DNA from: Kribbella solani
GTDB taxonomy: Bacteria > Actinomycetota > Actinomycetes > Propionibacteriales > Kribbellaceae
Length of the DNA: 64,000 bases
Reading direction: 5' to 3'
Assembly: GCF_014205295.1 (NCBI RefSeq)
Contig: NZ_JACHNF010000001.1
Location: 3,534,001 to 3,598,000, forward strand
This document shows positions 1 through 64,000 of this stretch, piece after piece. The translations under genes and the position numbers were made by a program. Within the stretch, counting starts at the first letter, position 1, and every line of letters begins with the position of its first letter. The notes under the pieces are model-generated. The model was given only the letters and a program-made list of their open reading frames with translations. It ran no database searches and was not told where the DNA came from.

Positions 1-1000
1 CGATGAGGGAGGCCGGAGCAAGCACCTGCCGCAGGGGCCACCGAGAGTAGGCACGGTCGTTGATCAGCGACGCCGGTTGGAGCGCCGATCGCCCGAGTAG
101 GGTGACGTCGCCGAGGATGGCGAATCGAATAATGCGGGTGATCGTCACGCTGGTTCTGGCGTCCGCAGCATTGTCGGCCAAGGAGTGAAGGTCTTCGACC
201 AAGAACTGTGCGCTCTGCCTGAACACAAGGGGATCCACTCCTGGGATCTGTCGTGATCGCTGCTTGACCAGGCGGTAGATGCACAGACGGGCTCCCTCAA
301 ACGCTCGCTGTTCAGGTGTCCGTCCTTCGTGCCAGATGTACGTCGCGGACGAACGGACACCGAGCCATCGCTCCAGCGGCAATACACCCCACGGTCGGGG
401 TTGATCTGGCGCACAGACCTCACCGAGGCACAGCAACAAGCTGTCACAGACGCGGAGCCGGCCGTTGAGGAAGATACAGCCAAGAAGCGGAACAGCAGCG
501 ACCACGGACGCCCAGAACCCCGCCTCATAGACTGCCGAATCAACCTGATGCCATGTGGCCGGCAGCAAGAAAATGACCGGCGCTGCCAACGTCACCAAGC
601 AGGCCCAGGCGCGGAGATCTGCAGTAGTGCGGGCTTGACGAAGATCTCGGATCCTGCGCTGCGTCACGCCGTGCTCGCTAAGCCAGCCCAGCGGGACCGC
701 ATCGGCTCCGCGGCTTGATCGGTAGACCCGCACCAGCGCGCCGACAGCATAGAAGAGGATCACCCCCAGCACGCCTTCCGCGAGCCAAGGAGCAGCGAGA
801 GCAATGTATCCAAGCGTTACTGAGCAACCCAATACATAGTAAAAGGTCACTACCGCAAGGATCGGGATCGGCACGTCGCCCGTACGGTCGAAACGATGAA
901 TGAACGGCGGTATCAACAACCCGACCATCGCCACCAAGAAGATGAAGGTCAGGAACGTACCAGCCAAGATGAGCACAAGGAAGTCAAGTTCGGTCTTCAC
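1..1000 (-). CDS. Multi-pass membrane protein of the conjugation operon (3' end beyond window)
   Basis: An open minus-strand frame runs off the left edge without a stop (333 codons visible). I chose the GTG at 1000 because GGGAGAG lies 9 bases upstream; a GTG at 1018 is also in frame. The protein opens with VKTELDFLVLILAG and a hydrophobic helix (about residues 7-30). Further hydrophobic stretches follow at about 45-90 (YYVLGCSVTLGYIAL), 135-155 and 170-185, then a mainly soluble C-terminal part. It follows the 130-residue gene in the same direction and so looks like the last visible gene of the transfer operon. I do not recognise the family; a transfer-associated membrane protein is inference from position. 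Confidence 0.6.
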   Translation of the reverse strand, partial: MKTELDFLVLILAGTFLTFIFLVAMVGLLIPPFIHRFDRTGDVPIPILAVVTFYYVLGCSVTLGYIALAAPWLAEGVLGVILFYAVGALVRVYRSSRGADAVPLGWLSEHGVTQRRIRDLRQARTTADLRAWACLVTLAAPVIFLLPATWHQVDSAVYEAGFWASVVAAVPLLGCIFLNGRLRVCDSLLLCLGEVCAPDQPRPWGVLPLERWLGVRSSATYIWHEGRTPEQRAFEGARLCIYRLVKQRSRQIPGVDPLVFRQSAQFLVEDLHSLADNAADARTSVTITRIIRFAILGDVTLLGRSALQPASLINDRAYSRWPLRQVLAPASLI

Positions 1001-1055
1001 AGGGGCGTACTCTCCCACGAAGGAGCAGGCGCCTCGATCTGCCGAGTTGCCCGGT

Positions 1056-1448
1056 TCACCCGACCTCTGGCTCTGGTCGATGGACCGTCCGACCACAACC
1101 TAGCAACGAACTCCAGTCGCGCAACCGGCGTAGGGCAAGCGTCAAGTCGCGGTGGAAGGCGAGAGGGTCGGAGGGGGCGGCGTCGGCTTGGTAGCAGGCT
1201 TCCCAGAAGGTGCGGAGGGCGGAGAGTTCTTCGATGATGGCGCCGTGGTGGGGCCAGCAGGGTGGGATGACCTTGTGGTCGAGGTTGTAGCGGGTGGTGG
1301 CCCAGGTGATCCAGGTGGCGAGGGTTTCTAGTTCCTCGGTGGTGGAGGCGGGGTCTAGGTCGCGCCAGCAGATGACGTAGGGGTCCGTGGGTGCGGTGAA
1401 GGCGAGGGCTCGGGCGAGTTCGTCGTCAGGGTTCATCGCAGGTTCCAC
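1056..1448 (-). CDS. Conserved hypothetical protein downstream of the coupling protein
   Basis: 130 residues from a GTG start; an ATG 12 bases further in (1436, MNPDDELARALAF) is the alternative. The protein is small, helical and acidic-to-neutral, with no membrane segment or known catalytic motif. Its C-terminal part (LAFHRDLTLALRRLRDW) is rich in Arg and Leu. It begins 34 bases after the TraD-like gene stops and shares its strand, so it is probably cotranscribed. A shortened copy of both this gene and part of the TraD-like gene occurs as a relic near 48.8 kb, showing the two travel together. Function unknown. Confidence 0.7.
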   Translation of the reverse strand: MEPAMNPDDELARALAFTAPTDPYVICWRDLDPASTTEELETLATWITWATTRYNLDHKVIPPCWPHHGAIIEELSALRTFWEACYQADAAPSDPLAFHRDLTLALRRLRDWSSLLGCGRTVHRPEPEVG

Positions 1449-1482
1449 GACGCGTCTTCGAACTCCGGCGGTGCGTCTGGGC

Positions 1483-3234
1483 TCATCGGAGGGTGGCTTT
1501 GCCGATGCTGTCGCGGATTTGGTCAGCGTCTGCGCGGTCAGTCCATGGGGTCATCGTGAGCAGGATGGGTGGGGCGGTGCGGGCCAGCAGTACACCGGTG
1601 CCGAAGGGCAGGGTGCGGATGACGTCGGGCGGGAGGATGGGGATTCGGCGGGTACTGGTGGAGGTGGTGCGGCCGCCGTCGGGGCCGCGGCTCCAGTTGC
1701 GGACTTCTTCGTCGCGTTCGCCGCAGACTGCGGCGAGGTCTTGGAGGTCGCGGGGTTGGGCGGAGCCGCCGAGGATAAGCCTCAGGGTCGCGGCGTCCCA
1801 CATCGCGGCGGCGGCTTGTTCGCCCCAGCGTTCGCGGGCTTGGGCGAGGGATTGGATGACGACGAGAGTGGAGATGCCGGAGCCGCCGCCCTCGGCCATG
1901 AGGCCGGGCAGGGATGGTACGGCGCAGAGGTTGGCGATCTCGTCGAGTACGAGCGCGAGTGGTGGTTCTAGTCGGCCGCCGGGGTTGTGGGCGGCGAGTT
2001 GGCGGGCGGTTTCGGTGATGTCTTCGAGCAGCGCGGCGATGAAGGATGAGGTGGCGCTGGCTCCGGCGCCGGTTCCGAGTAGGTAGATGGTGCCGTGTTC
2101 GCGGATGAAGGCGGCGGGGTCGAGGCCTTCTCCGGGTGGCGGGTCGAAGGCGTGGCGTACGGCGGGATCGGCGAGCGCGGATAGTGCGGAGCGGACGCCT
2201 GCCCAGATGGCGTCGCGTGTGCGGCCGTCCATGCGGACGATGCCGTCGAGGGTGTCGCCCCAGCCTTCGGCGGCGACGTCGGAGCGGTTGAGGATGGTGA
2301 CGGCTTCGGTGGCCGAGGCCGGTTCGAGACCCCACCTGTACAGCTGGGCGATCCCTGCGTCGTCGATCGCTGCAGCATGGAGGAGGCCGCGCAACGCCAT
2401 CTCGGTTTGGCCGTGCCAGAAGGCTCCGTCGGTGACACCGCCTTTGGTGAACCCGGCGCCGGCGGCGAGACCGCTGGCGCGGACCATGGCGGTGGTCGGG
2501 TTCTCGCAGCCACGTACGGGAGACCAGCGAATGCCCTCGACACGGCCGAGACCTTGCGGGTCGAAGACAGCGACTGGGCCGATCTTGCGGCGGAGTTCGA
2601 CGGTGGCGGCGAGGTTGTCGGGACGCGTCGAGGTGGTGACCACAGCACCGGGTGCATCGATGACAGCGCTGATGATCTGATGCAGGCCTTTGCCGGAACG
2701 GGGTGGGCCGAGGACGATGCGTGAGTCTTCGACCGAGGCCCAGCATTCGCGCCCGTGGGAGTGACCGAGGAGCGTCCCGACCTCGGCGGGCGAAGTTGAA
2801 GGCGCTTGCGGGCGGGCGGAGCGTCCTCGCCGCACGACCTGGCACCGCCCGACCGCAGACTCGACCTCGGCACCGGTCGCGAGACCCGGACGCGCAGCCA
2901 GCGCCCGCCGTCGCCTGGCCGCAGTCGAACGGCGGCCGAGCCACAGCCGCGCGCCGACCAGACAGATGACAGTCGGCACGGCCACGACGACGGCCACGGT
3001 TGTCCAGTAGATGGCCGGGCCGAAGTCCCCACTGGTCTGCCCGAAGACAACAGCTGGTTCGCCTGGGTCGAAGACGACGCGCATGGCGTCGATCCAGGGC
3101 GATCGTGGCCAGGCGCCGGTCGTGAGCAGGCAGGCGAGACCGCCGGCCATATAGAAGACGCCGTTGGAGCAGAACAGGATGCCTGCGGCAATGAAGATGA
3201 TCTCGGTGAGATCGCGTGGTGGTCGTTGAGTCAT
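1483..3234 (-). CDS. Type IV coupling protein, VirD4/TraD-like ATPase
   Basis: 583 residues. The N-terminus has two membrane helices (about 11-38 and 76-98), then a cytoplasmic ATPase. The Walker A motif is GPPRSGKG at 176-183 and the Walker B motif LALVLDE at 426-432, followed by a TraM-recognition/TraG-C-like region and a PPDVIRTLPFGTGVLL segment typical of coupling proteins. Coupling proteins bring the DNA substrate to the transfer channel at the inner membrane and use ATP. The gene starts a few bases after the VirB4-like gene ends, within the transfer operon. The length is usual for actinobacterial members. No relaxase partner is visible in the window. Confidence 0.9.
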   Translation of the reverse strand: MTQRPPRDLTEIIFIAAGILFCSNGVFYMAGGLACLLTTGAWPRSPWIDAMRVVFDPGEPAVVFGQTSGDFGPAIYWTTVAVVVAVPTVICLVGARLWLGRRSTAARRRRALAARPGLATGAEVESAVGRCQVVRRGRSARPQAPSTSPAEVGTLLGHSHGRECWASVEDSRIVLGPPRSGKGLHQIISAVIDAPGAVVTTSTRPDNLAATVELRRKIGPVAVFDPQGLGRVEGIRWSPVRGCENPTTAMVRASGLAAGAGFTKGGVTDGAFWHGQTEMALRGLLHAAAIDDAGIAQLYRWGLEPASATEAVTILNRSDVAAEGWGDTLDGIVRMDGRTRDAIWAGVRSALSALADPAVRHAFDPPPGEGLDPAAFIREHGTIYLLGTGAGASATSSFIAALLEDITETARQLAAHNPGGRLEPPLALVLDEIANLCAVPSLPGLMAEGGGSGISTLVVIQSLAQARERWGEQAAAAMWDAATLRLILGGSAQPRDLQDLAAVCGERDEEVRNWSRGPDGGRTTSTSTRRIPILPPDVIRTLPFGTGVLLARTAPPILLTMTPWTDRADADQIRDSIGKATLR

Positions 3235-3240
3235 GGGTAT

Positions 3241-4644
3241 CTACATCCGGGCGTCGGTGTCGAAGAGTTCGACTTCGCGGGTATGGCGTACCAGCTGGAC
3301 GACGAAGGATCTGTTGGGCAGCCGCCACAGCGCGCGGCCTTTCGGTAGCTTGGCGATGGTGGCGATCTCGACGTCGGTGAGGCCGAGCAGACTCGCGGTA
3401 CGGGCCAGCTGATCGGGTTCTTGGCGGAGCATGATTCGGGTTGAGCAATCGGCCAGGAGACCTTCGGCCAGCGCGCGTGCTTCGGAGCCGAGGTCTCCGA
3501 CAGCGGCGAGATCGGACAGGCGGTGGACGATGAGGATGTTCGATACGCCCCAGGCGCGGGAGAGTTTCCACTGTTCTTGCATGCGGCGCAGCAGCGCGGG
3601 ATCACGCATCACTCGCCAGCCCTCGTCGTACACGATGTAGCGGTTGCCGCCCGCAGGATCGGCGACCGCTGCCTCGAGCCACGACGACGCGCACGCCAGC
3701 GTCAAGCGCAGCACCTCGTCGTTGCCTCCGCTGCCGAGCCAGGACGAGTCGAGCGTGACCATTGGCAGTGTCGGGTCGAACTCGGTGGTGGATGGGCCGT
3801 CGAACATGCCGGCCAGGTCGCCGTGCACGAGGCGGCGGATCGCGTGGGCTACCTCGCGGCCGTCGTCGACCAGGTTTGTCGTACGCAGCCCTGCACGTTC
3901 CGCGAAAGCTCGGTCGGGTGTGAAGAGCGCGACTACGACATCCGGGATTGTCGGAGCGGCGTGGTAGGAGACTGTTTCGAGCGCGAGGTCTAGGGCGGTG
4001 TGTTCGACGGCGGCCAGCGGACGGCCGAGTGTTGATTCGGCAAGGGTGCCGAGCAGGGCTCGGCGGCGGGACCAGACGATCCGCTGCCATTCGTCCGATG
4101 CGACCGTGGATGGTCGGCGGCCGGCGTCGAGTGGGTTGAGCCGGGCCGGGAGTCCGGGTCCGAGTTTGATGGTGGCTCCGCCCATTGCTTCGGCTACTGC
4201 GGTCCATTCGCCTTTGGGGTCGCAGGGGACGTAGGCCTTGTGGCCGAGGGCGATGGAGCGGGTGATAAGTGCCTTGGAGGTCGATGATTTGCCGCTGCCG
4301 ATGACGCCTGCGAGCAGTACGTTCGGGTTGGTGATGGCTCTGCTTTGGTACAGAACCCATGGGTCGTACACGAATGAGCCGCCGCTGAAGACGTCAGAGC
4401 CGATGTAGGTGCCGTCTGCACCCAAACCGCCTTCGGCGAGGAACGGGTACGCGACCCGCAGCACCCTTGTAGTTGCTCGATGCGTGTCGACCAGTAGCCG
4501 TCGACCGCCGCGTACGCCCGACTCACCGTCAAGAGCTTCCGCAGCGGTCTTTCGTGGGACGTCGTTGCGCGGGCGTCGATTGGCTTGGCGGGTGGCCTTG
4601 TCTGCGTCGTCGGCCTCGTAGTACGCCGTGTGCCTGGTCGCCAT
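3241..4644 (-). CDS. VirB4-like conjugation ATPase
   Basis: 467 residues. A Walker A motif GVIGSGKSS lies at 113-121 and a Walker B motif RYIVYDE at 335-341, followed by the arginine-rich RIMLRQEPDQL region seen in VirB4/TraC C-terminal ATPase domains. The classical VirB4 N-terminal domain is missing here but is present in the gene just upstream (4644-6080), so the two together probably equal one VirB4, an arrangement common in actinobacterial elements. The ATG overlaps the upstream stop by one base, implying coupled translation. Role: energising assembly or operation of the mating channel at the membrane. Confidence 0.88.
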   Translation of the reverse strand: MATRHTAYYEADDADKATRQANRRPRNDVPRKTAAEALDGESGVRGGRRLLVDTHRATTRVLRVAYPFLAEGGLGADGTYIGSDVFSGGSFVYDPWVLYQSRAITNPNVLLAGVIGSGKSSTSKALITRSIALGHKAYVPCDPKGEWTAVAEAMGGATIKLGPGLPARLNPLDAGRRPSTVASDEWQRIVWSRRRALLGTLAESTLGRPLAAVEHTALDLALETVSYHAAPTIPDVVVALFTPDRAFAERAGLRTTNLVDDGREVAHAIRRLVHGDLAGMFDGPSTTEFDPTLPMVTLDSSWLGSGGNDEVLRLTLACASSWLEAAVADPAGGNRYIVYDEGWRVMRDPALLRRMQEQWKLSRAWGVSNILIVHRLSDLAAVGDLGSEARALAEGLLADCSTRIMLRQEPDQLARTASLLGLTDVEIATIAKLPKGRALWRLPNRSFVVQLVRHTREVELFDTDARM

Positions 4645-6080
4645 CAGAGTCCGATGCCGAACGGGAGGGCGGCGGCGAGGAAGCCTTCCATTTGCTGGCC
4701 GACGAGGCGGCGGAGGTCGAGGAGGGCTTGGCTGGCGGCGATCTCGATCTCCATGCAGGCGTCGTCGAGCGCCTCGTCGGTGTCGGCGGATACGACGAGC
4801 AGGCCGAGCCAGCGGACATCGCCGTGACCGGCGGCGAGGTCGCGTTCGCGTTGGGCGACGTCGGCGTCGAGCTGGCGGTCTTCTTCGGATTCCAGTTGGC
4901 CGATGCGGTTGCGCGTGGCTCGGTCGCTGACTCGCTCAACCTGGTGACGCCGTGCATCGCGGAGTGCTTTGGCCATCGGGATCGGCTCTAGTACCAGGGT
5001 GAACGTGCGGCGAATGCCGGGCTTGAGTAGTAGCGGGCTGAGGAAGGACGGGGTGGCGCGAAGCCGGGGCCATTCGGTGATGACGTACACGCGTTGCAGC
5101 GACGAGTCCGTCCGCAGTTGGTCCCAGCCGACGTCGACGGCCAGCGGGCCGGCGTCGGCGGCATCGAGTGACTGCGCTTTCTGGAGTGTTCGGGTCGCGG
5201 CTGGGTCGAAGGCGGTGCGCAGGCTGACGGCCAGGTCGCCTGAGCCGAGCCAGGCGCCGGTCACGCCTGCGGCGGCGAGTGAGGTCTGGAAGGCGCGTGC
5301 TTCGGATTCCAGTACGGTGGTGGCGCCGGCCATTCCGCCGCCATGTTTGCGTACTTCGCGGGATACGGTGTCGAGGTTCACCGCGAAGCTGAACAGCGTC
5401 TCGTGCCGCGCGGCGGCGGGTGCGGCTCGTTCCAGTAGTTCGGTGTAGATCGCGCCGGCAGGCGTACGTGGATCGACGTGCCGTTTCGTGGCCCATTGGC
5501 CTAGTTCGTCACCTGGGTCCGGCAGGGTGCGTTCGAGGATCTGGGCTCTGGCGATTCGGTTGCCGTTGCACAGGCTGGCGATGAGCCTCCCGTACGCCGC
5601 GACGCGTCGGTCCTGCTCGTCAGCGTTTTGCAGGAGATGGGCTGGACCTTCGATCCTTGCGACCGCGATCAGGCGCCGTCGGCGTGGATCGTGGACGACG
5701 CCGAATCCAGTACTCGACGTCATGATCCGTAGTGCGCTCCCCTCGCCGGGCAGCTGCAGACGGCCGAGCTTGCGTGGCTCCATCACGCGGGCGCGATGGG
5801 ACTGTTGGCCGCGCAGTGAACGCCACGAGTGCGTTCCCATCAAGACAAGCCATCGGTATGTCGGCAGTTCCTCGATGCGGGCGAATGCGACGACGACGCA
5901 GATCGGAGCGGTCAGCAGTGCGGTGAACTTTGCCGGTGCCGGCAGTTCGGTTGCGATTGTCAAGGTGACGAGAGTGACTGCGGCCAGTACGAGGCCGACC
6001 TGCATCGGGCGCAGGCCGAGCAGGACAGCGTGCCGCTCGGGGCGTGGGAAGCGGGTCGACAGCGGATCGGGATTTGTCAT
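4644..6080 (-). CDS. SCO6880-family conjugation protein (PrgI-like plus VirB4 N-terminal-like)
   Basis: 478 residues. Two adjacent hydrophobic helices near the N-terminus (about 27-45 and 50-68) follow a FPRPERHAVLLGLRP motif, as in the SCO6880/PrgI-like family. The rest is soluble and resembles the VirB4 N-terminal domain: a long alpha/beta region with FSFAVNLDTVSREVRKHGGG and a C-terminal helical part ending at GIGL. It overlaps both neighbours (4 bases with the VirB6-like gene, 1 base with the VirB4 gene), so the three are translated as a block. It probably links the channel to the VirB4 ATPase. The family assignment rests on motif order and context. Confidence 0.82.
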   Translation of the reverse strand: MTNPDPLSTRFPRPERHAVLLGLRPMQVGLVLAAVTLVTLTIATELPAPAKFTALLTAPICVVVAFARIEELPTYRWLVLMGTHSWRSLRGQQSHRARVMEPRKLGRLQLPGEGSALRIMTSSTGFGVVHDPRRRRLIAVARIEGPAHLLQNADEQDRRVAAYGRLIASLCNGNRIARAQILERTLPDPGDELGQWATKRHVDPRTPAGAIYTELLERAAPAAARHETLFSFAVNLDTVSREVRKHGGGMAGATTVLESEARAFQTSLAAAGVTGAWLGSGDLAVSLRTAFDPAATRTLQKAQSLDAADAGPLAVDVGWDQLRTDSSLQRVYVITEWPRLRATPSFLSPLLLKPGIRRTFTLVLEPIPMAKALRDARRHQVERVSDRATRNRIGQLESEEDRQLDADVAQRERDLAAGHGDVRWLGLLVVSADTDEALDDACMEIEIAASQALLDLRRLVGQQMEGFLAAALPFGIGL

Positions 6081-7285
6081 CGTGTTCCACCGTCCTCGTC
6101 GCCAGCGTCGCTTGACGTACGACCCGGATCACCAGACTCATCGACCGGTACGTGTGTCCAGGAGACGGTGCTGGAAGTCCGGGTTGCGCGGTCGTCCTCC
6201 GATGCAGAAGGTGGAGATGCCGCCGAGTACGTCTCGTCGCCAGGCTGTCCCTCAGTGGCTCTATCGCTTCCGGTCGTGGTGTCGGCAGAGTGCTCGTGCT
6301 TGGAGTCGTCGCCCACTACCGGACCGCTGTCGTTCTTCCCGCTTGAGCCACTGAAGTGGTGCGCGCTCCAACGCTGCGCTTGTTCCATCCGCTCCTTCAC
6401 CATCGACGGCCCTGCGGCTCCTTGCTGGAGCGCATGAAGCGCGCTGTGACTCTGATCGCCTGCCCAGTGAATGAACGAGAAGGTCGCAACGGGCGCGAAC
6501 GCAGCCATCGCGAACAACAGAACCCCGGTCAGAAACGTCCCGACACTCGCACCGGCGCTGGTCCCCGGAGCACCCACGGCCGACAGACCGAGCGTGAACA
6601 CCACCGCCATCGCAACCTTCGAAAACAGCAACGCACCGATCACCTCGATCCATCGCCGCAGCCAATGCCGCGTCGCCGACCAGGTCCAACTGGCCAGCGC
6701 AATCGGCGCGAAGACGACAAACGCAACCAGCGCGACCTCGCGAATCAACATCACGAAGTACAACGCCGCCGTCGCGATCAGGCCGAACGCGACCGCGATG
6801 GCGAGAAACCCACCGAGTGTTCCGACGCTCAGCAGGGCCGTGACGTTCAGCAGCCGCTCGATCCCTGGCCGGGTCGTCGGGTTGCCGAGAATCGCGGCCG
6901 ACATCTGGTCGACCGCCTTCCCGCAAGCGCCGACAATCCCGACCGCGAACGGTACGCCGGCGGTCCCGAGTAGCGCCCCGAAGATCGCTTGACCCAACCG
7001 AGCTGGCTCCCGCCGAATCGCCGCCGCCGCACACTGGATCACGAACGCGACCACAAGCAAAGGCAATGAAATCGACACGACCAAATGAAGGTTGTCGGTC
7101 CACCACTGCTGGCTGAAGTCCGGCGTCGTACTCGAACTGAAACTGTCGAACACGTACGTCGTCAACTCACTCAGCCCTTTCGCCAGCCAGCCGACGAACG
7201 AATCCCAGACCGAATCAGTAATCGCGTCTTTGCCCGCCGACACCGCACAGGCTCCCGGGTTGATCAGACACTGCATCCAAGGCAT
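6077..7285 (-). CDS. VirB6/TrbL-like polytopic membrane protein
   Basis: 402 residues from the ATG at 7285 (MPWMQCLINPGAC), chosen because GAGG lies 8 bases upstream; a TTG at 7309 would overlap the preceding gene. Several membrane helices follow a periplasmic-like N-terminal segment: LVVSISLPLLVVAFVI, a pair near FGALLGTAGVPFAVGIV, LGGFLAIAVAFGLIATAAL, VALVAFVVFAPIALASW, and two more before residue 290. The C-terminal 120 residues are polar, low in complexity and rich in Ser/Asp, probably cytoplasmic. The layout matches VirB6-type inner-membrane channel components. The C-terminal tail is poorly constrained and unlikely to be catalytic. Confidence 0.8.
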   Translation of the reverse strand: MPWMQCLINPGACAVSAGKDAITDSVWDSFVGWLAKGLSELTTYVFDSFSSSTTPDFSQQWWTDNLHLVVSISLPLLVVAFVIQCAAAAIRREPARLGQAIFGALLGTAGVPFAVGIVGACGKAVDQMSAAILGNPTTRPGIERLLNVTALLSVGTLGGFLAIAVAFGLIATAALYFVMLIREVALVAFVVFAPIALASWTWSATRHWLRRWIEVIGALLFSKVAMAVVFTLGLSAVGAPGTSAGASVGTFLTGVLLFAMAAFAPVATFSFIHWAGDQSHSALHALQQGAAGPSMVKERMEQAQRWSAHHFSGSSGKNDSGPVVGDDSKHEHSADTTTGSDRATEGQPGDETYSAASPPSASEDDRATRTSSTVSWTHVPVDESGDPGRTSSDAGDEDGGTR

Positions 7286-7295
7286 CAGGTACGCC

Positions 7296-7607
7296 TCAAC
7301 CGATGACAATGCCGCTGAAGAACTTGATCAGGCTGTTCGCCGAGCCGATCAAGATGGCTGCCCCCAGCGACGCCAGTACGCCGATCCGTCCTTTGCTCGC
7401 GAAGTTCGGGTTGCCGTTGATGTTGCCCAAGGCCCATGCCGCGGCCGAGATGATCAACGCGACCACGCACGTGACGAGCGCGAACGTGATGGTCGCGCCG
7501 GCCAAGGTGCGTACTTCGGGCAGTCCTGGCAGCCCGTTGGTGTTCGGGGCAACGCCCGGGTCCTGCGTGATCACCAGGTGCCGGGACAAGACACTGTCTT
7601 TGAACAC
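7296..7607 (-). CDS. Small VirB2-like/DUF6112-type membrane protein
   Basis: 103 residues starting at GTG 7607 (VFKDSVLSRHLVITQ), selected because GAAGGA lies 6 bases upstream. After a polar segment with GVAPNTNGLPGLPEVRTL there are two hydrophobic helices (ATITFALVTCVVALIISAA and GVLASLGAAILIGSANSL) separated by a short Gly/Asn/Lys loop. Size, two-helix layout and position before the VirB6-like gene fit the pilin-like VirB2 slot of actinobacterial elements. No pilin processing site is obvious. DUF6112 membership is from memory of the family shape and needs a profile search. Confidence 0.72.
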   Translation of the reverse strand: MFKDSVLSRHLVITQDPGVAPNTNGLPGLPEVRTLAGATITFALVTCVVALIISAAAWALGNINGNPNFASKGRIGVLASLGAAILIGSANSLIKFFSGIVIG

Positions 7608-7617
7608 GTCATGTCCT

Positions 7618-8274
7618 TCAGGTAGTGGGATAGCTGGGCGGCGCCCAACCGAGATAGGTCGCGCCCCACTTCGACTCGATGACGCCGAAGTCCACGAGGT
7701 ACACACCGCCCTCGCCGGGGACCGAATCGCCAATGTCGTTCGAGACGATGCGGCCGTTGCCGACGTACGTCGCCACGTGCCCGTACGGGCCGCCGGTGTC
7801 CCAGAACACGAGTGCGCCGGTTGGTGGCTGGCGATCACGCAGATGTGCTTGGCTGGTCGCGATCATGTGGCGCCATTGCTCGGCGGCCGAGAAGTACCCT
7901 GCACGTGGCCGGCCCCAGATGTTTGCGGCCAGGCGCGCGCAGAGCTGGTAGTAGCCGTGGCTGCCGACCAGGCGCAGCGCGCGAGGGACGGCCTCGTCCG
8001 CTCCTGGGAGGCGCCCGCCGTGGTCTGTCGGCATCTTGCAGCTGACTGGTGCAGCCCCGGCAGCCGGTGCATTGGCAGACGACCCACCGGCGAGTGACGC
8101 ACTGGCCGGCCGCGCACCCACGAGCGGCGCACTCGTGGGCCGCGCACCTACGAGCCTCGCCCTGCCGCAGGCGTCGGCATCGCTCTCCGTGCTGCCCGCG
8201 GCGAGAGCGATGGGCGCCACGAAACCAGCGCCACCAGCAAGCAGGGCCGTAGCGGCGATGGTCTTGACGATCAC
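7618..8274 (-). CDS. Secreted CHAP/NlpC-type peptidoglycan hydrolase of the transfer system
   Basis: 218 residues from a GTG at 8274 that overlaps the upstream TGA (GTGA), so translation is coupled. Residues 1-25 form a signal peptide (KTIAATALLAGGAGFVAPIALAAG). A linker with two near-identical LVGARP(T/A)SA repeats follows, then a hydrolase domain with a catalytic-type Cys in YQLCARLAANIW, a His in GHVATYVG and a polar residue after it (IVSNDIG). Such enzymes open the cell wall locally so the mating channel can pass, like VirB1-class proteins. CHAP versus NlpC/P60 cannot be settled by eye. Confidence 0.8.
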   Translation of the reverse strand: MIVKTIAATALLAGGAGFVAPIALAAGSTESDADACGRARLVGARPTSAPLVGARPASASLAGGSSANAPAAGAAPVSCKMPTDHGGRLPGADEAVPRALRLVGSHGYYQLCARLAANIWGRPRAGYFSAAEQWRHMIATSQAHLRDRQPPTGALVFWDTGGPYGHVATYVGNGRIVSNDIGDSVPGEGGVYLVDFGVIESKWGATYLGWAPPSYPTT

Positions 8275-9053
8275 GGCGCTACCTGCGACGTCGCGGACCA
8301 GAATCGGCACAGCGGCGTACACACAACGGCCACCGCGGCCTGCCGATCCAGAAACCTCGTGTCGGTGTCGCGGATGACGGTCTGCTTGCCGCGTACGACG
8401 TAGGCGTGCCACCCGTTCGGAGCCTGACTGCGGTTCACCATCGCGGCGAGATCCGGTGTGATCTCAGCCGTGATGCTGGTGGCGATGGCGCGCGCCTTGT
8501 ACGACTGAAGCTGGTCCCACTCAGGCCATTGGGGCAGCAGGCTCTTCGCGACCTGCGGCGCGGCCGAAGCCGGGTCAGCGAACACCGTCACCGCGTTCTG
8601 CCAGTCGACGTAGCTGTGCCGGGTCGTGTCGTATGTCCAGATCGCCCGGGCATAGGCGATCGCGAACTCGCGGGGATCAGTGGTCGTCGGCCGCCGCCAG
8701 GCATCCAGTTCCGCCGGCGGTTCGCTTGGGATGGTGGTGCCGTGGACGCCCGGCGTACCTGACGGCTCGTCCGGGCTCTGCCAGCGGGTGACGAGCGTCC
8801 AGACCAGTGCGATCACGCCGACGACGACCAGCACCGGGACGACGGCCTTGAATCGGATCGGGGACTTCACAGCGGCTCCTTTCATGGAGACTTCGGTACT
8901 GCGCAGCCACGCGTACCCAGCGGTCGCCAGCGGCCGTGGGATGAGCCGCAGCGCGCTGAGGACTCCGAGCGCGAACCTGAATTGCGCGCGGTAGTAGCGG
9001 ACAAGCCAGTGATGGCGGGGCATGCGGAACTGGCCGTTCGGGATGTTCGTCAT
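8271..9053 (-). CDS. VirB8/TcpC-like bitopic conjugation protein
   Basis: 260 residues. The ATG at 9053 (MTNIPNGQF) has GAGG 6 bases upstream; a start at 8885 (MKGAAVKSP) is possible but has a weaker site. A single strong membrane helix spans about 72-90 (FKAVVPVLVVVGVIALVWTLV), followed by a Pro-rich stretch and an extracytoplasmic domain of about 150 residues with alternating helices and strands, the layout of VirB8/TcpC NTF2-like proteins. The C-terminus ends in a Cys-containing segment (VVCTPLCRFW). It sits directly before the wall hydrolase gene. The fold is inferred from topology and position. Confidence 0.65.
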   Translation of the reverse strand: MTNIPNGQFRMPRHHWLVRYYRAQFRFALGVLSALRLIPRPLATAGYAWLRSTEVSMKGAAVKSPIRFKAVVPVLVVVGVIALVWTLVTRWQSPDEPSGTPGVHGTTIPSEPPAELDAWRRPTTTDPREFAIAYARAIWTYDTTRHSYVDWQNAVTVFADPASAAPQVAKSLLPQWPEWDQLQSYKARAIATSITAEITPDLAAMVNRSQAPNGWHAYVVRGKQTVIRDTDTRFLDRQAAVAVVCTPLCRFWSATSQVAP

Positions 9054-9101
9054 GCCAGGCCTCAACGGTTCAGGCCGGGCAACTTTTCGTCAGGCGGGTC
9101 G

Positions 9102-9827
9102 TCAGGCAGCAGCCAGCCACTCGACGCCGGCCGTCCGGCGGTGGCCGCGACGGCTTGATCCGCCGAAAAACCGCTGGTCACGCCCGGCGACGGCCCGAAT
9201 CCAGCGCCGCACGACCGGGTCAGCGAAGACCACCTCCGCAGACTCCCCCAGCGCCAGCCTGGCCAACGCCGACATGTGACTGGCGCCGCCGCGCAGCAGC
9301 CAGGCCAAGCCGTCCGCTTGCGCTCCCGTCGCGCCGGCTAGGCGTACGCGAGCGACAATGCCTGCGCGATAGAACGGCGGCCCGTCCGCAGCCGCCCTGA
9401 TCAGGCGCCGGCCGACAGACGGCGCCAGTCCCTCCGCTGTCAGTTCCAGTGCGATCCGCTCCAGGTGGTACCCGAGAATCGGCCACTGCGCCGCCTCGGC
9501 GTCTGGCAATCGCCAAGTCAGCGGATGACGCCGGCGTCGAACTACCTCAGCCCGTACCGCATCCTGCAACCGCCACCGCACCAAGTTGGCCAGGTACCCC
9601 CACGACATCCCGCTAGCAGGCGGATCGACCGCCAACTCCATACAGCGCTCCCAGGCGATCACCCGCGCCATCTGCGCCGCCTCGTCCGAACCGAGCGCCC
9701 TTCGCAGCCGGTGCGACAGCGGTACGACAATCCGGGCCTCGATCCCATCAGCCAGCCGGCGCGACGGCCCCGCCGCCCACCCCGAACGCTCCGCCTCGGC
9801 GATCAGTACCTCCAGGTCAACGTCCAT
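9102..9827 (-). CDS. Helical protein of the transfer operon, possibly sigma-region-2-like
   Basis: 241 residues from ATG 9827 (MDVDLEVLIAEAERSG), with GGGAGA upstream. It is all-helical by appearance. The segment AWERCMEL, then SGMSWGYLANLVRWRLQDAVRAE and a run of four Arg (about residues 90-135) resembles region 2 of RNA polymerase sigma factors, but no region 4 helix-turn-helix follows. The rest is Ala/Leu/Gly-rich with LLRGGASHMSALARLALG near the end. It lies between primase A and the VirB8-like gene, same strand. A DNA- or polymerase-binding regulator of the element is speculation; otherwise unknown. Confidence 0.6.
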   Translation of the reverse strand: MDVDLEVLIAEAERSGWAAGPSRRLADGIEARIVVPLSHRLRRALGSDEAAQMARVIAWERCMELAVDPPASGMSWGYLANLVRWRLQDAVRAEVVRRRRHPLTWRLPDAEAAQWPILGYHLERIALELTAEGLAPSVGRRLIRAAADGPPFYRAGIVARVRLAGATGAQADGLAWLLRGGASHMSALARLALGESAEVVFADPVVRRWIRAVAGRDQRFFGGSSRRGHRRTAGVEWLAAA

Positions 9828-9876
9828 ACCCACAATCTCCCGGCGAACCACCCGACCCAGAACCCGGATTCCGCAT

Positions 9877-11061
9877 TCAAGGACTCCTAGAGATATCGCG
9901 CGGATCGCCGTCCACATCGTCGGCATCGAAGGCATGACCGGCGTCCGTCTCTGGCGATCTCGAACGGCTACGCGCCGCGCTCACGCCGTCGATCCCGGAG
10001 CTGGACTGTACGAGGAGGGGATTGCCTACTCCGCCGCCTGGCCGCGACGGCCTCCGTCGGCCCCGCGACCGTCCGCGGCTGCATCGGCCGGCCGCCGCGA
10101 TGATCTCGTTCGACACGATCTGCTCGTCGAGCTGCACCGCGGCCGCAAGCCGCGCGACCTCCTCAGCAACCCGCCCAGCCGGCAAACTCGCGATCAGCGG
10201 CGCAACCGCCCGCACCGCGTTCACCTGACCACTGACGTGATCGAGAACCCGGCTCCACTTCGCAAGCTCGGTCTCGATCGCGAACTCGACCAATGGCCTC
10301 GCAGTCGTCAGCACATCAACTAGAAGTCTGGGGTTGGCCACATGGAGCGAGGCCGGGTCTGCTTTGTCAGGGAGCCGCGCGAAGAGCACATCGTCGAACA
10401 CGTCCCGCAGAACCGGCAGGCTGCGTACGGCGCCAGCTCGCCCACCGACATCCCCGTCCAACGCGACAATGACCGCATCTGTCCAGGAGTGCGCTCGTAC
10501 GATGCGTGCCTGCTCGGGCGTGATCGCCGTACCGCAGCAGGCCACGCCGACCCAGTCATCACCCGCGAGCCCGACCGCCGGCGCATCCATTGCGCCCTCG
10601 ACAAACACCGGAATCGCACCCGCACGCAGCCGATCGAGCTGGGCATCGAGCCCGACCAGCGTCTGCGCCTTCGCGAAGATCTTGGTCCTCGCCGTGTTCA
10701 GGTATCTCAACCGGGCACCCCGGGCACGACCGACAAACCCCACCGGTCGCAGCTCGCGATCGTGAGCAACAAACACGACCCGATCCCGGAACCGATCAAC
10801 CAGATAGCCATTACGCGTCACCGAAGCCAGCCCGGCCCTCACGATCGCCTGGTCATCGAACCCTGCGCGACGCATATGGCCAACCAGACGCGACCAGCCC
10901 TCAGGCGCGTACCCGACACACCACTGCGAATCACAGGCCAAGAGTGCACCCAGACCACGGTCCCGAAGATGCGCCGCTGCCCAGCCATCGTGATGCTCGA
11001 CGAGTTGTTGCCGGTAGAACGAGGCAGCCGCGGCATGAGCTTCGTACAGCCGCGTGCTCAC
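9877..11061 (-). CDS. DnaG-type primase with intact TOPRIM motifs (copy A)
   Basis: 394 residues from a GTG (MSTRLYEAHAAAASFYR) that overlaps the stop of copy B. It has a DnaG-like catalytic-core N-domain (about 5-110, with a WCVGYAPEGW segment like those in DnaG proteins) and a TOPRIM domain with the conserved Glu in FVEGAMD (E155) and the metal-binding pair in ALDGDVGG (D202, D204). No CHC2 zinc finger precedes it. The C-terminal tail is Arg/Ser/Asp-rich. It would make primers for replication of the element after transfer. Of the three tandem paralogues it is the only one that keeps all TOPRIM acids. Confidence 0.8.
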   Translation of the reverse strand: MSTRLYEAHAAAASFYRQQLVEHHDGWAAAHLRDRGLGALLACDSQWCVGYAPEGWSRLVGHMRRAGFDDQAIVRAGLASVTRNGYLVDRFRDRVVFVAHDRELRPVGFVGRARGARLRYLNTARTKIFAKAQTLVGLDAQLDRLRAGAIPVFVEGAMDAPAVGLAGDDWVGVACCGTAITPEQARIVRAHSWTDAVIVALDGDVGGRAGAVRSLPVLRDVFDDVLFARLPDKADPASLHVANPRLLVDVLTTARPLVEFAIETELAKWSRVLDHVSGQVNAVRAVAPLIASLPAGRVAEEVARLAAAVQLDEQIVSNEIIAAAGRCSRGRSRGRRRPSRPGGGVGNPLLVQSSSGIDGVSAARSRSRSPETDAGHAFDADDVDGDPRDISRSP

Positions 11062-11936
11062 AGGTCCAGCTGGCGGTCTGGCGGCTCGTACTCCACGCCC
11101 GCGGCCGCGTGGCCGATCCGATACGTCAGCGCCGGCCGCGTCGTCGTCAACAACTCCTGCAACGCCCGTGGCCCCGCCTCGAACGACACCAGCTCCCTCG
11201 GGCTACACGACAACGCGACCGCACGGACCTGGTCGTAGTACACCGCCAGATCAAGCAAGTACCCCGATGTCAGCTTCTGCCGATGCTCATCACCGTGAAG
11301 CAGAACAACGACCTTGTCGCCCATCGTGAACTTCCGCAGCATCCGCGCCTGCGCAGTCGACAAGCCATCACCGACCACCGGAATCCCAGCCCACTGCCCA
11401 TCCAACCGCCGGCTCATCTCCGACACCGCGATCGCATCCACCGGATCATCCACCAAGACCGGCGTCGCACCACCACGCAGAAGATCCAGTTGTTCCTCGA
11501 TCCCCACCAGAACGTTCGATGCCTGGTGGAGCGCCATCCCCGTACTGAGGAACTGAACCTTCCCGCCCAGCTCAACCCCGACGAACCCGACCGCTGACAA
11601 CCGCGCATCACGCGCGACCAGCATCAGCCGATCGCGATGACGATCGACCAGCTCACCATCCACCCACATCGCCAACCCGGCCCGAACCATCGCCGACGAT
11701 CCGAACCCCTCAGACCGTAAATGATCCACCACACCGTTCGCGGTGTCCGGCGCGTACCCCACTCGCCACATCGAACCCGCAGCCAACACCTGCTCAACAC
11801 CTGCATCCTTCAAGTACTGCACAGGCCAACCGCCCGCCCGCAGCAACTCCTGCCGAAAGAACCGTGCCGCCGAAGCATTTGCCTCCAGCAACCGACGCCG
11901 CTCCTCCGCCGTGATCGCAAACCCGGGATCATTCAC
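11058..11936 (-). CDS. Primase-like paralogue with altered TOPRIM motifs (copy B)
   Basis: 292 residues from GTG 11936 (VNDPGFAITAEERRR), preceded by GAGG at 5 bases. It aligns by eye with copies A and C: ANASAARFFRQELL, GYAPDTANG, RHRDRLMLVARD. The TOPRIM Glu motif reads LVDDPVD (E replaced by D163, the following Gly by D164), and the later DxD reads LLHGDEH (first Asp replaced by His214). Metal-dependent nucleotidyl transfer is therefore probably lost or changed. The stop overlaps the start of copy A, so A depends on translation of B. A regulatory or structural partner of the active primase is a reasonable but unproven role. Confidence 0.75.
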   Translation of the reverse strand: MNDPGFAITAEERRRLLEANASAARFFRQELLRAGGWPVQYLKDAGVEQVLAAGSMWRVGYAPDTANGVVDHLRSEGFGSSAMVRAGLAMWVDGELVDRHRDRLMLVARDARLSAVGFVGVELGGKVQFLSTGMALHQASNVLVGIEEQLDLLRGGATPVLVDDPVDAIAVSEMSRRLDGQWAGIPVVGDGLSTAQARMLRKFTMGDKVVVLLHGDEHRQKLTSGYLLDLAVYYDQVRAVALSCSPRELVSFEAGPRALQELLTTTRPALTYRIGHAAAGVEYEPPDRQLDL

Positions 11937-12033
11937 TGAGACCTCCACAAAACCAGACAATTCCGGTCTCGAAGGTCCCGCCGACACACCAGCTATCGAA
12001 CCCAGATCACAACATCCAGGAACCCACGACAAC

Positions 12034-12936
12034 TCACAAACTTGGACCTGGCAACGGCGGCTCAACATCGGTGCCCCGGGCCGGAAAGACCCCACGACCA
12101 GTGGCCCGATAAGTCATCAACGGCCGCGAACTCAGCAACAACTCATTCACCCGCTCCGCGCCAAGATCCCGCTGCGCGATACCAGCCAACGATTCGCCAG
12201 GAGGCACCTCAACCGCCCGCACCCTGTCGAAGAAGAACGCCAAGTCCAGCAGGTAGCCGGCTGTCTGATTCCGCTCGGCCTGGCTCCCACCCAGCACGAC
12301 AACCACCTTGTCACTCGTACTGAACTCCCGCAGCATCTTCGCCTGCGCAGTCGACAATCCACCACCACACACCGGAATCCCAGCCCACCGCCAACCCGCC
12401 GCGCGCCCAGCATTCGACACCGCAATCGCATCCACCGGCGCATCAACAATCACCGGATGCGCACCGCTGGCAAGCAGCTCCCGCTGCTCCTCCACCCCAA
12501 CCAACACATTCGCCGGCCGATGAACCACCGTCACCGGACTCACCGACCGCGCCACCCCATCCGGCCCGATCCCCACAAACCCCACCGCCGCCAACCGCCG
12601 ATCACGCGCCACCAACATCAACCGATCACGATGCCGATCAACCGCATCCCCAACCTCGTTCCAGGCCATCAACCCAGCCTTCGCCAGCGTCGCGTACCCG
12701 AACCCCTCCCGCCGCAAATGATCAACCAACCCCGACCACATCCGCGGCGCATACCCAACCTTCCACACCGAATCAGCCGACAACACCGACCCCGCCCCAT
12801 GCGCCCTCAAATACTCCAACGGCCAACCACCAGTTGCCCGAAGCAACTCCCGCCGAAAGAACCACGCCGCTGCAGCATTCGCGTCCAACACCCGCCGCCG
12901 CTCATCCGCCGACAACCCAAACCCCTCAGCACCCAC
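12034..12936 (-). CDS. Primase-like paralogue lacking TOPRIM acids (copy C)
   Basis: 300 residues from GTG 12936 (VGAEGFGLSADERRR), with GGAGG five bases upstream; longer frames reach 13038. The N-domain matches copy B closely (ANAAAAWFFRRELL, GYAPRMWSG, RHRDRLMLVARD). The TOPRIM Glu position reads IVDAPVD (D165, A166), and the DxD site reads VLGGSQA (G216-S218), so all acidic metal ligands of the second motif are gone. It lies first of the three in transcription order. Loss of catalysis with preservation of the fold suggests a structural, DNA-binding or inhibitory role within a primase complex. Confidence 0.72.
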   Translation of the reverse strand: MGAEGFGLSADERRRVLDANAAAAWFFRRELLRATGGWPLEYLRAHGAGSVLSADSVWKVGYAPRMWSGLVDHLRREGFGYATLAKAGLMAWNEVGDAVDRHRDRLMLVARDRRLAAVGFVGIGPDGVARSVSPVTVVHRPANVLVGVEEQRELLASGAHPVIVDAPVDAIAVSNAGRAAGWRWAGIPVCGGGLSTAQAKMLREFSTSDKVVVVLGGSQAERNQTAGYLLDLAFFFDRVRAVEVPPGESLAGIAQRDLGAERVNELLLSSRPLMTYRATGRGVFPARGTDVEPPLPGPSL

Positions 12937-13041
12937 AACACCCTCCAAAGCAGCACCCACTGACTGCTCCGAAGCCCACCCCAAGTCCCCAACCACCAGA
13001 ACCCGGAATCCAACATCAAGGACCCCACCCCACAACACCGA

Positions 13042-13323
13042 TCACATCAAACCGATGTCGCGCCCTACCTCCTGCTGTTCCAACAACTCCTTCGCCGAAA
13101 TCGACGACGCACGCCGACGCCGCACCACAGTCGGCTCACGCTCATCAAACGGTGACGACGACCCAGCCCAAAGCCCCGCCGACCGAGCCAACTGACCACC
13201 CACCACATCAATCGCAGCATCAACCAACTCAATGGCCTGCCGAACACTCCACCCAGCGCCGCCCAGAGACCCCGTCGCCTCCTGTGCCTCGCCAGCTTTA
13301 CAACCCTGCCCACCTAGATACAT
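13042..13323 (-). CDS. Small hypothetical protein upstream of the primase genes
   Basis: 93 residues. The frame reads ELVDAAIDVVGGQLARSAGL, then a charged C-terminal part with a four-Arg run (VRRRRASSISAKELLEQQEV). It ends just before primase copy C and runs the same way, which supports its being a gene. The first 20 residues are Gly-rich and may not be translated. No ribosome site is convincing and no family is recognised. It may be a small accessory or DNA-binding factor of the element. Confidence 0.42.
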   Translation of the reverse strand: MYLGGQGCKAGEAQEATGSLGGAGWSVRQAIELVDAAIDVVGGQLARSAGLWAGSSSPFDEREPTVVRRRRASSISAKELLEQQEVGRDIGLM

Positions 13324-13407
13324 ACAGCCGACAATCGAGGCGGATGCCCAGCTCCAGAACCGCGATCAAGGGATCCAGGACTCAGAGACAGCAGATGCCC
13401 TGCTACT

Positions 13408-14310
13408 TCATGGCTCTAGCTCCTGGCCGGCTGACTCTGCCACGAATGAATCAATGCCAATCTGGCGAGACGCGCCTTGTGGACTAGCAGGAGGAATATC
13501 CGCCGGCAGGTAGAGCTCGGCGGCGGCGAACAGACGATTCGCCGTGGCTACAACCCGGCCGCCCAACGTCTCAATCTGCCGAACAGGCGACGCCCTGCCA
13601 ACTATGCCCGTCGTCCTCGCCATCAGGTCCGCCGATGGCCGCCCTGGCAGACACCCGAAGCGCGAGAGCAGCACGTACGCAGCCGACGTCGCTTCCAGCC
13701 TCGCTACACCATGACAGACCGAATCACGAGAACCCTTATGCATCTTCAGATGAGCCAACTCATACGCCAAGCCCATCGTCGCCAAAGGCAGCTCAAGATC
13801 ATCCGCGACAACGATCAAACCCTGTCGACGAACGGTCTCCGCACCGCCGCCGCCTGGCGCCAGGCGTCCCCGTTCAACGCGGTAGCCTCCCGCAGCCGCC
13901 ACGTGCTCCAAGGCAGCAAACACATCGTGCGACTGCCGACCTGGGGACGACTCAATCGGCCGACCGTCGGTTTGACTGACATCCCACACGGTCGCCACAG
14001 CATGACCCTGCACCGGCCCAACCGAACGCTCAGCCTCCAGCGCCGGGGCGACAATCCGGATACCAGAAGCACCACGAGCAATCCGCCGACCTCTACGCAG
14101 CCAACCCTGCCGCCCCTCAACCATCTCCGCACCCGGCATCTGCAACTTGATCAGCACCACGTTACGAAACGACTGATCTCGCAACACCGCAGCCGCATCA
14201 AGCCACCGAACCCACGCCGCATCTGACCAGCTCCGCCGAAGCTCAGCCTCAACCGCCCCACGAAGATCGCCAACCGTCACCCGAACTCGGTTCACCTGCC
14301 CGAGCATCAT
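13408..14310 (-). CDS. ArdC-like anti-restriction protein with altered zinc site
   Basis: 300 residues from ATG 14310. The N-terminal part (about 1-125: WVRWLDAAAVLRDQSFRNVVLI, GWLRRGRRIARGASGIRI) matches the ArdC N-terminal ssDNA-binding domain. A zincin-like domain follows, with the usual HExxH in LAYELAHLKMH reduced to YELAH (183-187): the first zinc-binding His is Tyr, while H187, H191 and E206 (LEATSAAY) remain. ArdC proteins protect incoming single-stranded DNA from host restriction. It is the first gene of the transfer operon, consistent with early expression after entry. Whether the Tyr abolishes metal binding is open; anti-restriction by ArdC is thought to rest mainly on the N-domain. 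Confidence 0.75.
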   Translation of the reverse strand: MMLGQVNRVRVTVGDLRGAVEAELRRSWSDAAWVRWLDAAAVLRDQSFRNVVLIKLQMPGAEMVEGRQGWLRRGRRIARGASGIRIVAPALEAERSVGPVQGHAVATVWDVSQTDGRPIESSPGRQSHDVFAALEHVAAAGGYRVERGRLAPGGGGAETVRRQGLIVVADDLELPLATMGLAYELAHLKMHKGSRDSVCHGVARLEATSAAYVLLSRFGCLPGRPSADLMARTTGIVGRASPVRQIETLGGRVVATANRLFAAAELYLPADIPPASPQGASRQIGIDSFVAESAGQELEP

Positions 14311-14480
14311 GTCTATCCGGAGAACCTAGAACCCCGAGGTCGATCTCCAGGGCCCGGAGAGAAGGCCCGTCTGTCCCGGCCCACCCGCTCTGGCCATCAT
14401 CGTCGCACGAGTGAGCCGCCCGTTCGTCACATTGAGCATGGAAGCAAGGCAGTCCACAAAGCACTGTTGCAATACCGAGG

Positions 14481-14669
14481 TCATCGTCGGCCGTAGGCCG
14501 CCCAGTCGTCATCTACGGGACGAAGAAGTTGGTCTGCCGCCTCGTCGAGCCATGAGGCACCAGCAGGCACGGCTAGGCGATCGTGGTGGTCAACGATCCA
14601 GCCGGAGCCGAGCAAGCGTTCCCAGCCTGTGAGGCCCACGCAGCTGTTCCGGGGGGCATACACCAGCAT
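14481..14669 (-). CDS. Small hypothetical protein (uncertain)
   Basis: 62 residues from ATG 14669 (MLVYAPRNSCVGLTGWERLL). The composition looks protein-like rather than random (GWERLLGSGWIVDHHDRLAVPAGASWLDEAADQL) and it ends in WAAYGRR. It sits between the ArdC-like gene and the HTH/dsRBD gene on the same strand. No family is recognised and no strong ribosome site is visible; it may be a C-terminal remnant of a longer gene. Confidence 0.35.
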   Translation of the reverse strand: MLVYAPRNSCVGLTGWERLLGSGWIVDHHDRLAVPAGASWLDEAADQLLRPVDDDWAAYGRR

Positions 14670-14791
14670 CGTCGCAGGGGACGGTCCACGGCTGGCCTAT
14701 GCTGTGGGCGACCGGCTCAAGCCGCAGCGAGCGATTCCGCACGAGCACGACCCGGCTCGAACGAAATCTTCTCGCGGGTGGGCTGGGTTCG

Positions 14792-15565
14792 CTACCGTTC
14801 CCGGTCGAGTTCTCGCAGCATGGTCAGCACAATGTCCGCGGCATCGGTCTGCGCCGCTCGCTTTGAAGACTCGGTCGCGGTTGCTTCCACCCGCTTGTCG
14901 TCCTCGGACCTTCGGACTGCAAGCACACAGGTGAAAGCTGGGCGATGTGCCGGGCCGGTTCTGCTGTGCGACCATTCGGGCGGCGCCAGATGACCGGCCT
15001 GAGCGAGCTCGTGGACGGCCGAAATCGGCGAGGAGGTCCGGCGGGTTCGCAGAAAGCCAGTGATCGTCTGAGTCGGCGCTGACTGTGCGCGAGAGACAGC
15101 GCCCATGCGAGGCGCATCGATGGCGATGCCAGCTGACTTGAACCAGTTCCGAATTACGCCCGTCGGCAGGCCAAGCATGTCACCGACATCGCGGACGCTC
15201 ATCCCGTCTCCGATGACGTGACGGTGCGCCTGCTCGAACAAGGAGTCGAGGATAGCCGCGTCGTCGGCAGGAAGGCCCAGGTCTTCAGCATGGAGCGCGG
15301 CCGCGGCTTGCAACTGCCGATGTGCGCGCATGAGGCAGACCAGACTGCAGAAGAGTCCAAGACGTCGCTGCATCTGCTCGGAACCCAAGGCCCGATGAAT
15401 CGTGTACCACCCGCCCGGGACGAACGTCCCTTCTTCACGACGGCCGCAGCTTCGGCACCAATAGCCGCGTGGGTCGTGTGGCGTTTCTCCGTCCCATCGC
15501 AGACCGGATGCGTATCTGCCCTCGCGGGCATCGTCGCCGTCAGCCAGCGGATCAGTGATAGACAC
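14792..15565 (-). CDS. Zinc-finger/HTH protein with C-terminal dsRNA-binding-like domain
   Basis: 257 residues from GTG 15565, with GGAGGG upstream. Three parts are visible. First, a Cys-rich N-terminal region (C37, C40, C73, C77) that could bind zinc. Second, a helix-turn-helix at 123-147 (MSVRDVGDMLGLPTGVIRNW). Third, a segment at 180-252 reading PISAVHELAQ, then TGPAHRPAFTCVLAV, then SSKRAAQTDAADIVLTML, which follows the alpha-beta-beta-beta-alpha pattern and signature residues of a double-stranded-RNA-binding motif. It is divergent from the SNF2 helicase gene, with a palindrome between them. It may be a DNA-binding autoregulator that also senses structured nucleic acid; that role is inference. 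Confidence 0.68.
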   Translation of the reverse strand: MSITDPLADGDDAREGRYASGLRWDGETPHDPRGYWCRSCGRREEGTFVPGGWYTIHRALGSEQMQRRLGLFCSLVCLMRAHRQLQAAAALHAEDLGLPADDAAILDSLFEQAHRHVIGDGMSVRDVGDMLGLPTGVIRNWFKSAGIAIDAPRMGAVSRAQSAPTQTITGFLRTRRTSSPISAVHELAQAGHLAPPEWSHSRTGPAHRPAFTCVLAVRRSEDDKRVEATATESSKRAAQTDAADIVLTMLRELDRER

Positions 15566-15583
15566 CGTGTTGTACCCTCCGTG

Positions 15584-15597
15584 TGTGATTGATCACA
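15584..15597. promoter_or_regulatory. Inverted repeat between divergent genes (candidate operator)
   Basis: TGTGAT-tg-ATCACA, six-base arms with a 2-base centre, lies in the 80-base gap between the HTH/dsRBD gene and the SNF2 gene. Placement between two divergent starts suits an operator, possibly for the HTH protein. It resembles a Crp-type half-site pair (TGTGA/TCACA) but the spacing is shorter than the Crp consensus. Confidence 0.5.
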
Positions 15598-15645
15598 AAC
15601 GGCAGCACTGTAGGGCAGTGCTGGACGGGTTGTCGAAGGAGACCC

Positions 15646-18600
15646 ATGCCTGAGCGACTCCCCGCATGGATGCGGGATGTCTTGCGGAGTAGGAGATTTA
15701 CACGCGACACTGCGGTCAGCCTGCGCGGCGCAATGACTGCGGATCAGCTCACGGTTACCCAGATGCGTTTGGTGCTGCTGCAAGGCCTCTCTGGGCACTG
15801 GACTGCGGTCATCAGACGCGAGGTACTTGACTGGCTCGTGGCCAGACCTGCGCTCGCAACGAGCGTCGTCGCTGAACATGTCCAGGTGGCCAAGCTGCCA
15901 CAACCGCTCGTGACAACGCGCACGCATGGCCAAACGATCCAAGCTCAGGTGTCCCTGCAGCTGGCGAACACACTGATGACTGGCGACTGGCGATCCGGCA
16001 AGACGCGCCGCGCTGCCGAACACTTTGCGCACGTGAGCCTGCTGGCGAAGCTCAGCGGCGCCGAGGCTCCGGAGCCGAACTCCTGTGCTGACAACACTCG
16101 GTCCGAGCCGGCCGGTGTCCCGCGACTCTGGAGCAGCAACCGTGCGGTGACAGCCGTACATCTCGGCGATCAGCTCGACGCCCTGAAGGTCCTGCTGTCG
16201 AAGCACTGGGACCTCTTGTACGACGTAGAGGTGTGCCCATCCAATGCCCAGCTGCTTCTCTTGCCGCCGGACCGGAAGTCCATGGACCGCGACCTCGCCA
16301 CGATCGGCGTGCGATCTCGACGGCATCGTGTGCAGCGCACGATTCTCCGACCAGGTCAACCTACCGAAACCCTGGACGGCTTGCGTGTCGATCTTTCAGA
16401 AGCCGTACCGCTTCTGGTTGCCGCTACGGATCAAGCCGGATGGGCGCAATCGGCGCAGCTGCTGGCCGAAATCGCACAAGCCGCGGCGACGTGGGTAGCC
16501 GAGGGCTGCGTCGTACCGACTATCCGCGAGGCACATGTCTACACGGACCAACGGCCAAGCTGGCGAGTCGGCCCACTGACCGGAAGCCAAGACAAACAAC
16601 TCCTGCAGTGGGGGCGGAACCTTGAACGTCTGCCGAGCTGCATGCGGAACGTCTCGGGAACACCCGAGCTGGCCAACGGCGCCGAGACCGTTCGTGAGTT
16701 TGTCGACGCGACAGTCGAGCACCTTGCATCGGACGTCGAACAATGGTGCGCGAGACATCAGTTCGCTCTCCCTCGCCTGATGACGTCGAGCGTGAACGAC
16801 AACCTGCAGGACTGGACGGACGACCTCGAGGCTGGGAGCGAGGGGATTCTGCAGTCTGAGTTGATTCTTCGCATAGATGCTCCGGACTTCATCTCCGAGC
16901 AGTCACCGGTGCACGCTGTGCTCCTCTTCCGCAACGGGTCCGGAAAGACTGTGGCAGCAGACGACGTTTGGCGCGGGGTCGCCGAACGCCCCATCAACGA
17001 TCCGCGGCTACGTCTTCGGGTTCGATGCTTGCTCCGGCACGCAGGGAGACGGTTTCCCCCGCTCCGTGCCCTCGGCAACCAGTACAGGCCCGGCTCGCTC
17101 TTGATCGGGCTCGACTACGTCGCAGCGCTGCGAGGTCGCGTCTCTGATGACCTTGCGGATCTCGGCGTCAGCGTCGAATGGCGCGGAGGCTGGCTGACCA
17201 GGCTCAAGCCGCGGGTACTCGTAGGACCGCCGACGTTCGCCCCTGAGCCAGACGGGTCACTCGGTCTATCCCAGCTGCTCGATCGACGATGGCAATTGAC
17301 TCTCGATGGCGACTTGGTCACTGACGACGAGATGATCTTGCTTTCTCACGCAGTCATGCCGTTCGTTCAGCTTCGCAACCGCTGGGTTCTTGTCGACGAC
17401 TGGACGCGCCAGAAGGCGCGCCATCCACAGATGAATCCCGTCGAGCGCGCTTCCGGGGCCCTGCAAGCCCAGCTCGGCGTCATGGAGATCGATGGCCGGG
17501 CCTATGCCTGCACACCGACCGACGGGCTGGCATACCTGCTGGACAAGCTCGCGCAGTCTGCCGACGAGGACGACCGGAGAGACACCAGCATCCCTGATTA
17601 CCTGTGCGGTCTCCACAAACACCAACGGCATGCGGTCTACTGGCTCGAGCGGATCAGCAGGTTCGGCATCAACGGTCTGCTGGCCGACGATATGGGAGTC
17701 GGCAAGACCATCTCCGCACTTGGATTCCATCGATCACCCGCCCGCCCGGACCACGACCGTCCGACGCTGGTCGTATGCTCTGCCGGCGGCCTCGTACAGA
17801 AGTGGTGCGACGATGCAGCAGCGCTGATGCCAGACTTGCAGGTTCTCGCATACTGGGGACGCGACCGCCGCATCCCGCCGTCGTTCAGCGGAGTCGTCAT
17901 CACGACCTACGGCACACTTGTGCGCGACCAGGAGGAGCTCGCGGCAAACCGTTGGGGTCTGGTCATCGCAGATGAGGCTCAAAGGATCAAGAATCCCAAG
18001 ACCAAAGCCGTCCAGGCCATCCGACGTATCCGCTCAACGCTCCGGCTTGCCCTATCCGGCACGCCACTGGAGAACCATCCCCGAGAGCTGTGGGCGATCC
18101 TGGAATTCCTCAACCCAGGCCTGTTCGGGACGCAACCGCGATTCGAATCAAGATTCGTTTCACCGCTGCGACAGCTCGCCGGCACTGAGGGCGAGCAACC
18201 ACACCGCCAGCGAATACATCAGATGATGAGCCTCGTAATGCTCCGTCGGACAAAGACAGACCCCACCATCCTCCCGGGCTTGCCAGCCCGCCAAGATTTC
18301 ATGCACCGTATCGGATTCTCCGACATGCAACGTTCCCTGCTGGAGGCGCTAGGCATCGACACCGAGAACCAGTTCAGCCTTTCCAAGTCACTCCGGCTGA
18401 GCGGAGTGGCGCTCCTCAGACTTATAGAAGCATGCCGCCAGGTGTGCAACAGTCCCGCACAATATCGAGGCGACCCTGCCTCAAGCATTGCCACCGACCC
18501 CCGTGGGGCTGCCATCGAAGCTCCCAAGCTGGCGCGGCTGGGCGAGATTCTCACCGACGCGACGCGGCGTGGTGAGAGTGCGTTGGTCTTCACCCCCTAC

Positions 18601-19041
18601 GCTGTGATGGCGAACCTCATCAACGCATACCTCGCCGGCATCGGACTCGAGAGCTTCCTCTACCACGGATCAGTCTCACCATCAGCCAAACGCAAGGCGC
18701 TCATAGCGATCAAGAGCGAGCAAGCCAGAGTCCTCGTTGTCACCGTCGGTAGCGGCGGCGTTGGACTCGATCTCGTCCGGCCCAACCATGTCGTCCACTA
18801 TGACCGCACATGGAGCCCCGCCAAGGAAGACCAAGCCAGTGACCGGGTCCATCGAATGGGCCAACGCCGCGATGTCAAGGTCCATCACCTCTTCCACGCC
18901 CATAGCATCGAGGAGCACATCGCAGCGAAGCACACCAACAAGCGACGCTACGCAGACCACTTCCTCCCAACCCTCGACGCTACCGCTCCACGACTCAGTC
19001 CCCGCGAACTGGCGAATCTCTTCGGACTGGACACTCGATAA
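15646..19041 (+). CDS. SNF2/HepA-type helicase with long N-terminal region
   Basis: 1131 residues from ATG 15646, selected because AAGGAG sits just upstream. The N-terminal ~560 residues are not helicase. Within them, about 420-540 (DDVWRGVAERPI, RFPPLRALG, WLTRLKPRVLVGP) resembles the bacterial SNF2-associated domain (DUF3670). The SNF2 core follows: Walker A DDMGVGKT (about 684), DEAQ box (about 775), SGTPLENH, and the C-terminal lobe with GSGGVGLDL and DRVHRMGQ. These ATPases translocate on double-stranded DNA or remodel bound proteins; in bacteria they occur in RNA polymerase recycling and defence loci. The first ~400 residues match nothing I recognise. The gene lies in accessory DNA, divergent from the dsRBD protein. 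Confidence 0.88.
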   Translation: MPERLPAWMRDVLRSRRFTRDTAVSLRGAMTADQLTVTQMRLVLLQGLSGHWTAVIRREVLDWLVARPALATSVVAEHVQVAKLPQPLVTTRTHGQTIQAQVSLQLANTLMTGDWRSGKTRRAAEHFAHVSLLAKLSGAEAPEPNSCADNTRSEPAGVPRLWSSNRAVTAVHLGDQLDALKVLLSKHWDLLYDVEVCPSNAQLLLLPPDRKSMDRDLATIGVRSRRHRVQRTILRPGQPTETLDGLRVDLSEAVPLLVAATDQAGWAQSAQLLAEIAQAAATWVAEGCVVPTIREAHVYTDQRPSWRVGPLTGSQDKQLLQWGRNLERLPSCMRNVSGTPELANGAETVREFVDATVEHLASDVEQWCARHQFALPRLMTSSVNDNLQDWTDDLEAGSEGILQSELILRIDAPDFISEQSPVHAVLLFRNGSGKTVAADDVWRGVAERPINDPRLRLRVRCLLRHAGRRFPPLRALGNQYRPGSLLIGLDYVAALRGRVSDDLADLGVSVEWRGGWLTRLKPRVLVGPPTFAPEPDGSLGLSQLLDRRWQLTLDGDLVTDDEMILLSHAVMPFVQLRNRWVLVDDWTRQKARHPQMNPVERASGALQAQLGVMEIDGRAYACTPTDGLAYLLDKLAQSADEDDRRDTSIPDYLCGLHKHQRHAVYWLERISRFGINGLLADDMGVGKTISALGFHRSPARPDHDRPTLVVCSAGGLVQKWCDDAAALMPDLQVLAYWGRDRRIPPSFSGVVITTYGTLVRDQEELAANRWGLVIADEAQRIKNPKTKAVQAIRRIRSTLRLALSGTPLENHPRELWAILEFLNPGLFGTQPRFESRFVSPLRQLAGTEGEQPHRQRIHQMMSLVMLRRTKTDPTILPGLPARQDFMHRIGFSDMQRSLLEALGIDTENQFSLSKSLRLSGVALLRLIEACRQVCNSPAQYRGDPASSIATDPRGAAIEAPKLARLGEILTDATRRGESALVFTPYAVMANLINAYLAGIGLESFLYHGSVSPSAKRKALIAIKSEQARVLVVTVGSGGVGLDLVRPNHVVHYDRTWSPAKEDQASDRVHRMGQRRDVKVHHLFHAHSIEEHIAAKHTNKRRYADHFLPTLDATAPRLSPRELANLFGLDTR

Positions 19042-19263
19042 GACTTGGTCCGTGCCCCGACCGGTGCCGACATCACAGAAGACCGCAATGCCACGGCCTC
19101 TTTTCGACCTGAGCGCAGTCAATAGTCGACGACCTTCGTCGCGAACGCACGGCCTCGGGTGGGCCACGGAGCGGCCAGCTTGCATCGACGTAGTCGATTG
19201 CTTACACGCGATGCGACACTACCTCTTGAGAGTTCGCTGTGCGACCGGTCGTCGCACGACGAG

Positions 19264-19416
19264 GTGACGGTGTCGCGTTCCCGTCTGACTGCGGGCACCA
19301 CCGGGTTATACGAGGAGCCAACCGATCCGGAAGTGCTCCTCAAGACCGATCAGGATGGACTCGTGCAGTCGGTGACGAGGTTGACGAGCTACCTGCACTC
19401 TCGTGGCCTGGCCTGA
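19264..19416 (+). pseudogene. C-terminal remnant of APS kinase (cysC-like)
   Basis: Only the tail is left: TTGLYEEPTDPEVLLKTDQ, then SVTRLTSYLHSRGLA and a stop. This matches the end of adenylylsulfate kinase, where GLYE-x-P-x-x-PE is followed by a SV-x-x-L-x-x-L helix. The P-loop and catalytic core are absent upstream. It is directly followed by the cysD relic, as in a cysC-cysD(-cysN) operon, so both derive from one sulfate-activation locus. Confidence 0.6.
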
Positions 19417-19419
19417 GAA

Positions 19420-20240
19420 TTGCTGGCAGCCGGCGGTTGGCGCGATGCGCTGGAGAGCGAGTCGATCTTCGTGTTCCGCGAGGTGGCGGCGGAGTTCGAG
19501 CGGCCGGTGATCCTGTTCTCCGGTGGCAAGACCTCGATCGTGATGCTGCACCTGGCTCGGAAGGCGTTCGCGCCGGCGGGTGTGCTGTTCAGGTTGCTGC
19601 ACGTCGACACCGGCCACAACTTCCCCGAGGTACTGGCGTACCGGGGCGCGGTGGTGCGGAAGCTCGGGCTGCGGCTCGAGGTGGCCAGCGTCGAGGACTA
19701 CATCGCCGACGGCCGGCTGCGTGAGCGATCGGACGGCACCCGGAACCCATTGCAGACGGTTCCTTTGCTGGACGCGATCAATGCGCACCGGTTCGACGCG
19801 GTGTTCGGCGGCGGCAGGCGGGACGAGGAGCGGGCCCGGGCCAAAGAGCGGATCTTCAGCCTGCGCGACGAATTCGGCCAGTGGGACCCGCGGAACCAGC
19901 GCCCGAACTGTGGTCGCTCTACAACGGCAGACACCTACCGGGCGAGCACGTCCGGGTGTTCCCGCTGTCCAACTGGACCGAGCTGGACATCTGGAACTAC
20001 ATCGAGCATGAGCAGATCTCGCTGCCGACGATCTACTACGCCCACGAGCGGGACGTGTTCGAGCGCGACGGGATGTTACTTGCCGTCGGTCCTAACTCGC
20101 AGCCGCGCCAGGGCGAGGCAGTGGAACGGCGCGTGGTGCGATACCGCACCGTCGGCGATATGTCCTCCCCGGCGCGGTGCCAGCGAGGCGACATCGGCGG
20201 CCTCGACGCGGAAGTCCTTGTGCCGAGACACGGCGACTGA
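19420..20240 (+). pseudogene. Frameshifted sulfate adenylyltransferase subunit 2 (cysD-like)
   Basis: The first part reads EVAAEFERPVILFSGGKTS, then LHVDTGHNFPEVL and FGGGRRDEERARAKERI, then FGQWDPRNQRP, all typical of CysD. At about 19,907 one G is missing (CCG-GAA expected, CCGAA present), and the reading moves to another frame: ELWSLYNGRHLPGEHVRVFP, NWTELDIWNYIEHEQ, YRTVGDMS. After that the sequence loses similarity, so the C-terminus is gone too. The PP-loop Asp is also changed (SGGKTS for SGGKDS). CysD with CysN makes adenosine 5'-phosphosulfate; this copy cannot. No cysN follows. Confidence 0.8.
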
Positions 20241-20318
20241 CTGCGTACTCCTGGTGACTTCAGCGGTTAACCTATCCCCGGGGCCGGTGGTGTACGAGCC
20301 CGGTGGGGAGGAAATCAC

Positions 20319-20475
20319 ATGGCGGGGTCAGACACATCAACTGGGCGCGGTGCGACCTGGGCGCATCTGGGACTTGCACGTGCACACGCCGGCATCCATC
20401 GTGCAGGGGTACGGCGGTGACAACGAGGAAACGTGGTCACGGTTCCTCGACGAACTGGAATCGTTGCCCGACGAA
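20319..20475 (+). pseudogene. N-terminal remnant of a PHP-domain protein
   Basis: An ATG with GGGGAGGA upstream opens MAGSDTSTGRGATW. One frame over, the sequence reads WDLHVHTPASIVQGYGGD, then ETWSRFLDELESLP. The DLHVHTPAS motif is the metal-binding start of PHP-type hydrolase domains, as in TrlF-like proteins. A frameshift separates the start from the motif and the rest of the gene is missing. Assigned from one motif only; function is lost in any case. Confidence 0.5.
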
Positions 20476-20552
20476 TCGACTGGTCGGCGGAGCCGCAGCG
20501 AACAGCGATCTTCCCTCGCCGCGTACCTCCGTTCGCCGGACGCCTTCGGCGC

Positions 20553-20984
20553 ATGATGTCCGACCCACGCTTCGCTGAGCTGACTTACCGCGGACTGAGA
20601 GGGAGCGCAACTCTGGTGCTGGTCGAAGAACCCGGCGGCAGCAAACGTCTTCTGCGCGACGGCGAGTCGCGTGCTCGCGGCCAGTTCGAATGGGGGTACG
20701 GCGGCACTGGACCTGGAAACCTCGCGGATACCCTCGGCCTAGACATCCTGGGCGACCTCGTCGTGTGCCCAGTCTGCCTCGGCGGAGCAGCGTTCACATC
20801 GAAGCTCGTCCATTGCCGCGAATGCAGAGGAACCGGACAGGCACCCGAACTGTTCGTCGTCCAAGAGATGATCGGCGAGAAGGTCCGCGCTCTGCCGCGC
20901 GGCTGCGAACCAGACCGGACCTGGTCGACCGACTGGACCTACACACGTCGCGAACTCCTCGAACAAGTACTGACAGGCGACTAG
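20553..20984 (+). CDS. DUF6166-like hypothetical protein with zinc ribbon
   Basis: 143 residues from ATG 20553 (MMSDPRFAELTYRGLRGS). The N-terminal half has FEWGYGGTGPGNLADTLGLD, close to the signature of a common small actinobacterial/phage family (DUF6166 from memory). The C-terminal half has CPVCLGG followed by CRECRGTG, two CxxC pairs typical of a zinc ribbon, and ends TYTRRELLEQVLTGD. It is intact among relics. The pairing of these two parts suggests nucleic-acid or protein binding; the biochemical role is unknown. Confidence 0.6.
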   Translation: MMSDPRFAELTYRGLRGSATLVLVEEPGGSKRLLRDGESRARGQFEWGYGGTGPGNLADTLGLDILGDLVVCPVCLGGAAFTSKLVHCRECRGTGQAPELFVVQEMIGEKVRALPRGCEPDRTWSTDWTYTRRELLEQVLTGD

Positions 20985-21339
20985 CATGCAGCGAGCGCCT
21001 AGATCCGCCGCAGCCCGCCGGAGTCGTCACGGTACGTAGAACCCAAACTCTGTTCGTACATGGTGGTCCACGCTGCAGCGGGTTCGACGACGGATCCAAC
21101 AGGTTCGACGATCGGGACGGTGCCTCCAACAGGTGTCGCGCGGAGCGATCGATGACGAGAAAGAGGCAGCGGATGCTCTCGACCTCGACGTGCAGTACGA
21201 CACTCAAGCCGTCGCTCACCGGAGGCGATCCGCGGGGTCGATCCCGCTCAGCCGATCCAACGAGGCACATGGTCGAAGGGCGAGCTCATCGCTCCCGATG
21301 GGCATCTTGACGCGTCGCGCGTATGCCGAACAACACGGC
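20985..21339. other. No gene recognised
   Basis: No frame here reads like a protein and no hairpin or repeat stands out. Probably decayed spacer between the DUF6166-like gene and the helicase remnant. Confidence 0.5.
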
Positions 21340-21969
21340 TTACTCGAAGCGCAGAAGCTCAACGCCAGCTTCGTTGAGTATCTGGTACAGGTCGGCGATC
21401 CGGTTGTTCGAACCGCGAGCGTCGCACTGGGTGAAGATCAGTCGCTCCGCGGCTCGCGACACGCCTACGAAGAACGCCATTGTCGACCCGATCGTGTCGC
21501 GGGCGTGTGCCCACCACTGATCGTCGTCCATCCCGACGAGGAACACGGTGTGGTACTCGAGTCCCTTGCTTCGGTGGACGGTCAGCAGCGGTACGGCGGC
21601 GGCGTCGGTGAAGGTGTCAGCGACCTGATCCCACGAGTCGACGCGTTCGACAACTTCCGTCAGTCGGATCCGGAACGAATCAAGTCGACCGACCAACTCC
21701 GCGGGGCCGGGCAGAAGTTGCAGGCTGATGTCCGATTTGGGGAACAGGGCGTCAAGCGCCTTCTGATGCGGTACGCCCCGCTGATTCTGGTCAGGTATTA
21801 ATGTCACGGCCTGCACCTGACACGGGGGCAGGCAAGAGCAGACCTGTCGCATCGCCCCCCAGGTCCCGGGTCTGGCTTCAGTGGGAATGTCCAGCTCGCC
21901 GGCGGAAGTCTTCGCGATGGCCCCGGCCGGGATGATGACGTCCTCGCGATCAGCAAGCTGTCTCGGCAT
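21340..21969 (-). pseudogene. C-terminal remnant of a UvrD-like helicase
   Basis: The last ~100 residues carry superfamily 1 helicase motifs: VPLLTVHRSKGLEYHTVFL (motif V region) and FFVGVSRAAERLIFTQC (motif VI, with the arginine finger in VSRA). The upstream part of the frame (MPRQLADREDVIIPAG) does not contain the P-loop, DExx box or other N-terminal motifs, so about two thirds of the protein is missing. A 5'-truncated gene inactivated by rearrangement is most likely. UvrD-family enzymes unwind DNA in repair or in defence systems. Confidence 0.65.
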
Positions 21970-22160
21970 TTCGGTGGCGTAGACGTTAGTTCGGCTCGGT
22001 CCACGTCATTGACGTTCTACGCGATCTGCGACAGGACTGCACCGGCGGTGCCGCTCGGCGCCGTCGAGCCCGCCGCCAGCAGCCGAAGACGAGCCCGACC
22101 AAGCTCAGCGACCGAAGGTCAAGGACCAAGGCCTGCGGCCCACGCCAAGACCCCCGAATC

Positions 22161-22223
22161 GTCACCGATGTCCTGATGCAGAACCGTCACTTGATGCAGA
22201 ACTGTCACCTATGTCCTGAGACA
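22161..22223. repeat. Short direct repeats resembling an IS end
   Basis: TGATGCAGAACCGTCAC (22174-22190) is repeated as TGATGCAGAACTGTCAC (22192-22208). Around them GTCACCgATGTCCTGA and GTCACCtATGTCCTGA also repeat. The GTCACC-TATGTCCTGA-GACA style resembles termini of some actinobacterial IS481/IS3-type elements. No transposase is attached. The rest of 21,970-22,278 holds no gene. Confidence 0.4.
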
Positions 22224-22278
22224 TACCATGCAGCCCGGCTGCAGGGTCCGACCCTAAGGGAACATATATTCTAATAAT

Positions 22279-22674
22279 GTGATGACGAGTCGAGGTGTCG
22301 GGGATGTTCAGCGCGTGCTCGGCCAGCCGCAGTCATGGATCGAGCTGAACTTCGCGACACCGGAACCGCCTCTGCCAACACCGCTTGGTGATCCGCTGCT
22401 CGAGTTCCTGTGCAGCCAGGTCAGCGGCTGGGAACGCCAGGTCGAGACCGAAGCGAACGAGTATCATCGGCAGCCGCTCGGTGCCGCACTCGTGCGATAT
22501 GCGCAAGACATCCGGGCTCAGCTGGCAGCGATTCGGCTCGTGCTTGCCCGGTACGGCGAAGCGCGTGACGCCGGCGCCGCCGAAGCACCGGTGCTGCGCG
22601 CGGTACTGGTCGACCTGGCCACCGCGTACCGCCACCGGCACCCTGACTGGCGGGCCGAGTGGTCGGCCGGCTAG
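22279..22674 (+). CDS. Small hypothetical protein (DUF6221-like), possibly leaderless
   Basis: 131 residues from GTG 22279 (ATG at 22282). It is helical, with WERQVETEANEY, RAQLAAIRLVLARYGEA and a conserved-looking end LATAYRHRHPDWRAEWSAG, recalling the tail of DUF6221 proteins (AxxYxxHPDYxxEW). An AT-rich TATATT at 22265-22270 lies just before the start and there is no Shine-Dalgarno, so the message may be leaderless. Function unknown; such genes are common in actinobacterial accessory DNA. Confidence 0.55.
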   Translation: MMTSRGVGDVQRVLGQPQSWIELNFATPEPPLPTPLGDPLLEFLCSQVSGWERQVETEANEYHRQPLGAALVRYAQDIRAQLAAIRLVLARYGEARDAGAAEAPVLRAVLVDLATAYRHRHPDWRAEWSAG

Positions 22675-23117
22675 CTGGCGAAGCTCCGCACGGCCAGACG
22701 ACCGCCACGTTTGCGCCTAGCAGATTGCGTACTCGACGGCATCAGCGGTACCGCTCTGGACGCCGTCCAGACCGCGCCGAGGATCTCGCAGCGGTCGAAG
22801 AGATACTTGCCCGCGGGGAGACAGGCTCACCGCCGGCACCGGCCGAGCAGCTGCAGGCGCAACACGGGCAAGCCTTCGATCGCACTCCTGTGGATAACTC
22901 CGAACGCGCCCGTGCGGATGAGGGCAAACTGCTCATGTCGCCAGCCCCGGCCCGGAGTCACCGGCGGGCGTAGCCGCCCGCCCGCATGGCGTCGAGGCGC
23001 GAGGCCCGCCGGCGGGCAGGCCCGGGCTGGCCAGCACGAACCGCAACGTCCGTGAGCCAGGGACGGTGCGGTGTCGAACCTGGCGCCTTCAAGCCGAGGT
23101 GCGCGAGACTCCCCTGC
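22675..23117. other. No gene recognised
   Basis: All frames are Arg/Pro/Ala-rich in the way of non-coding GC-rich DNA. No RNA gene, repeat or clear promoter was seen. It separates two small unknown genes. Confidence 0.45.
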
Positions 23118-23948
23118 ATGACGATGCACGAACCACCCGGCGGTGAGCTGGCGAACGTAGCCGCGACGGGAGATCTCGACAACCCGGCCCCGATCGCGGA
23201 ACCGCCCAAAGCAGGCAAGATGGACACGGCTGCCAAACTCGTTGCTGGTGCCGGCGGTTCCGCCGTACCTCTCCCCTTTGTCGGTGGGGTCCTCACCACT
23301 GCTTTCGAGATGATGGCCGACCGCGGCCTCAACAAGCGCCGCGACGCCTGGGAACAGACCGTGGTCGCCGCGATCAACCAGCTCATCGAGTGGAACAAGG
23401 CGTTCGCGGACAGCGACGTCCTCTTCACCGCGGTCGTGAAGGCCGGACGGATCGCCCTGGCGACCTATCAGCAGGAGAAGCTGGATGCTCTGCGCAACGC
23501 CGTGGTGAATTCCGTAGCGCCAGGCGCGCCGGCCGACGATGAGCAGGCCCGCTTCTTCCGGTTGATCGATGAACTGACCCCGTCGCACATCGTCATGTTG
23601 CGGTTCCTGCAATCCCCGGGCGGAGCGCTCCGGCAGTTGCCGGCCGATCAGCGCCCGGCACGTTTCAATATCCATATCGAGATGGTCATGATGGGCAAGG
23701 TCTTCGAGATGGTGGCCCCGGAGATCGCCGCCAACCTGGAGTTCAGAGACCTTCTGGTCTATGACCTGAGCCAGGCTCGGCTGGCTCTGACGTTCAGCTC
23801 GCTCGACGACCTCGGGATGGAGGAGTCGGACGATCGGACATTCGCGACCTCACTCGGCGCGCGATTCCTCGCCTTCGTGTCGGACAACGATCAGGAGCCG
23901 GCACTGAAGCAGCCGTCGAACACCGCAGTTCCTGCCCCGGCCGGCTGA
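23118..23948 (+). CDS. Hypothetical protein with N-terminal hydrophobic segment
   Basis: 276 residues from ATG 23118 (MTMHEPPGG; a second ATG follows at 23124). After a disordered 40-residue start comes a Gly-rich hydrophobic stretch (KLVAGAGGSAVPLPFVGGVLTTAF), then a helical soluble region (RRDAWEQTVVAAINQLIEW) and a body that includes DELTPSHIVMLRFLQSP and VFEMVAPEIAANLEFRDLLVYDL. The short helix before a soluble sensor-like body resembles membrane-linked unknowns of the DUF4393 kind, but I cannot assign a family. Codon use is ordinary for the window. It stands alone on its strand beside the IS30 copy. Confidence 0.6.
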   Translation: MTMHEPPGGELANVAATGDLDNPAPIAEPPKAGKMDTAAKLVAGAGGSAVPLPFVGGVLTTAFEMMADRGLNKRRDAWEQTVVAAINQLIEWNKAFADSDVLFTAVVKAGRIALATYQQEKLDALRNAVVNSVAPGAPADDEQARFFRLIDELTPSHIVMLRFLQSPGGALRQLPADQRPARFNIHIEMVMMGKVFEMVAPEIAANLEFRDLLVYDLSQARLALTFSSLDDLGMEESDDRTFATSLGARFLAFVSDNDQEPALKQPSNTAVPAPAG

Positions 23949-24176
23949 GGGCCGCTCGGACGGGTCAGCTGACAGCGCCGTCAACTCCACGCCCGGAGGC
24001 ACCCACGACGACACGCTGCTTGGCGGGCGTAGCGGGATGGACACACGTGGCTCCGAGAGCCGTGTTGCGTCCCCGAGCCGGGTCTCGGCACTGGTCACGT
24101 TCTCGAGCTGGCCGGCCAACCAGTAGCGTGCAGGCCCAGCAAGAAAGGAGCCCTCCCGGATCAGAGGCGGTTTCAA

Positions 24177-25456
24177 GGGGTTGTTGCAACACATGTGAAT
24201 TAGCTGGCTGTGGCCAGGAGCTTAGCGAGACGCTCGGCTGGGGTTTCCCAGTCGAGCGTTTTGCGTGGTCGGCCGTTGAGTCGTGCGGCGATGGCGGCGA
24301 GGTGGTCGGCGGTGTGGACTGATAGGTCGGTGCCTTTGGGGAAGTACTGGCGCAGCAGGCCGTTGGTGTTCTCGTTCGAGCCGCGCTGCCAGGGTGAGTG
24401 GGGATCGCAGAAGTAGACCGGGAGGTCGGCGGCCAATGAGAACTGGTGGTGCAGGGCCATCTCGGAGCCCTGGTCCCAGGTCAGGGAGCGTTTCAGGTGT
24501 GTGGGCAGGGTGGCTGCGGTGGCCAGGAGTGCGTCGCGGACGGTCTCGGCCTCACGGTTGCCGGGGAGGTGGACCAGTAGGACGTAGCGGGTGGCGCGCT
24601 CGACCAGGGTGCCGATCTGGGATTTCTGGTCTTTGCCGATGATCAGATCGCCTTCCCAGTGGCCGGGGACGGCGCGGTCGTCGGCCTCGGCGGGCCGGTC
24701 GCTGATCATGACCATCGCGGTGGTGAACCTCGGCTGGCGCTGATCGGAGCGCCGCCGGGGTTTGCGGTAGACGCGGCCGGTGCGCAACGCGACGGCGAGC
24801 TCACGGCGTAGCTCACCGCGGCCCTGGACGTAGAGGGCTTGGTAGATCGTTTCGTGCGACACCTGCATCTCCGCCGGTCGGCGTAGGTGCGGCGCAGACT
24901 ACGGCTGATCTGCTCAGGGCTCCATTCCAGACCCAGCCACCCCTGCACCACCTCACGCAACTCGGCGCAGGCAGCGATCTTGCCGCGCTTAGGGCGCGGC
25001 CGGCGGCCGTCAGCGCGATCTTGGGCCGCGTGTGGCCGGTAGTCACCGCTACCCGGATGCGCATTGCGCCGCAGTTCGCGGCTGACCGTCGAGGGCGATC
25101 TGCCCAGCCCCGCCGCGATCGTCCGTACCCCCAGGCCGGCCCGGCGCCGGTCAGCGATCACGATCCGCTCGTCCTCGCTCAAGAACCGCGAAGAGGCCCC
25201 GGCCACCGGCATCCTGCGTGCCGGCAGCCGAGACCTCATCACACGACCTTCAGGCCGTCCGTTGCGCCACACACGACCAGTGCGTTCGTTCACACCCACC
25301 AGCCGCGAGGCTTCCTTATTGCCATACCCCTGGTCCACGAGCCGGAAGTATTCCGCCCGCTCACGAACCAGCTTCTTCCGACCTTGAGGCACCCTGCGGC
25401 CTCCGCGAATCCTGAAATCCATCGCACCCCTCAAACTGAGGTGTTGCGACGACCCC
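24177..25456 (-). mobile_element. IS30-family insertion sequence with both inverted repeats
   Basis: Imperfect terminal repeats bound the element: GGGGTTGTTGCAACAC at 24177-24192 and its inverted partner at 25441-25456 (reading GGGGTCGTCGCAACAC on the other strand, 14 of 16 identical). The 1.28-kb size is usual for IS30. A single transposase gene on the minus strand fills it. No clear target duplication can be called from the short flanks. Confidence 0.82.
24200..25434 (-). pseudogene. IS30-family transposase, frameshifted
   Basis: The N-terminal part (from 25434) has helix-turn-helix motifs (GYGNKEASRLVGVNERTG; GLGRSPSTVSRELRRN). It runs out of frame near 24,875, where GACCGGCGGAGATG appears one base short of the expected reading. 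The C-terminal part resumes as MQVSHETIYQALYV and carries the DDE catalytic core: GHWEGDLIIG, LTWDQGSEM, then SPWQRGSNENTNGLLRQYFP. Both halves are otherwise well conserved, so the shift is recent or a sequencing error. As written the enzyme would not be made, unless the shift is programmed. Confidence 0.82.
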
Positions 25457-26042
25457 TAGAACCCAAGAGAGATCCAGGAGGGCTTCGGCAAGTGGCGCCC
25501 GGCTTTGTCAGCTGCGTGCGCGCGGATGGCCATCAACAATTCTCCGAGCATGTCGTGCCAGGGATCTGCTCATGCTGCGGGCCGAAGCACGAACCTCAGC
25601 ACCGGTCGGTGTCCGAACGGTCGATCGAGCGGCATCCCAGTCGGCCATGCTGGCGCTGGTTGGCGCGCATCGGCAAGGCGGCGAGCTGGGAGTTGAAGTC
25701 CGCCGGCGAAGAAACAACGGCCGCGCAGGAACGAGCCTCCAGCTAGGGGTTGACCGACTCGACCAGGCCCTTGGCCAGGGGTGTCGGCCCGACTGCATTA
25801 GGCGATCCGTACTCCCAGAGTCCCGCGCAAGACAATCATCGCCTCGGTTAACTGCAGCCGCCCGTTGCGCGGCTGACCGACCGCGGACGCGCTGTCCCAC
25901 ACCCCGGCCCTAAGCACATGGTGCAGGCCACCGATCACCGCCCTGGAATGCGTCGAGTACCTCGGGCGGGGCAGGCTGATCCAGAGCCATCGTGTGAAGA
26001 GACGCTCTGCTGGAGCTGCCGCTGATCTCCCGCTGCTCTAGA
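25457..26042. other. No gene recognised
   Basis: Between the IS30 element and the ABC exporter no frame reads as a protein and no structured RNA is evident. The promoter of the exporter should lie in the last ~100 bases but no clear -35/-10 pair stands out. Confidence 0.4.
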
Positions 26043-27038
26043 TTGGGCAGTGTGCCAATAATTGAGGTCGCCGAGCTGAGCAAGGACTTCCGAAAGCCGC
26101 AGCCGACAACTGGTCGACTCGCTGGTGTCCGGCAACTGTGGGCCCCGACGCGCATGGTGCGAGCGGTCGACCGGGTTGGTTTCACAGTCGATCGCGGGGA
26201 GATGGTCGGCTACTTGGGCGCTAACGGTGCCGGCAAGTCCACCACAATCAAGATGCTCACCGGTATCGTCGTACCCACCTCGGGCACGGTGAGGGTCGAC
26301 GGTGTCGTGCCTTGGAAGGATCGCAAGAAGCATGCCCACAACATAGGGGTTGTTTTCGGGCAAAAGACCCAATTATGGTTCGACCTGCCCCTTCGCGTGT
26401 CGCTGGAAACCATTCGCGACCTCTATCGGATCAGCGCAGTAGAGTACGCCTCGCGGATCGACGAGTTCAACGAGGTACTGCAACTCAAGGACTTCCTGGA
26501 CACACCGATCCGGTCATTGTCGTTGGGGCAACGGATGCGCGGGGATCTTGCCGGCGCAATGCTCCATCGCCCTCAGGTCCTTTACCTCGACGAGCCCACG
26601 GTGGGACTGGACGTTGTCGCGAAACAAGCCCTTCGTGACTTTATTGCGGAGCAGAACCGGGCACATTCCACCACGGTGATGATCACCACGCACGACATGG
26701 ACGACATCGAGCAACTGTGCAAGCGCATTGTGCTGATCGACCGTGGCCGCGTTGTTTACGATGGTAATCTCAGCGCTTTGAAACGCCGATATCTGCCTTT
26801 CCGAGAGGTGGTGATCACTCCAGCAGAGGGCGCGGGCAGGACGCTGATCCGAGCGGAGCGAGCTGATCGGCTCGAGAACCCGGATGGAACAATCTCACTT
26901 CGCTTCGACCCCGAACAGACCAGTGCCGCAGCCGTGATCGCGCAGGCCATCTCGGCGACCGAGATCGCTGATCTGCACGTGAACGAACCCAAATTGGAAG
27001 ATGTTGTTCGCCTGATCTATGCCGAGGCCGCAAGGTGA
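26043..27038 (+). CDS. ABC-2 exporter ATP-binding protein
   Basis: 331 residues from a TTG; a GTG at 26052 (VPIIEVAELSKDF) may be the true start. It shows a Walker A motif LGANGAGKST, Q-loop region FGQKTQLWFDLP, signature LSLGQRMRG, Walker B VLYLDEPTVGLD and switch His in TTHDMDD. The insertion before Walker A (VRQLWAPTRMVRAVDRVGF) and the C-terminal extension ending DVVRLIYAEA are typical of the class that works with two DUF990/ABC2_membrane_6 permeases. It overlaps the next gene by 4 bases. It powers export of an unknown substrate, perhaps the product of the genes at 30.7-36.7 kb. Confidence 0.88.
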   Translation: MGSVPIIEVAELSKDFRKPQPTTGRLAGVRQLWAPTRMVRAVDRVGFTVDRGEMVGYLGANGAGKSTTIKMLTGIVVPTSGTVRVDGVVPWKDRKKHAHNIGVVFGQKTQLWFDLPLRVSLETIRDLYRISAVEYASRIDEFNEVLQLKDFLDTPIRSLSLGQRMRGDLAGAMLHRPQVLYLDEPTVGLDVVAKQALRDFIAEQNRAHSTTVMITTHDMDDIEQLCKRIVLIDRGRVVYDGNLSALKRRYLPFREVVITPAEGAGRTLIRAERADRLENPDGTISLRFDPEQTSAAAVIAQAISATEIADLHVNEPKLEDVVRLIYAEAAR

Positions 27039-27865
27039 TCGAGGCGCCTCGGGCCGGCAGCACCCAACGACCTAGTTGGGTCATGCCGTGGTCGATGATC
27101 CGGCTTGGCGCCAAGAACGCGCTGTTCTTTAGGGCGAACGTCGCGCTGTCGACGGTTTCGGTCGCATTCCAAGCAGTCCTGCTCGTGACCGTGTGGCGTG
27201 CCGTCTATTCCGGTCGCAGCCACGTCGCAGGCATTAGCGCGGCCGACGCAGTCAGCTATGCAGTGACCGCAATGCTGCTATGGCACGTCGCACTACCCTG
27301 GCAAATTTCGTCGATCCCCGGGCGGGTGCACGAGGGAACCATTGCGACGGACCTCATCCGTCCCCTTGGCATTGTGGGACAGAGCCTCCTGCAGTCCGTC
27401 GGAGGAGTTGTGGGCGCGATCCCAGGAGCCATTGCCGGCCTGGCTATCGCATTTGCCCTGGGCGGGCTGACACCGCCAGCGACCGCCGGTGCAATGCTTG
27501 GATTCCTTCTCACCAGTGCGCTCGGCTGGCTGCTCGCCACAATGCTGAATCTCGCGGTATCGATGGTAGCATTCTGGACGACTGACACTCGCGGACCGTT
27601 CTACGTCTACCGCGCCATCGCCAGCTTTGCCTCCGGAGCTCTGGTTCCGCTGTGGTTCATCCCGGCGTCGCTCCGTCCACTTCTCGATGCGCTGCCCTTC
27701 GGATTGCAGGTCTTTGCGCCGCTGCAACTCTGGCACGGGCAGGTGCCGCTCGGCGGGCTCTGGGGCGTCCTTGCGGCACAGGTCTGCTGGTTGGCGGCCA
27801 CCGCAGCGATCGTCGCCTTGATAACTTGGCGTGCCTTGCGCAAGGTGGTGATCAACGGTGGCTAA
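27035..27865 (+). CDS. ABC-2 family permease 1
   Basis: 276 residues with six likely membrane helices (for example ALSTVSVAFQAVLLVTVW, AMLGFLLTSALGWLLATML, VCWLAATAAIVALITW). A PGRVHEGTIATDLIRP loop between the first helix pairs is typical of this permease family (ABC2_membrane_6). It overlaps the ATPase gene by 4 bases and the second permease by 8, so the three products are made together and should form a heteromeric exporter in the cytoplasmic membrane. The substrate is not evident. Confidence 0.83.
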   Translation: MIEAPRAGSTQRPSWVMPWSMIRLGAKNALFFRANVALSTVSVAFQAVLLVTVWRAVYSGRSHVAGISAADAVSYAVTAMLLWHVALPWQISSIPGRVHEGTIATDLIRPLGIVGQSLLQSVGGVVGAIPGAIAGLAIAFALGGLTPPATAGAMLGFLLTSALGWLLATMLNLAVSMVAFWTTDTRGPFYVYRAIASFASGALVPLWFIPASLRPLLDALPFGLQVFAPLQLWHGQVPLGGLWGVLAAQVCWLAATAAIVALITWRALRKVVINGG

Positions 27866-28661
27866 TCTGCTCCGCGACTTCTGCATCCTGCTTCGTGTGG
27901 CGTGGTTAATCGAGCTTGAACACAAAGCTAATCTCTTCATCTCGATCGTCGGCGCGCTGGCCTTCAACGCTGGGCAGCTTATCTTCATTGGAGTCCTGCT
28001 TCACGCGTTCGGTTCATTCGCCGGATGGACTCCGGCCGAAATGATGGTGCTATTCGCAATCCGCATGGCGAGTCACAGCGTGTACGCCTTCTTCTTCCGC
28101 AGGATGATCGATGTCGACCTCGTTGTGCACTCAGGTGAGTTCGATCGCTACCTGCTACGTCCGGCAAATCCCTTCTTGCAACTCCTGATGCGCCGCTTCA
28201 ATCTGCAGCAATTTGGCGACGTGATCATTGCCGGTGCGATCCTGGCCCTGGCCCTGCCCCAAGCCACAATAGCTTGGCATCCGCTGCTCGCTCTTTGGCT
28301 TGTCATCGCGATCGCTGCTGGGGGAATGTTGGAGGGTGGTCTCCAACTCGCTCGCGGCGCTCTGGCGTTTCGACTGCAGAACACGCAGTCTCTGACGGGT
28401 CTGATCGACGCTATCTTTGGGACCTACGGGAATTTTCCGTTGCAGGTCTTCGGTATGGCCGGATCCATCCTGTTCACAATCCTGGTGCCTTTGGCCTTCG
28501 TCGCGTGGATTCCAGCCGCCATGGTCACGGGCCGGGTAGAATCACTGTGGTTTCCCGCATGGTTAGGGTGGCTCAGCCCGGCGGCAGGAGTGTCGTGCTT
28601 GGCAGCGGGAATTGCGTTCTTCACTCGACAATCTCGGCACTATTCGAGCCCCGGCTCCTGA
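27858..28661 (+). CDS. ABC-2 family permease 2
   Basis: 267 residues, starting GTG (ANLLRDFCILLRVAWLIELEHKANLF). Six hydrophobic segments match permease 1 in order, with HSGEFDRYLLRPANPFLQLL in the cytoplasmic loop, the family's characteristic FDRYLLRP-type motif. It ends SRHYSSPGS. Together with the preceding permease it forms the membrane part of the exporter. Base composition here is less GC-rich than in the flanking conjugation and efflux genes, suggesting acquisition with the neighbouring cluster. Confidence 0.83.
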   Translation: MANLLRDFCILLRVAWLIELEHKANLFISIVGALAFNAGQLIFIGVLLHAFGSFAGWTPAEMMVLFAIRMASHSVYAFFFRRMIDVDLVVHSGEFDRYLLRPANPFLQLLMRRFNLQQFGDVIIAGAILALALPQATIAWHPLLALWLVIAIAAGGMLEGGLQLARGALAFRLQNTQSLTGLIDAIFGTYGNFPLQVFGMAGSILFTILVPLAFVAWIPAAMVTGRVESLWFPAWLGWLSPAAGVSCLAAGIAFFTRQSRHYSSPGS

Positions 28662-28918
28662 GCGCCAGTCGACGACGCGAATTAGATCCCCTACACCCCG
28701 CGATGCGATCGCAGGAAGCAGCATCGCCGTACCCGATGATCATCGGATTGGGCCCGGAATGGCTCGCTGCGTCGGTTGGACGAAGCCGACTCACTGAACA
28801 CCGTGCCGATGGCGCGACTCCCCTCAAATAACGTGCCCTCGTACGACAGCCGCAGTTCGTGATCTGACGATGTGGCGGTCGCGGACGCGAGGCGGTCACC
28901 GCTAGATGATCTCGGGTT

Positions 28919-30240
28919 GTGCGGACTAAACAAGATCGCGCGGTGGCCGCGGGCCAAAGGATAAACGCGGGTTGTTGGCGGACGGAGTTCGAAAGGTTGA
29001 TGGCGCGGATCGCGCCCCGCTTCGCCCGGTTGGAGTCGCGGCGGCTGGAGCGAGATGCGGTCGCAGGGTTGATGTCGGGGTTGGCGGTGAAGACCCGCTG
29101 GACGGTGGCTGAGCATGTTGGTCACGACTCGCCTGATGGTCTGCAGCACCTTCTGCGGAAGGCGAAATGGATACCGATGGTAGTGCGTGACGATCTGCGC
29201 CGGTATGTCGTCGAGCGGTTCGGCCAGACCGATGCCGTGTTGGTGGTGGACGAGACGGGCGACCTCAAGAAGGGCGCCCACACCGCTGGGGGTGCAGCGC
29301 CAATACGCCGGGACCGCTGGACGGATCGAGAACGTCCAGGTAGCGGTCTCCCTGACCTATGCCAGCGCTGACCGGCACGCGTTGATCGACCGGGAACTGT
29401 ATCTGCCGCGGGTCTGGGCTGACGACGCCGCCGTCGCGAGCAGGCCGGCGTCCCAGCGAAGGTGAAGTTCGCGACCAAACCAGCGCTGGCCAGCGAGATG
29501 ATCGCTCGCGCCTGGACGCTGGCGTGGCCGCGCTCTGGGTTGCCGGTGACGAGGTCTACGGCGCCGACCCGAAGCTGAGTAAGTCCTTAGAGGATCGGGG
29601 CGTCGGGTATGTACTCGCGGTCGCATGCAGCCACCAGGTCCGCGCCGGCGTCGGCAACATTCGGGCCGACGAAGTCGGTGCCAGCCTGCCGCGCCAAGCC
29701 TGGCACCGGTTGTCGGCCAGTGACGGATCGCAGGGGCCGTGGTTCTACGACCGGGCCTGGATCAGCATCGAACGCGCTGATGCTCAAGGGCAGTGTGGTG
29801 AATGGTGGTTCCTGATCCGCCGCAACAACGCACCGGCGAGCTCGCCTACTACCGCTGCTGGTCACCGACACCAGTTCCGCTGCGCGAACCGGTCCACGTC
29901 GCCGGCCCCCGCTGGAGGATCGAGGCTCGTTCCAAGCCAGCAAGACCCTCAGCGGGCTCGACCAGCACTAGATCCGCCGCTGGGATGTCAGCTGGCGCTG
30001 ACCATCCTCGCGACGCTCGCCTGCACCTTCCTCGCCGTTCTCTCCACGACTGAGCGAGCCAAAACTCAATCCCGCCTGGCCGGATCGCGTCAACCCGCGA
30101 CGAGATCCACCACCTTTTCAGCACGTTCGTCGCCGAACCGGCGGGACACCGGCTGCACTGCTCGATCTGGAGACGCAGACACCAACACGGAACTCGAACC
30201 AGCCACCACCAGCGCCGACATGCCAACCCAGCGTGACGGT
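28919..30240 (+). pseudogene. IS701-like transposase, multiple frameshifts
   Basis: Pieces of one transposase appear in successive frames: WRTEFERLMARIAPRFARLE, RWTVAEHVGHDSPDGLQHLL and [16 protein letters not shown]; then, after a shift near 29,290, [20 protein letters not shown] and LYLPRVW; then, after about 29,460, VAALWVAGDEVYGADPKL and GYVLAVACSHQV; then RTGELAYYRC; then SFQASKTLSGLDQH with an in-frame stop; finally EIHHLFSTFV and WRRRHQ. The order and the DET/GDE(V)YG catalytic segments fit IS701-type DDE enzymes. At least four breaks make it a dead relic. Terminal repeats were not identified. Confidence 0.78.
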
Positions 30241-30698
30241 ACAAACTACGGCTGTCGCACTAGGGCCTGGTCGACGGGCACGTGCCGAGTCCGGCCTGGT
30301 GGCAAGCATGGCCAAGATTGCTTCGTGCGCGATGCCGGCAACGACTCGTGGCTTTACGTCCGCAGCGGTGGCAACTCCGCTCGATGCCGACCATCGCGTT
30401 CAGGAGTTCGTCTCAGGTCGGCAAGATCCGTCGATGCGGGACTACTTGTCGCGTGCGTGACCGCGGTTTGCGCTCACCCAGGCGTGCTCAAATCGGAGTT
30501 CGGGCCAGCGTGCGTCAACCAAGTCAGGCCTGCAAGAACTTCGCCTTCACACGCCGCCACTCGATCGGGCCGCGGGGGCAACAACAGCAGGCCCCGTTTC
30601 GGCGCCGCAGACCAACCGCGCAGACTACCGCCGTACGCCACCCGGCCCGCAAACCGGAGTCCAACTGACACCCTCTGCGGCCCGATCGAGGACTTGTA
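30241..30698. other. No gene recognised
   Basis: No frame reads as a protein between the IS701 relic and the APH-like gene. It may include the lost end of the insertion sequence. Confidence 0.4.
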
Positions 30699-31448
30699 TC
30701 AGTGACCATGGGACAGCGCAGCCTCGAAGACCGGGCGATTGGCCGAAACATACCGCCTTTCTAGCTGCGACCACTCGATCCTAGATTCCACCTGCTCACG
30801 ACTGGCGACACCCGGACACGGCAGATCCAGGAATCGGCGCCAAAACTCGACGTTGCGCGCCTGCCGATCCAGTATCGCATCCACGACATCGCTCCTCAGA
30901 TCGGCGTCCAGACCGTAAGCGTCAACCAGCAGTCGGACCTGGCTGGCCTGCCGTTCAGCCTCAGGCGCACTCTGCTTCGACGACACGCACCAGGTCCACG
31001 CCATGTAACCGACATCCTCTAGCGGCTCGCCAGGAGCGGCCATATCAAAATCAATGAACGCTATTGGTTCTTCATCTTGAAATATGGTGTTATTCGGGCC
31101 AGGGTCATGATGGCAGACAACCGACCGATCTGCAGCCAATGCGCTCCCCCGGGTGGCATCGTGAAAGCCTCGAAGCAGCCTTCCCGCCGCCGCCACCTGA
31201 GCATCGGCCCAACGCTCAAATCCGCGGACCGAACCCTCGATGAAAGTGAAGGTGTCCCTGCCGAGATCGTCGAGGCCAAGATGGCGCGGCGCGCCCTCGA
31301 ATCCCCGAACCTCCAACAATGCAAGCAAGTCCGCAATAAACTCCGACGCGTCCGACGACGGCCTCCGCACCGTTTCACCGACCCGCACGACACCCTCGGT
31401 GAGCCTACCTCCTGTCAAAGGTATCTCAACCTCCGCCGACTTCGACAA
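30699..31448 (-). CDS. Aminoglycoside-phosphotransferase-fold kinase
   Basis: 249 residues from a TTG that has GGAGGT six bases upstream. It carries the kinase catalytic loop VCHHDPGPNNTIF (H-x-D-x4-N) and the metal-binding DFD in FIDFDMAAPGE. The N-terminal lobe is short (TEGVVRVGETVRR, TFTFIEG). The family phosphorylates small molecules such as antibiotics, choline or sugars, or acts as self-resistance. It is last in the minus-strand group with the NDK-like, HAD, oxygenase and urease genes, so self-resistance or a tailoring step for that pathway is possible. The substrate cannot be read from sequence. Confidence 0.82.
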   Translation of the reverse strand: MSKSAEVEIPLTGGRLTEGVVRVGETVRRPSSDASEFIADLLALLEVRGFEGAPRHLGLDDLGRDTFTFIEGSVRGFERWADAQVAAAGRLLRGFHDATRGSALAADRSVVCHHDPGPNNTIFQDEEPIAFIDFDMAAPGEPLEDVGYMAWTWCVSSKQSAPEAERQASQVRLLVDAYGLDADLRSDVVDAILDRQARNVEFWRRFLDLPCPGVASREQVESRIEWSQLERRYVSANRPVFEAALSHGH

Positions 31449-31482
31449 ACCAACACCTCCACCAATTTAGGGTTAGAAGCCT

Positions 31483-32139
31483 TTATAGACCAGCATACAA
31501 TCTCAAAAGCTCTGGATAATTTGGCACGTCAGGGTTCGTCACATGAATCCAGTTTCCGCCGTTCGACTTCCCCGTGTGATGCAACATCACGCGACGAAGA
31601 AAAGTCTTCATTGCCTGCAGTGCCGAATTCTCCTGTTGGCCACACATCATTATCAGGCGAACACGTTTGCCCACCAAGTAGTCTTGCATCCGAGGATGGA
31701 GATCCGGCCTGTTAGTATATCGATAGAACGCCATATAGTCCTCGACAGATAGCACATGCTCAGTCGACATGGTCTCTTCGAAACCCAAGGCCAACGACAC
31801 GCACTGAACTATCTCGACGAGTTTAATTTCACCCCGCGAGGCAATGCGGGGTGCCAGTTCCACCAGACGGGCCTGGCACGACGCACCATCAGTAATCGGC
31901 CATTTATACCAGGAAAACGCATCAGCCTCTGCACCTACATGCCGCCGAGCCAGTTCCGCACCGTAGATCGTATTCTCGAAGTTCGGTGTGAAATTCAACT
32001 GCACTTCCGAGTTCACAAATCCTGCCAGATGCATGCAAAAATCACCCGCAAGCTTGCCGTCAACGACGCTTGTCGCGCCGCCCAGCGCGTCAGGCTTCAA
32101 GAAAATCGGAACGATGCTCCAATGTGAAACTATAGTCAT
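31483..32139 (-). CDS. Divergent nucleoside-diphosphate-kinase-fold protein
   Basis: 218 residues from ATG 32139 (MTIVSHWSIVPIFLKPDALGG). The KPDALGG start mirrors the IKPDGV opening of NDK. DLHPRMQDYLVGKRVRLIM, then QQENSALQAMKTFLRR, matches the NDK region in which residues near the subunit edge precede the catalytic loop. The end NWIHVTNPDVP retains the N-x-x-H pattern with a candidate phosphohistidine (H199). A ~60-residue insertion in the middle makes it longer than typical NDK (about 140-150). It may transfer phosphate to an unusual acceptor. Local DNA is AT-richer than its surroundings. Assignment is by motif order only. Confidence 0.6.
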   Translation of the reverse strand: MTIVSHWSIVPIFLKPDALGGATSVVDGKLAGDFCMHLAGFVNSEVQLNFTPNFENTIYGAELARRHVGAEADAFSWYKWPITDGASCQARLVELAPRIASRGEIKLVEIVQCVSLALGFEETMSTEHVLSVEDYMAFYRYTNRPDLHPRMQDYLVGKRVRLIMMCGQQENSALQAMKTFLRRVMLHHTGKSNGGNWIHVTNPDVPNYPELLRLYAGL

Positions 32140-32627
32140 ACTCGCTACTTTCCCCTGCACCATATTCGCTTACACGGCCGCGAGACCCTCGGTGAGAGCG
32201 AGCAAGCCAATACGTTACTCGCACACGCGCTCTCCGCTGTGGCGCAACACGCCGGTCCAGCGATGATCCGTGGCATCCTCACGTACGACCCGAGGACCTC
32301 GTCATCGAGCAATGGTCCGTGAACAGTTCCCAGGTCTTGACGGTGAACGACCTGAGGGCGATTGGAATGCGGACCGCCACTCGGCGTCTTCGACAGACCG
32401 TCAGAAAGAACCATCGACTGACTGACTGATGCACCTCCCATCCGGACTGGACTTCGGCACCCTTAGTGATCTCTGCGCCCCTCAGTCATCGTCGGTCCCT
32501 GCAGCCGCCGAACCTCGCTCGCGAGAACTTGCCTGGAGCCTCAGACGCCCTGTGACGCCACCACGTCACCGTCGAACCAGCAGATCGAGTTGCCAAGGAC
32601 GGACGCGTGCCGACGGCCTGCGACACC
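32140..32627. other. Gene-poor stretch with possible coding relic
   Basis: On the plus strand about 32,175-32,430, two frames read plausibly in series (RETLGESEQANTLLAHALS, then EDLVIEQWSVNSSQVLTVND), as though one frameshifted gene had decayed. No family is recognised. The promoter of the NDK-like/APH-like genes should lie near 32,140-32,200. Confidence 0.3.
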
Positions 32628-33191
32628 TCACGCCATTATCGACTCGATTAGCCGACGCATCTCGAGTCGACCGGCCATTCTAGGGAAGCGACGGGCTACC
32701 AGGCCAGACTCCGCTGCGGCCAGGACATTTCTTGCCCGATCGTCAATAAAGGCGACGGACGACGGAGGAGATTGCACGGCGTGGCACAACGCGGCGAAAT
32801 AGCTCGGATCAGGCTTAGCGTATCCGACGTTACAAGATGCTACGACTACATCGAAGAAATCCCGCGAGTACGAGCCCATCATGCTCGCAAGGCGCTCCTC
32901 AACTTGATTCGTCGCGAGAATTACTCCATCAAACCTCCTTCGCCAACGGCCCACTTCCTCGATGATGCCAGCATCGACCTTGACGGCACAATGCCGCGAC
33001 GCGATGAGCTTCGCAAACTCTCCTACGCCGTTGGAAGCACTCCATTTCTCAACCTCCGCCGCAAAGCCGGGCGACGTCAAGAAAGGCTCCTCGAGCTCCG
33101 CGATCGGTATCGATACCGAAGCCTCCGGAAGCAATTGGCCGAGGTGACTTCCTTCTTGCAGAACACCATCAGCATCCAAAGCTAGCCACAC
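32628..33191 (-). CDS. HAD-superfamily hydrolase
   Basis: 187 residues from a GTG (MWLALDADGVLQEG). HAD motifs are in order: I, LDADGV (D6, D8); II, LATNQ; III, GYAKPDPSYF with the Lys; IV, FIDDRARNV. A helical cap of about 70 residues sits between I and II, as in subfamily IA. It probably acts as a small-molecule phosphatase, which would pair logically with the kinase-like neighbours. It lies between the NDK-like gene and the oxygenase on the same strand, but gaps of 490 and 250 bases separate it, so cotranscription is uncertain. Confidence 0.83.
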   Translation of the reverse strand: MWLALDADGVLQEGSHLGQLLPEASVSIPIAELEEPFLTSPGFAAEVEKWSASNGVGEFAKLIASRHCAVKVDAGIIEEVGRWRRRFDGVILATNQVEERLASMMGSYSRDFFDVVVASCNVGYAKPDPSYFAALCHAVQSPPSSVAFIDDRARNVLAAAESGLVARRFPRMAGRLEMRRLIESIMA

Positions 33192-33441
33192 ACCAAATCC
33201 CCATTCCTTGCCATCATTCGAAAGTCACGCAACACCGCTTCTCGCATCACTCTATGATCACGACGGACGCACCACAGCCCGCACGGAGGGCCAGGTCGCA
33301 ACGGACAGCTCAATCTGGGGCAGAAATACCGGGGTCCCGAGAGCGGTCCTCAATTCCCCGGTGGGGTGCATCGACAGGAGAACTGCATCATCGCCACCAG
33401 CAGACTTCTGGTAGCTTTGGCATGGCCCATCGCTCTCTCCA

Positions 33442-34260
33442 TCACGAGACTCCCCTGGGAGCCGGCGGAAGGCCGAACATAGCACCGTTAGTGCGCGCGA
33501 TTTCCGAGATATCAAGTTCCGTCTGGTCACCGCTGGCGTACGGCGTCACCACGCGGTCGAGCGGTGGATTGACCAGAAAGAGCACCGTCAGGCGGCGGCG
33601 CAGTCGATGATTACGTACCTGGTGATACAACGGTGGAATGTCGCCTCCCGTCATTGCAGTCAACAGACTCCCAGGCATCAACAGTATGCTGCCTGGGTCG
33701 CAGCGGGCGGCGGTCATTTCGCCATCCAACTCGGTCTCGAGGCCCGGACCATCGGTGTTGGCCAATGTGATCAAATGACCATCCTCGTGCCGATCCTGCA
33801 GGAGGTCCCGGTCGCTTTCGTGATACCAGTTTATCTCGAGGTAAGACGACCGTTCGAGATCCAGAGCATGTGGCTCGCCAGCGTAATACCCCGCGAGCGC
33901 TGTGAATAGATCCTCGACTATCTCCGCCATCACGCCCCAATATCCGCTAAGCGCGTTGATGAATGGCTTGACGCTGTCCGAGTCTGCGTTTGGAATAGCT
34001 TTTGGCGCGTCCGCCCAGTATGTAAAGCTCTCATTCATGTCGGGTCGATTGGGGTCGACAGAGTACTGGCGGCCGTACGGACGGAACCCGAAGTTGAAAT
34101 CTTCACTACCGTGAGATAGCTTTACGTCCTCTTTCTGCATAAAGAACCGAGCGGCCTCACGACGCAATGCCGCGAGCGACCGTGCCGCGTGACCTTGAAG
34201 GACGATGTCCGCTTGGGCCCGCGCGCGGAGCTTGCCAAGGATATCCGCACCAATAGTCAT
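33442..34260 (-). CDS. Isopenicillin-N-synthase-like Fe(II)/2-oxoglutarate oxygenase
   Basis: 272 residues from ATG 34260, with GGAG seven bases upstream. The iron-binding triad is visible: H158-x-D160 in RHEDGHLITL and a distal His in PLYHQVRNH (H213), with a downstream Arg (RRRLTVLF) in the place that binds the co-substrate. A double-stranded beta-helix core follows a helical N-terminal part with FGFRPYGRQYS. Family members hydroxylate, desaturate or cyclise small molecules. It lies 25 bases downstream of ureC on the same strand, so it is probably in one operon with the urease-like genes. The substrate is unknown. Confidence 0.83.
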   Translation of the reverse strand: MTIGADILGKLRARAQADIVLQGHAARSLAALRREAARFFMQKEDVKLSHGSEDFNFGFRPYGRQYSVDPNRPDMNESFTYWADAPKAIPNADSDSVKPFINALSGYWGVMAEIVEDLFTALAGYYAGEPHALDLERSSYLEINWYHESDRDLLQDRHEDGHLITLANTDGPGLETELDGEMTAARCDPGSILLMPGSLLTAMTGGDIPPLYHQVRNHRLRRRLTVLFLVNPPLDRVVTPYASGDQTELDISEIARTNGAMFGLPPAPRGVS

Positions 34261-34285
34261 TGCAATCTCCTATTGGGGTAGTCGA

Positions 34286-35959
34286 TCAGAAGTAATAGAG
34301 CCGGCTGAGTGGAACCGACTCACTTGCCGGAGAAGTGACTGGGACGCCGTCCAGAGTTACGCGGTGAGTTTCGGGGTCGACTTTGACCTCCGCGAGTCGA
34401 TCGTTGCGCAGCATGTCGGTCAGTCCAATCGTCCGAGTACCACGAACCGCGACCCTCCGACGACGTGACGGGAGCTCGTCGTCGGCATTGTCAATCGCGG
34501 CCTGGCTGACGAACGCCACCGAGAGGTCGGCCGCAGTTTCTCCATAGGCCCCGAACTGACGACCCAAGGTGAGCGGCTGGCACGTCTCAGTCGATGCGTT
34601 GGGATCTCTCGAAACTCCGAAAGCGGGATAACCAGCCTTGAGGACTAGATGGGGTTTCGCTCCAAAATACGCCGGGTGCCACAGGACGATATCGGCCAGG
34701 CGACCGGGGGTTAATGCGCCCACCTCGTGAGCGAGCCCGTGAGCGAGAGCGGGGTTGACAGTGAGTTTCGCGATGTATCGCAGAATACGCCGATTGTCAT
34801 CTATTTCGTCAGAATCCGTGTCGAGAGCTTTCATCTTCGCAGCAACTGCGAAGGTTCGACGGACCGTCTCACCAACGCGGCCCATGGCTTGGGAGTCGGA
34901 GGATGTGATTGGAATCACGCCGAGATCATGCAAAACATCCTCTGCGCCAAGTGTCCCTGGCCGAATCCTATCTGCGATCAGGCGTAACGACTCATCGGCG
35001 GCCGAGGCGACACGGTGAACGGTGGCGATCATCTGAAGGTGCTCTTCGGAGGTATCCCGCGTGAAAGGCAAGCTAGGGTTGGTAGATGATCCGATGATGT
35101 TCGGAACGCCAGCCATCTCGAGGACGTTAGGCGCATGTCCTCCCCCGCACCCTTCTACGTGGAATGCATGGAGCGTCCGGCCAGCTATGACAGCCAGGGT
35201 TTCGCGAACGTACAGGGCTTCATTCAGGGTGTCGCTGTGCAATGCGACTTGAACGTCATATTCCTCGGCGACGTTCAAAGCCATATCGAGAACGCGAGCA
35301 TTTGCCCCCATGTCTTCATGTACCTTAAGACCGGAAGCACCGCCTTCGACCAACGCGCGAACCAACCCCGAAGGATGGGAGCTTGAACCACGTGCTAAGT
35401 ATGCGATGTTGACAGGCCACGCGTCCAGCGATCGCATGGCATGGCGCAACTCCCTGGGGACCGTCACACCACATCCCCATGTTGGACCGAAGTTCTGGGA
35501 GACCACGGTCGTCACGCCCGCAGCCAGGGCTGCGTCCAGGATTCGGGGCGAGACGAGATGAACATGACTGTCGACGACGCCTGGGGTCGCGATGAGTCCC
35601 TCACCGGGAATGACCGTCGTGCTAGTCCCCACGACGACTTCGACGCCGGCCAGCGTGTCGGGGTTTCCGGCGCGACCGATGGCGTGAATTCGTCCCTGCT
35701 TTACTCCGATAGACGCTTTGCGGATTCCGAGCACTGGATCAACGATGACTGCGTTGGAGACTACGAGGTCGCAAGTTTCGGTTGTCACCTCGGCCTTCAT
35801 GTGCATTCCGTCACGCGCCGACTTCGCATACCCAGTGACAAATTCGTTGCCGGGGAGTTGAGAGTCCTGCGCCACGCGCAGAACGAGGCCGGTATCGGCA
35901 AGTTGAATTCGGTCGCCGACGGTAGGCCCATGTAACATGGCGTAGTCCGCTGATTTCAT
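34286..35959 (-). CDS. ureC: Urease subunit alpha (nickel-site residues conserved, flap altered)
   Basis: 557 residues; ATG 35959 overlaps the ureAB stop (ATGA), with GGAG upstream. Nickel-site residues are all present: H132 and H134 (VVDSHVHLV), carbamylated Lys K212 (GLKVHEDMG), H241 (VALHSDTLNE), H267 (AFHVEGCGGGHAP) and D355 (TSSDSQAMGRVGE). The mobile flap differs: the usual VCHH reads TVHR (H315 kept, Cys replaced by Val, next His by Arg). Urease hydrolyses urea to ammonia and carbamate in the cytoplasm. No ureE/F/G/D genes are near, so nickel loading would rely on other loci. It may be a second urease or one recruited to the adjacent pathway. Confidence 0.9.
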   Translation of the reverse strand: MKSADYAMLHGPTVGDRIQLADTGLVLRVAQDSQLPGNEFVTGYAKSARDGMHMKAEVTTETCDLVVSNAVIVDPVLGIRKASIGVKQGRIHAIGRAGNPDTLAGVEVVVGTSTTVIPGEGLIATPGVVDSHVHLVSPRILDAALAAGVTTVVSQNFGPTWGCGVTVPRELRHAMRSLDAWPVNIAYLARGSSSHPSGLVRALVEGGASGLKVHEDMGANARVLDMALNVAEEYDVQVALHSDTLNEALYVRETLAVIAGRTLHAFHVEGCGGGHAPNVLEMAGVPNIIGSSTNPSLPFTRDTSEEHLQMIATVHRVASAADESLRLIADRIRPGTLGAEDVLHDLGVIPITSSDSQAMGRVGETVRRTFAVAAKMKALDTDSDEIDDNRRILRYIAKLTVNPALAHGLAHEVGALTPGRLADIVLWHPAYFGAKPHLVLKAGYPAFGVSRDPNASTETCQPLTLGRQFGAYGETAADLSVAFVSQAAIDNADDELPSRRRRVAVRGTRTIGLTDMLRNDRLAEVKVDPETHRVTLDGVPVTSPASESVPLSRLYYF

Positions 35960-36669
35960 GTCGATTCTCCCTGGTCGGCATCCCGGCTGTTCGCACCCAG
36001 ATAGCCAGCTTCTTCGGCGCGGTCGACTGCCTTCTGCTGCGCAGCAGGCGAATCCAGTGGGCCGTCGACCAAGCCGGCGAAGCCGATGACAATGCGATTG
36101 CCGCCGACCGGAGTCAGGAGCACACGCCGGGTACTGCCTGGTTCGAATCGCTCGACGGCGCCCACCGGTATGGCCAGACGGCGACCATATGCGGTCCGGC
36201 GATCGAACGCCAAAGCTCGATTGACTTCGAAGAAGTGGAAGTGGCTGCTCACGGCAATCGCAACGTTGCTTGTATTCGTCACCTGGATCTCAGTCGGGTC
36301 AACATAGGTAGGCGCCGCACGCAGAGGAGAGAGAACTGCCCCTGGGCCTGGCTCCGAAGCAGAGACGTCTTCGATAGGACGCGTGATGACGATCAGTTTG
36401 GTGCCGTCATCGAACGTTGCTTCGACTTGAATCTCGGTTAGAACGCTCGCGACTCCGGGTAGCACGTCGGCTGACGTGAGAACGTTACGCGCAGCTGCTA
36501 CTGCTTCGTGCAGACGAGCACCATCACGGGCGGCTTCGCAAGCCGCATGCGCGATCAGTGCAGTCGCCTCCGGGATGTTCAGAGGCAACCCTCTCGCCCA
36601 ACGCTCGCGGGCAAGGAGCGTGGCCAAGTAGAGTTGCAGTCGATCCTGCTCGGCGGGGGTCAGGTGCAA
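35956..36669 (-). CDS. ureAB: Fused urease gamma/beta subunit
   Basis: 237 residues. Residues 1-100 match urease gamma (MHLTPAEQDRLQLYLATLLARE, PEATALIAHAACEAARDG, GVASVLTEIQVEATFDDGT). Residues about 125-220 match urease beta (TNTSNVAIAVSSHFHFFEVNRALAF, FEPGSTRRVLLTPVGG, IGFAGLVDG). A short linker joins them. Fused gamma/beta chains are known in Helicobacter and in some actinobacterial urease loci without accessory genes. It is coupled to ureC by a 4-base overlap and opens this operon; upstream is a truncated gene on the same strand. Confidence 0.9.
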   Translation of the reverse strand: MHLTPAEQDRLQLYLATLLARERWARGLPLNIPEATALIAHAACEAARDGARLHEAVAAARNVLTSADVLPGVASVLTEIQVEATFDDGTKLIVITRPIEDVSASEPGPGAVLSPLRAAPTYVDPTEIQVTNTSNVAIAVSSHFHFFEVNRALAFDRRTAYGRRLAIPVGAVERFEPGSTRRVLLTPVGGNRIVIGFAGLVDGPLDSPAAQQKAVDRAEEAGYLGANSRDADQGEST

Positions 36670-36705
36670 GAGTCCTCCATGCTTGGCTTGATAGAAGCAA
36701 GTCAG

Positions 36706-37005
36706 TCATTCGCCTATGACCACGCCACAGGATTTTGCGTGATCGCGAATCGCAGTTCGCGCACGTGCCAAATCCTCGAAGGCTAGCTCCGGCATCAGTG
36801 CTTGGGTGTAGTCGCGCATCGCATCCTCAGGAGAGACGGTGGATGTCTCTTTCCAACGCTGCGCGATGTCTGCCATGGTTCGCTCATCAGCAATTTGCAG
36901 TCCAAGCCGCGCCGCCGCTTCCTCGGCGGCAGGCGGATTGGTGAGATAGACATAGTCGCGCGCTCCGGGTTGTGGAGAAAGCACCTCAACATCAACCGCG
37001 GAGAA
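36706..37005 (-). pseudogene. Truncated gene fragment upstream of the urease genes
   Basis: A protein-like C-terminal piece (VDVEVLSPQPGARDYVYLTN, ADIAQRWKETSTVSPEDAMRDY, ending KSCGVVIGE) runs up to about 37,005. There it meets DNA that belongs to the oppositely oriented gene at 37,058. The 5' portion of this gene is therefore missing. It is on the same strand as ureAB and ends 36 bases before it, so it was probably the preceding gene of that operon. I do not recognise the family. Confidence 0.55.
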
Positions 37006-37057
37006 GACTCGTCGGCGGGCACCTGCGGCCGAGACCGTCTTCCAGCTCCTCATTCCG

Positions 37058-37684
37058 GTGGAGGTCGCCGAGTGGGAATGGCAGCCGGTGCAGTGGGCGA
37101 CCAGCATCCACGATCCAGTCGGCCTCGAGCAGATCATCGGTCTTCCGGTGGCCGACCTCCTCGCGCAGACCGAGTGGTTCGAGCTCGACGGAGATCGGCT
37201 CGTCTCGCCGGAAGGCACGTTGATGATCGTCGAGTACGCCTGCCGGACGACACCGATGCCGGTTCTGGACTGGGTGGTCGAGAGCGAGAAGGAGTACCGG
37301 CAGAGAGCCAAGCCCGGTCGACCGACTGTCAGTCACGACAAGAGGCCGTACATGACCTCGCCTGAGTGGGAGTACCAGCTCTATCTTGAGCATGGCCGGC
37401 CGTTGCACGAGCTCCTTCGGTCCTGGTGCGGTCAGCGTGCCGCGACGATGCAGGAGCGCCTCGCCGCGGCCGAGGCTGAGGTACAACGCCTGGACCAGCT
37501 CGTCGTCCGCCTTGTCGACGAGTTGAAGCAGCACGGTCACCGCATGGCTGCGGAGATCATCGCCAGGACGTATGAGGAAGAACGGATCACGCCGGCGAAC
37601 TACCGGCCCGTTGTCGACAGGCCGCTCAAACCGTCCGAGATCCCCGTGCGGTATGAAAGAGCGCCGCGTCGCTGGGGCCACTGA
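37058..37684 (+). CDS. Hypothetical protein with coiled coil, possibly 5'-truncated
   Basis: 208 residues from a GTG (VEVAEWEWQPVQWATSI). In-frame protein-like sequence also precedes this codon (AAETVFQLLIP) back to the junction near 37,005, so the original start may be lost. Features: VGLEQIIGLPVADLLAQTEWFEL, a basic linker, then a coiled-coil-like stretch (ERLAAAEAEVQRLDQLVVRL) and a Pro/Arg-rich end. No family is recognised. It converges with the next minus-strand gene, with 3 bases between their ends. Confidence 0.5.
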   Translation: MEVAEWEWQPVQWATSIHDPVGLEQIIGLPVADLLAQTEWFELDGDRLVSPEGTLMIVEYACRTTPMPVLDWVVESEKEYRQRAKPGRPTVSHDKRPYMTSPEWEYQLYLEHGRPLHELLRSWCGQRAATMQERLAAAEAEVQRLDQLVVRLVDELKQHGHRMAAEIIARTYEEERITPANYRPVVDRPLKPSEIPVRYERAPRRWGH

Positions 37685-37687
37685 CGC

Positions 37688-39093
37688 TCAGGGGCCGTAG
37701 CTGTTCCTTGACCCCATGAACGGCTGAAGGTCCTGGGCACGTGGCTCCGGTACCTGCGGAAGCAATGCGTCGGCGGCCAGGGGATCGATCCTGTCGGCCG
37801 TACGCTCGATTTGTTCGGCCCAGTCGAGTACCCGAGCACGCTCCTCCCCCTCCGTTCGGCTCGCCTTGTCGCGAACGGCCTCGGCGTACCGGCGTAATCC
37901 CTCGGCTTCTGACCACCGCATCCTCTGGGTGCGTATCGCCTCGTGTACGAAGTGCAGACGATACTGCTCTACGGCCTTGTCCCGGACGATCTCCCAGTTG
38001 CGGCGCCGCTCCTCCTGCCGCTTGCGTTCCTCCTCCTCGCGCTGCAGAAGACGGCCATGGCGCAGCCGGATCTCCTCAATAATCTGCGCGAGATCGTCCT
38101 CCAACACATGGTCATCGGTATCTTTCCACCTGCTAGCCCAGAACTCACCACCTTCTCCCTCCAGCTCGATCTCCAGGTGGTGATCGGGAACATCGTCGAG
38201 ATCGGGAAACACATGACCGCGGCGGGCGCGTGCAAGTTCCCGCTCGGTCGGCTGATGCGGCTCTTGCAAGATGGCCTGCTTGAACCGCAGCACGAAATCG
38301 ACGCTTTCGAGCCTGAACTGGACCGTGTCCGTCTGCACGGCGCCACGCGCGTACCGGTCACGCCTCGATGGCCCGCGCCTCGACACGCTGACTGTCATGC
38401 CATGCTCGCGGCCACCGACAACCAGCGCGTCGACTAGGCGCAAAGCGCGCTCCCGTGGTTCCCCGATCACTGCGAATTCCTGGCTGCTCATCAGGCGCGA
38501 CGCAACGTCAGTCGGATCATGCAGTACCCGTGCAACCGGCAAGGGGGCAAGCACAGCGGTCTGCCAAGCAGGCAAGGGCTCCAGGGCGATCTCCGTCATG
38601 AACTCCCCGTGGTCCCGCCGATGACCAAAGGAGAGACACATCCCCTCAGGGATCCGACCGAACCGCTTCGCGCTAGCCGCGAGTTGACGATACCGCTGGA
38701 GCTCGCTGTACGGCACCAGTATCCGATGGCCAAGCGACTCCTTGAGCGACGCCATCAGCTGATCCACCGGGCCCGGCTTGCGCACTTTGGCGCGCTTCTC
38801 CCGCTTGCCCGCGGCGGGCGCTTCGCCGTTGGGCGCGCGGAGAGTTTGGTCCGTCGTGGGTGTGATTTCCCAGCTGGGTAGGCGCCATGTTCGAGGTAGT
38901 GGGCACCGTCCTCCGTCAACGACGCAATCCAATTCACGCCGTGGCCGCCGACCTCGAGCAGGCCACGATTGTGCAACGCTCGAGCAGTCACTCGATGCGA
39001 GAAGTCCTCGTAGACACCGTCCGCACAACCATCGCGCACCCACGCCAGCACCTCGAGCTGAACTGGATTCAACGGAGCATCACGAATCGCCAT
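37688..39093 (-). pseudogene. Hypothetical protein split by one frameshift
   Basis: The N-terminal piece starts at ATG 39093 (MAIRDAPLNPVQLEVLAWVR, then VTARALHNRGLLEVGGHG, then HYLEHGAYPAG). Near 38,872 the frame shifts by one base (GCTGGGAAATC) and continues as EITPTTDQTLRAPNGEAP, then KPGPVDQLMASLKESLGHRI, followed by a long charged region with a coiled coil rich in Glu/Arg (about 38,000-38,060). Joined, the product would be about 468 residues and the two halves look like one family of large actinobacterial unknowns. The shift could be an assembly error. Function unknown. Confidence 0.6.
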
Positions 39094-39640
39094 TGCCCCA
39101 TCTTGGCGGACACAACTCTGCATAGCGATCCATCGAACACCGGTCGTGCGGCCCGACATTGTGTTCCGTGAGAGCTGAGCTGAGGAAGGCCGTCGTTGCG
39201 AGCTCGTGAACCGCGCCATGTAACGCTGAGTGGTTATCTCCGATTCACAGGCGAGGAGGTGACCACGCCGTGTTGCGGTGGGAGCAGTGGGAGAGTTCAC
39301 GACAAGGGGTAGGTTCATCCGCCCGCCGGTGCTGAAAGCACGCCCGGCGCCGACGCAGAGAGACAGGGACGCCGGCGGCATCAGTCTTCGCACGGAGGTG
39401 GACTCGCCTGGAGACATCGGCAGCGCGTTTGTGCTACGGCGAAGTAGGCCGCTCGTGCACTCAGCGAGCAGCCGTCGACGGACCACTCCCAGCCACGCCG
39501 AGATACCGAGCTGGGCGAGAACGCTGGCGCTGAGGATGCCGTCGGCTTGCATTCAGCTCGCGAGACCTGACCGGCATCTGCCGACGATCGACGATTGACC
39601 GCATGTCACCCACGATCCGCAAAGCGAGGAAACACCTGCG
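39094..39640. other. Intergenic region, no gene recognised
   Basis: Divergent spacer between two frameshifted genes. The frames present read as GC-rich noise. No RNA structure or repeat was noticed. Confidence 0.45.
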
Positions 39641-41003
39641 ATGGCACCGCCGCCCAGGTGGACAGCGACGTTGAAGGTTGCACAGGATGAGGCCGCTCTG
39701 GCTGTTCGGCGCTACAACGACGCCGCTGAGACACGCGGCTTCGAGGGGTTCGTCGTCCACATGCATCTCGCTTGGCTGTACCTACTCCACGCTCGTTTCA
39801 TGCGCGACGGCGTAGACTTCCGCTATCGAGACCGCGACAACCCACGACGCTTCGTGAAAGTCGACGGCGGGTACAAATGCTGGGAATTGTCGCGGTGCGC
39901 CGAGGAGCGGTGGCAGGACGAAGCCGACCCAGTTCGGAACAACCTGGATTTCTTCATCCGACTTCGGAACCGGATCGAGCATCGGCACAAGAAGAGCGAC
40001 GCCGAGCTGGCGCTGGCAGTCAGTGGCCATGCCCAGGCACTACTGCTGAACTTCGAAGAGGAGATCGTCGCGACGTGCGGCGACAAGTACAGCCTCGCTC
40101 ACATCCTGCGCTTCCCCGCGTTCATCGGTACCTTCACCGACGACGGCGAGAAGACATTGCGCCGCCTGCGGGACAAGCTGCCCACAGACCTCAAGCGCTT
40201 CATCGCCGAGTTCCACTCCGGACTTCCGGATGACACCGGCTCAGACCCCCGGTTCGAGTTGCGTCTTCGCGTGGTGCTCGAGCGCGTCGTGCGTGATCCT
40301 GAAGCCCCTGTCGATGCAGTTCACGCGCTGGGACGACATGACCGACGCCGAGAAAGAACTCGTGGAGAAGATGGGCAAACGCGGGCAGACCGTGATCCGC
40401 GAGCAGAAGCGAGCCGTCGTCGGCCACGGACTACTGGGTGCCGGCGAAGCTGCGCGTCGGGTAGCCGCAGCGATCCCCTATCGATTCAACACCCGCCACT
40501 TCCTCGACGCCGGACGACGCAAGAGCATCCGTCCAGCCGCCGCTGCCAACGATCCACACCCGGAACGAACGGACGAAAAGTACTGCCTCTACGTTGAGCT
40601 GTCCAAGTCGTACGGCTACACGCAAGCGTGGGTTGACTGGCTCATCAAGAACTGCAGCACGTCAGCAGGATTCGAGAGCACAACGGGTCGAGAAGCGATG
40701 CCGAACGCGCAAGAAGCCCAGACATGTCATCGGCTTGCAGACTCGCCGCCCTCCACCACCACACATCCGCGGTCAGCCGCGTCGACCGGAAGGCCGCGAG
40801 TTCTGGGTGTGAGAACAGCCGCTGCCGACGGTCGCGTGGCTGGACCGACATACGCGCGAACCTACTGCCTAGAACCAGGATGGGTGAGATGTGGGAATCG
40901 CCGCCTCGACGCCTTCACCGGCAGTCGTTACCAGTCGCATGCCGCGGGATTCAACGCACCTCTTTACGCACCTCAATCAGCGCGAGAGGATGGCGGGCGA
41001 TGA
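39641..41003 (+). pseudogene. DUF3644-like protein with one frameshift
   Basis: ATG 39641 (MAPPPRWTATLKVAQDEAAL). The N-terminal frame has YNDAAETRGFEGFVVHMHLA, then CWELSRC, then FFIRLRNRIEHRH, where RNRIEH fits the R-x4-H motif of HEPN-type domains. Around 40,300 the frame changes and continues MQFTRWDDMTDAEKELVEKM, VIREQKRAVVGHGLL, PERTDEKYCLYVELSKSYGY, CSTSAGFESTTG. This order matches DUF3644 proteins. The true C-terminus is probably near 40,750; the tail to 41,003 looks like non-coding read-through. A HEPN-type RNase or toxin role is known for related domains; here the gene is broken unless the shift is an error. Confidence 0.65.
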
Positions 41004-41093
41004 GAACCGATGCGAACCTCGCCACCCGCGAATCCCTTACCAGTAGGAGTTTTCGCGCATCATCGACAAGCGATGGTCAGCCTCAGGTGGAAT

Positions 41094-41130
41094 TCAGCGG
41101 GTTCGGGGTTCGAGTCCCTGGCGGCGCACA
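41094..41130 (+). other. 3' fragment of tRNA-Lys(CUU): probable attachment site
   Basis: This stretch equals the 3' third of a tRNA-Lys(CUU) gene: end of the anticodon stem (TCAGCG), variable loop, T-arm with GGTTCGAGTCC, and acceptor strand GCGGCGC followed by ACA. The 5' half (acceptor start GCGCCGC, D-arm, anticodon CTT) is absent upstream. A hairpin terminator follows, as after a real tRNA. Such 3' fragments are left where tyrosine-recombinase elements insert into a tRNA gene, so this is probably an att copy bounding an integrated element. The region 40,750-41,093 before it holds no gene. Confidence 0.75.
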
Positions 41131-41131
41131 A

Positions 41132-41161
41132 AAGCCCAGGCCACCACGGTGCCCTGGGCTT
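41132..41161 (+). terminator. Hairpin terminator after the tRNA-Lys fragment
   Basis: A perfect 9-bp stem AAGCCCAGG / CCTGGGCTT encloses a 12-base loop, directly after the tRNA-Lys 3' end. It is probably the original terminator of that tRNA gene. Confidence 0.75.
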
Positions 41162-41380
41162 CTTCATGTCTGCGACGTCCCCTTTACGTTCCTCTTTGCC
41201 AGATCTCGGCCGCAGACTGAGCCACCACCTAGCGTCAACCGCTAACTGAGAGAGTCCGCCGACCTTCGCGCGATCGTGACTGTGCGTCACATCACATCGC
41301 TTCTCATTCTTGCCGACATCACGAAACAGGCGCGCCGCCGGCGTTGAGCTACCAACCACCACACCGGTTGGAGGCCTGAC

Positions 41381-42090
41381 ATGTCCAGAGCGCCACTGCC
41401 GATCGGAACCTGGGGAAGCATCTCCACTCGCGTCGTCAAAGCCGACGCCAAGGGCAAGCCTGTCAAACACCTCACCAAGGCCAACTTCCGCGACCACGAC
41501 GGGCACGTCCGAGACATAACCGCGTTCGGCAACACCAAAGTCGGCAGCCGAGCGCAGACTCCTCCAGAAGCTCCAGGATCGCGCCAGGACCAAAAAATCC
41601 GGCGAGCTGACCGCGATGCACAAGGTCAACCACCTTCTCGACCTCTGGGAGGAGCTATTCGAGGAGATGGTCACCGACAACACCAGGTCACCCACCTCCC
41701 TGGACACCTCCCGCCGCGTCCTCAAGAACCACATTCGCCCCGCCCTCGGCGAACTCCGTATCGGCGAAGCCACCACCCCACGCATCGACACCGTCCTCGC
41801 CAAGATCAAGAAGAACGCAGGAGCACCGACGGCGAGGACCTGCCGCGGCCGTCCTGTCCGGCGCCATGAAACCCGCCGGCCGCTACGGCGCCCTCTCCGT
41901 CAACCCCGCCCGCGAAGTCGACACCATCGAAGGCAAGCTCAGGTCCCAACCCCGAGCCCTGACCGGCGAAGAAGTCACCCTCCTAAGGAGGAGCCTGTCT
42001 GCCGACGAACGAGCTGTCCAGGCCGACCTCCCCGACCTGACCGCCTTCATGCTCGGCACCAGCGTACGCATCGGCGAATCCCTCGCTAGA
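41381..42090 (+). pseudogene. Tyrosine-recombinase integrase relic
   Basis: Integrase pieces lie in successive frames. First LPIGTWGSISTRVV and ANFRDHDGHVRDITAFGNTK; then, after a shift, LLQKLQDRARTKKSGELTA and RVLKNHIRPALGELRIGEA; then, after a second shift, AVLSGAMKPAGRYGALSVNP and RALTGEEVTLLRR, ending LTAFMLGTSVRIGESLA. The final piece includes the first catalytic Arg (VRIGE). The remaining catalytic residues (K, H-x-x-R, H/W, Tyr) are missing because the 3' end is deleted. It starts about 250 bases after the tRNA-Lys fragment, the usual place for an integrase next to its att site. It cannot be active. Confidence 0.78.
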
Positions 42091-42404
42091 TCACGAATTC
42101 ATCAAGACGCTCGTGGCCACATCTACGACATCTACGACATCTACCCTATTACGGAAGCTCTTCTACGACGAGCGTGAGCACGAGGGACGTTCATCGCGAA
42201 GGTGAACCGCGGCCGCGGGGGCCTCAGGCTTTGTGCAATAGCCGGGTCCCGCACGTCCGCCATAAGCGACGACTGAAACCGGGCGATGATTGCCTTAGGC
42301 CACAAAGGCGGCGGATCTCGCGATTGGTGGACGTCGCCCATCGGTACGCCGAGCTACGGGAGTGGGTGTCTCTCGGATCCCGCCCCCGAGCTCCGGCGGT
42401 GTGG

Positions 42405-43433
42405 CTAGCTCTCCCGCCTGGCCGCCAGCCGGGCCAGGTTGCCCAGCTCGGCGATCGCCCGCGCCACCGACCTGGAGACTGGCGGGTCCGGCGAAGCGAT
42501 CGACCGAAGATGACCGGGTGCGGAGGCCATCAGTTCGTTGGCACGGGCCTGGCAATGGTCTCTTGCTCCGGTCTTCTCGACCAAATAGGCGGCGCGCGCC
42601 AACTGCTCCGTTGTCAGCTCACCTCGAGCGGCATACAGCGCGCCGAACTCTTCACCTTCGGCTGTCCGGGACTCGAGTGCCGCGGCCACGGGTAGCGACT
42701 TCTTGCGTCTGCGCAGGTCGTTGAAGACCGGTTTCCCGGTGACTGCCGGATCCCCCCAGATTCCCAGCAGATCGTCGACGTACTGATAGGCGAGGCCTAC
42801 CTCCGCACCGAACCGCCGCAGCCTGGCAGTCTGCTCCGGAGATGCTCCGGCAGACAGGCCACCGAGTTCAGCTGCGCAGCTCAGCAGAGCCCCGGTCTTC
42901 CGCTGGGCCATCGCCACACAATCGGCATAGCGGATCGTCTTGCAGGTCTCGAACTCGCAGTCGGCCAGTTGCCCCTCGATCAGTTGCTGAACCGTGTCCC
43001 CGATCGCACGGGCTGCCGCACCGGACTCGGCGACTGCCTGGAAGGCGAGGCTGAGCAAGGCGTCGCCTGCCATGATCGCCGGACCTGTCCCGAAAACCGA
43101 CCATGCTGTTTCCCGGTGTCGGCGGGTGCGGTCACCGTCCATCACATCGTCGTGCAGCAAGGTGAAGTTATGGACCAGTTCTACGGCAACCGCCATCGGG
43201 ATGGCCGGCCCAGCCGTCCCGCCGACAGCCTCGGCCGCCAGCAGCGTGAGCGTCGATCGGATCAACTTACCGGAGCAGGCCGAACTGGGTGCGCCGTCCT
43301 TGTCGGTCCAGCCGAGGTGGTACTCGCCGATCCGTCGAGTCGACGTCGGGAGCGTCGCGACTGCCTTGCGCAGGGCGGGTGTGACCAGCTGCCGGGTCCG
43401 CGTCACCGCCTCGGTCCCGGCGTACGCGGTCAC
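42405..43433 (-). CDS. Polyprenyl (geranyl/farnesyl/geranylgeranyl) diphosphate synthase
   Basis: 342 residues from a GTG overlapping the cyclase stop (GTGA). The first Asp-rich motif is DDVMD (95-99). The second reads DDLLGIWGD (220-228), the variant common in actinobacterial trans-prenyltransferases next to terpene cyclases. KLIRSTLTLLAAEAVGG and ELVHNFTLLHDD are further family signatures. It condenses isopentenyl diphosphate with allylic diphosphates to supply the cyclase upstream in the same operon. Chain length cannot be fixed by eye. Third gene of the operon P450-cyclase-synthase. Confidence 0.9.
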   Translation of the reverse strand: MTAYAGTEAVTRTRQLVTPALRKAVATLPTSTRRIGEYHLGWTDKDGAPSSACSGKLIRSTLTLLAAEAVGGTAGPAIPMAVAVELVHNFTLLHDDVMDGDRTRRHRETAWSVFGTGPAIMAGDALLSLAFQAVAESGAAARAIGDTVQQLIEGQLADCEFETCKTIRYADCVAMAQRKTGALLSCAAELGGLSAGASPEQTARLRRFGAEVGLAYQYVDDLLGIWGDPAVTGKPVFNDLRRRKKSLPVAAALESRTAEGEEFGALYAARGELTTEQLARAAYLVEKTGARDHCQARANELMASAPGHLRSIASPDPPVSRSVARAIAELGNLARLAARRES

Positions 43434-44458
43434 GGGCGCACCAGTCCTGCGTCGGTGCTCAGTCTCATGCCGTCGGCGATCAGGTACCGGTCGGTGTGAT
43501 GCGACCAGTCGAGATTGCCACGCATCCACGAACGCATTCCGGCCACGAACGCCGAGGCCGTCGCGACCTCGGCCGACGTCAACCCGAACCACGCATCGAT
43601 CAGCTCCTCGAACTCACGCTGCGCCGCGTCGAACTGCGCCACCTGCTCCGCGACCAGCTCCCAGGCGATGGCAACCGCGTCCTGATGGCCGACTCCATGC
43701 GTCCGAGCCAGGACCAGTACGCCGTTGGTCGTCTCGCCGGCGGCCAACTCCTTGGGCAACGAGACAATGTCGTTGACCCAGACAACGACATCGGAAGCCC
43801 GGTTGTACATGGCAACCAACGGCTCTGATTCGAGCAGCAGGGGTAGCACCTCTTGCCCCGCAACGACCTCTGCGAGATCAAGCGACGGCGTGATTCCACC
43901 GGATGCCCGGCGCAGTTGCGTGTACTGAAGCTGGTGCGGCGTGTGCCCGTGTTCCCGGTTGAGAGCCTCATACTTGAAGGCGGCCAGGAACTGGGACATG
44001 TGCAGGATGAAGCGATCCCGCCACGCCCTGCTGCGACCCACCGCCAGGCACTCCCACACCTCACCCAGCAGAGCATCCAGCCGAGTGACGGCCGGGCCAC
44101 TTTGCCCATCTTTACCCAGTACGGCGAGAATCCGCGCGCAGACCGCGTCGTAGTCGCCGACCGGCCCAGCGAAGCAGTCATCGATCACGAACGCCCAGGT
44201 GAACCAGCCCGCGACCGGCACGATCCGGTCCGCCTCGATCGTCGGGTAGGCCCGCGCGATCAGTTCACCCAGCCGCGTCTTCGCCAGCCGGCGACGCGCT
44301 CGCGGGTCGTCAAGTACGTCGTACCGGTCGGCCCAGCTCAAGATCGCCGCCTCGATCCGCTCGGCGTACGGGGACAGCGCCGGCTGGATCCGGAACAGCG
44401 GATGATCCGATGGCGGATCGAGACGCAGGACAGCAGGTGACGTCACGCAGGTTTCCAT
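43430..44458 (-). CDS. Class I terpene cyclase
   Basis: 342 residues from ATG 44458 (METCVTSPAVLRLDPP), five bases after the P450 stop. The Asp-rich motif is DDCF (93-96, in WAFVIDDCFAG). The NSE metal-binding triad is complete, NDIVSLPKE (229-237), and a C-terminal Arg-Tyr pair occurs in HHTDRYLI. Length and motifs are those of bacterial sesqui- or diterpene cyclases. The first motif is shorter than DDxxD, as in several bacterial cyclases. It is translationally coupled to the prenyl diphosphate synthase. The product skeleton cannot be predicted from sequence alone. Confidence 0.9.
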   Translation of the reverse strand: METCVTSPAVLRLDPPSDHPLFRIQPALSPYAERIEAAILSWADRYDVLDDPRARRRLAKTRLGELIARAYPTIEADRIVPVAGWFTWAFVIDDCFAGPVGDYDAVCARILAVLGKDGQSGPAVTRLDALLGEVWECLAVGRSRAWRDRFILHMSQFLAAFKYEALNREHGHTPHQLQYTQLRRASGGITPSLDLAEVVAGQEVLPLLLESEPLVAMYNRASDVVVWVNDIVSLPKELAAGETTNGVLVLARTHGVGHQDAVAIAWELVAEQVAQFDAAQREFEELIDAWFGLTSAEVATASAFVAGMRSWMRGNLDWSHHTDRYLIADGMRLSTDAGLVRP

Positions 44459-44463
44459 CGCGA

Positions 44464-45816
44464 TCAGCGGCTTTCGACGGTCATCGGCAGCGTGCCCACG
44501 GACAGCTCTGCCTTGACCAAGGGCTTGAAGGTGTGGCCCGGGACCGCTCGCAGCCGCCAGCGGGCGGCGATGGACGCGATCGCGATGGTCATTTCCTGGT
44601 TCGCCAGCACGTCCCCGAGGCACTTGCGGCTACCGCCGCTGAAGGTGATGCAGGCGCCGCGCGGCATCGCCCGCACCGAGTCCATCGTCCACCGTTCGGG
44701 GACGAACGCGTCCGGGTCGGGGAACAAGGACGGATCGCGGTGCAGCGCGTAGGGGCTGAACAGAATGCTCGACCCAGCCGGTACGGGATAGCCGGCGAGG
44801 GTCGAGTCCTCGACGGCGCGCCGCGTGATGAACCACACCGGCGGGTACATCCGCAGCGCCTCGTTCACAACCATGTTCGTGTACGGCAGGTTCGCGAAAT
44901 CTTCGTAACTTGCGGTCCGCCCGCCCAGTACGGCGTCCACCTCGGCATGCAGTTTCGCCTCGGCCTCCGGAGTCTGGCTCAGCAGCCAGAACGCCGACGC
45001 CAGCCCCGACGCCGGGGTCTCGACCCCGGCCGCCAGGATCGTCATCAGCTCGTCGCGGACCTGCTCGTCAGTCAGACCGACGCCGTCCTCGTCCCGGCCG
45101 GCCAGCACGATAGACAAGATGTCGTCGTGCTCCAGGCCGTCGGCGCGGTATGCGGCGACCATCGTCGCGATCACGTCGTCGAGCCGCTGAAGGGCTTCGC
45201 GGTACTCACGGTTCGCCTTGATCGGCAGCTCGTGCAGGAACGGTACCGGCAGGAACATGCGCCGGTAGACGCCGTGCCAGACCTTCGGGAACGACCGCTG
45301 CACCTCGGCGATCGCCGCAGCACCGACTTTGCTGTCGGAGAACATGGCCTGCGCGGTCACCCGGGTGGTGAGCCGGCTCATCTCGTCCAGGATCGTCACC
45401 TGCTGACCTGGTCGCCAGGAGTCGATCAGCTCGCCCACGTGGTTCTGCATCACCTGGGTGTACTGCGCGAGGCGGTCCTTGCGGAACGCGGGCTGCAGGA
45501 ACGAGCGCTGCCGCTTGTGTGTCGTGGCGCTGCAGGTGCCGACTCCGTCGCCAAGGATGATGCGCATCTTGTCGATGAACTCGCCGCCCTTGTCGAAGGT
45601 CCGGGGGTTGTGCAGCAACTCCTGGATGACCTCGTGGGTGCAGGCCATGTAAGCGGTCTCACGACCGAGCTTCACCTTGACCAGATCACCCTCGTGGCGC
45701 AGCGACGGCAGATAGTTCAGTGGGTCGCGGAAAATGTTCAGGGCGTTGCCCAGGACCGGAACCGCCCCGGGCGCATCACCGAGCCGGTACGGCTGGTCGA
45801 CAGAAGAAACATTCAT
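44464..45816 (-). CDS. Cytochrome P450 of the terpene operon
   Basis: 450 residues, ATG 45816 with AAGGAG upstream. The I-helix motif is AAGVETP (262-268) and the K-helix ExxR is EALR (319-322). The heme loop is FSGGSRKCLG, with the thiolate C399. It resembles the CYP170 type that oxidises sesquiterpenes next to their cyclase in Streptomyces, but the exact family needs a search. First gene of the operon, it would hydroxylate or oxidise the terpene hydrocarbon, using host ferredoxins since none is encoded nearby. Confidence 0.92.
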   Translation of the reverse strand: MNVSSVDQPYRLGDAPGAVPVLGNALNIFRDPLNYLPSLRHEGDLVKVKLGRETAYMACTHEVIQELLHNPRTFDKGGEFIDKMRIILGDGVGTCSATTHKRQRSFLQPAFRKDRLAQYTQVMQNHVGELIDSWRPGQQVTILDEMSRLTTRVTAQAMFSDSKVGAAAIAEVQRSFPKVWHGVYRRMFLPVPFLHELPIKANREYREALQRLDDVIATMVAAYRADGLEHDDILSIVLAGRDEDGVGLTDEQVRDELMTILAAGVETPASGLASAFWLLSQTPEAEAKLHAEVDAVLGGRTASYEDFANLPYTNMVVNEALRMYPPVWFITRRAVEDSTLAGYPVPAGSSILFSPYALHRDPSLFPDPDAFVPERWTMDSVRAMPRGACITFSGGSRKCLGDVLANQEMTIAIASIAARWRLRAVPGHTFKPLVKAELSVGTLPMTVESR

Positions 45817-46169
45817 GACAACTCCTTCGGATGATCAGCTACGCCACATGCGGTAGACCCACTTGGCCTGCGGCTTGGACGGAGTGTAGGCGAGGACGAA
45901 GCCGATCCTCGACAGGCGGCACGGCCGCGGAACGCGATCCCCCAGGCTTCGGGCACCGCGTTGCGCTGCCCGAATCCCGCGGTGACCCCGATGCTCTTGA
46001 GCCCAACGGCTGCTGGGCCTTATTACCCGAAACGGCACGTTCAGCACGATCGACGACCTGACCGCCGGATGCCTCGAAGACTTCCTTTCGTTCGAAGTGC
46101 CAACTCCCCACCTTGGTCGCCCTCACCCGTGCCCGGAGCCGACTGCGATCGCCGCAAAAGCCGATGCAA
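45817..46169. other. Upstream region of the terpene operon
   Basis: No complete gene. On the minus strand just before the P450 gene, RIGFVLAYTPSKPQAKWVYR reads protein-like and may be a relic tail. The terpene operon promoter should lie here, but no clear boxes were identified. Confidence 0.35.
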
Positions 46170-46964
46170 TCAGAACGGATGTTTGGTCCAGTTGGTGCGG
46201 ATGTCGTTGATGACGGGTGTGGCTGAGAGGAGCTGGTCCCAGCCGGCCTCTGTCATGCTTTTCTTCCAACGCAGCCTGCCGTTCAAGGCCGGGACGTGCC
46301 TCGACAGGCCGTGTACCGTCTGGATCGCGGTCTGTACGACAAGCCGGATCGAGTTCGCCGCATGATGCGACTGCAGCGAAAGCTTCCCCGTTGGGGTCAG
46401 ATCGACCAGCCCAGGCGTCTTGGCCGGCGCGTTCGCCCTGTCCTGATGGGCAAACCCGTGCCGGACCTTGACGACCGCATCGAGAGCCTCAGCGGCTGCC
46501 GTTCCGCGATAGACGGTCGTCGTCCCACGCCAGTTCGTACCCGTTCCGGACAGTTCCTGCCAGCCACAGGTGACCTGCAGTTCCCAGTCCGGTCGCGGAT
46601 CATAGTGGAAATAGGTCCAGAAGAGTTTGGCAATGTTGTTCGAGCTCGGCGTCTGAACAATCCCTCTACTGCCCTCGATCGCGTACCACGGCCGCCCGAC
46701 CAACGCCCCCGGCGCATGCCCGCGAGCGCGGATCGCCAGGTCTTCACAAAACGCCTCCAGCGCACCCACCGAAGCCACCACCACCGCACGATTCAGCGAC
46801 TTGTGCGCGGCCGGAGGCTGACCCGCGCCGGTGCGATTTCCCGCTCCCCGACGACGAGCGGCCAACTCGGCGTTGCGCTCCTCCACGATCCCGAGCAGCC
46901 TGCTCGCATCAGTGAGGTACTCCGGCAAATTGTCGAGCGACTCTTGCAGCGGATGCGCAGCCAT
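46170..46964 (-). CDS. HEPN-domain (RiboL-PSP-HEPN-like) protein
   Basis: 264 residues. The N-terminal helical half contains NRAVVVASVGALEAFCEDLA, and a later helix carries R168-HGFA-H173 (VVKVRHGFAHQD), the R-x4-H motif of HEPN domains. The layout resembles RiboL-PSP-HEPN/MAE_28990-type proteins, which are RNases or antitoxin partners in defence and toxin systems. No partner nucleotidyltransferase is adjacent; neighbours are the terpene operon and a NUDIX gene. It is intact and in ordinary codon use. A role in stress or phage response is possible but unproven. Confidence 0.65.
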   Translation of the reverse strand: MAAHPLQESLDNLPEYLTDASRLLGIVEERNAELAARRRGAGNRTGAGQPPAAHKSLNRAVVVASVGALEAFCEDLAIRARGHAPGALVGRPWYAIEGSRGIVQTPSSNNIAKLFWTYFHYDPRPDWELQVTCGWQELSGTGTNWRGTTTVYRGTAAAEALDAVVKVRHGFAHQDRANAPAKTPGLVDLTPTGKLSLQSHHAANSIRLVVQTAIQTVHGLSRHVPALNGRLRWKKSMTEAGWDQLLSATPVINDIRTNWTKHPF

Positions 46965-47158
46965 TAGGCCATCCTGAGGCCACCGCTGCCCCGCGGCAAG
47001 TCACGTACGAAAGGAGCCCGGCGGCGGACCTGCAAGCCCCGTCAACCACCGGACGTCGTACCCCTCGCCGGGCACGGCCTCGCAGCGCACATCTCAAGAG
47101 ATCGCCGAGCACAACGCCCGAATGTGGCCGGGTCCTCAGGTGTAGCTGGTTGCCCGAG

Positions 47159-47635
47159 CTATTCGCCAGCGATGAGTTGGGACAAATTCTCCTGGACGTC
47201 GCTCGGGTAGATGCCTAAGGCATCGAGGTCGGGAAGGGCTGTCCAGACCAGCTCGTAGCTGTTGTTCTTGCTATGAGCTGCTGCTTCGTCGCCGGACAGG
47301 TGAGCGGTTCCGGCGACATTGGCCATGAGGAAGTAGTAGGCGAGCCGCCCGTTGTGCGTGCTGGTCCAGAGCAGTCGATCGATCTCGGCGGTGAGTGTGG
47401 TCTCCTCTTCGAGCTCGCGGAGAGCAGCTTCCTCGGGTGTCTCGCCGGGTTCGATGTGCCCGCCGGGGATAACGGCGTAGTGGTGACCCTCGCAGTCTGG
47501 GCCTGTGGCGTCGCCGGCCTTACACATCACACAGGCGTCGGCGTGATTCTGCCGGAGGTAGCGCTTGATGATGAGTACTTTGCCCGCGTCGACTACGACC
47601 GCGGCGGCTCTCGGGATCGACATGTGGTGGAGCAT
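47159..47635 (-). CDS. NUDIX hydrolase
   Basis: 158 residues from ATG 47635 (MLHHMSIPRAAAVVV); the frame stays open further upstream but into the divergent kinase gene. The NUDIX box GGHIEPGETPEEAALRELEE (G-x5-E-x7-RE-x-x-EE) is complete. A CVMCKAGDATGPDCEGHHYA insert before it adds Cys and His residues that might bind metal. NUDIX enzymes hydrolyse nucleoside diphosphates linked to other groups. It is divergent from the APH-like kinase 100 bases away, so the two may share a control region. Confidence 0.85.
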   Translation of the reverse strand: MLHHMSIPRAAAVVVDAGKVLIIKRYLRQNHADACVMCKAGDATGPDCEGHHYAVIPGGHIEPGETPEEAALRELEEETTLTAEIDRLLWTSTHNGRLAYYFLMANVAGTAHLSGDEAAAHSKNNSYELVWTALPDLDALGIYPSDVQENLSQLIAGE

Positions 47636-47737
47636 GTCATCGGGTTCGGACAGTTTCTCGCTCTGAACACAATGCTCTACTTCGACTAGTTCGAAAATCC
47701 TTATCGCCGCAAGCCGATGGCGAATAGGCTGGGATAC

Positions 47738-48682
47738 ATGACCGACGGCGACTGGAGGGATGGCGGGTTCAGGCAGCGTCGGCCCTCCGTCGAGACTCTC
47801 GCGTGGGTTGCGGCGGCGATGGGCGGGGGCAGTCGCGTCGTTGGACATCGCCGAATGACCGGTGGCGTCTGCTCCGCCGTACATCGGCTGACCGTCGAAC
47901 GACGCGGCGTACGAACGTTCGTCGTACTGCGGCAGTACCCGAATGGGCTTGGTCTGCAGGAGCCGCTGGAGAAGGAGATCGCCAACCTTGGCGTAGTCGC
48001 GGGAAGCGGGCTGCCGGTTCCGGGCATCCTTGCTGCTGATGTCGCCGGCGCTGCGACCGGAGGCTCGCCGTCGTTGCTGATGACACGGCTACCCGGGCAT
48101 GTTGACCTCAACCCGGCGGAGCCTCGATCGTGGCTGACGCGGATCGCGGAGATTGCCGTATCGCTGCATTCCCTCGATCTCCCCGCGAAGACATTCAGAC
48201 CGTGGACGGATTCCTGGATCGCGCCGCGAGACGGGTTCCGGGTACCGGCCGACGCGCGGAAGCCGGCTGTGTGGAAGGCGGCGTTCGGCGCCATGTCAGC
48301 GCCGCCGCCGAAGGACACTGCCGTCTTCTTGCACTGCGATCTCCTGCCCGTCAACCTACTGTGGTCACGCGGGCGGATCACTGGGCTGACCGACTGGAAC
48401 TCCATTCATCGAGGATCGCGCGCGATCGACATCGGGCACTGCCGGCGGTACTTGGCCGCGCTCTACTCGCCCGACTGGGCCGAACAGCTCCGGTCACTCT
48501 ACGAGTCCATGGCCGGAGTGACTCTCAATCCATGGTGGGACCTGTACGCCCTGCTCCACTACGACGACACCGGATCAAAGTGGATCCGCGGCCAAGTCGC
48601 CGGGCGTCGACCCGTCGACGTACCCGGCATGACCGCCCGCGTCGAAACCGCCGTCGAGACAGCGTTACAGCGCCTCGGATAA
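47738..48682 (+). CDS. Aminoglycoside-phosphotransferase-family protein
   Basis: 314 residues from ATG 47738 (MTDGDWRDGG). N-lobe: MTGGVCSAVHRLTVE and FVVLRQYP; the catalytic loop FLHCDLLPVNLLW (H-x-D-x4-N) is followed by the metal-binding Asp in LTDWNSIHRG. This is the APH fold used for phosphorylating antibiotics, sugars or amino-alcohols. No biosynthetic partner is adjacent, so the substrate is unknown. Divergent from the NUDIX gene. Confidence 0.83.
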   Translation: MTDGDWRDGGFRQRRPSVETLAWVAAAMGGGSRVVGHRRMTGGVCSAVHRLTVERRGVRTFVVLRQYPNGLGLQEPLEKEIANLGVVAGSGLPVPGILAADVAGAATGGSPSLLMTRLPGHVDLNPAEPRSWLTRIAEIAVSLHSLDLPAKTFRPWTDSWIAPRDGFRVPADARKPAVWKAAFGAMSAPPPKDTAVFLHCDLLPVNLLWSRGRITGLTDWNSIHRGSRAIDIGHCRRYLAALYSPDWAEQLRSLYESMAGVTLNPWWDLYALLHYDDTGSKWIRGQVAGRRPVDVPGMTARVETAVETALQRLG

Positions 48683-48771
48683 CTGCAGCCCCCTGATTGC
48701 CCTTCCGATTCGGTCCGGAGCGTCACGCCCGAGCTCTTGACCTGCCGTTTTGCGTGCACTATTCGGCCGGT

Positions 48772-48960
48772 AGGTGGCTCGGGTGCGGCCGAGGAGGGCG
48801 CTCCAGTCTCGGAGGCGTCGGAGGGCGAGGGTTAGGTCTCGGTGGAAGGCGAGGGCTCGGGCGAATTCCTCGTCCGGGTACGGCGGATGGATGGTGCCGT
48901 GTTCGCGGATGAAGGCGGTGGGGTCGAGGCCTTCGCCTCGGGGTGGGTCGGAGGCGGGGC
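48772..48960 (-). pseudogene. In-frame relic fusing TraD-like and downstream-gene fragments
   Basis: The minus strand reads PPRGEGLDPTAFIREHGTIH, matching residues about 366-384 of the TraD-like protein at 1483-3234. It then passes directly, in one frame, into PDEEFARALAFHRDLTLALR and RLRDWSALLG, matching the 130-residue protein at 1056-1448 with its middle deleted. Two deletions in an ancestral copy of these adjacent genes explain it. It shows that a related conjugative element was once here, about 47 kb from the intact module. Confidence 0.75.
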
Positions 48961-48963
48961 GGG

Positions 48964-49275
48964 CGGTTGAAGCGACGTCGACCGAGCAGCGTCCGAGCTG
49001 TCGGCCTCCGTCGCCACCATCCGGCGTGATCTCAACTATCTCGGCGACAAACGGTTGCTGACCCGTACCCGGGGCGGCGCCGTCCCGAACGACATCAGCT
49101 CGTCGAGCACGCCGAACGCGTCGTCGCCGTCGCCGACAGCTCGAAGCTCGGCCGCCGCGTGTTCTCCCAGATCTGCAAGCCGGACCAGATCGACGTCCTC
49201 ATCACCGACGCCGCCGCTCCCCCGAACCTCCTCCGCCAGTTCGAAGACGCGGGCATCGACGTCCGCGGTCTGACC
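48964..49275 (+). pseudogene. DeoR-family regulator relic
   Basis: The start reads SELSASVATIRRDLNYLGDK, then LLTRTRGGAV, the DeoR helix-turn-helix. After a deletion and frame change the sequence reads ERVVAVADSSKLGRRVFSQI, then IDVLITDAAAPPNLLRQFED and AGIDV, the end of the DeoR sugar-phosphate-sensing domain. The ~130 residues between are missing. The regulator is dead; its target genes are not obvious nearby. Confidence 0.7.
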
Positions 49276-49295
49276 CTCGCGGCTCCGGGTGGAGG

Positions 49296-49625
49296 TCAGT
49301 CGCCTTGGAGATGGAGTTCGGTGTACGGCTCCGTCGAGCAGCGTTCGCCGAGGTGGTGGACGGCGGCCAGGAGCACGCGCTCTTGATCGTCGGTGGTGAG
49401 CTTCCGCTCCGTCTCCACCTCCTCGAGGAGCTGGGGCATTTCCGCTGCGGTGAGGATCAGATCGCCATACGGATCGACCCGGCTCAGCATCGGGAGCTTG
49501 CTACGTTCGCAGATTCTGGCGAACACATCATCCGTGTCCGGCACAATGTCCAGCTGAGTCAGCCGCCGGCGCTTCGAACTCGTCCCGGGCCGGCTCACCT
49601 GTTTCAGCACGACATCTACGCCCAT
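49296..49625 (-). CDS. Small conserved-looking hypothetical protein
   Basis: 109 residues (GTG/TTG-type start region near MGVDVVLKQVSRPG). It reads QLDIVPDTDDVFARICERSK, DPYGDLILTAAEMPQLLEEV, LAAVHHLGERCSTEPYTELH and looks soluble and folded, with no signal or membrane segment. Such ~110-residue genes are common in Kribbella and Streptomyces, often without known function. Stands alone on its strand. Confidence 0.6.
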   Translation of the reverse strand: MGVDVVLKQVSRPGTSSKRRRLTQLDIVPDTDDVFARICERSKLPMLSRVDPYGDLILTAAEMPQLLEEVETERKLTTDDQERVLLAAVHHLGERCSTEPYTELHLQGD

Positions 49626-49794
49626 GGTGACAACACCCTACCGAAGCGGTTCACGGTGCACCCGACGGGAAAGCCGGGATTACCTTGCCCGTACGAATCA
49701 CAACTCGGATGTAGTACTGCGCTTCGCTCGTCGCCGTTGTCCCGATCGACGACGGGACCGGTAGAGGGTCATGCGCGGCCGACGAGGCCGAGGG

Positions 49795-50592
49795 TTACCA
49801 ACCTGGGCTTGCGGGGAGTGTTGGCGGTGGTGGCGCGGCTGGGCGGTTGGGGCGCTTCTCCGCGGTGTATCCGGTTGGGTAGTTGAGGCCTGGGTGGCTG
49901 CGTTTGAACCAGGCGACGCAGTCGGCCGGAGTCTTGATGTCGCTGTCCCGCCACGTCGCTACCCAGTCGGCGAACACGTTCGTCGTCGGGCCTTTCAACC
50001 AACTCGTGGACGGCACCAGGTGACCTGGATTCCCTGCCGGAGCGGCCGGCTGGATGGTGCGCCCCAGAGAGGTCTTGCCACGGATCACTGACCCGACGGC
50101 GGCTCCTCGTCGCATGAGCAGTTCGCTGGTCGAGAGATCGAAACCTGCGCCGAAGAAGTCACCGGTCGAGCCGTCGAAGTAGAAGGTGTCCCAGCTGTCT
50201 ACACAGAAGCGTACGCGCATCTCATCGTTGGTCACCGTCAGAGAGCGAATCAAGATGCGATCCGTGCCGCCGATCTTGGTCGTACCTTCGGCCCCAACCA
50301 GACCATCCATGATCGCCTGCGTCGTCGCCTCGGCGAATCCGGGATAAGAGACGCGGGTGTCTTGGTACAGATCGGAGGACTCCACCCACGCCCGGGCCGC
50401 AGCCGCATCAGCGGACTGCAGCGAGACGCCGGGAGCGGCGGACCAGATCCACGATCGTGGATAACCGAGCGTCGGCTGCACGGCGCTCAGCGGCTCTTCC
50501 TTCGCGCCCAGTACGGAGCACCCTGCCAACAAACCGGCGACGGCGATCGCGAGAGCGCTCCTGAAGCGTGCGTGACCCCTTCGGTTCCTCAA
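49795..50592 (-). CDS. Secreted lipoprotein
   Basis: 265 residues from a TTG that overlaps the TGA of a small upstream gene (TTGA). The N-terminus MRNRRGHARFRSALAIAVAG ends in the lipobox LLAGC, so it should be exported and anchored at Cys25. The mature part has TRVSYPGFAEATTQAIMDGL, VRFCVDSWDTFYFDGST, and a Pro-rich tail with WLKGPTTNVFADWVATW. Of unknown family, resembling actinobacterial secreted proteins that track VirB8-like NTF2 folds. Possible extracytoplasmic binding role. Confidence 0.72.
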   Translation of the reverse strand: MRNRRGHARFRSALAIAVAGLLAGCSVLGAKEEPLSAVQPTLGYPRSWIWSAAPGVSLQSADAAAARAWVESSDLYQDTRVSYPGFAEATTQAIMDGLVGAEGTTKIGGTDRILIRSLTVTNDEMRVRFCVDSWDTFYFDGSTGDFFGAGFDLSTSELLMRRGAAVGSVIRGKTSLGRTIQPAAPAGNPGHLVPSTSWLKGPTTNVFADWVATWRDSDIKTPADCVAWFKRSHPGLNYPTGYTAEKRPNRPAAPPPPTLPASPGW

Positions 50593-50768
50593 CCGATGCC
50601 TACCTTTGTTCCGAGTTCTTCGCGGTTCTCAGCCCGTCGTTTACTGACCGCATCGTCGTAGATCTGATGGTATTGCGCCAGGTACTCGGTGCGGGCATGT
50701 GTTGCCCCAGGCACCTTGTCGGCCGCCTCGCCGTAGGTGGTCGCCAGCCAGTTGTAGTCCCGCTCCAA
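50589..50768 (-). CDS. Short upstream gene coupled to the lipoprotein
   Basis: About 59 residues from a TTG (LERDYNWLATTYGEAADKVP, ending RRAENREELGTKVGIG). In-frame sequence continues about 17 codons upstream to a TAG pair at about 50,818, without another good start. Its TGA overlaps the lipoprotein TTG, which supports real translation. Soluble and charged. It may be the remaining 3' part of a longer gene. No family recognised. Confidence 0.4.
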   Translation of the reverse strand: MERDYNWLATTYGEAADKVPGATHARTEYLAQYHQIYDDAVSKRRAENREELGTKVGIG

Positions 50769-50918
50769 GAACTCCGCCGGCGACCTCAGCCGTGGCGGCT
50801 CACCGTCCGCGCGAATCTACTAGCCGGTGTCGTGCTGACCCGGCAGGCTGGTGAGGCGCTGGCGGCTGGCTGTTCGGGGGCGGCGGGTGCACAATTCTGT
50901 TAGCGGGGAGGGATGGAT

Positions 50919-51266
50919 ATGAGTGGTGAGCAGGCGGGGGCGGGGACTCGTGGGGTGAGGGTGGAGTTGTTGGCTTCGGTTGAGCTTGGGGGTGAGATTC
51001 CGGGGATGGATGGGCGTCGGCTGCGGATGCGGATGGTGACGATCGAGCCGGGTGGGGTGTTCGGGCCGCTGCATGATCATGTTGGGCGGCCGGGGACCGT
51101 GTACGTGCTCGAGGGGACCATTACCGATCATCGGGACGGTACGGCGACGGAGTACGGGCCTGGGCTTGGGTGGCCCGAGGACCGGAACACCGTGCACTGG
51201 CTGGAGAACCGGGGCACGGTGCCCGCGGTCGAGATCTCGGTCGACGTCGTCGAAGCGGCGGACTAG
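50919..51266 (+). CDS. Cupin-domain protein
   Basis: 115 residues. I chose ATG 50919 (MSGEQAGAGT) because GGGGAGGG lies six bases upstream; an ATG at 50913 has no spacing. A single cupin barrel is visible: PGGVFGPLHDHVGRPGTVYV with metal-type His residues, then LEGTITDH, and NTVHWLENRG for the second motif His. Single-domain cupins of this size bind a metal and act as small-molecule isomerases, dioxygenases or sensors. Unlinked to neighbours. Two 35-bp repeats start at its stop codon. Confidence 0.8.
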   Translation: MSGEQAGAGTRGVRVELLASVELGGEIPGMDGRRLRMRMVTIEPGGVFGPLHDHVGRPGTVYVLEGTITDHRDGTATEYGPGLGWPEDRNTVHWLENRGTVPAVEISVDVVEAAD

Positions 51267-51334
51267 CTCGACGCCCGCGGTACTACGTCGAACCTACTGA
51301 GCTCGACGCCCGCCGTACTAGCTCAAACGTACTG
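51265..51334. repeat. Two tandem 35-bp repeats
   Basis: Units 51265-51299 and 51300-51334 both begin AGCTCGACGCCCGC and end TACTG, differing at a few positions; a third partial AGCTACCGCC follows. They start at the cupin stop codon and lie between it and the convergent secreted-protein gene. Confidence 0.7.
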
Positions 51335-51350
51335 AGCTACCGCCGTTGGG

Positions 51351-51602
51351 CTACCTCGGGACGAGCCACAGTTGCCATGGGTCGTTGGCTCCGGGGCCGG
51401 TGCCCTTGCAGTAGTAGGAGGACCAGTCGTTGGGGCGGACTTCGAGTTGCCATCTGCCCTGGCCCAAGCAGTGTTCGAGGGTTGAGTAGTAGCCGCCGGA
51501 CTGGGCGGGGCCGCCGGCATGGGCCGGCGTGACGACCGCGACCGAGGTGGCGGCGGTGGCGAGCAGCATGGTCGCGGCGGTGAGTACTCTTCGGCTCTTC
51601 AT
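51351..51602 (-). CDS. Small secreted protein
   Basis: 83 residues. Signal peptide MKSRRVLTAATMLLATAATS, then VAVVTPAHA with an AxA cleavage site. The mature 54 residues contain two Cys (LEHCLGQGRW and YYCKGTG), probably one disulfide, plus many aromatics (WQLEVRPNDWSSYY, WQLWLVPR). It resembles small secreted actinobacterial proteins of unknown role, perhaps inhibitors or surface-active peptides. It lies just downstream of the sigma/anti-sigma pair on the same strand and may belong to that regulon. Confidence 0.72.
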   Translation of the reverse strand: MKSRRVLTAATMLLATAATSVAVVTPAHAGGPAQSGGYYSTLEHCLGQGRWQLEVRPNDWSSYYCKGTGPGANDPWQLWLVPR

Positions 51603-51705
51603 ATAGGTGCACCTGTCTGTCGGCAGTCTGACTGCACCAGCAAAGCCGGTACGCCCGTCCGCGGACCACCCTTTCGAGAGCTGTCGAACAGTCCCCCGGG
51701 GTCGG

Positions 51706-52362
51706 TTACAGGCTGATCGGGAAGATTGTCATCGGGTTCTTGCCGGGGATCAGTTGGCCGTACAGGACAACGGAGCCTGGGGTGATCGGGCCGGAGCAGG
51801 CGGTCAGGGTGAGGCGTACGGTGACGGTCTGGCCGGACTTTTGGGTCATCGTCACCACGCCGTTTCCGATGAGCTTGCGATCCCGTCGGACCTCCACGGT
51901 CGACCGCGGTCCGAACTGGTCGAGTGCGCGCTGTCCGGTGACCTTGATCTGTAGGGTTCCGGCCCAGCCATGTTCGGTCCGGGTGAATGCCTGCTGATGG
52001 ACCTCCAGGTTGTCCATGCCGGACGGCACCCTCGACGGGAAGTGCTCGTCCACCGACGACCCGCACCGCGGCTCACCGACCGATGGATAAGGCTTCGTCG
52101 GCAACGGCTTCGTCGGCAAGGGCTGTGTCGGTCGGGACGGCGCCGACGCGGGCCGCACCGCCGGCGGCTGGTCCCCGGGCAGTACCGCGTAGGCACCGAA
52201 GCCGCACAGCACCGTGGCCGCGACTCCCCCGGCGCTGATCATCGCCACGCGTCGGCGTCGGCGGTGCCGGATCCGTGACAGCAGGTCTGCATCGTTCAGT
52301 CGTGGTGTTCCGGCGCGGGTCTCGGCAAGTTCGGTGAGCAGGTCGTGCAGCGGATCGGTCAT
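51706..52362 (-). CDS. Membrane-anchored partner of the SigE-type sigma factor
   Basis: 218 residues from ATG 52362, which overlaps the sigma stop (ATGA). N-terminal cytoplasmic ~45 residues (MTDPLHDLLTELAETRAGTP, LLSRIRHRRRRR), one membrane helix (VAMISAGGVAATVLCGFGAY), a Pro/Lys/Thr linker with PLPTKPLPTK repeats, then an extracytoplasmic domain containing GVVTMTQKSGQTVTVRL. No classical zinc HxxxCxxC is seen, so it is an anti-sigma-like protein by position and topology. It would hold or release the sigma factor according to an outside signal. Confidence 0.7.
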   Translation of the reverse strand: MTDPLHDLLTELAETRAGTPRLNDADLLSRIRHRRRRRVAMISAGGVAATVLCGFGAYAVLPGDQPPAVRPASAPSRPTQPLPTKPLPTKPYPSVGEPRCGSSVDEHFPSRVPSGMDNLEVHQQAFTRTEHGWAGTLQIKVTGQRALDQFGPRSTVEVRRDRKLIGNGVVTMTQKSGQTVTVRLTLTACSGPITPGSVVLYGQLIPGKNPMTIFPISL

Positions 52363-52856
52363 CGTATGTTCTCCTTGTCGAGGGCAAGTGTGGACGCGAG
52401 CCTGGCCCGCGCATCGGACAGATGTCTCTTCACCGTGCCTTCGGCGCACTCGAGCTGGTCGGCGATTTCCTGTACCGACAGGTCCTGGTAGTAGCGCAGT
52501 ACGACGCAGGCCCGCTGTTTGGGTGACAGCATCATCAGCGCCTGGCGTACCTCGTCGACCGCCGCCGGATCGTCGTCGTGATGTACGTCGGGATCGACGA
52601 GCAGATGGCGGCGTTTTCGCCAGAGCAGCGCCCTACGGCGGCCGTCGACGAACTGGTTCAGCATCGCGCGCCGTACGTAACTCTCGAGCTGACTCAAGTC
52701 GTCGTCGACCCGCAGGCGGCCGAAGACGCGCAACAGCGCCTCCTGCGTCAGGTCGGCCGCCGCCGATGACTCGCCGGTCAGCAGGTAGCCGTACGCGTGC
52801 AACGCCGATCCGCGCGTTGCCAACAGGTCCTTGAAGCTTTGCTCCCAGTCAGCCAT
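52359..52856 (-). CDS. SigE-family ECF RNA polymerase sigma factor
   Basis: 165 residues from ATG 52856, with GGAG five bases upstream. Region 2: LLATRGSALHAYGYLLTGES, then AAADLTQEALLRVFGRL and SYVRRAMLNQFVDGRRR. Region 4: LSPKQRACVVLRYYQDLSVQ, then EIADQLECAEGTVKRHLSDA, the -35-binding helix-turn-helix. Typical of small SigE-type sigma factors (SigE70) in actinobacteria. It is followed, with overlap, by its putative membrane regulator; together they control an unknown regulon, possibly including the secreted protein downstream. Confidence 0.9.
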   Translation of the reverse strand: MADWEQSFKDLLATRGSALHAYGYLLTGESSAAADLTQEALLRVFGRLRVDDDLSQLESYVRRAMLNQFVDGRRRALLWRKRRHLLVDPDVHHDDDPAAVDEVRQALMMLSPKQRACVVLRYYQDLSVQEIADQLECAEGTVKRHLSDARARLASTLALDKENIR

Positions 52857-52910
52857 CGGTCTCCGTTCTCTCATGGTCAAGACGAGCGGGTCCAGCGACA
52901 GGTTGGGGGC

Positions 52911-54824
52911 TCAGCGAAAATACTTCCGGAGCACTCTCCACAGCGCGGTACGGGCCATCCGCCGGGCGGCCCGGTTCCGGCGTACGCGCCGCCACGCCCG
53001 CGTCGTACGCCGGACCCGAGGCTGAACTCCGGGCTTGACCTCAGGCTGAATGATCACCGGACGGCTCAGATGCCGGTTCACCTCCGCAAGATGGTCGTCG
53101 AACACCGACTGCCACAGCAACTGCCGCAGCACTGCCTCGTCGCTCGCGCTGCTGGTCGCCTCACTGGACCTCTTCCACAATGCGCGGACGGCATCATCAC
53201 CCACGCCGTCGAGTCGCGCCCGTACGGCCTCGTGATCAGCTGCCGCACCAAGACGCTTGACCTGTACGGGTGCCGCCGACGTCGTCTTGAAGAATGGAAC
53301 AGCTGTCCACTGTGGCATCAGCTGCTCGATCAGCTCCAGGTGCAACGCGTTCTGCAGCCGTTGCGAGGTGGTCAGGCGGAACGCCGCACGGGAGAACGCC
53401 GGCAGCAGCAGAGGCGAAACCACTCCACTGCGTTCGCCTGTGGTCCCCCACCGGCGCAGTCGTTCGACGACATAGAAGTAGTCGAGCATCCGCGCATCCT
53501 GCAGGCCGCTGCGGCCGGCCTCGTCCAGCACCGACCGGATCTGGGTCTCGACCGCCTCGCGGGCGGCGGCGGGCACCCCGTTCGCAGCCACCAGCCGGCG
53601 GCTGAGCCTTTGCGTGAACGCCTCGATCTTCGCGTGCAGCGGCAGTTGATCGATCGCCGCGACGTCGCGCGGGTAGAAGTGCCCGTGCGCGACCTCGCCA
53701 CCGGCGCCGCCGATCGCAAGATGGTCCACTCCGGCCAGGTCGCTCGGAGGTTGGTGAAACAGGTACGACGACGGCCGCAACCCGTCGCCGTACCGATGCC
53801 ATCTCCGGATGCGTTCGATCACGCCGGGCAACGGCACGGGAGCCACCGCCGCAGCCGCCTTGGCCGACGCCACCACCTTGGCCGGCGCAACAGCCTTGGC
53901 CGGCGCAGCCGCGTTGGAGGGCGTGCTGACGGCATGGTCGACCTCGAACGGAAGCGCCCGGACCAGCGTCTTCGCCGTTTCCGCCTCGGCTCCGTAGCTG
54001 TTCAGCCGCACGTCGACCCCGGCCGACAGGAACGCCGCCGCGACAACCCGCGAATCCCGCCCACCCGACAGATCGACCGTCGGCGTACCAGGCCACAGCC
54101 GGCCGATCGACCGGGCAACACCCTGCAGCGCGGCAGCCGTCTCCGGTATCGACGTGTTCCCCGACCAGACACTGGTCGCGTCGATCCGGGATACCGTCAT
54201 CCGCCCATCACGGCCCCTGACCTCAACATGCGTGGCGCCCGGCACCACCGAGACGTACTCGTATGGCATCGAGGCGCCCATGAACCACCCGCACCCGGCC
54301 GCGAACCGCCAGCCCGAAACGCTGGGAGTGGCCGCCACATCCGCGAACAAACACGCGGCGGCCGGTCGATTGCTCCACACCCAGCCATCCGCGGTACGCA
54401 GCTGGAATATCCGGCCCAGACCGACCGAATCGGTGTAGAGATCGAGTCGTTGTGCATTCTGATCCAGCACACACAGTACGAAAGGAGGCGCCAGCTCCAG
54501 CAACCGCTCCGGCGCCTTTCGCGCCGCCAAGGCAAGGGGTACGGCCGCCCGCTCCGGCGCGATGTCGCCGACAACAGACTCATAGCCAAGCGGCGCGTGC
54601 AACGACGCCACGCTCAGACCCGCTTCCTCCTGCCATGCGGGCCAGTTGCACGAAGGCGTACGCCGCCTCCAGCTGAGCAACCCGACCGGGCCCGCGTCAG
54701 AGCCCGATCGGGTCGCTGTCTCACCCCACAACTCGCCGTAGTACGCCTCGACCCGTCGAATACCGGCCCGCACCCGATCCGAATCCACCAACCGGTCGAA
54801 CGCATAGGCGACGATCGTTTCCAT
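52911..54824 (-). CDS. Asparagine-synthase-like ATP-pyrophosphatase protein with Ala/Lys/Pro insert
   Basis: 637 residues from ATG 54824 (METIVAYAFDRL; GTG 54842 also possible). An Ntn-like N-terminal half lacks the Cys2 nucleophile of true glutaminases. The synthase half has the PP-loop SGGRDS (253-258) and a long helical C-terminal domain (RLTTSQRLQNALHLELIEQL). Between them, residues about 304-333 form an Ala/Lys/Pro-rich stretch with repeated (V/A)AxAK units. Such proteins occur as lasso-peptide cyclases or cell-surface synthases; no precursor peptide or partner protease is visible. Stands alone between the sigma operon and the peptidase. Substrate unknown. Confidence 0.75.
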   Translation of the reverse strand: METIVAYAFDRLVDSDRVRAGIRRVEAYYGELWGETATRSGSDAGPVGLLSWRRRTPSCNWPAWQEEAGLSVASLHAPLGYESVVGDIAPERAAVPLALAARKAPERLLELAPPFVLCVLDQNAQRLDLYTDSVGLGRIFQLRTADGWVWSNRPAAACLFADVAATPSVSGWRFAAGCGWFMGASMPYEYVSVVPGATHVEVRGRDGRMTVSRIDATSVWSGNTSIPETAAALQGVARSIGRLWPGTPTVDLSGGRDSRVVAAAFLSAGVDVRLNSYGAEAETAKTLVRALPFEVDHAVSTPSNAAAPAKAVAPAKVVASAKAAAAVAPVPLPGVIERIRRWHRYGDGLRPSSYLFHQPPSDLAGVDHLAIGGAGGEVAHGHFYPRDVAAIDQLPLHAKIEAFTQRLSRRLVAANGVPAAAREAVETQIRSVLDEAGRSGLQDARMLDYFYVVERLRRWGTTGERSGVVSPLLLPAFSRAAFRLTTSQRLQNALHLELIEQLMPQWTAVPFFKTTSAAPVQVKRLGAAADHEAVRARLDGVGDDAVRALWKRSSEATSSASDEAVLRQLLWQSVFDDHLAEVNRHLSRPVIIQPEVKPGVQPRVRRTTRAWRRVRRNRAARRMARTALWRVLRKYFR

Positions 54825-54907
54825 ACCCACCAAGACGAACACCTACCGAACCCCGTTGAGGGTCGATCTGATAGCTGTCCTTGCGTCTCAGTGCTGTGCC
54901 GTGAGGT

Positions 54908-56413
54908 CTACTTCGGGGTTTCGATGTCTGGGCAGCGGGTGTTGGCTGGTTTTTTGAGGTTGATCAGGAAGTTGTCGACTGCTTGGTTGATGCAGGTGCT
55001 TGGGCCGTAGGACGGGGTGGTGGGGTAGATCGTGTGGCCGTAGCCCTCGTACGTGAGGAGTGGCGCGCGGGTCTGTTTCGCGAGGGCCTGCGCTCCTTCG
55101 TACACAGTGGCGAAGTCGTACAAGTTGCCCACCACAACCAACTTCACGCTCTTGTCGACCTTGGGCGTACGCGGCGGGTTGGTGACCTTTCCGGTGTAAC
55201 CGGTGCAGTCGAGGGCGTGGGTCGAGTGGTCACTCCACTGGACGTTCGGGTACTTCGCGGCCGTCCGCTTCACCAGCTTGTTCCACTCGGCGTAGTTCTT
55301 GACCTTGAAGTCGAAGTCGTGGCAGAACCACACCTCATGCGGAAGCCGCGGCGGCACACCCGCCTGCGTCGCCGTACCTTGCGCCGCGCCGGCCGAGGTG
55401 GTGCCACCGCTCGCCTTCCCGTCGTACAGGCCCTTCAGGCGGGTCGCGAACCGGCCCCAGTCTTCCGGATAGTTGCTGCCACCCGTCAGGCGGTTCAGCT
55501 GGTAGAAGTCGATCGCGTCGCCGGTCGTCGGGTCCGTCAACTTGCCGGCGCGGGCGCGCTCCCGCAGCTCGCCGTACACCTTCTTGGTGTCCTTGCCGTA
55601 CAACACGCAGCTCGGCGTCCGGTCACACCAGTCGGCGAACGCGACGAAGTTCCGCTCCAGGATGCGGGCGTGATCGTCGACCCATGCCTCCAGGCTCGCG
55701 CCCTTCGGGGACCGGTCCGCGGTCCCGTCGCTGACCAGCGCGCGGACCCGCCGCGGGAACATCTCGGCGTACTGCTGGATGGCCAGCGACCCGTACGAGT
55801 AGCCGATCTGGGTGATCGTCTCCTCGCCAAGAGCCGCCCGGATGGCGTCGATGTCCTTGACCACCGAGCGGTTGTCGGTGTGGTCGTACAGTGGGCCGGT
55901 CCGCCGGCGGCAGTCCTCGCTGAGCTCGATCTTGGCCGCGGTCATCTTGTCGAAGTCGGCCTGGCTCTGCGGGGTGAGGAGCTTGTCGGCCTTGTCGGCC
56001 AGCGCCTCGTCGCACACCACCCGGCTGCTGGTGTTCACGCCGCGCGCGTCGTACGTGACCACGTCGAAGCGCTCGTGGACCGCGTCGCTGAACACCTTGC
56101 CGTTCCTGCGGGTCAGGTCCAGGACGCCCGAGGTGCCAGGGCCGCCCGGGTCCATCATCGCGACGCCGATCCGGTTCGCCTGGTCCTTTGCCTTGACCCG
56201 GGCGATGCCGATGTGGATCTTGTCGCCATCCGGCTTCGACCAGTCCAGAGGTACGTCGACGGTCGCGCAATCAATCTTCACGTCCGTGTCGGGGCACTGC
56301 TGCCAGTTGATTCCCGACTCGGCCGCGGTCACCGGCTCCGCGCTGGTGACGAGATAGCCGAGCAAGGCGAGCACGAGCCCGCCTCCCACGACAGCCAGCG
56401 GTCTGCGTTTCAT
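54908..56413 (-). CDS. Secreted tripeptidyl-aminopeptidase-like alpha/beta hydrolase
   Basis: 501 residues from ATG 56413, with AGGAGG upstream. Signal sequence MKRRPLAVVGGGLVLALLGY, then cleavage after SAEPVTAAES. Alpha/beta-hydrolase core: oxyanion region DPGGPGTSG, nucleophile elbow GYSYG (S206), Asp in VVVGNLYDFATVYE and His in YEGYGHTIYP. Cys pairs suit an extracellular enzyme. This matches the SlpD/E-type and tripeptidyl aminopeptidase family of Streptomyces, which trims N-terminal tripeptides from secreted proteins. It starts 40 bases after the MacB-like permease gene and may be read with it. Confidence 0.88.
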   Translation of the reverse strand: MKRRPLAVVGGGLVLALLGYLVTSAEPVTAAESGINWQQCPDTDVKIDCATVDVPLDWSKPDGDKIHIGIARVKAKDQANRIGVAMMDPGGPGTSGVLDLTRRNGKVFSDAVHERFDVVTYDARGVNTSSRVVCDEALADKADKLLTPQSQADFDKMTAAKIELSEDCRRRTGPLYDHTDNRSVVKDIDAIRAALGEETITQIGYSYGSLAIQQYAEMFPRRVRALVSDGTADRSPKGASLEAWVDDHARILERNFVAFADWCDRTPSCVLYGKDTKKVYGELRERARAGKLTDPTTGDAIDFYQLNRLTGGSNYPEDWGRFATRLKGLYDGKASGGTTSAGAAQGTATQAGVPPRLPHEVWFCHDFDFKVKNYAEWNKLVKRTAAKYPNVQWSDHSTHALDCTGYTGKVTNPPRTPKVDKSVKLVVVGNLYDFATVYEGAQALAKQTRAPLLTYEGYGHTIYPTTPSYGPSTCINQAVDNFLINLKKPANTRCPDIETPK

Positions 56414-56453
56414 CAGAGGGTTCCTCCTGTAGTGAGTGGACAAATCAGGGGGG

Positions 56454-57653
56454 TTACGGCGCGGCCAGCGCCTCGGTGGGCGCGAGGCGAGCGGCCCGGA
56501 TCGCGGGGTACAGCCCGGCGATGGCGCCAATCACCAAGGTGGCTCCGACGCCGCCGACGCTCGCCCAGGCCGGTACGACGCCCGGCCAGTCCTGGGTCAT
56601 CGCGTACACGGTCGTCACGCTCACCCCGAGCAGTACGCCACCGGCCCCGCCAAGCGCCGACAACAGCAGCGACTCGGCCAGGAACTGGACCCGGATCTGT
56701 CCCCGGGTCGCTCCGAGCGATCGCCGCAGGCCGATCTCGGCGCGGCGCTCCAGGACGGAGATGACCATCGTGTTGGCGACGCCGACGCCGCCGACCAGGA
56801 GCGCGACCGCACCGAGTCCGAGCAGCAGACCGGTGAACGCCCGGTCCGTGGCCTGGCGGGCAGCCAGCGCGTCGGACGGCCGGGACACCTTTACCTCGTT
56901 GGGCGCTTCCGGGTTCGCGGTCGCGGCGAGGACCGACCGGACCGCTTCGACGGCGGAGTCCGCGGACCTGGTGTACACGGTGGACGGGTGGCCGTCGAAG
57001 CCGAAGGACTTCTCGGCCGACTCCCAGCCGATCAGGGCCGCCGAGTCCAGCTCGGGCGCCAGCGGCGCCTTGTCGAGGATGCCGATCACGGTGAACCACT
57101 TGGTACCGATCAGGACCTGGACGTCCGGCCCGGCCGCTCCGATCCCCAGCCGCTTGGCGGTATCGGCACCGAGGACGACCGCCGGGTACCTGGCGGTCGC
57201 GGCGTTCAGCCAGGTGCCATTGGCAACAGTCGCGCCGACCGCCTTCAGCAGGTCCAGATGCGCCGCCTGGACGCTGATCCCGCCGGACTGAGCCGCCGGG
57301 ATCCTGTCGTTGCGATACACCTTCGCACCCTCTACCGCGCCGGTCGCCGCGACCTCGGTGACCGGTTTGATCCGCGAGATCGTCGCGACCGCTTCCTTCG
57401 GCAGCTTGGCGTCCTCGCCGAACAGTCCCTGTCCGGGCGACGCGGTCAGCAGGTTCGTACCGAGCGAGGCGAGCTGGCGATCCAGTTGGGCCCGGCTCGA
57501 CGACGAGATTCCGACGACGGCGATCATCGCGGCGATACCGATCGCGATCCCGAGCGCCGACAGGAACACCCGCATCGGCCGCGTACGCAGACCCGAACCG
57601 CCGACCCGGATCACATCGGCCGGACTCAGCCGGGCCGGCGTCAACCCGCTCAC
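56454..57653 (-). CDS. MacB/FtsX-like ABC transporter permease
   Basis: 399 residues. N-terminal membrane helix (MRVFLSALGIAIGIAAMIAV), a ~220-residue extracytoplasmic MacB-PCD domain (TSPGQGLFGEDAKLPKEAVA and following), then three helices at the end (LGLGAVALLVGGVGVANTMV, LLLSALGGAGGVLLGVSV, VGGVGATLVIGAIAGLYPAI). The cytoplasmic loop carries ERRAEIGLRRSLGATRGQIR, a family hallmark. Works with the ATPase just upstream (4-base overlap). Such transporters push substrates or lipoproteins across or out of the membrane using ATP-driven movement. Confidence 0.9.
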   Translation of the reverse strand: MSGLTPARLSPADVIRVGGSGLRTRPMRVFLSALGIAIGIAAMIAVVGISSSSRAQLDRQLASLGTNLLTASPGQGLFGEDAKLPKEAVATISRIKPVTEVAATGAVEGAKVYRNDRIPAAQSGGISVQAAHLDLLKAVGATVANGTWLNAATARYPAVVLGADTAKRLGIGAAGPDVQVLIGTKWFTVIGILDKAPLAPELDSAALIGWESAEKSFGFDGHPSTVYTRSADSAVEAVRSVLAATANPEAPNEVKVSRPSDALAARQATDRAFTGLLLGLGAVALLVGGVGVANTMVISVLERRAEIGLRRSLGATRGQIRVQFLAESLLLSALGGAGGVLLGVSVTTVYAMTQDWPGVVPAWASVGGVGATLVIGAIAGLYPAIRAARLAPTEALAAP

Positions 57654-58339
57654 GCCGCCACCTCGCCGTCGCGCATGACGAGCTGACGTGGCAGCGTCGC
57701 GGCGATGTCCCGGTCGTGGGTGATGACAAGCACCGTCGTACCGGCCTGGTGCAGCTCGCGCAGCAAGGTCATCACGCCGGCGCCTGACGCCGAGTCGAGG
57801 TTGCCGGTCGGCTCGTCGGCCAGCAGCAGCGGCGGTTCGCCGACGACCGCCCGGGCGATCGCGACGCGCTGGCGCTGACCTCCGGACAGCTGATGTGGCT
57901 GGTGGTCCATCCGATCCTCGAGACCGACCCTCGTCAGCGCGGTACGGGCGCGCCGCCGCCGGTCTGCCAGGCCGCGCCCGGAGTACAGGAGGCCGTCGGC
58001 GACGTTGTCGAGTGCGGATCGTCCGGGCGCGAGGTGAAACTGCTGAAAGACGAACCCGATGGTCCGCGCCCGCAGCGCCGACACCTGCCGGTCCGGCAGC
58101 TTCGCCACGTCGTACCCGCCGATCCGGACCGCGCCGGACGACGGCCGGTCGAGGCTTCCGATCAGGTGCAGCATGGTCGATTTCCCCGAGCCCGACGGGC
58201 CGACGATCGCGACCAGCTCGCCGTACCCGATGGTGAGACTGACACCGTGTACGGCGGTCACGCCGCCCGGGTACGTCTTCGTGACGTTGTCCAACTCAAC
58301 TACCGCACCGGTGCCGGCCGGCGTCGGGACGGCGCTCAT
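57650..58339 (-). CDS. MacB/LolD-type ABC transporter ATPase
   Basis: 229 residues. Walker A GPSGSGKST, Q-loop FVFQQFHLAPG, signature LSGGQRQRVAIARA, Walker B LLLADEPTGNLDS, H-loop VITHDRD: all standard for the MacB/LolD group. ATG overlaps the membrane-fusion gene's stop by 4 bases and its own stop overlaps the permease start, so the three are translated as a set. Provides energy for the exporter. Confidence 0.93.
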   Translation of the reverse strand: MSAVPTPAGTGAVVELDNVTKTYPGGVTAVHGVSLTIGYGELVAIVGPSGSGKSTMLHLIGSLDRPSSGAVRIGGYDVAKLPDRQVSALRARTIGFVFQQFHLAPGRSALDNVADGLLYSGRGLADRRRRARTALTRVGLEDRMDHQPHQLSGGQRQRVAIARAVVGEPPLLLADEPTGNLDSASGAGVMTLLRELHQAGTTVLVITHDRDIAATLPRQLVMRDGEVAA

Positions 58340-59424
58340 GACGGCATCCCGACGGTCATCTTCTCGGCCAGGCCGGCACCGGAGACCTCGACCCGGCCAC
58401 CGGCGAACAGCCCGGTCTTCACCGCGATGACCTTCGACGTCGAGCCCTCGACGACCTCGACTCCGTAGCCACCTTCGGCCAGCGCGAGCAGGGCCGAGAC
58501 CGGCACGGTAAGGACGTTCTTTCGCTCTCCCGCGGTGAAAGACACCGTCACCGACGCCTCGTCGAGGCCGCTCAGAGCCCGCTGGTCGGCGAGGCTGATG
58601 GTTACCTCGATCTTTGTTTCGGACTCGGAGTCGGCATCCTCGCCTGCCTGGACGATCGTCTTGGTGCCGGAGATCTTTCCGGTCACGGTCTTCCCGTTCG
58701 GCAGCTTCACCTTCACCGCCGCGCCCTTGGTGGCGATCCGCTGATCACCGGTTTCGAGGTCGACGGTCACCACCCGCGACGTACCGGTGTACTTGAAGAT
58801 CGCCGAGTTCCCGCCGACGCCGGCACCGACCGCGGCCTCCTGCGTGTCGACCCGGATCGGGGTGGTCGCGTAGACGACCCGGCCCAGAGCAAGCTTGCCG
58901 GTCTCCTCGAGGCCGAGATCCTCCTGCCATTCCTTGACCGCGTCGGCCGTCGCGTCGGTGTACTCGTCATCGACCGTGAAGCCGTCGTAGCCGAGCGCAC
59001 GCAGGTTCTTCTCGAACTGCAGGACGTCCGCGCCCTCGTCGCCCGAGGCCAGCGCCCGGTAGGCGGGCAGGGCACCGTAGAACAGGACGATCGGATCGTT
59101 GTCGATCGCGAACAGCGTCTGCCCGCGGGTCACCGTGGCGCCGACCGCCGCCATCGCGGTCACCGTGCCGCTCAGCCGGGTCGAGATGGCAGTCGTACTG
59201 CCGTGGCTGAGCTCGCCGCTCTCGTCCTGGCTGTCGACCAGGGTCTGCCGGGTCACCGATGCGGTTGCCGGCGGCAACGCCGCGCTGGCGGTCCGGTCGT
59301 CGGTCCCGCCCCCGCCGCCAAGACCGACAGCGGCCGTCACCGCGGCGGCCAGGGCGAGGACGGCGGCCAGCGCCAGCCCGGCTCGACGGCGCCGCCGACC
59401 CGCCGGCCGGTCGGCGGCGGTCAT
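58336..59424 (-). CDS. Membrane-fusion/peptidoglycan-binding-type efflux partner
   Basis: 362 residues from ATG 59424 (MTAADRPAGRRRRRA), which overlaps the lipoprotein stop. One N-terminal membrane helix (AGLALAAVLALAAAVTAAVG), then a HlyD-like beta-barrel half (GTVTAMAAVGATVTRGQTLF). A peptidoglycan-binding-1-like motif lies between its halves (DVLQFEKNLRALGYDGFTVD, AVKEWQEDLGLEETGKLA), a layout seen in actinobacterial MacA analogues. The remainder continues the adaptor barrel. It would connect the MacB-like permease to the wall side. The wall-binding insert suits Gram-positive cells that lack an outer membrane. Confidence 0.85.
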   Translation of the reverse strand: MTAADRPAGRRRRRAGLALAAVLALAAAVTAAVGLGGGGGTDDRTASAALPPATASVTRQTLVDSQDESGELSHGSTTAISTRLSGTVTAMAAVGATVTRGQTLFAIDNDPIVLFYGALPAYRALASGDEGADVLQFEKNLRALGYDGFTVDDEYTDATADAVKEWQEDLGLEETGKLALGRVVYATTPIRVDTQEAAVGAGVGGNSAIFKYTGTSRVVTVDLETGDQRIATKGAAVKVKLPNGKTVTGKISGTKTIVQAGEDADSESETKIEVTISLADQRALSGLDEASVTVSFTAGERKNVLTVPVSALLALAEGGYGVEVVEGSTSKVIAVKTGLFAGGRVEVSGAGLAEKMTVGMPS

Positions 59425-59978
59425 CAGTTGCCCCCGATCGCACCAGCGGACGGCTGCGTCGGCTGGTACTGCTGGCACTTCTGCTGGGCGGCCTTGAACT
59501 CCGCCGACTGCGGGTCGATGCCGCTGTTCGGGTCCATCTTCACGGCGCCGCCGTTGGCGTCCGGGTCCGGGAACTTGGGTACGCCGTTCTCCCGCATGCA
59601 CTGGGCGAGCTTGCGCATCTGCTCGACCATCCCGGAGTCGACCTTCGGCTTGTCGCCACCGTTCGGCAGGTACTGCGTGCACTTCTCCCGGGCAGCATCG
59701 ACCTTCTGCGGATCAGCGCTCGCCGGCGCCTCGACCCGCTTCCCGCCGGAGCTGTCAGCCTGCGGATCCGGCCAGTCGGGCATGCCGTTCTCGCGCATGC
59801 ACTGGGCGAACTTGTACTGGTCGGCCTGGTTCCCCGAGCTACTGGCGGAGGTTGTCGCCGAGCTGCTGCCGCCACCCGCGGTCGCGACATCGTTGTTCTC
59901 GTTCTTGGAGCCGCAGGCGCCGAGGCTGAGCATCAGCCCGACCGCCGCGAGGAGCTTGATCGCATTCATCGTCTTCAT
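59424..59978 (-). CDS. Lipoprotein with duplicated Cys-containing repeat
   Basis: 184 residues from ATG 59978. Lipobox LSLGAC with the lipidated Cys near residue 21. After a Ser/Gly-rich linker, two similar units occur: FAQCMRENGMPDWPDPQ with a later CTQYLP, and LAQCMRENGVPKFPDPD with a later CQQYQP; each has a conserved Cys pair. This duplicated ~60-residue unit is common in actinobacterial lipoproteins beside MacB-type operons and may act as an extracytoplasmic binding component. First gene of the efflux operon, divergent from the sensor kinase. Confidence 0.85.
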   Translation of the reverse strand: MKTMNAIKLLAAVGLMLSLGACGSKNENNDVATAGGGSSSATTSASSSGNQADQYKFAQCMRENGMPDWPDPQADSSGGKRVEAPASADPQKVDAAREKCTQYLPNGGDKPKVDSGMVEQMRKLAQCMRENGVPKFPDPDANGGAVKMDPNSGIDPQSAEFKAAQQKCQQYQPTQPSAGAIGGN

Positions 59979-60123
59979 GCCGTAAACACTGCTGGCGGTG
60001 AGTGAGAACCCGCGTCTGCCCGTGGTGACACTTCCGTGTCTATCCACGGGTGTACGCGGCCACGCCGATGTCCGCCGCGAGGTACACGCGACCGGGGCGG
60101 CCGCCCACGTACAGTTTTGGATC

Positions 60124-61446
60124 ATGGCTACCGCGCGCCCGCTGGCGAACCTCGCGTCGAGTGCCGCCCGGGCGTGGACACGCTGGGCGGCGCTGCACGA
60201 CGCCGTGCTGGCCGCGGCGCTCCTGCTCGGCACCCTGGCGACGTCCAAGAACCTGCTGACCGGACCGGTGCGCCACCTCACGAATGTGGATGGCGATGTG
60301 CAGCTCGCGGTGTGGATCATCGCGTCCGTGGCGATCGCGGTCGGCGTGGCGCTCCGGCGGCGCAAACCCTGGCTGATGCTGCTTGTCTCTGCCGCGGCGA
60401 GTGCCGTACATCTGGTGCAGGGCATGCCGCTGCTGATCATCGATCTGGGCACGCCGATCCTGCTCTACACGGTCGCCAGCAGCGCGCGACGTACGTACAC
60501 CCTCGCCGCGACCGCGGGCCTGATCCTGGCCGCCGCCGGTTGGAGCATGTACGCCGGGGCGACCGGCACGCCGACGGCCGGAGTACCGGACCGGATCGCC
60601 CCGCCGATCAGCCGCGCGACGGCGCCGGCGGGGGAAGCCCGCCCTACGCCATCGGGCTCGCCTGGCATCCTCCAGGACACCTCTACCGGCGTGATCCTGC
60701 TCGGATCGATCCTGGTGACCTCGTGGGCGATGGGCTCCGCGGCCCGCAACCGCCGGGACTACCTGGACGAACTCCACGCCCGCGCGGCCGACCTGGAACG
60801 CGAACGCGACCAGCAGGCAGCGCTGGCGGTCGCCGCCGAACGCGACCGGATCACCCGTGAGCTGCACGACGTCGTCGCGCACGGCCTGTCGGTGATGGTC
60901 ACCCAGGCCCAAGGCGCGGAGGCGGCGCTCACCCGCCGGCCCGGTGACACCAGGTCCGCGCTCTCCGCGATCATCAGCACCGGCCGCGACTCGCTCGCCG
61001 ACATGCGCCGCGTCCTGTCCCGGGCCGACAGCCTCGAGGACGCCTGGCACCCCCAGCCCGGTATCGATCGGCTTCCCGAGCTGGTCGCCCATGTCACGAA
61101 GGCCGGGACCAGGGTCCGCTTGCAGGTCAACGGCACTCCGGCCGCGGTGCCGGCGGCGGTTGATCTCTCGGCGTACCGCATCGTTCAGGAAGCACTGACC
61201 AACACCATGAAACACGCGGGTTCCGGCGCCGCCGCCACGGTGAACCTCACCTTTCACGACTCGGAGGTCGTCATCGAAGTCAAGGACAACGGTCGCGGGC
61301 AGACCAGCAGTGACGGCAACGGGCACGGGCTCCGCGGGATGGGTGAGCGGGCACGGTTGCTCGACGGGCAACTGACCGCGGGGCCTGGTCCGCTCGGTGG
61401 CTTCGTCGTCCGGGCGACGCTCCCGATCGATCGGCCGCGGCCATGA
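60124..61446 (+). CDS. Sensor histidine kinase (NarL/DesK type)
   Basis: 440 residues from ATG 60124 (MATARPLANLASS). Several membrane helices in residues 1-230 (LHDAVLAAALLLGTL, LAVWIIASVAIAVGVAL, LMLLVSAAASAV, TLAATAGLILAAAGW, TGVILLGSILVTSWAMG), then a dimerisation helix with the phospho-acceptor His in RITRELHDVVAHGLS and a HATPase domain with NTMKHAGSG (N box), DNGRGQTS and GHGLRGMGERA (G boxes). It overlaps the response regulator gene by 4 bases. It lies divergent from the MacB efflux operon and probably controls it in response to envelope stress or drugs. Confidence 0.92.
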   Translation: MATARPLANLASSAARAWTRWAALHDAVLAAALLLGTLATSKNLLTGPVRHLTNVDGDVQLAVWIIASVAIAVGVALRRRKPWLMLLVSAAASAVHLVQGMPLLIIDLGTPILLYTVASSARRTYTLAATAGLILAAAGWSMYAGATGTPTAGVPDRIAPPISRATAPAGEARPTPSGSPGILQDTSTGVILLGSILVTSWAMGSAARNRRDYLDELHARAADLERERDQQAALAVAAERDRITRELHDVVAHGLSVMVTQAQGAEAALTRRPGDTRSALSAIISTGRDSLADMRRVLSRADSLEDAWHPQPGIDRLPELVAHVTKAGTRVRLQVNGTPAAVPAAVDLSAYRIVQEALTNTMKHAGSGAAATVNLTFHDSEVVIEVKDNGRGQTSSDGNGHGLRGMGERARLLDGQLTAGPGPLGGFVVRATLPIDRPRP

Positions 61447-62108
61447 TCCGCGTCCTGCTCGCCGACGACCAGGCCCTGGTACGCACCGGGTTCCGGATGA
61501 TCCTCGACAACGCCGACGACATGACGGTGGTCGGTGAAGCCGCCGACGGCGAACAAGCAGTCGCGGCGGTGCTCGAACATCGGCCCGACGTCGTACTGAT
61601 GGATGTCCGGATGCCTGACGTCGACGGGGTCGAGGCGACGCGCCGGATCTGCAAGTCGGCCGACGCCGGCCAGACCCACGTGCTGATCCTGACCACGTTC
61701 GACCTTGACGAGTACGTGTACGCGGCGCTCCGGGCCGGCGCCAGCGGATTCCTGCTGAAGGACACCCTGGCCGCGGACCTGCTGTCCGCGATCCGGGTCG
61801 TCGCGCGCGGCGATTCGGTCGTCGCCCCGACCGTCACCCGGCGGCTGCTCGAACGCTACGTCGGCAGCGGCTCGGCGGCGCCCGTGTCAGGCCTCAGCCT
61901 GGATGCGCTGACGGAGCGCGAACGCGAGGTCCTCGGCCTGATCGCGCTCGGTCTCACCAACACCGAGATCGCCGGCCGGCTCTTCCTGTCCGAAGGCACG
62001 GTCAAGACGCACGTCCACCGCATCCTGTCCAAACTCGAGCTCCGCGACCGCGTACAGGCAGTCGTGTACGCGTACGAGAGTGGCCTGGTCCGCGCCGGGA
62101 TGTCCTGA
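61443..62108 (+). CDS. NarL/LuxR-family response regulator
   Basis: 221 residues. Receiver: acidic pocket LLADDQ, phosphorylated Asp in VVLMDVRMPD, Thr in ILTTFD, Lys in FLLKDTL. C-terminal LuxR-type HTH: LTEREREVLGLIALGLTNTE, then IAGRLFLSEGTVKTHVHRIL. Paired with the preceding kinase (overlapping genes). Likely activates the divergent lipoprotein/efflux operon; the target site is not identified. Confidence 0.94.
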   Translation: MIRVLLADDQALVRTGFRMILDNADDMTVVGEAADGEQAVAAVLEHRPDVVLMDVRMPDVDGVEATRRICKSADAGQTHVLILTTFDLDEYVYAALRAGASGFLLKDTLAADLLSAIRVVARGDSVVAPTVTRRLLERYVGSGSAAPVSGLSLDALTEREREVLGLIALGLTNTEIAGRLFLSEGTVKTHVHRILSKLELRDRVQAVVYAYESGLVRAGMS

Positions 62109-62114
62109 GCTGGT

Positions 62115-62726
62115 TCAGGCGCCAGTGTCTTGTTCGAGGGTGGTGAGGTAGCCGACCAGGGCCTGGTTGAGCTCGGTGATCCAGCGTTCGCGCTGGGCGG
62201 CGGGCGTGGAGACGATGGTGCCGAGCAGCGCGGCGAAGATCTGGGTGGCTACCGCCGCGGTGGTCTCCAGGCGGTCGGCCGGCAGGTCGGGGTAGCGGGC
62301 GGCCAGGACGTTCGAGACCCGGCCGGTGACGGCCTGCTGGAGGGCGCGGGTCGGTGCGCTCAGCTTGTCCGGGAGGTCGCCGCTGCCGAACAAGGCCTTG
62401 AATCCCGGGTTCTCCAGGTTCACCTCGACCATCGGGCGGATCATCCGGTCGACCAGTTCGGGCAGCGGTAGCCGCGCCGTACCGGGGTCGAAGGCCTTGT
62501 CGTGCGCGGCCGTCAGCTCGCTGCGATAGCGCTCCGCGAGGGCCTCGGCCATGGCCTCCTTGTTCGCGAAGAACTGGTACAGGGTGCCCGGTGAAACGCC
62601 TGCCTGGCGAGCGATCGCGTTGGTCGTGGCCTTCGCGTACCCCGTCTCGGCGAACACCACGGCTGCCGCGTCCAGCAACTGCACCATCCGCCGCTGGCCG
62701 CGCGCCTGGCGACGTGGCTCGTCCAT
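62115..62726 (-). CDS. TetR-family transcriptional repressor
   Basis: 203 residues from ATG 62726 (MDEPRRQARGQRR), with GGGAGGG upstream. Helix-turn-helix: LLDAAAVVFAETGYAKATTN, then AIARQAGVSPGTLYQFFANK EA, the standard TetR DNA-binding domain. The C-terminal ligand-binding part (VDRMIRPMVEVNLENPGFKA and later) is not recognised further. Divergent from the MMPL exporter gene, with two palindromes in the shared region, so it probably represses the exporter until an inducer binds. It converges with the response regulator gene (6 bases apart). Confidence 0.93.
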   Translation of the reverse strand: MDEPRRQARGQRRMVQLLDAAAVVFAETGYAKATTNAIARQAGVSPGTLYQFFANKEAMAEALAERYRSELTAAHDKAFDPGTARLPLPELVDRMIRPMVEVNLENPGFKALFGSGDLPDKLSAPTRALQQAVTGRVSNVLAARYPDLPADRLETTAAVATQIFAALLGTIVSTPAAQRERWITELNQALVGYLTTLEQDTGA

Positions 62727-62736
62727 GACCCTCCCG

Positions 62737-62766
62737 TTGACAAATACGAGCAATTACTCGTATTTT
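62737..62766 (+). promoter_or_regulatory. Promoter of the MMPL exporter gene
   Basis: TTGACA at 62737-62742 and TATTTT at 62761-62766, separated by 18 bases, make a good sigma-70-type promoter reading towards the MMPL gene. Operator 1 fills the spacer. Confidence 0.65.
62743..62764. promoter_or_regulatory. Palindromic operator 1 (TetR site)
   Basis: Perfect 8-base arms AATACGAG and CTCGTATT around a CAATTA centre. It lies exactly between the -35 and -10 boxes, so a bound TetR dimer would block polymerase. Confidence 0.75.
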
Positions 62767-62771
62767 CATAT

Positions 62772-62787
62772 GCGAGTAACTGCTCGC
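62772..62787. promoter_or_regulatory. Palindromic operator 2 (TetR site)
   Basis: GCGAG-TAACTG-CTCGC, the same CGAG/CTCG core and 6-base centre as operator 1, with centres 26 bases apart. It overlaps the expected transcription start. Confidence 0.7.
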
Positions 62788-62826
62788 GTTTCGACATCCT
62801 ACCCCCGCCGGCCCCGGAGGTCCGTC

Positions 62827-64000
62827 ATGCCTGAAACCACCTCGCCGCGCACCGGTCTGCTCACGCGCGTCGGCCGGCTGACCGCACGACGCCGGCGGAC
62901 CGTCGCAGCACTCTCGCTCGTACTGACCGCGCTCCTGCTCGCCGCCGCTGCCGGCGCCCTCGGCTCCTTGTCGTTGTCCCGGATCGCCGACCCCGGCTCC
63001 GAGTCGGATCGCGCGCGGGACGTGCTGGCCGAGCAGTTCCACACCGGGCCGCCCAACCTCGCGTACCTCGTGACGGCGACCGCGGGAACCGTCGACGATC
63101 CCGCCGTACGCACCGCCGGCGTTGGACTCACCAACGAGATCGCGCGGCAGGCAGGCGTCGCCGAGGCAGCGTCGTACTGGTCCCGCGGGGACAGCCCGGC
63201 GCTGCGCAGCAAGGACTCCCGGCAGGCGCTCATTCTGGTCCGCGTACCCGGCGACGTGAACGCGGCGAGGCAACGGGTCGGCGAGCTCGCCGAGCGATAC
63301 GCCGGATCGCGGGCCGGGATCACGGTCCAGGCCGGCGGTCAGGACGAGGTGTTCCGCGAGATCGGCGCCCAGGCCCGCGCGGACTTCCTGCAGGCGGAAG
63401 CGATCGTGCTCCCGCTGGTGCTGCTGCTCCTGATCATCATCTATCGCCGGGTTTCGCTCGCGCTGGTGACGCTCGGCGTCGGGATCTTCGCCGTCGGCGG
63501 CGCACTGGCCGGGCTGCGGTTCATCGCGGCGTTCACGGAGGTCTCGACGTTCGCCGCCAACCTCGCGCTGGTGATGGGCCTCGCGCTCGGCGTGGACTAC
63601 TGCCTGTTCGTGATCGCCCGGTTCCGCGAGGAAATGGCGGCCGGCGCGGAAGTCGCGGACGCCGTGGTCGCCGCCGTCGGTACGGCCGGGCGCACGGTCT
63701 TCTTCAGCGGACTGACGGTCGCGGTGTCGCTCCTGGCCCTACTGCTGTTCCCGTTGTCGTTCCTCCGCTCGTTCGGGTACGCGGGGGTCCTCGTCGTCAC
63801 GTTCGCGCTGCTCGGCGCGCTGGTGATCCTCCCGGCAACGCTCGCGCTGCTCGGCCGGCGAGCCGTGCGACCGGTGGCCCAGCAGCCGGCCGGCTCCGGG
63901 CGTTGGGCCGCCCTCGCGACAGCCGTGATGCGCCGGCCGATCCGTATCGGTGGCGCCGTCCTCGCCCTGATTCTGTTGCTCTCGGCACCTGCTTTGGGGC
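62827..64000 (+). CDS. MMPL-family (RND-like) exporter, 3' part beyond window
   Basis: 391 codons visible from ATG 62827, with GGAGG seven bases upstream. N-terminal helix (RRTVAALSLVLTALLLAAA), a ~150-residue extracytoplasmic loop (FHTGPPNLAYLVTATAG and on), then a helix bundle with IVLPLVLLLLIIIYRR, LALVMGLALGVDYCLFVIAR and FFSGLTVAVSLLALLLFP. The GVDYCLFVIARFREE motif is the MMPL/SSD signature, with the membrane Asp of the proton relay in the G-x-D-Y site. It exports lipids, siderophores or drugs using proton motive force. Controlled by the TetR gene upstream. Confidence 0.9.
   Translation, partial: MPETTSPRTGLLTRVGRLTARRRRTVAALSLVLTALLLAAAAGALGSLSLSRIADPGSESDRARDVLAEQFHTGPPNLAYLVTATAGTVDDPAVRTAGVGLTNEIARQAGVAEAASYWSRGDSPALRSKDSRQALILVRVPGDVNAARQRVGELAERYAGSRAGITVQAGGQDEVFREIGAQARADFLQAEAIVLPLVLLLLIIIYRRVSLALVTLGVGIFAVGGALAGLRFIAAFTEVSTFAANLALVMGLALGVDYCLFVIARFREEMAAGAEVADAVVAAVGTAGRTVFFSGLTVAVSLLALLLFPLSFLRSFGYAGVLVVTFALLGALVILPATLALLGRRAVRPVAQQPAGSGRWAALATAVMRRPIRIGGAVLALILLLSAPALG

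Follow-up and report, generated by a model that had tools for sequence, protein, structure and literature searches.

The window analysed here, a 64,000-nt stretch of Kribbella solani DNA (positions 3,534,001-3,598,000 of a 7.85 Mb genome), carries three primase-like genes, named A, B and C, between a T4SS transfer cluster and a gene for an ArdC-like protein. Their description in the first-pass annotation as three consecutive genes on one strand, with B overlapping A, was borne out; they lie on the minus strand and the order of transcription is C, B, A. The features of the region are the following:

1483-9053, minus strand: T4SS transfer cluster, with the same order in related loci
1483-3234, minus strand: coupling protein of the T4SS cluster (Pfam TraG-D_C 4.5e-27 and T4SS-DNA_transf 2.2e-21 in the cluster)
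3241-4644, minus strand: VirB4-like ATPase, named by position and weak matches
4644-6080, minus strand: PrgI/SCO6880-like, the PrgI name given by position and weak matches
6077-7309, minus strand: TrbL-like (weak TrbL match, 0.012)
7296-7607, minus strand: small membrane protein of the T4SS cluster
7618-8412, minus strand: CHAP/NlpC hydrolase (CHAP 1.6e-6)
8271-9053, minus strand: membrane protein of the T4SS cluster
9102-9827, minus strand: conserved downstream gene, sigma-region-2-like by eye, with no Pfam or NCBIfam match
9877-11061, minus strand: A, GTG start; predicted catalytically complete DnaG-type primase core without zinc domain, with C-terminal helical region and acidic tail
11058-11936, minus strand: B, P-family primase paralogue, predicted dead; GTGGAGGT lies before its GTG start at 11936
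12034-12936, minus strand: C, P-family primase paralogue, predicted dead; TTTGGAGGGT lies before its GTG start at 12936
13042-13323, minus strand: small ORF upstream of the P genes, with homologues in about 15 related loci (blastp) and an acidic tail like that of P
13408-14310, minus strand: ArdC-like protein with an M78/IrrE-type region (window copy: weak M78 match, E 0.15; no ArdcN match)

Throughout, P denotes the dead primase copies (B, C and their relatives) and A the catalytically complete type. The starts of B and C are consistent with the conserved start of their homologues, [MV]-x-x-x-G-F, and with the Shine-Dalgarno sites, and B runs 4 nt into A, the shared GTGA holding the B stop and the A start. 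B and C are full-length as paralogues, with 51% identity to each other and 40% and 38%, respectively, to A; the C-terminal helical region of A is missing from both. The N-domain helix reported as common to the three proteins is indeed present in all of them, with the qualification that B and C are alike and A is less similar (HAAAASFYRQQL; RFRDRVVFVAHD). No structured RNA was found in the region.

Profile searches matched A to PF08275 (DNAG_N) at 5.5e-22, with 78.7 bits against a cut-off of 26, and to Toprim_2 at 3.8e-8, above the cut-off. TIGR01391 was also matched (1.3e-39 over model positions 111-405), yet the 136 bits fell below the NCBIfam dnaG equivalog cut-off of 283.6, and A reads as a DnaG-like core and not as the cellular DnaG. 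Since this match begins at model position 111, A would represent the DnaG polymerase core without the zinc domain, and no Pfam or NCBIfam profile match to the zinc-binding domain (CHC2) was obtained for A. For B and C, DNAG_N was the sole match (1.7e-9 and 1.2e-9, both above the cut-off) and no Toprim family was hit. A profile of 23 dead copies retrieved DnaG structures, including the M. tuberculosis DnaG polymerase domain, at 5e-25, and a profile of 18 A copies retrieved DnaG structures at 1e-53. AlphaFold2 models had pLDDT values of 75 and 76, from alignments of five sequences. The A model resembles the DnaG RPD, and the model of C, with a core pLDDT of about 75-93, matched DnaG domains in Foldseek at E about 1e-12 and DnaG 5w33 with a VIA Z of 23.3 (rmsd 3.2, 266 residues), the other Z values being 13.4 for T7 primase-helicase and 9.2 for single TOPRIM proteins. 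Because of the DNAG_N matches, the dead-copy profile and the similarity of the C model, the relation of B and C to DnaG is not attributable to chance. The suggestion that both retain the DnaG/TOPRIM fold agrees with profile search and structure prediction alike, the RPD fold being assigned to C by its model and to B by sequence only. The fold of the DnaG RNA-polymerase domain (M. tuberculosis 5w33-5w36, E. coli 1dd9/3b39) matches nearly all of A, B and C, with the catalytic set in A; unlike DnaG, all three are without the zinc-binding domain, and B and C, besides being predicted dead, are without the C-terminal helical region.

We compared the active sites of 20 A and 30 P sequences, with positions given in A numbering. 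Residues R112, K131, E155, D159, D202, D204 and D235, which we take from established DnaG biochemistry to form the NTP and metal site, are kept in all 20 A sequences except for D204, which is kept in 18 and is Asn in two. Among the P sequences, R112 (replaced by I, V or L), K131, E155 and D235 are each kept in 0/30, D202, the first Asp of DxD, is kept in 3/30 and is any of ten residues across the family, and D159 is kept in 29/30; at E155, 21 sequences have Asp, eight Asn and one Ser. The residues named earlier for the window (E155, D202 and D204 in A; VDDPVDA and LHGD in B; VDAPVDA and LGGS in C) were correct, and the catalytic positions of B read VDDPVDA/LHGD/ALSCSP. B and C have lost basic NTP-site residues besides the acidic ones, and both are predicted to be catalytically dead. 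The P family has in addition invariants of its own that are missing from most A sequences and from DnaG, for example the C residues E64, E184 and P222, which occur in 30/30 P; uniform loss of the catalytic residues together with this new constraint argues against progressive decay. A remodelled TOPRIM site with a different metal-dependent activity could be read from the nearly constant Asp at position 159 and from the Glu that has mostly become Asp. Since the first DxD position is variable, the DP Asp is lost throughout and Asn or Ser may stand at the Glu position, P appears to have no constant metal site, and we regard such an activity as very unlikely.

Trees were built without the catalytic columns and rooted on A-type cores from other genera. 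All 30 P sequences form one clade (support 100/100) nested inside the A-type sequences of the genus, indicating that catalysis was lost once, in the common ancestor of P. B and C are sisters within this dead clade, grouped with single P copies of other elements, and the two P copies of loci L050/L056 form a separate clade (100/99). Two lineages thus seem to have doubled the dead copy independently of each other, so that triplets arose twice, a pattern that gene conversion between tandem copies could mimic in part. The stepwise loss of catalysis postulated in the first-pass annotation has to be abandoned, as the dead copies have one origin and a uniform loss and it is the doubling that occurred twice; a stepwise decay from A to B to C is ruled out by the tree.

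The dN/dS ratios were about 0.07-0.35 for P and 0.12-0.27 for A pairs (NG86 values, unreliable where dS > 1), and in two element pairs the P identities were 96.6% and 89.7%, against 92.0% and 80.4% for A of the same pairs. P is under purifying selection. Relaxed selection, the outcome that would have pointed to decay, was not found for B and C, with values well below 1, and their reading as pseudogenes is ruled out by these ratios. Some loci do carry broken copies (L033-L040, L053, L055), as would be expected of decaying duplicates or of an assembly or reading artefact; set against intact copies in many genomes, the low dN/dS and the conserved start signals, this explanation is scarcely credible. 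In locus L041 (4171-5631, genome G026) an in-frame TAG lies inside the A gene and both P copies are open.

A survey of related elements, proposed earlier, found the arrangement again, at the corresponding position, in about 15 Kribbella T4SS elements. The gene order is ArdC-like gene, small ORF, zero to two P, A, 9102-type gene and T4SS genes, and in nearly all T4SS loci the 9102-type gene comes directly after A (or A-P); in L051, L052 and L054 the order is reversed, with A before P. Three elements (L029, L030, L031) have A only, so P is not universally needed. Five solo P genes, in four genomes that each have A elsewhere, lie outside T4SS clusters (L027, L028, L057-L059) and are also under purifying selection; all five are without Shine-Dalgarno, and each adjoins a conserved HTH gene and a PPC-like gene. 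No P was seen outside the genus in order-wide (294 genomes) and phylum-wide (396 genomes) samples, which do not exclude its presence; the matches in these genomes resemble DnaG, A-type cores standing alone or long frames of relaxase type, as classed by frame length and the reading of a few loci. Viral contigs held no relatives, and phage records gave one weak partial match only.

In 12 of 13 loci the A start lies -4 to +22 nt from the P stop, the exception being L060 with 675 nt, and A has no five-base Shine-Dalgarno; the P genes inside elements have GGAGG-type sites, that of B being GGAGG itself. From this stop-start spacing we infer translational coupling between P and A. Because P has a strong Shine-Dalgarno and A would be reinitiated at the P stop, P should be made together with A and in an amount at least equal to it. 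Coupling and gene order favour a putative A-B-C hetero-oligomer. The same coupling and expected excess of P would also suit a role of P as inhibitor or timing factor, under which A would be silenced in the donor and freed after transfer, and dead enzyme copies and paralogues are common as regulators in other families; elements with A only manage without P, however, and we consider this role improbable.

A TrwC relaxase gene lies about 9 kb left of the window, so that the element comprises T4SS and relaxase. Elsewhere in the Propionibacteriales, stand-alone genes code for A-type cores, in loci L087 and L088 also with a TrwC relaxase gene, and in another family of the order (L090:4802-10486, genome G120) relaxase, helicase and primase core are fused in one protein of 1,895 residues with Pfam TrwC (2e-89), AAA_30, DNAG_N (3e-26) and Toprim_2. 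The primase part of this fusion retains VEGPLDA, DGDLAG and DDP. Many further A-type matches lie in frames of about 1,800-2,100 residues, their fusion content being read from L090 alone, and Nocardiopsis plasmid proteins annotated MobF also bear an A-type core. The occurrence of A relatives near, or fused to, MobF relaxases in other Actinobacteria supports a role of A as conjugative primase of the T4SS element. RSF1010 MobA-RepB' is likewise a relaxase-primase fusion. The MobF-helicase-DnaG core fusions resemble the Kribbella element in combining a primase core and a relaxase in one conjugative element, and differ from it in that the Kribbella genes are separate and dead copies are absent from the L090 fusion.

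The ArdC-like protein has a metalloprotease motif that reads YELAH in the window copy and HELAH in L025:5545-6654 and L061:6040-7122, and its L051 homologue matched Peptidase_M78 (7e-5) and ArdcN (2.7e-4; 21.6 bits against a cut-off of 22.6). There is a second ArdC-like copy about 33 kb to the left of the window. An acidic PP/GP-x-L C-terminal tail is common to four adjacent gene families, those of A, P, the small ORF and the ArdC-like gene, and its last residue is often Leu, Met or Pro. Scored with a P-derived matrix against their own shuffled tails, the ArdC-like protein reached z 4.7, the small ORF 5.5 and A 3.6, values that overstate significance because the scored members are related; T4SS parts gave z ≤ 2.0, and the tail was not found on relaxases. 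Among 842 called genes in the loci scanned, these tail-bearing proteins account for most of the best non-primase scores. An SSB-tail-like reading was rejected, the final Phe being missing in nearly all. A 449-residue protein of L028 (3397-4746) has the same type of C-terminus. The tail is possibly a secretion or docking signal. The TraC1 and Sog primases are transferred into recipients, and TraC1, whose N-terminus resembles ArdC, is fused to an ArdC-N domain (PMC5512222, PMC7213743); in one study ArdC was needed in the recipient and its export was not required (PMC7213743). By analogy, the tail-sharing proteins would fit known conjugation cargo. The Kribbella module resembles RP4 TraC1 and IncI Sog in having a TOPRIM primase on a T4SS element, with an ArdC-like gene where TraC1 is an ArdC-N fusion; it differs in that its primase is stand-alone, of DnaG_N type and accompanied by dead paralogues.

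The presence of the tail on the ArdC-like neighbour could also mean that B and C have a function independent of A, being single-strand-binding or anti-defence proteins that the T4SS delivers and that are co-made with A since both work on the incoming strand. The solo P genes maintained outside T4SS clusters point the same way, as do the DR-x-R arginines at A positions 90 and 92, retained in 25/30 and 27/30 P. Co-divergence of A and P beyond the T4SS background was not found (partial r 0.18, p 0.12), the distances co-varying no more than history shared with T4SS genes would predict, which lends no weight to a specific A-P bond; P co-varies better with the neighbouring 9102 protein (0.66), and its stronger co-variation with T4SS genes than with A would also suit independent action. 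Against this, the core pI has a lower median in P (6.5) than in A (8.6), which with the lost basic NTP-site residues disfavours canonical DNA binding, the stop-start coupling ties P to A in all but one of the loci, and A is present in every genome with a solo P. Independent action is possible, if on the unlikely side.

We favour, with a probability of about one half, the reading that B and C serve A as non-catalytic partners and are perhaps delivered along with the T-strand. A would prime second-strand synthesis on the transferred single strand, as conjugative primase of a T4SS-type integrative element. B and C would be paralogues of A retained as partner subunits after the single loss of catalysis, one dead subunit being enough in many elements and gene doubling in two lineages giving the set of A and two P. 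P would be translated from its strong Shine-Dalgarno, with A reinitiated at the P stop, and might work in trans for the missing zinc domain or for a second DnaG subunit, holding the template, positioning A or activating it. Through the shared tail, the primase proteins P and A may be recognised together with the ArdC-like and the small protein, and the set possibly exported with the T-strand. The sequences themselves document the origin of P, its dead site, the selection on it, the arrangement for coupling and the conserved gene order, whereas physical complex, activation of A and co-delivery are what we infer from these arrangements. The fullest form of the proposal, a heteromeric primase exported by the T4SS, with two dead paralogues of the catalytic subunit that arose twice independently through duplicating a single dead ancestor and stand in for the zinc domain in trans, all subunits bearing a C-terminal export signal new to actinobacterial conjugation, is rather doubtful.

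The component parts are of known kinds and the novelty lies in their combination. In the literature searched we found no description of dead primase paralogues in conjugative elements, in agreement with the earlier remark that no conjugative element with such an arrangement had been described. The primase-like domain of Twinkle is a dead TOPRIM primase fold retained for a non-catalytic replication role (PMC7231222) and the sole example of dead copies among DnaG-type primases found in that literature; it is fused to a ring helicase, whereas B and C are separate paralogues of an active primase. In Archaea, PriX acts in initiation as a non-catalytic member of a heterotrimeric primase and is a diverged homologue of another subunit (PMC12019639), but it belongs to the unrelated archaeo-eukaryotic primases and derives from PriL, not from the catalytic subunit. 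A maintained and repeatedly doubled dead set beside a live primase offers a natural test of what priming needs without a zinc domain, and the tail-sharing proteins are a defined candidate set for export by the little-studied T4SS of Actinobacteria.

No CHC2 gene that could supply the missing domain separately was detected among the neighbours scanned. Upstream of the ArdC-like gene, the minus-strand gene at 14792-15565 encodes a protein in which a double-stranded-RNA-binding motif (PF00035, 9e-7) is accompanied by Cys pairs like those of a zinc ribbon. At 41381-42177 there is a fragment resembling a tyrosine integrase that is intact in L057 (2248-3678), possibly an old element end.
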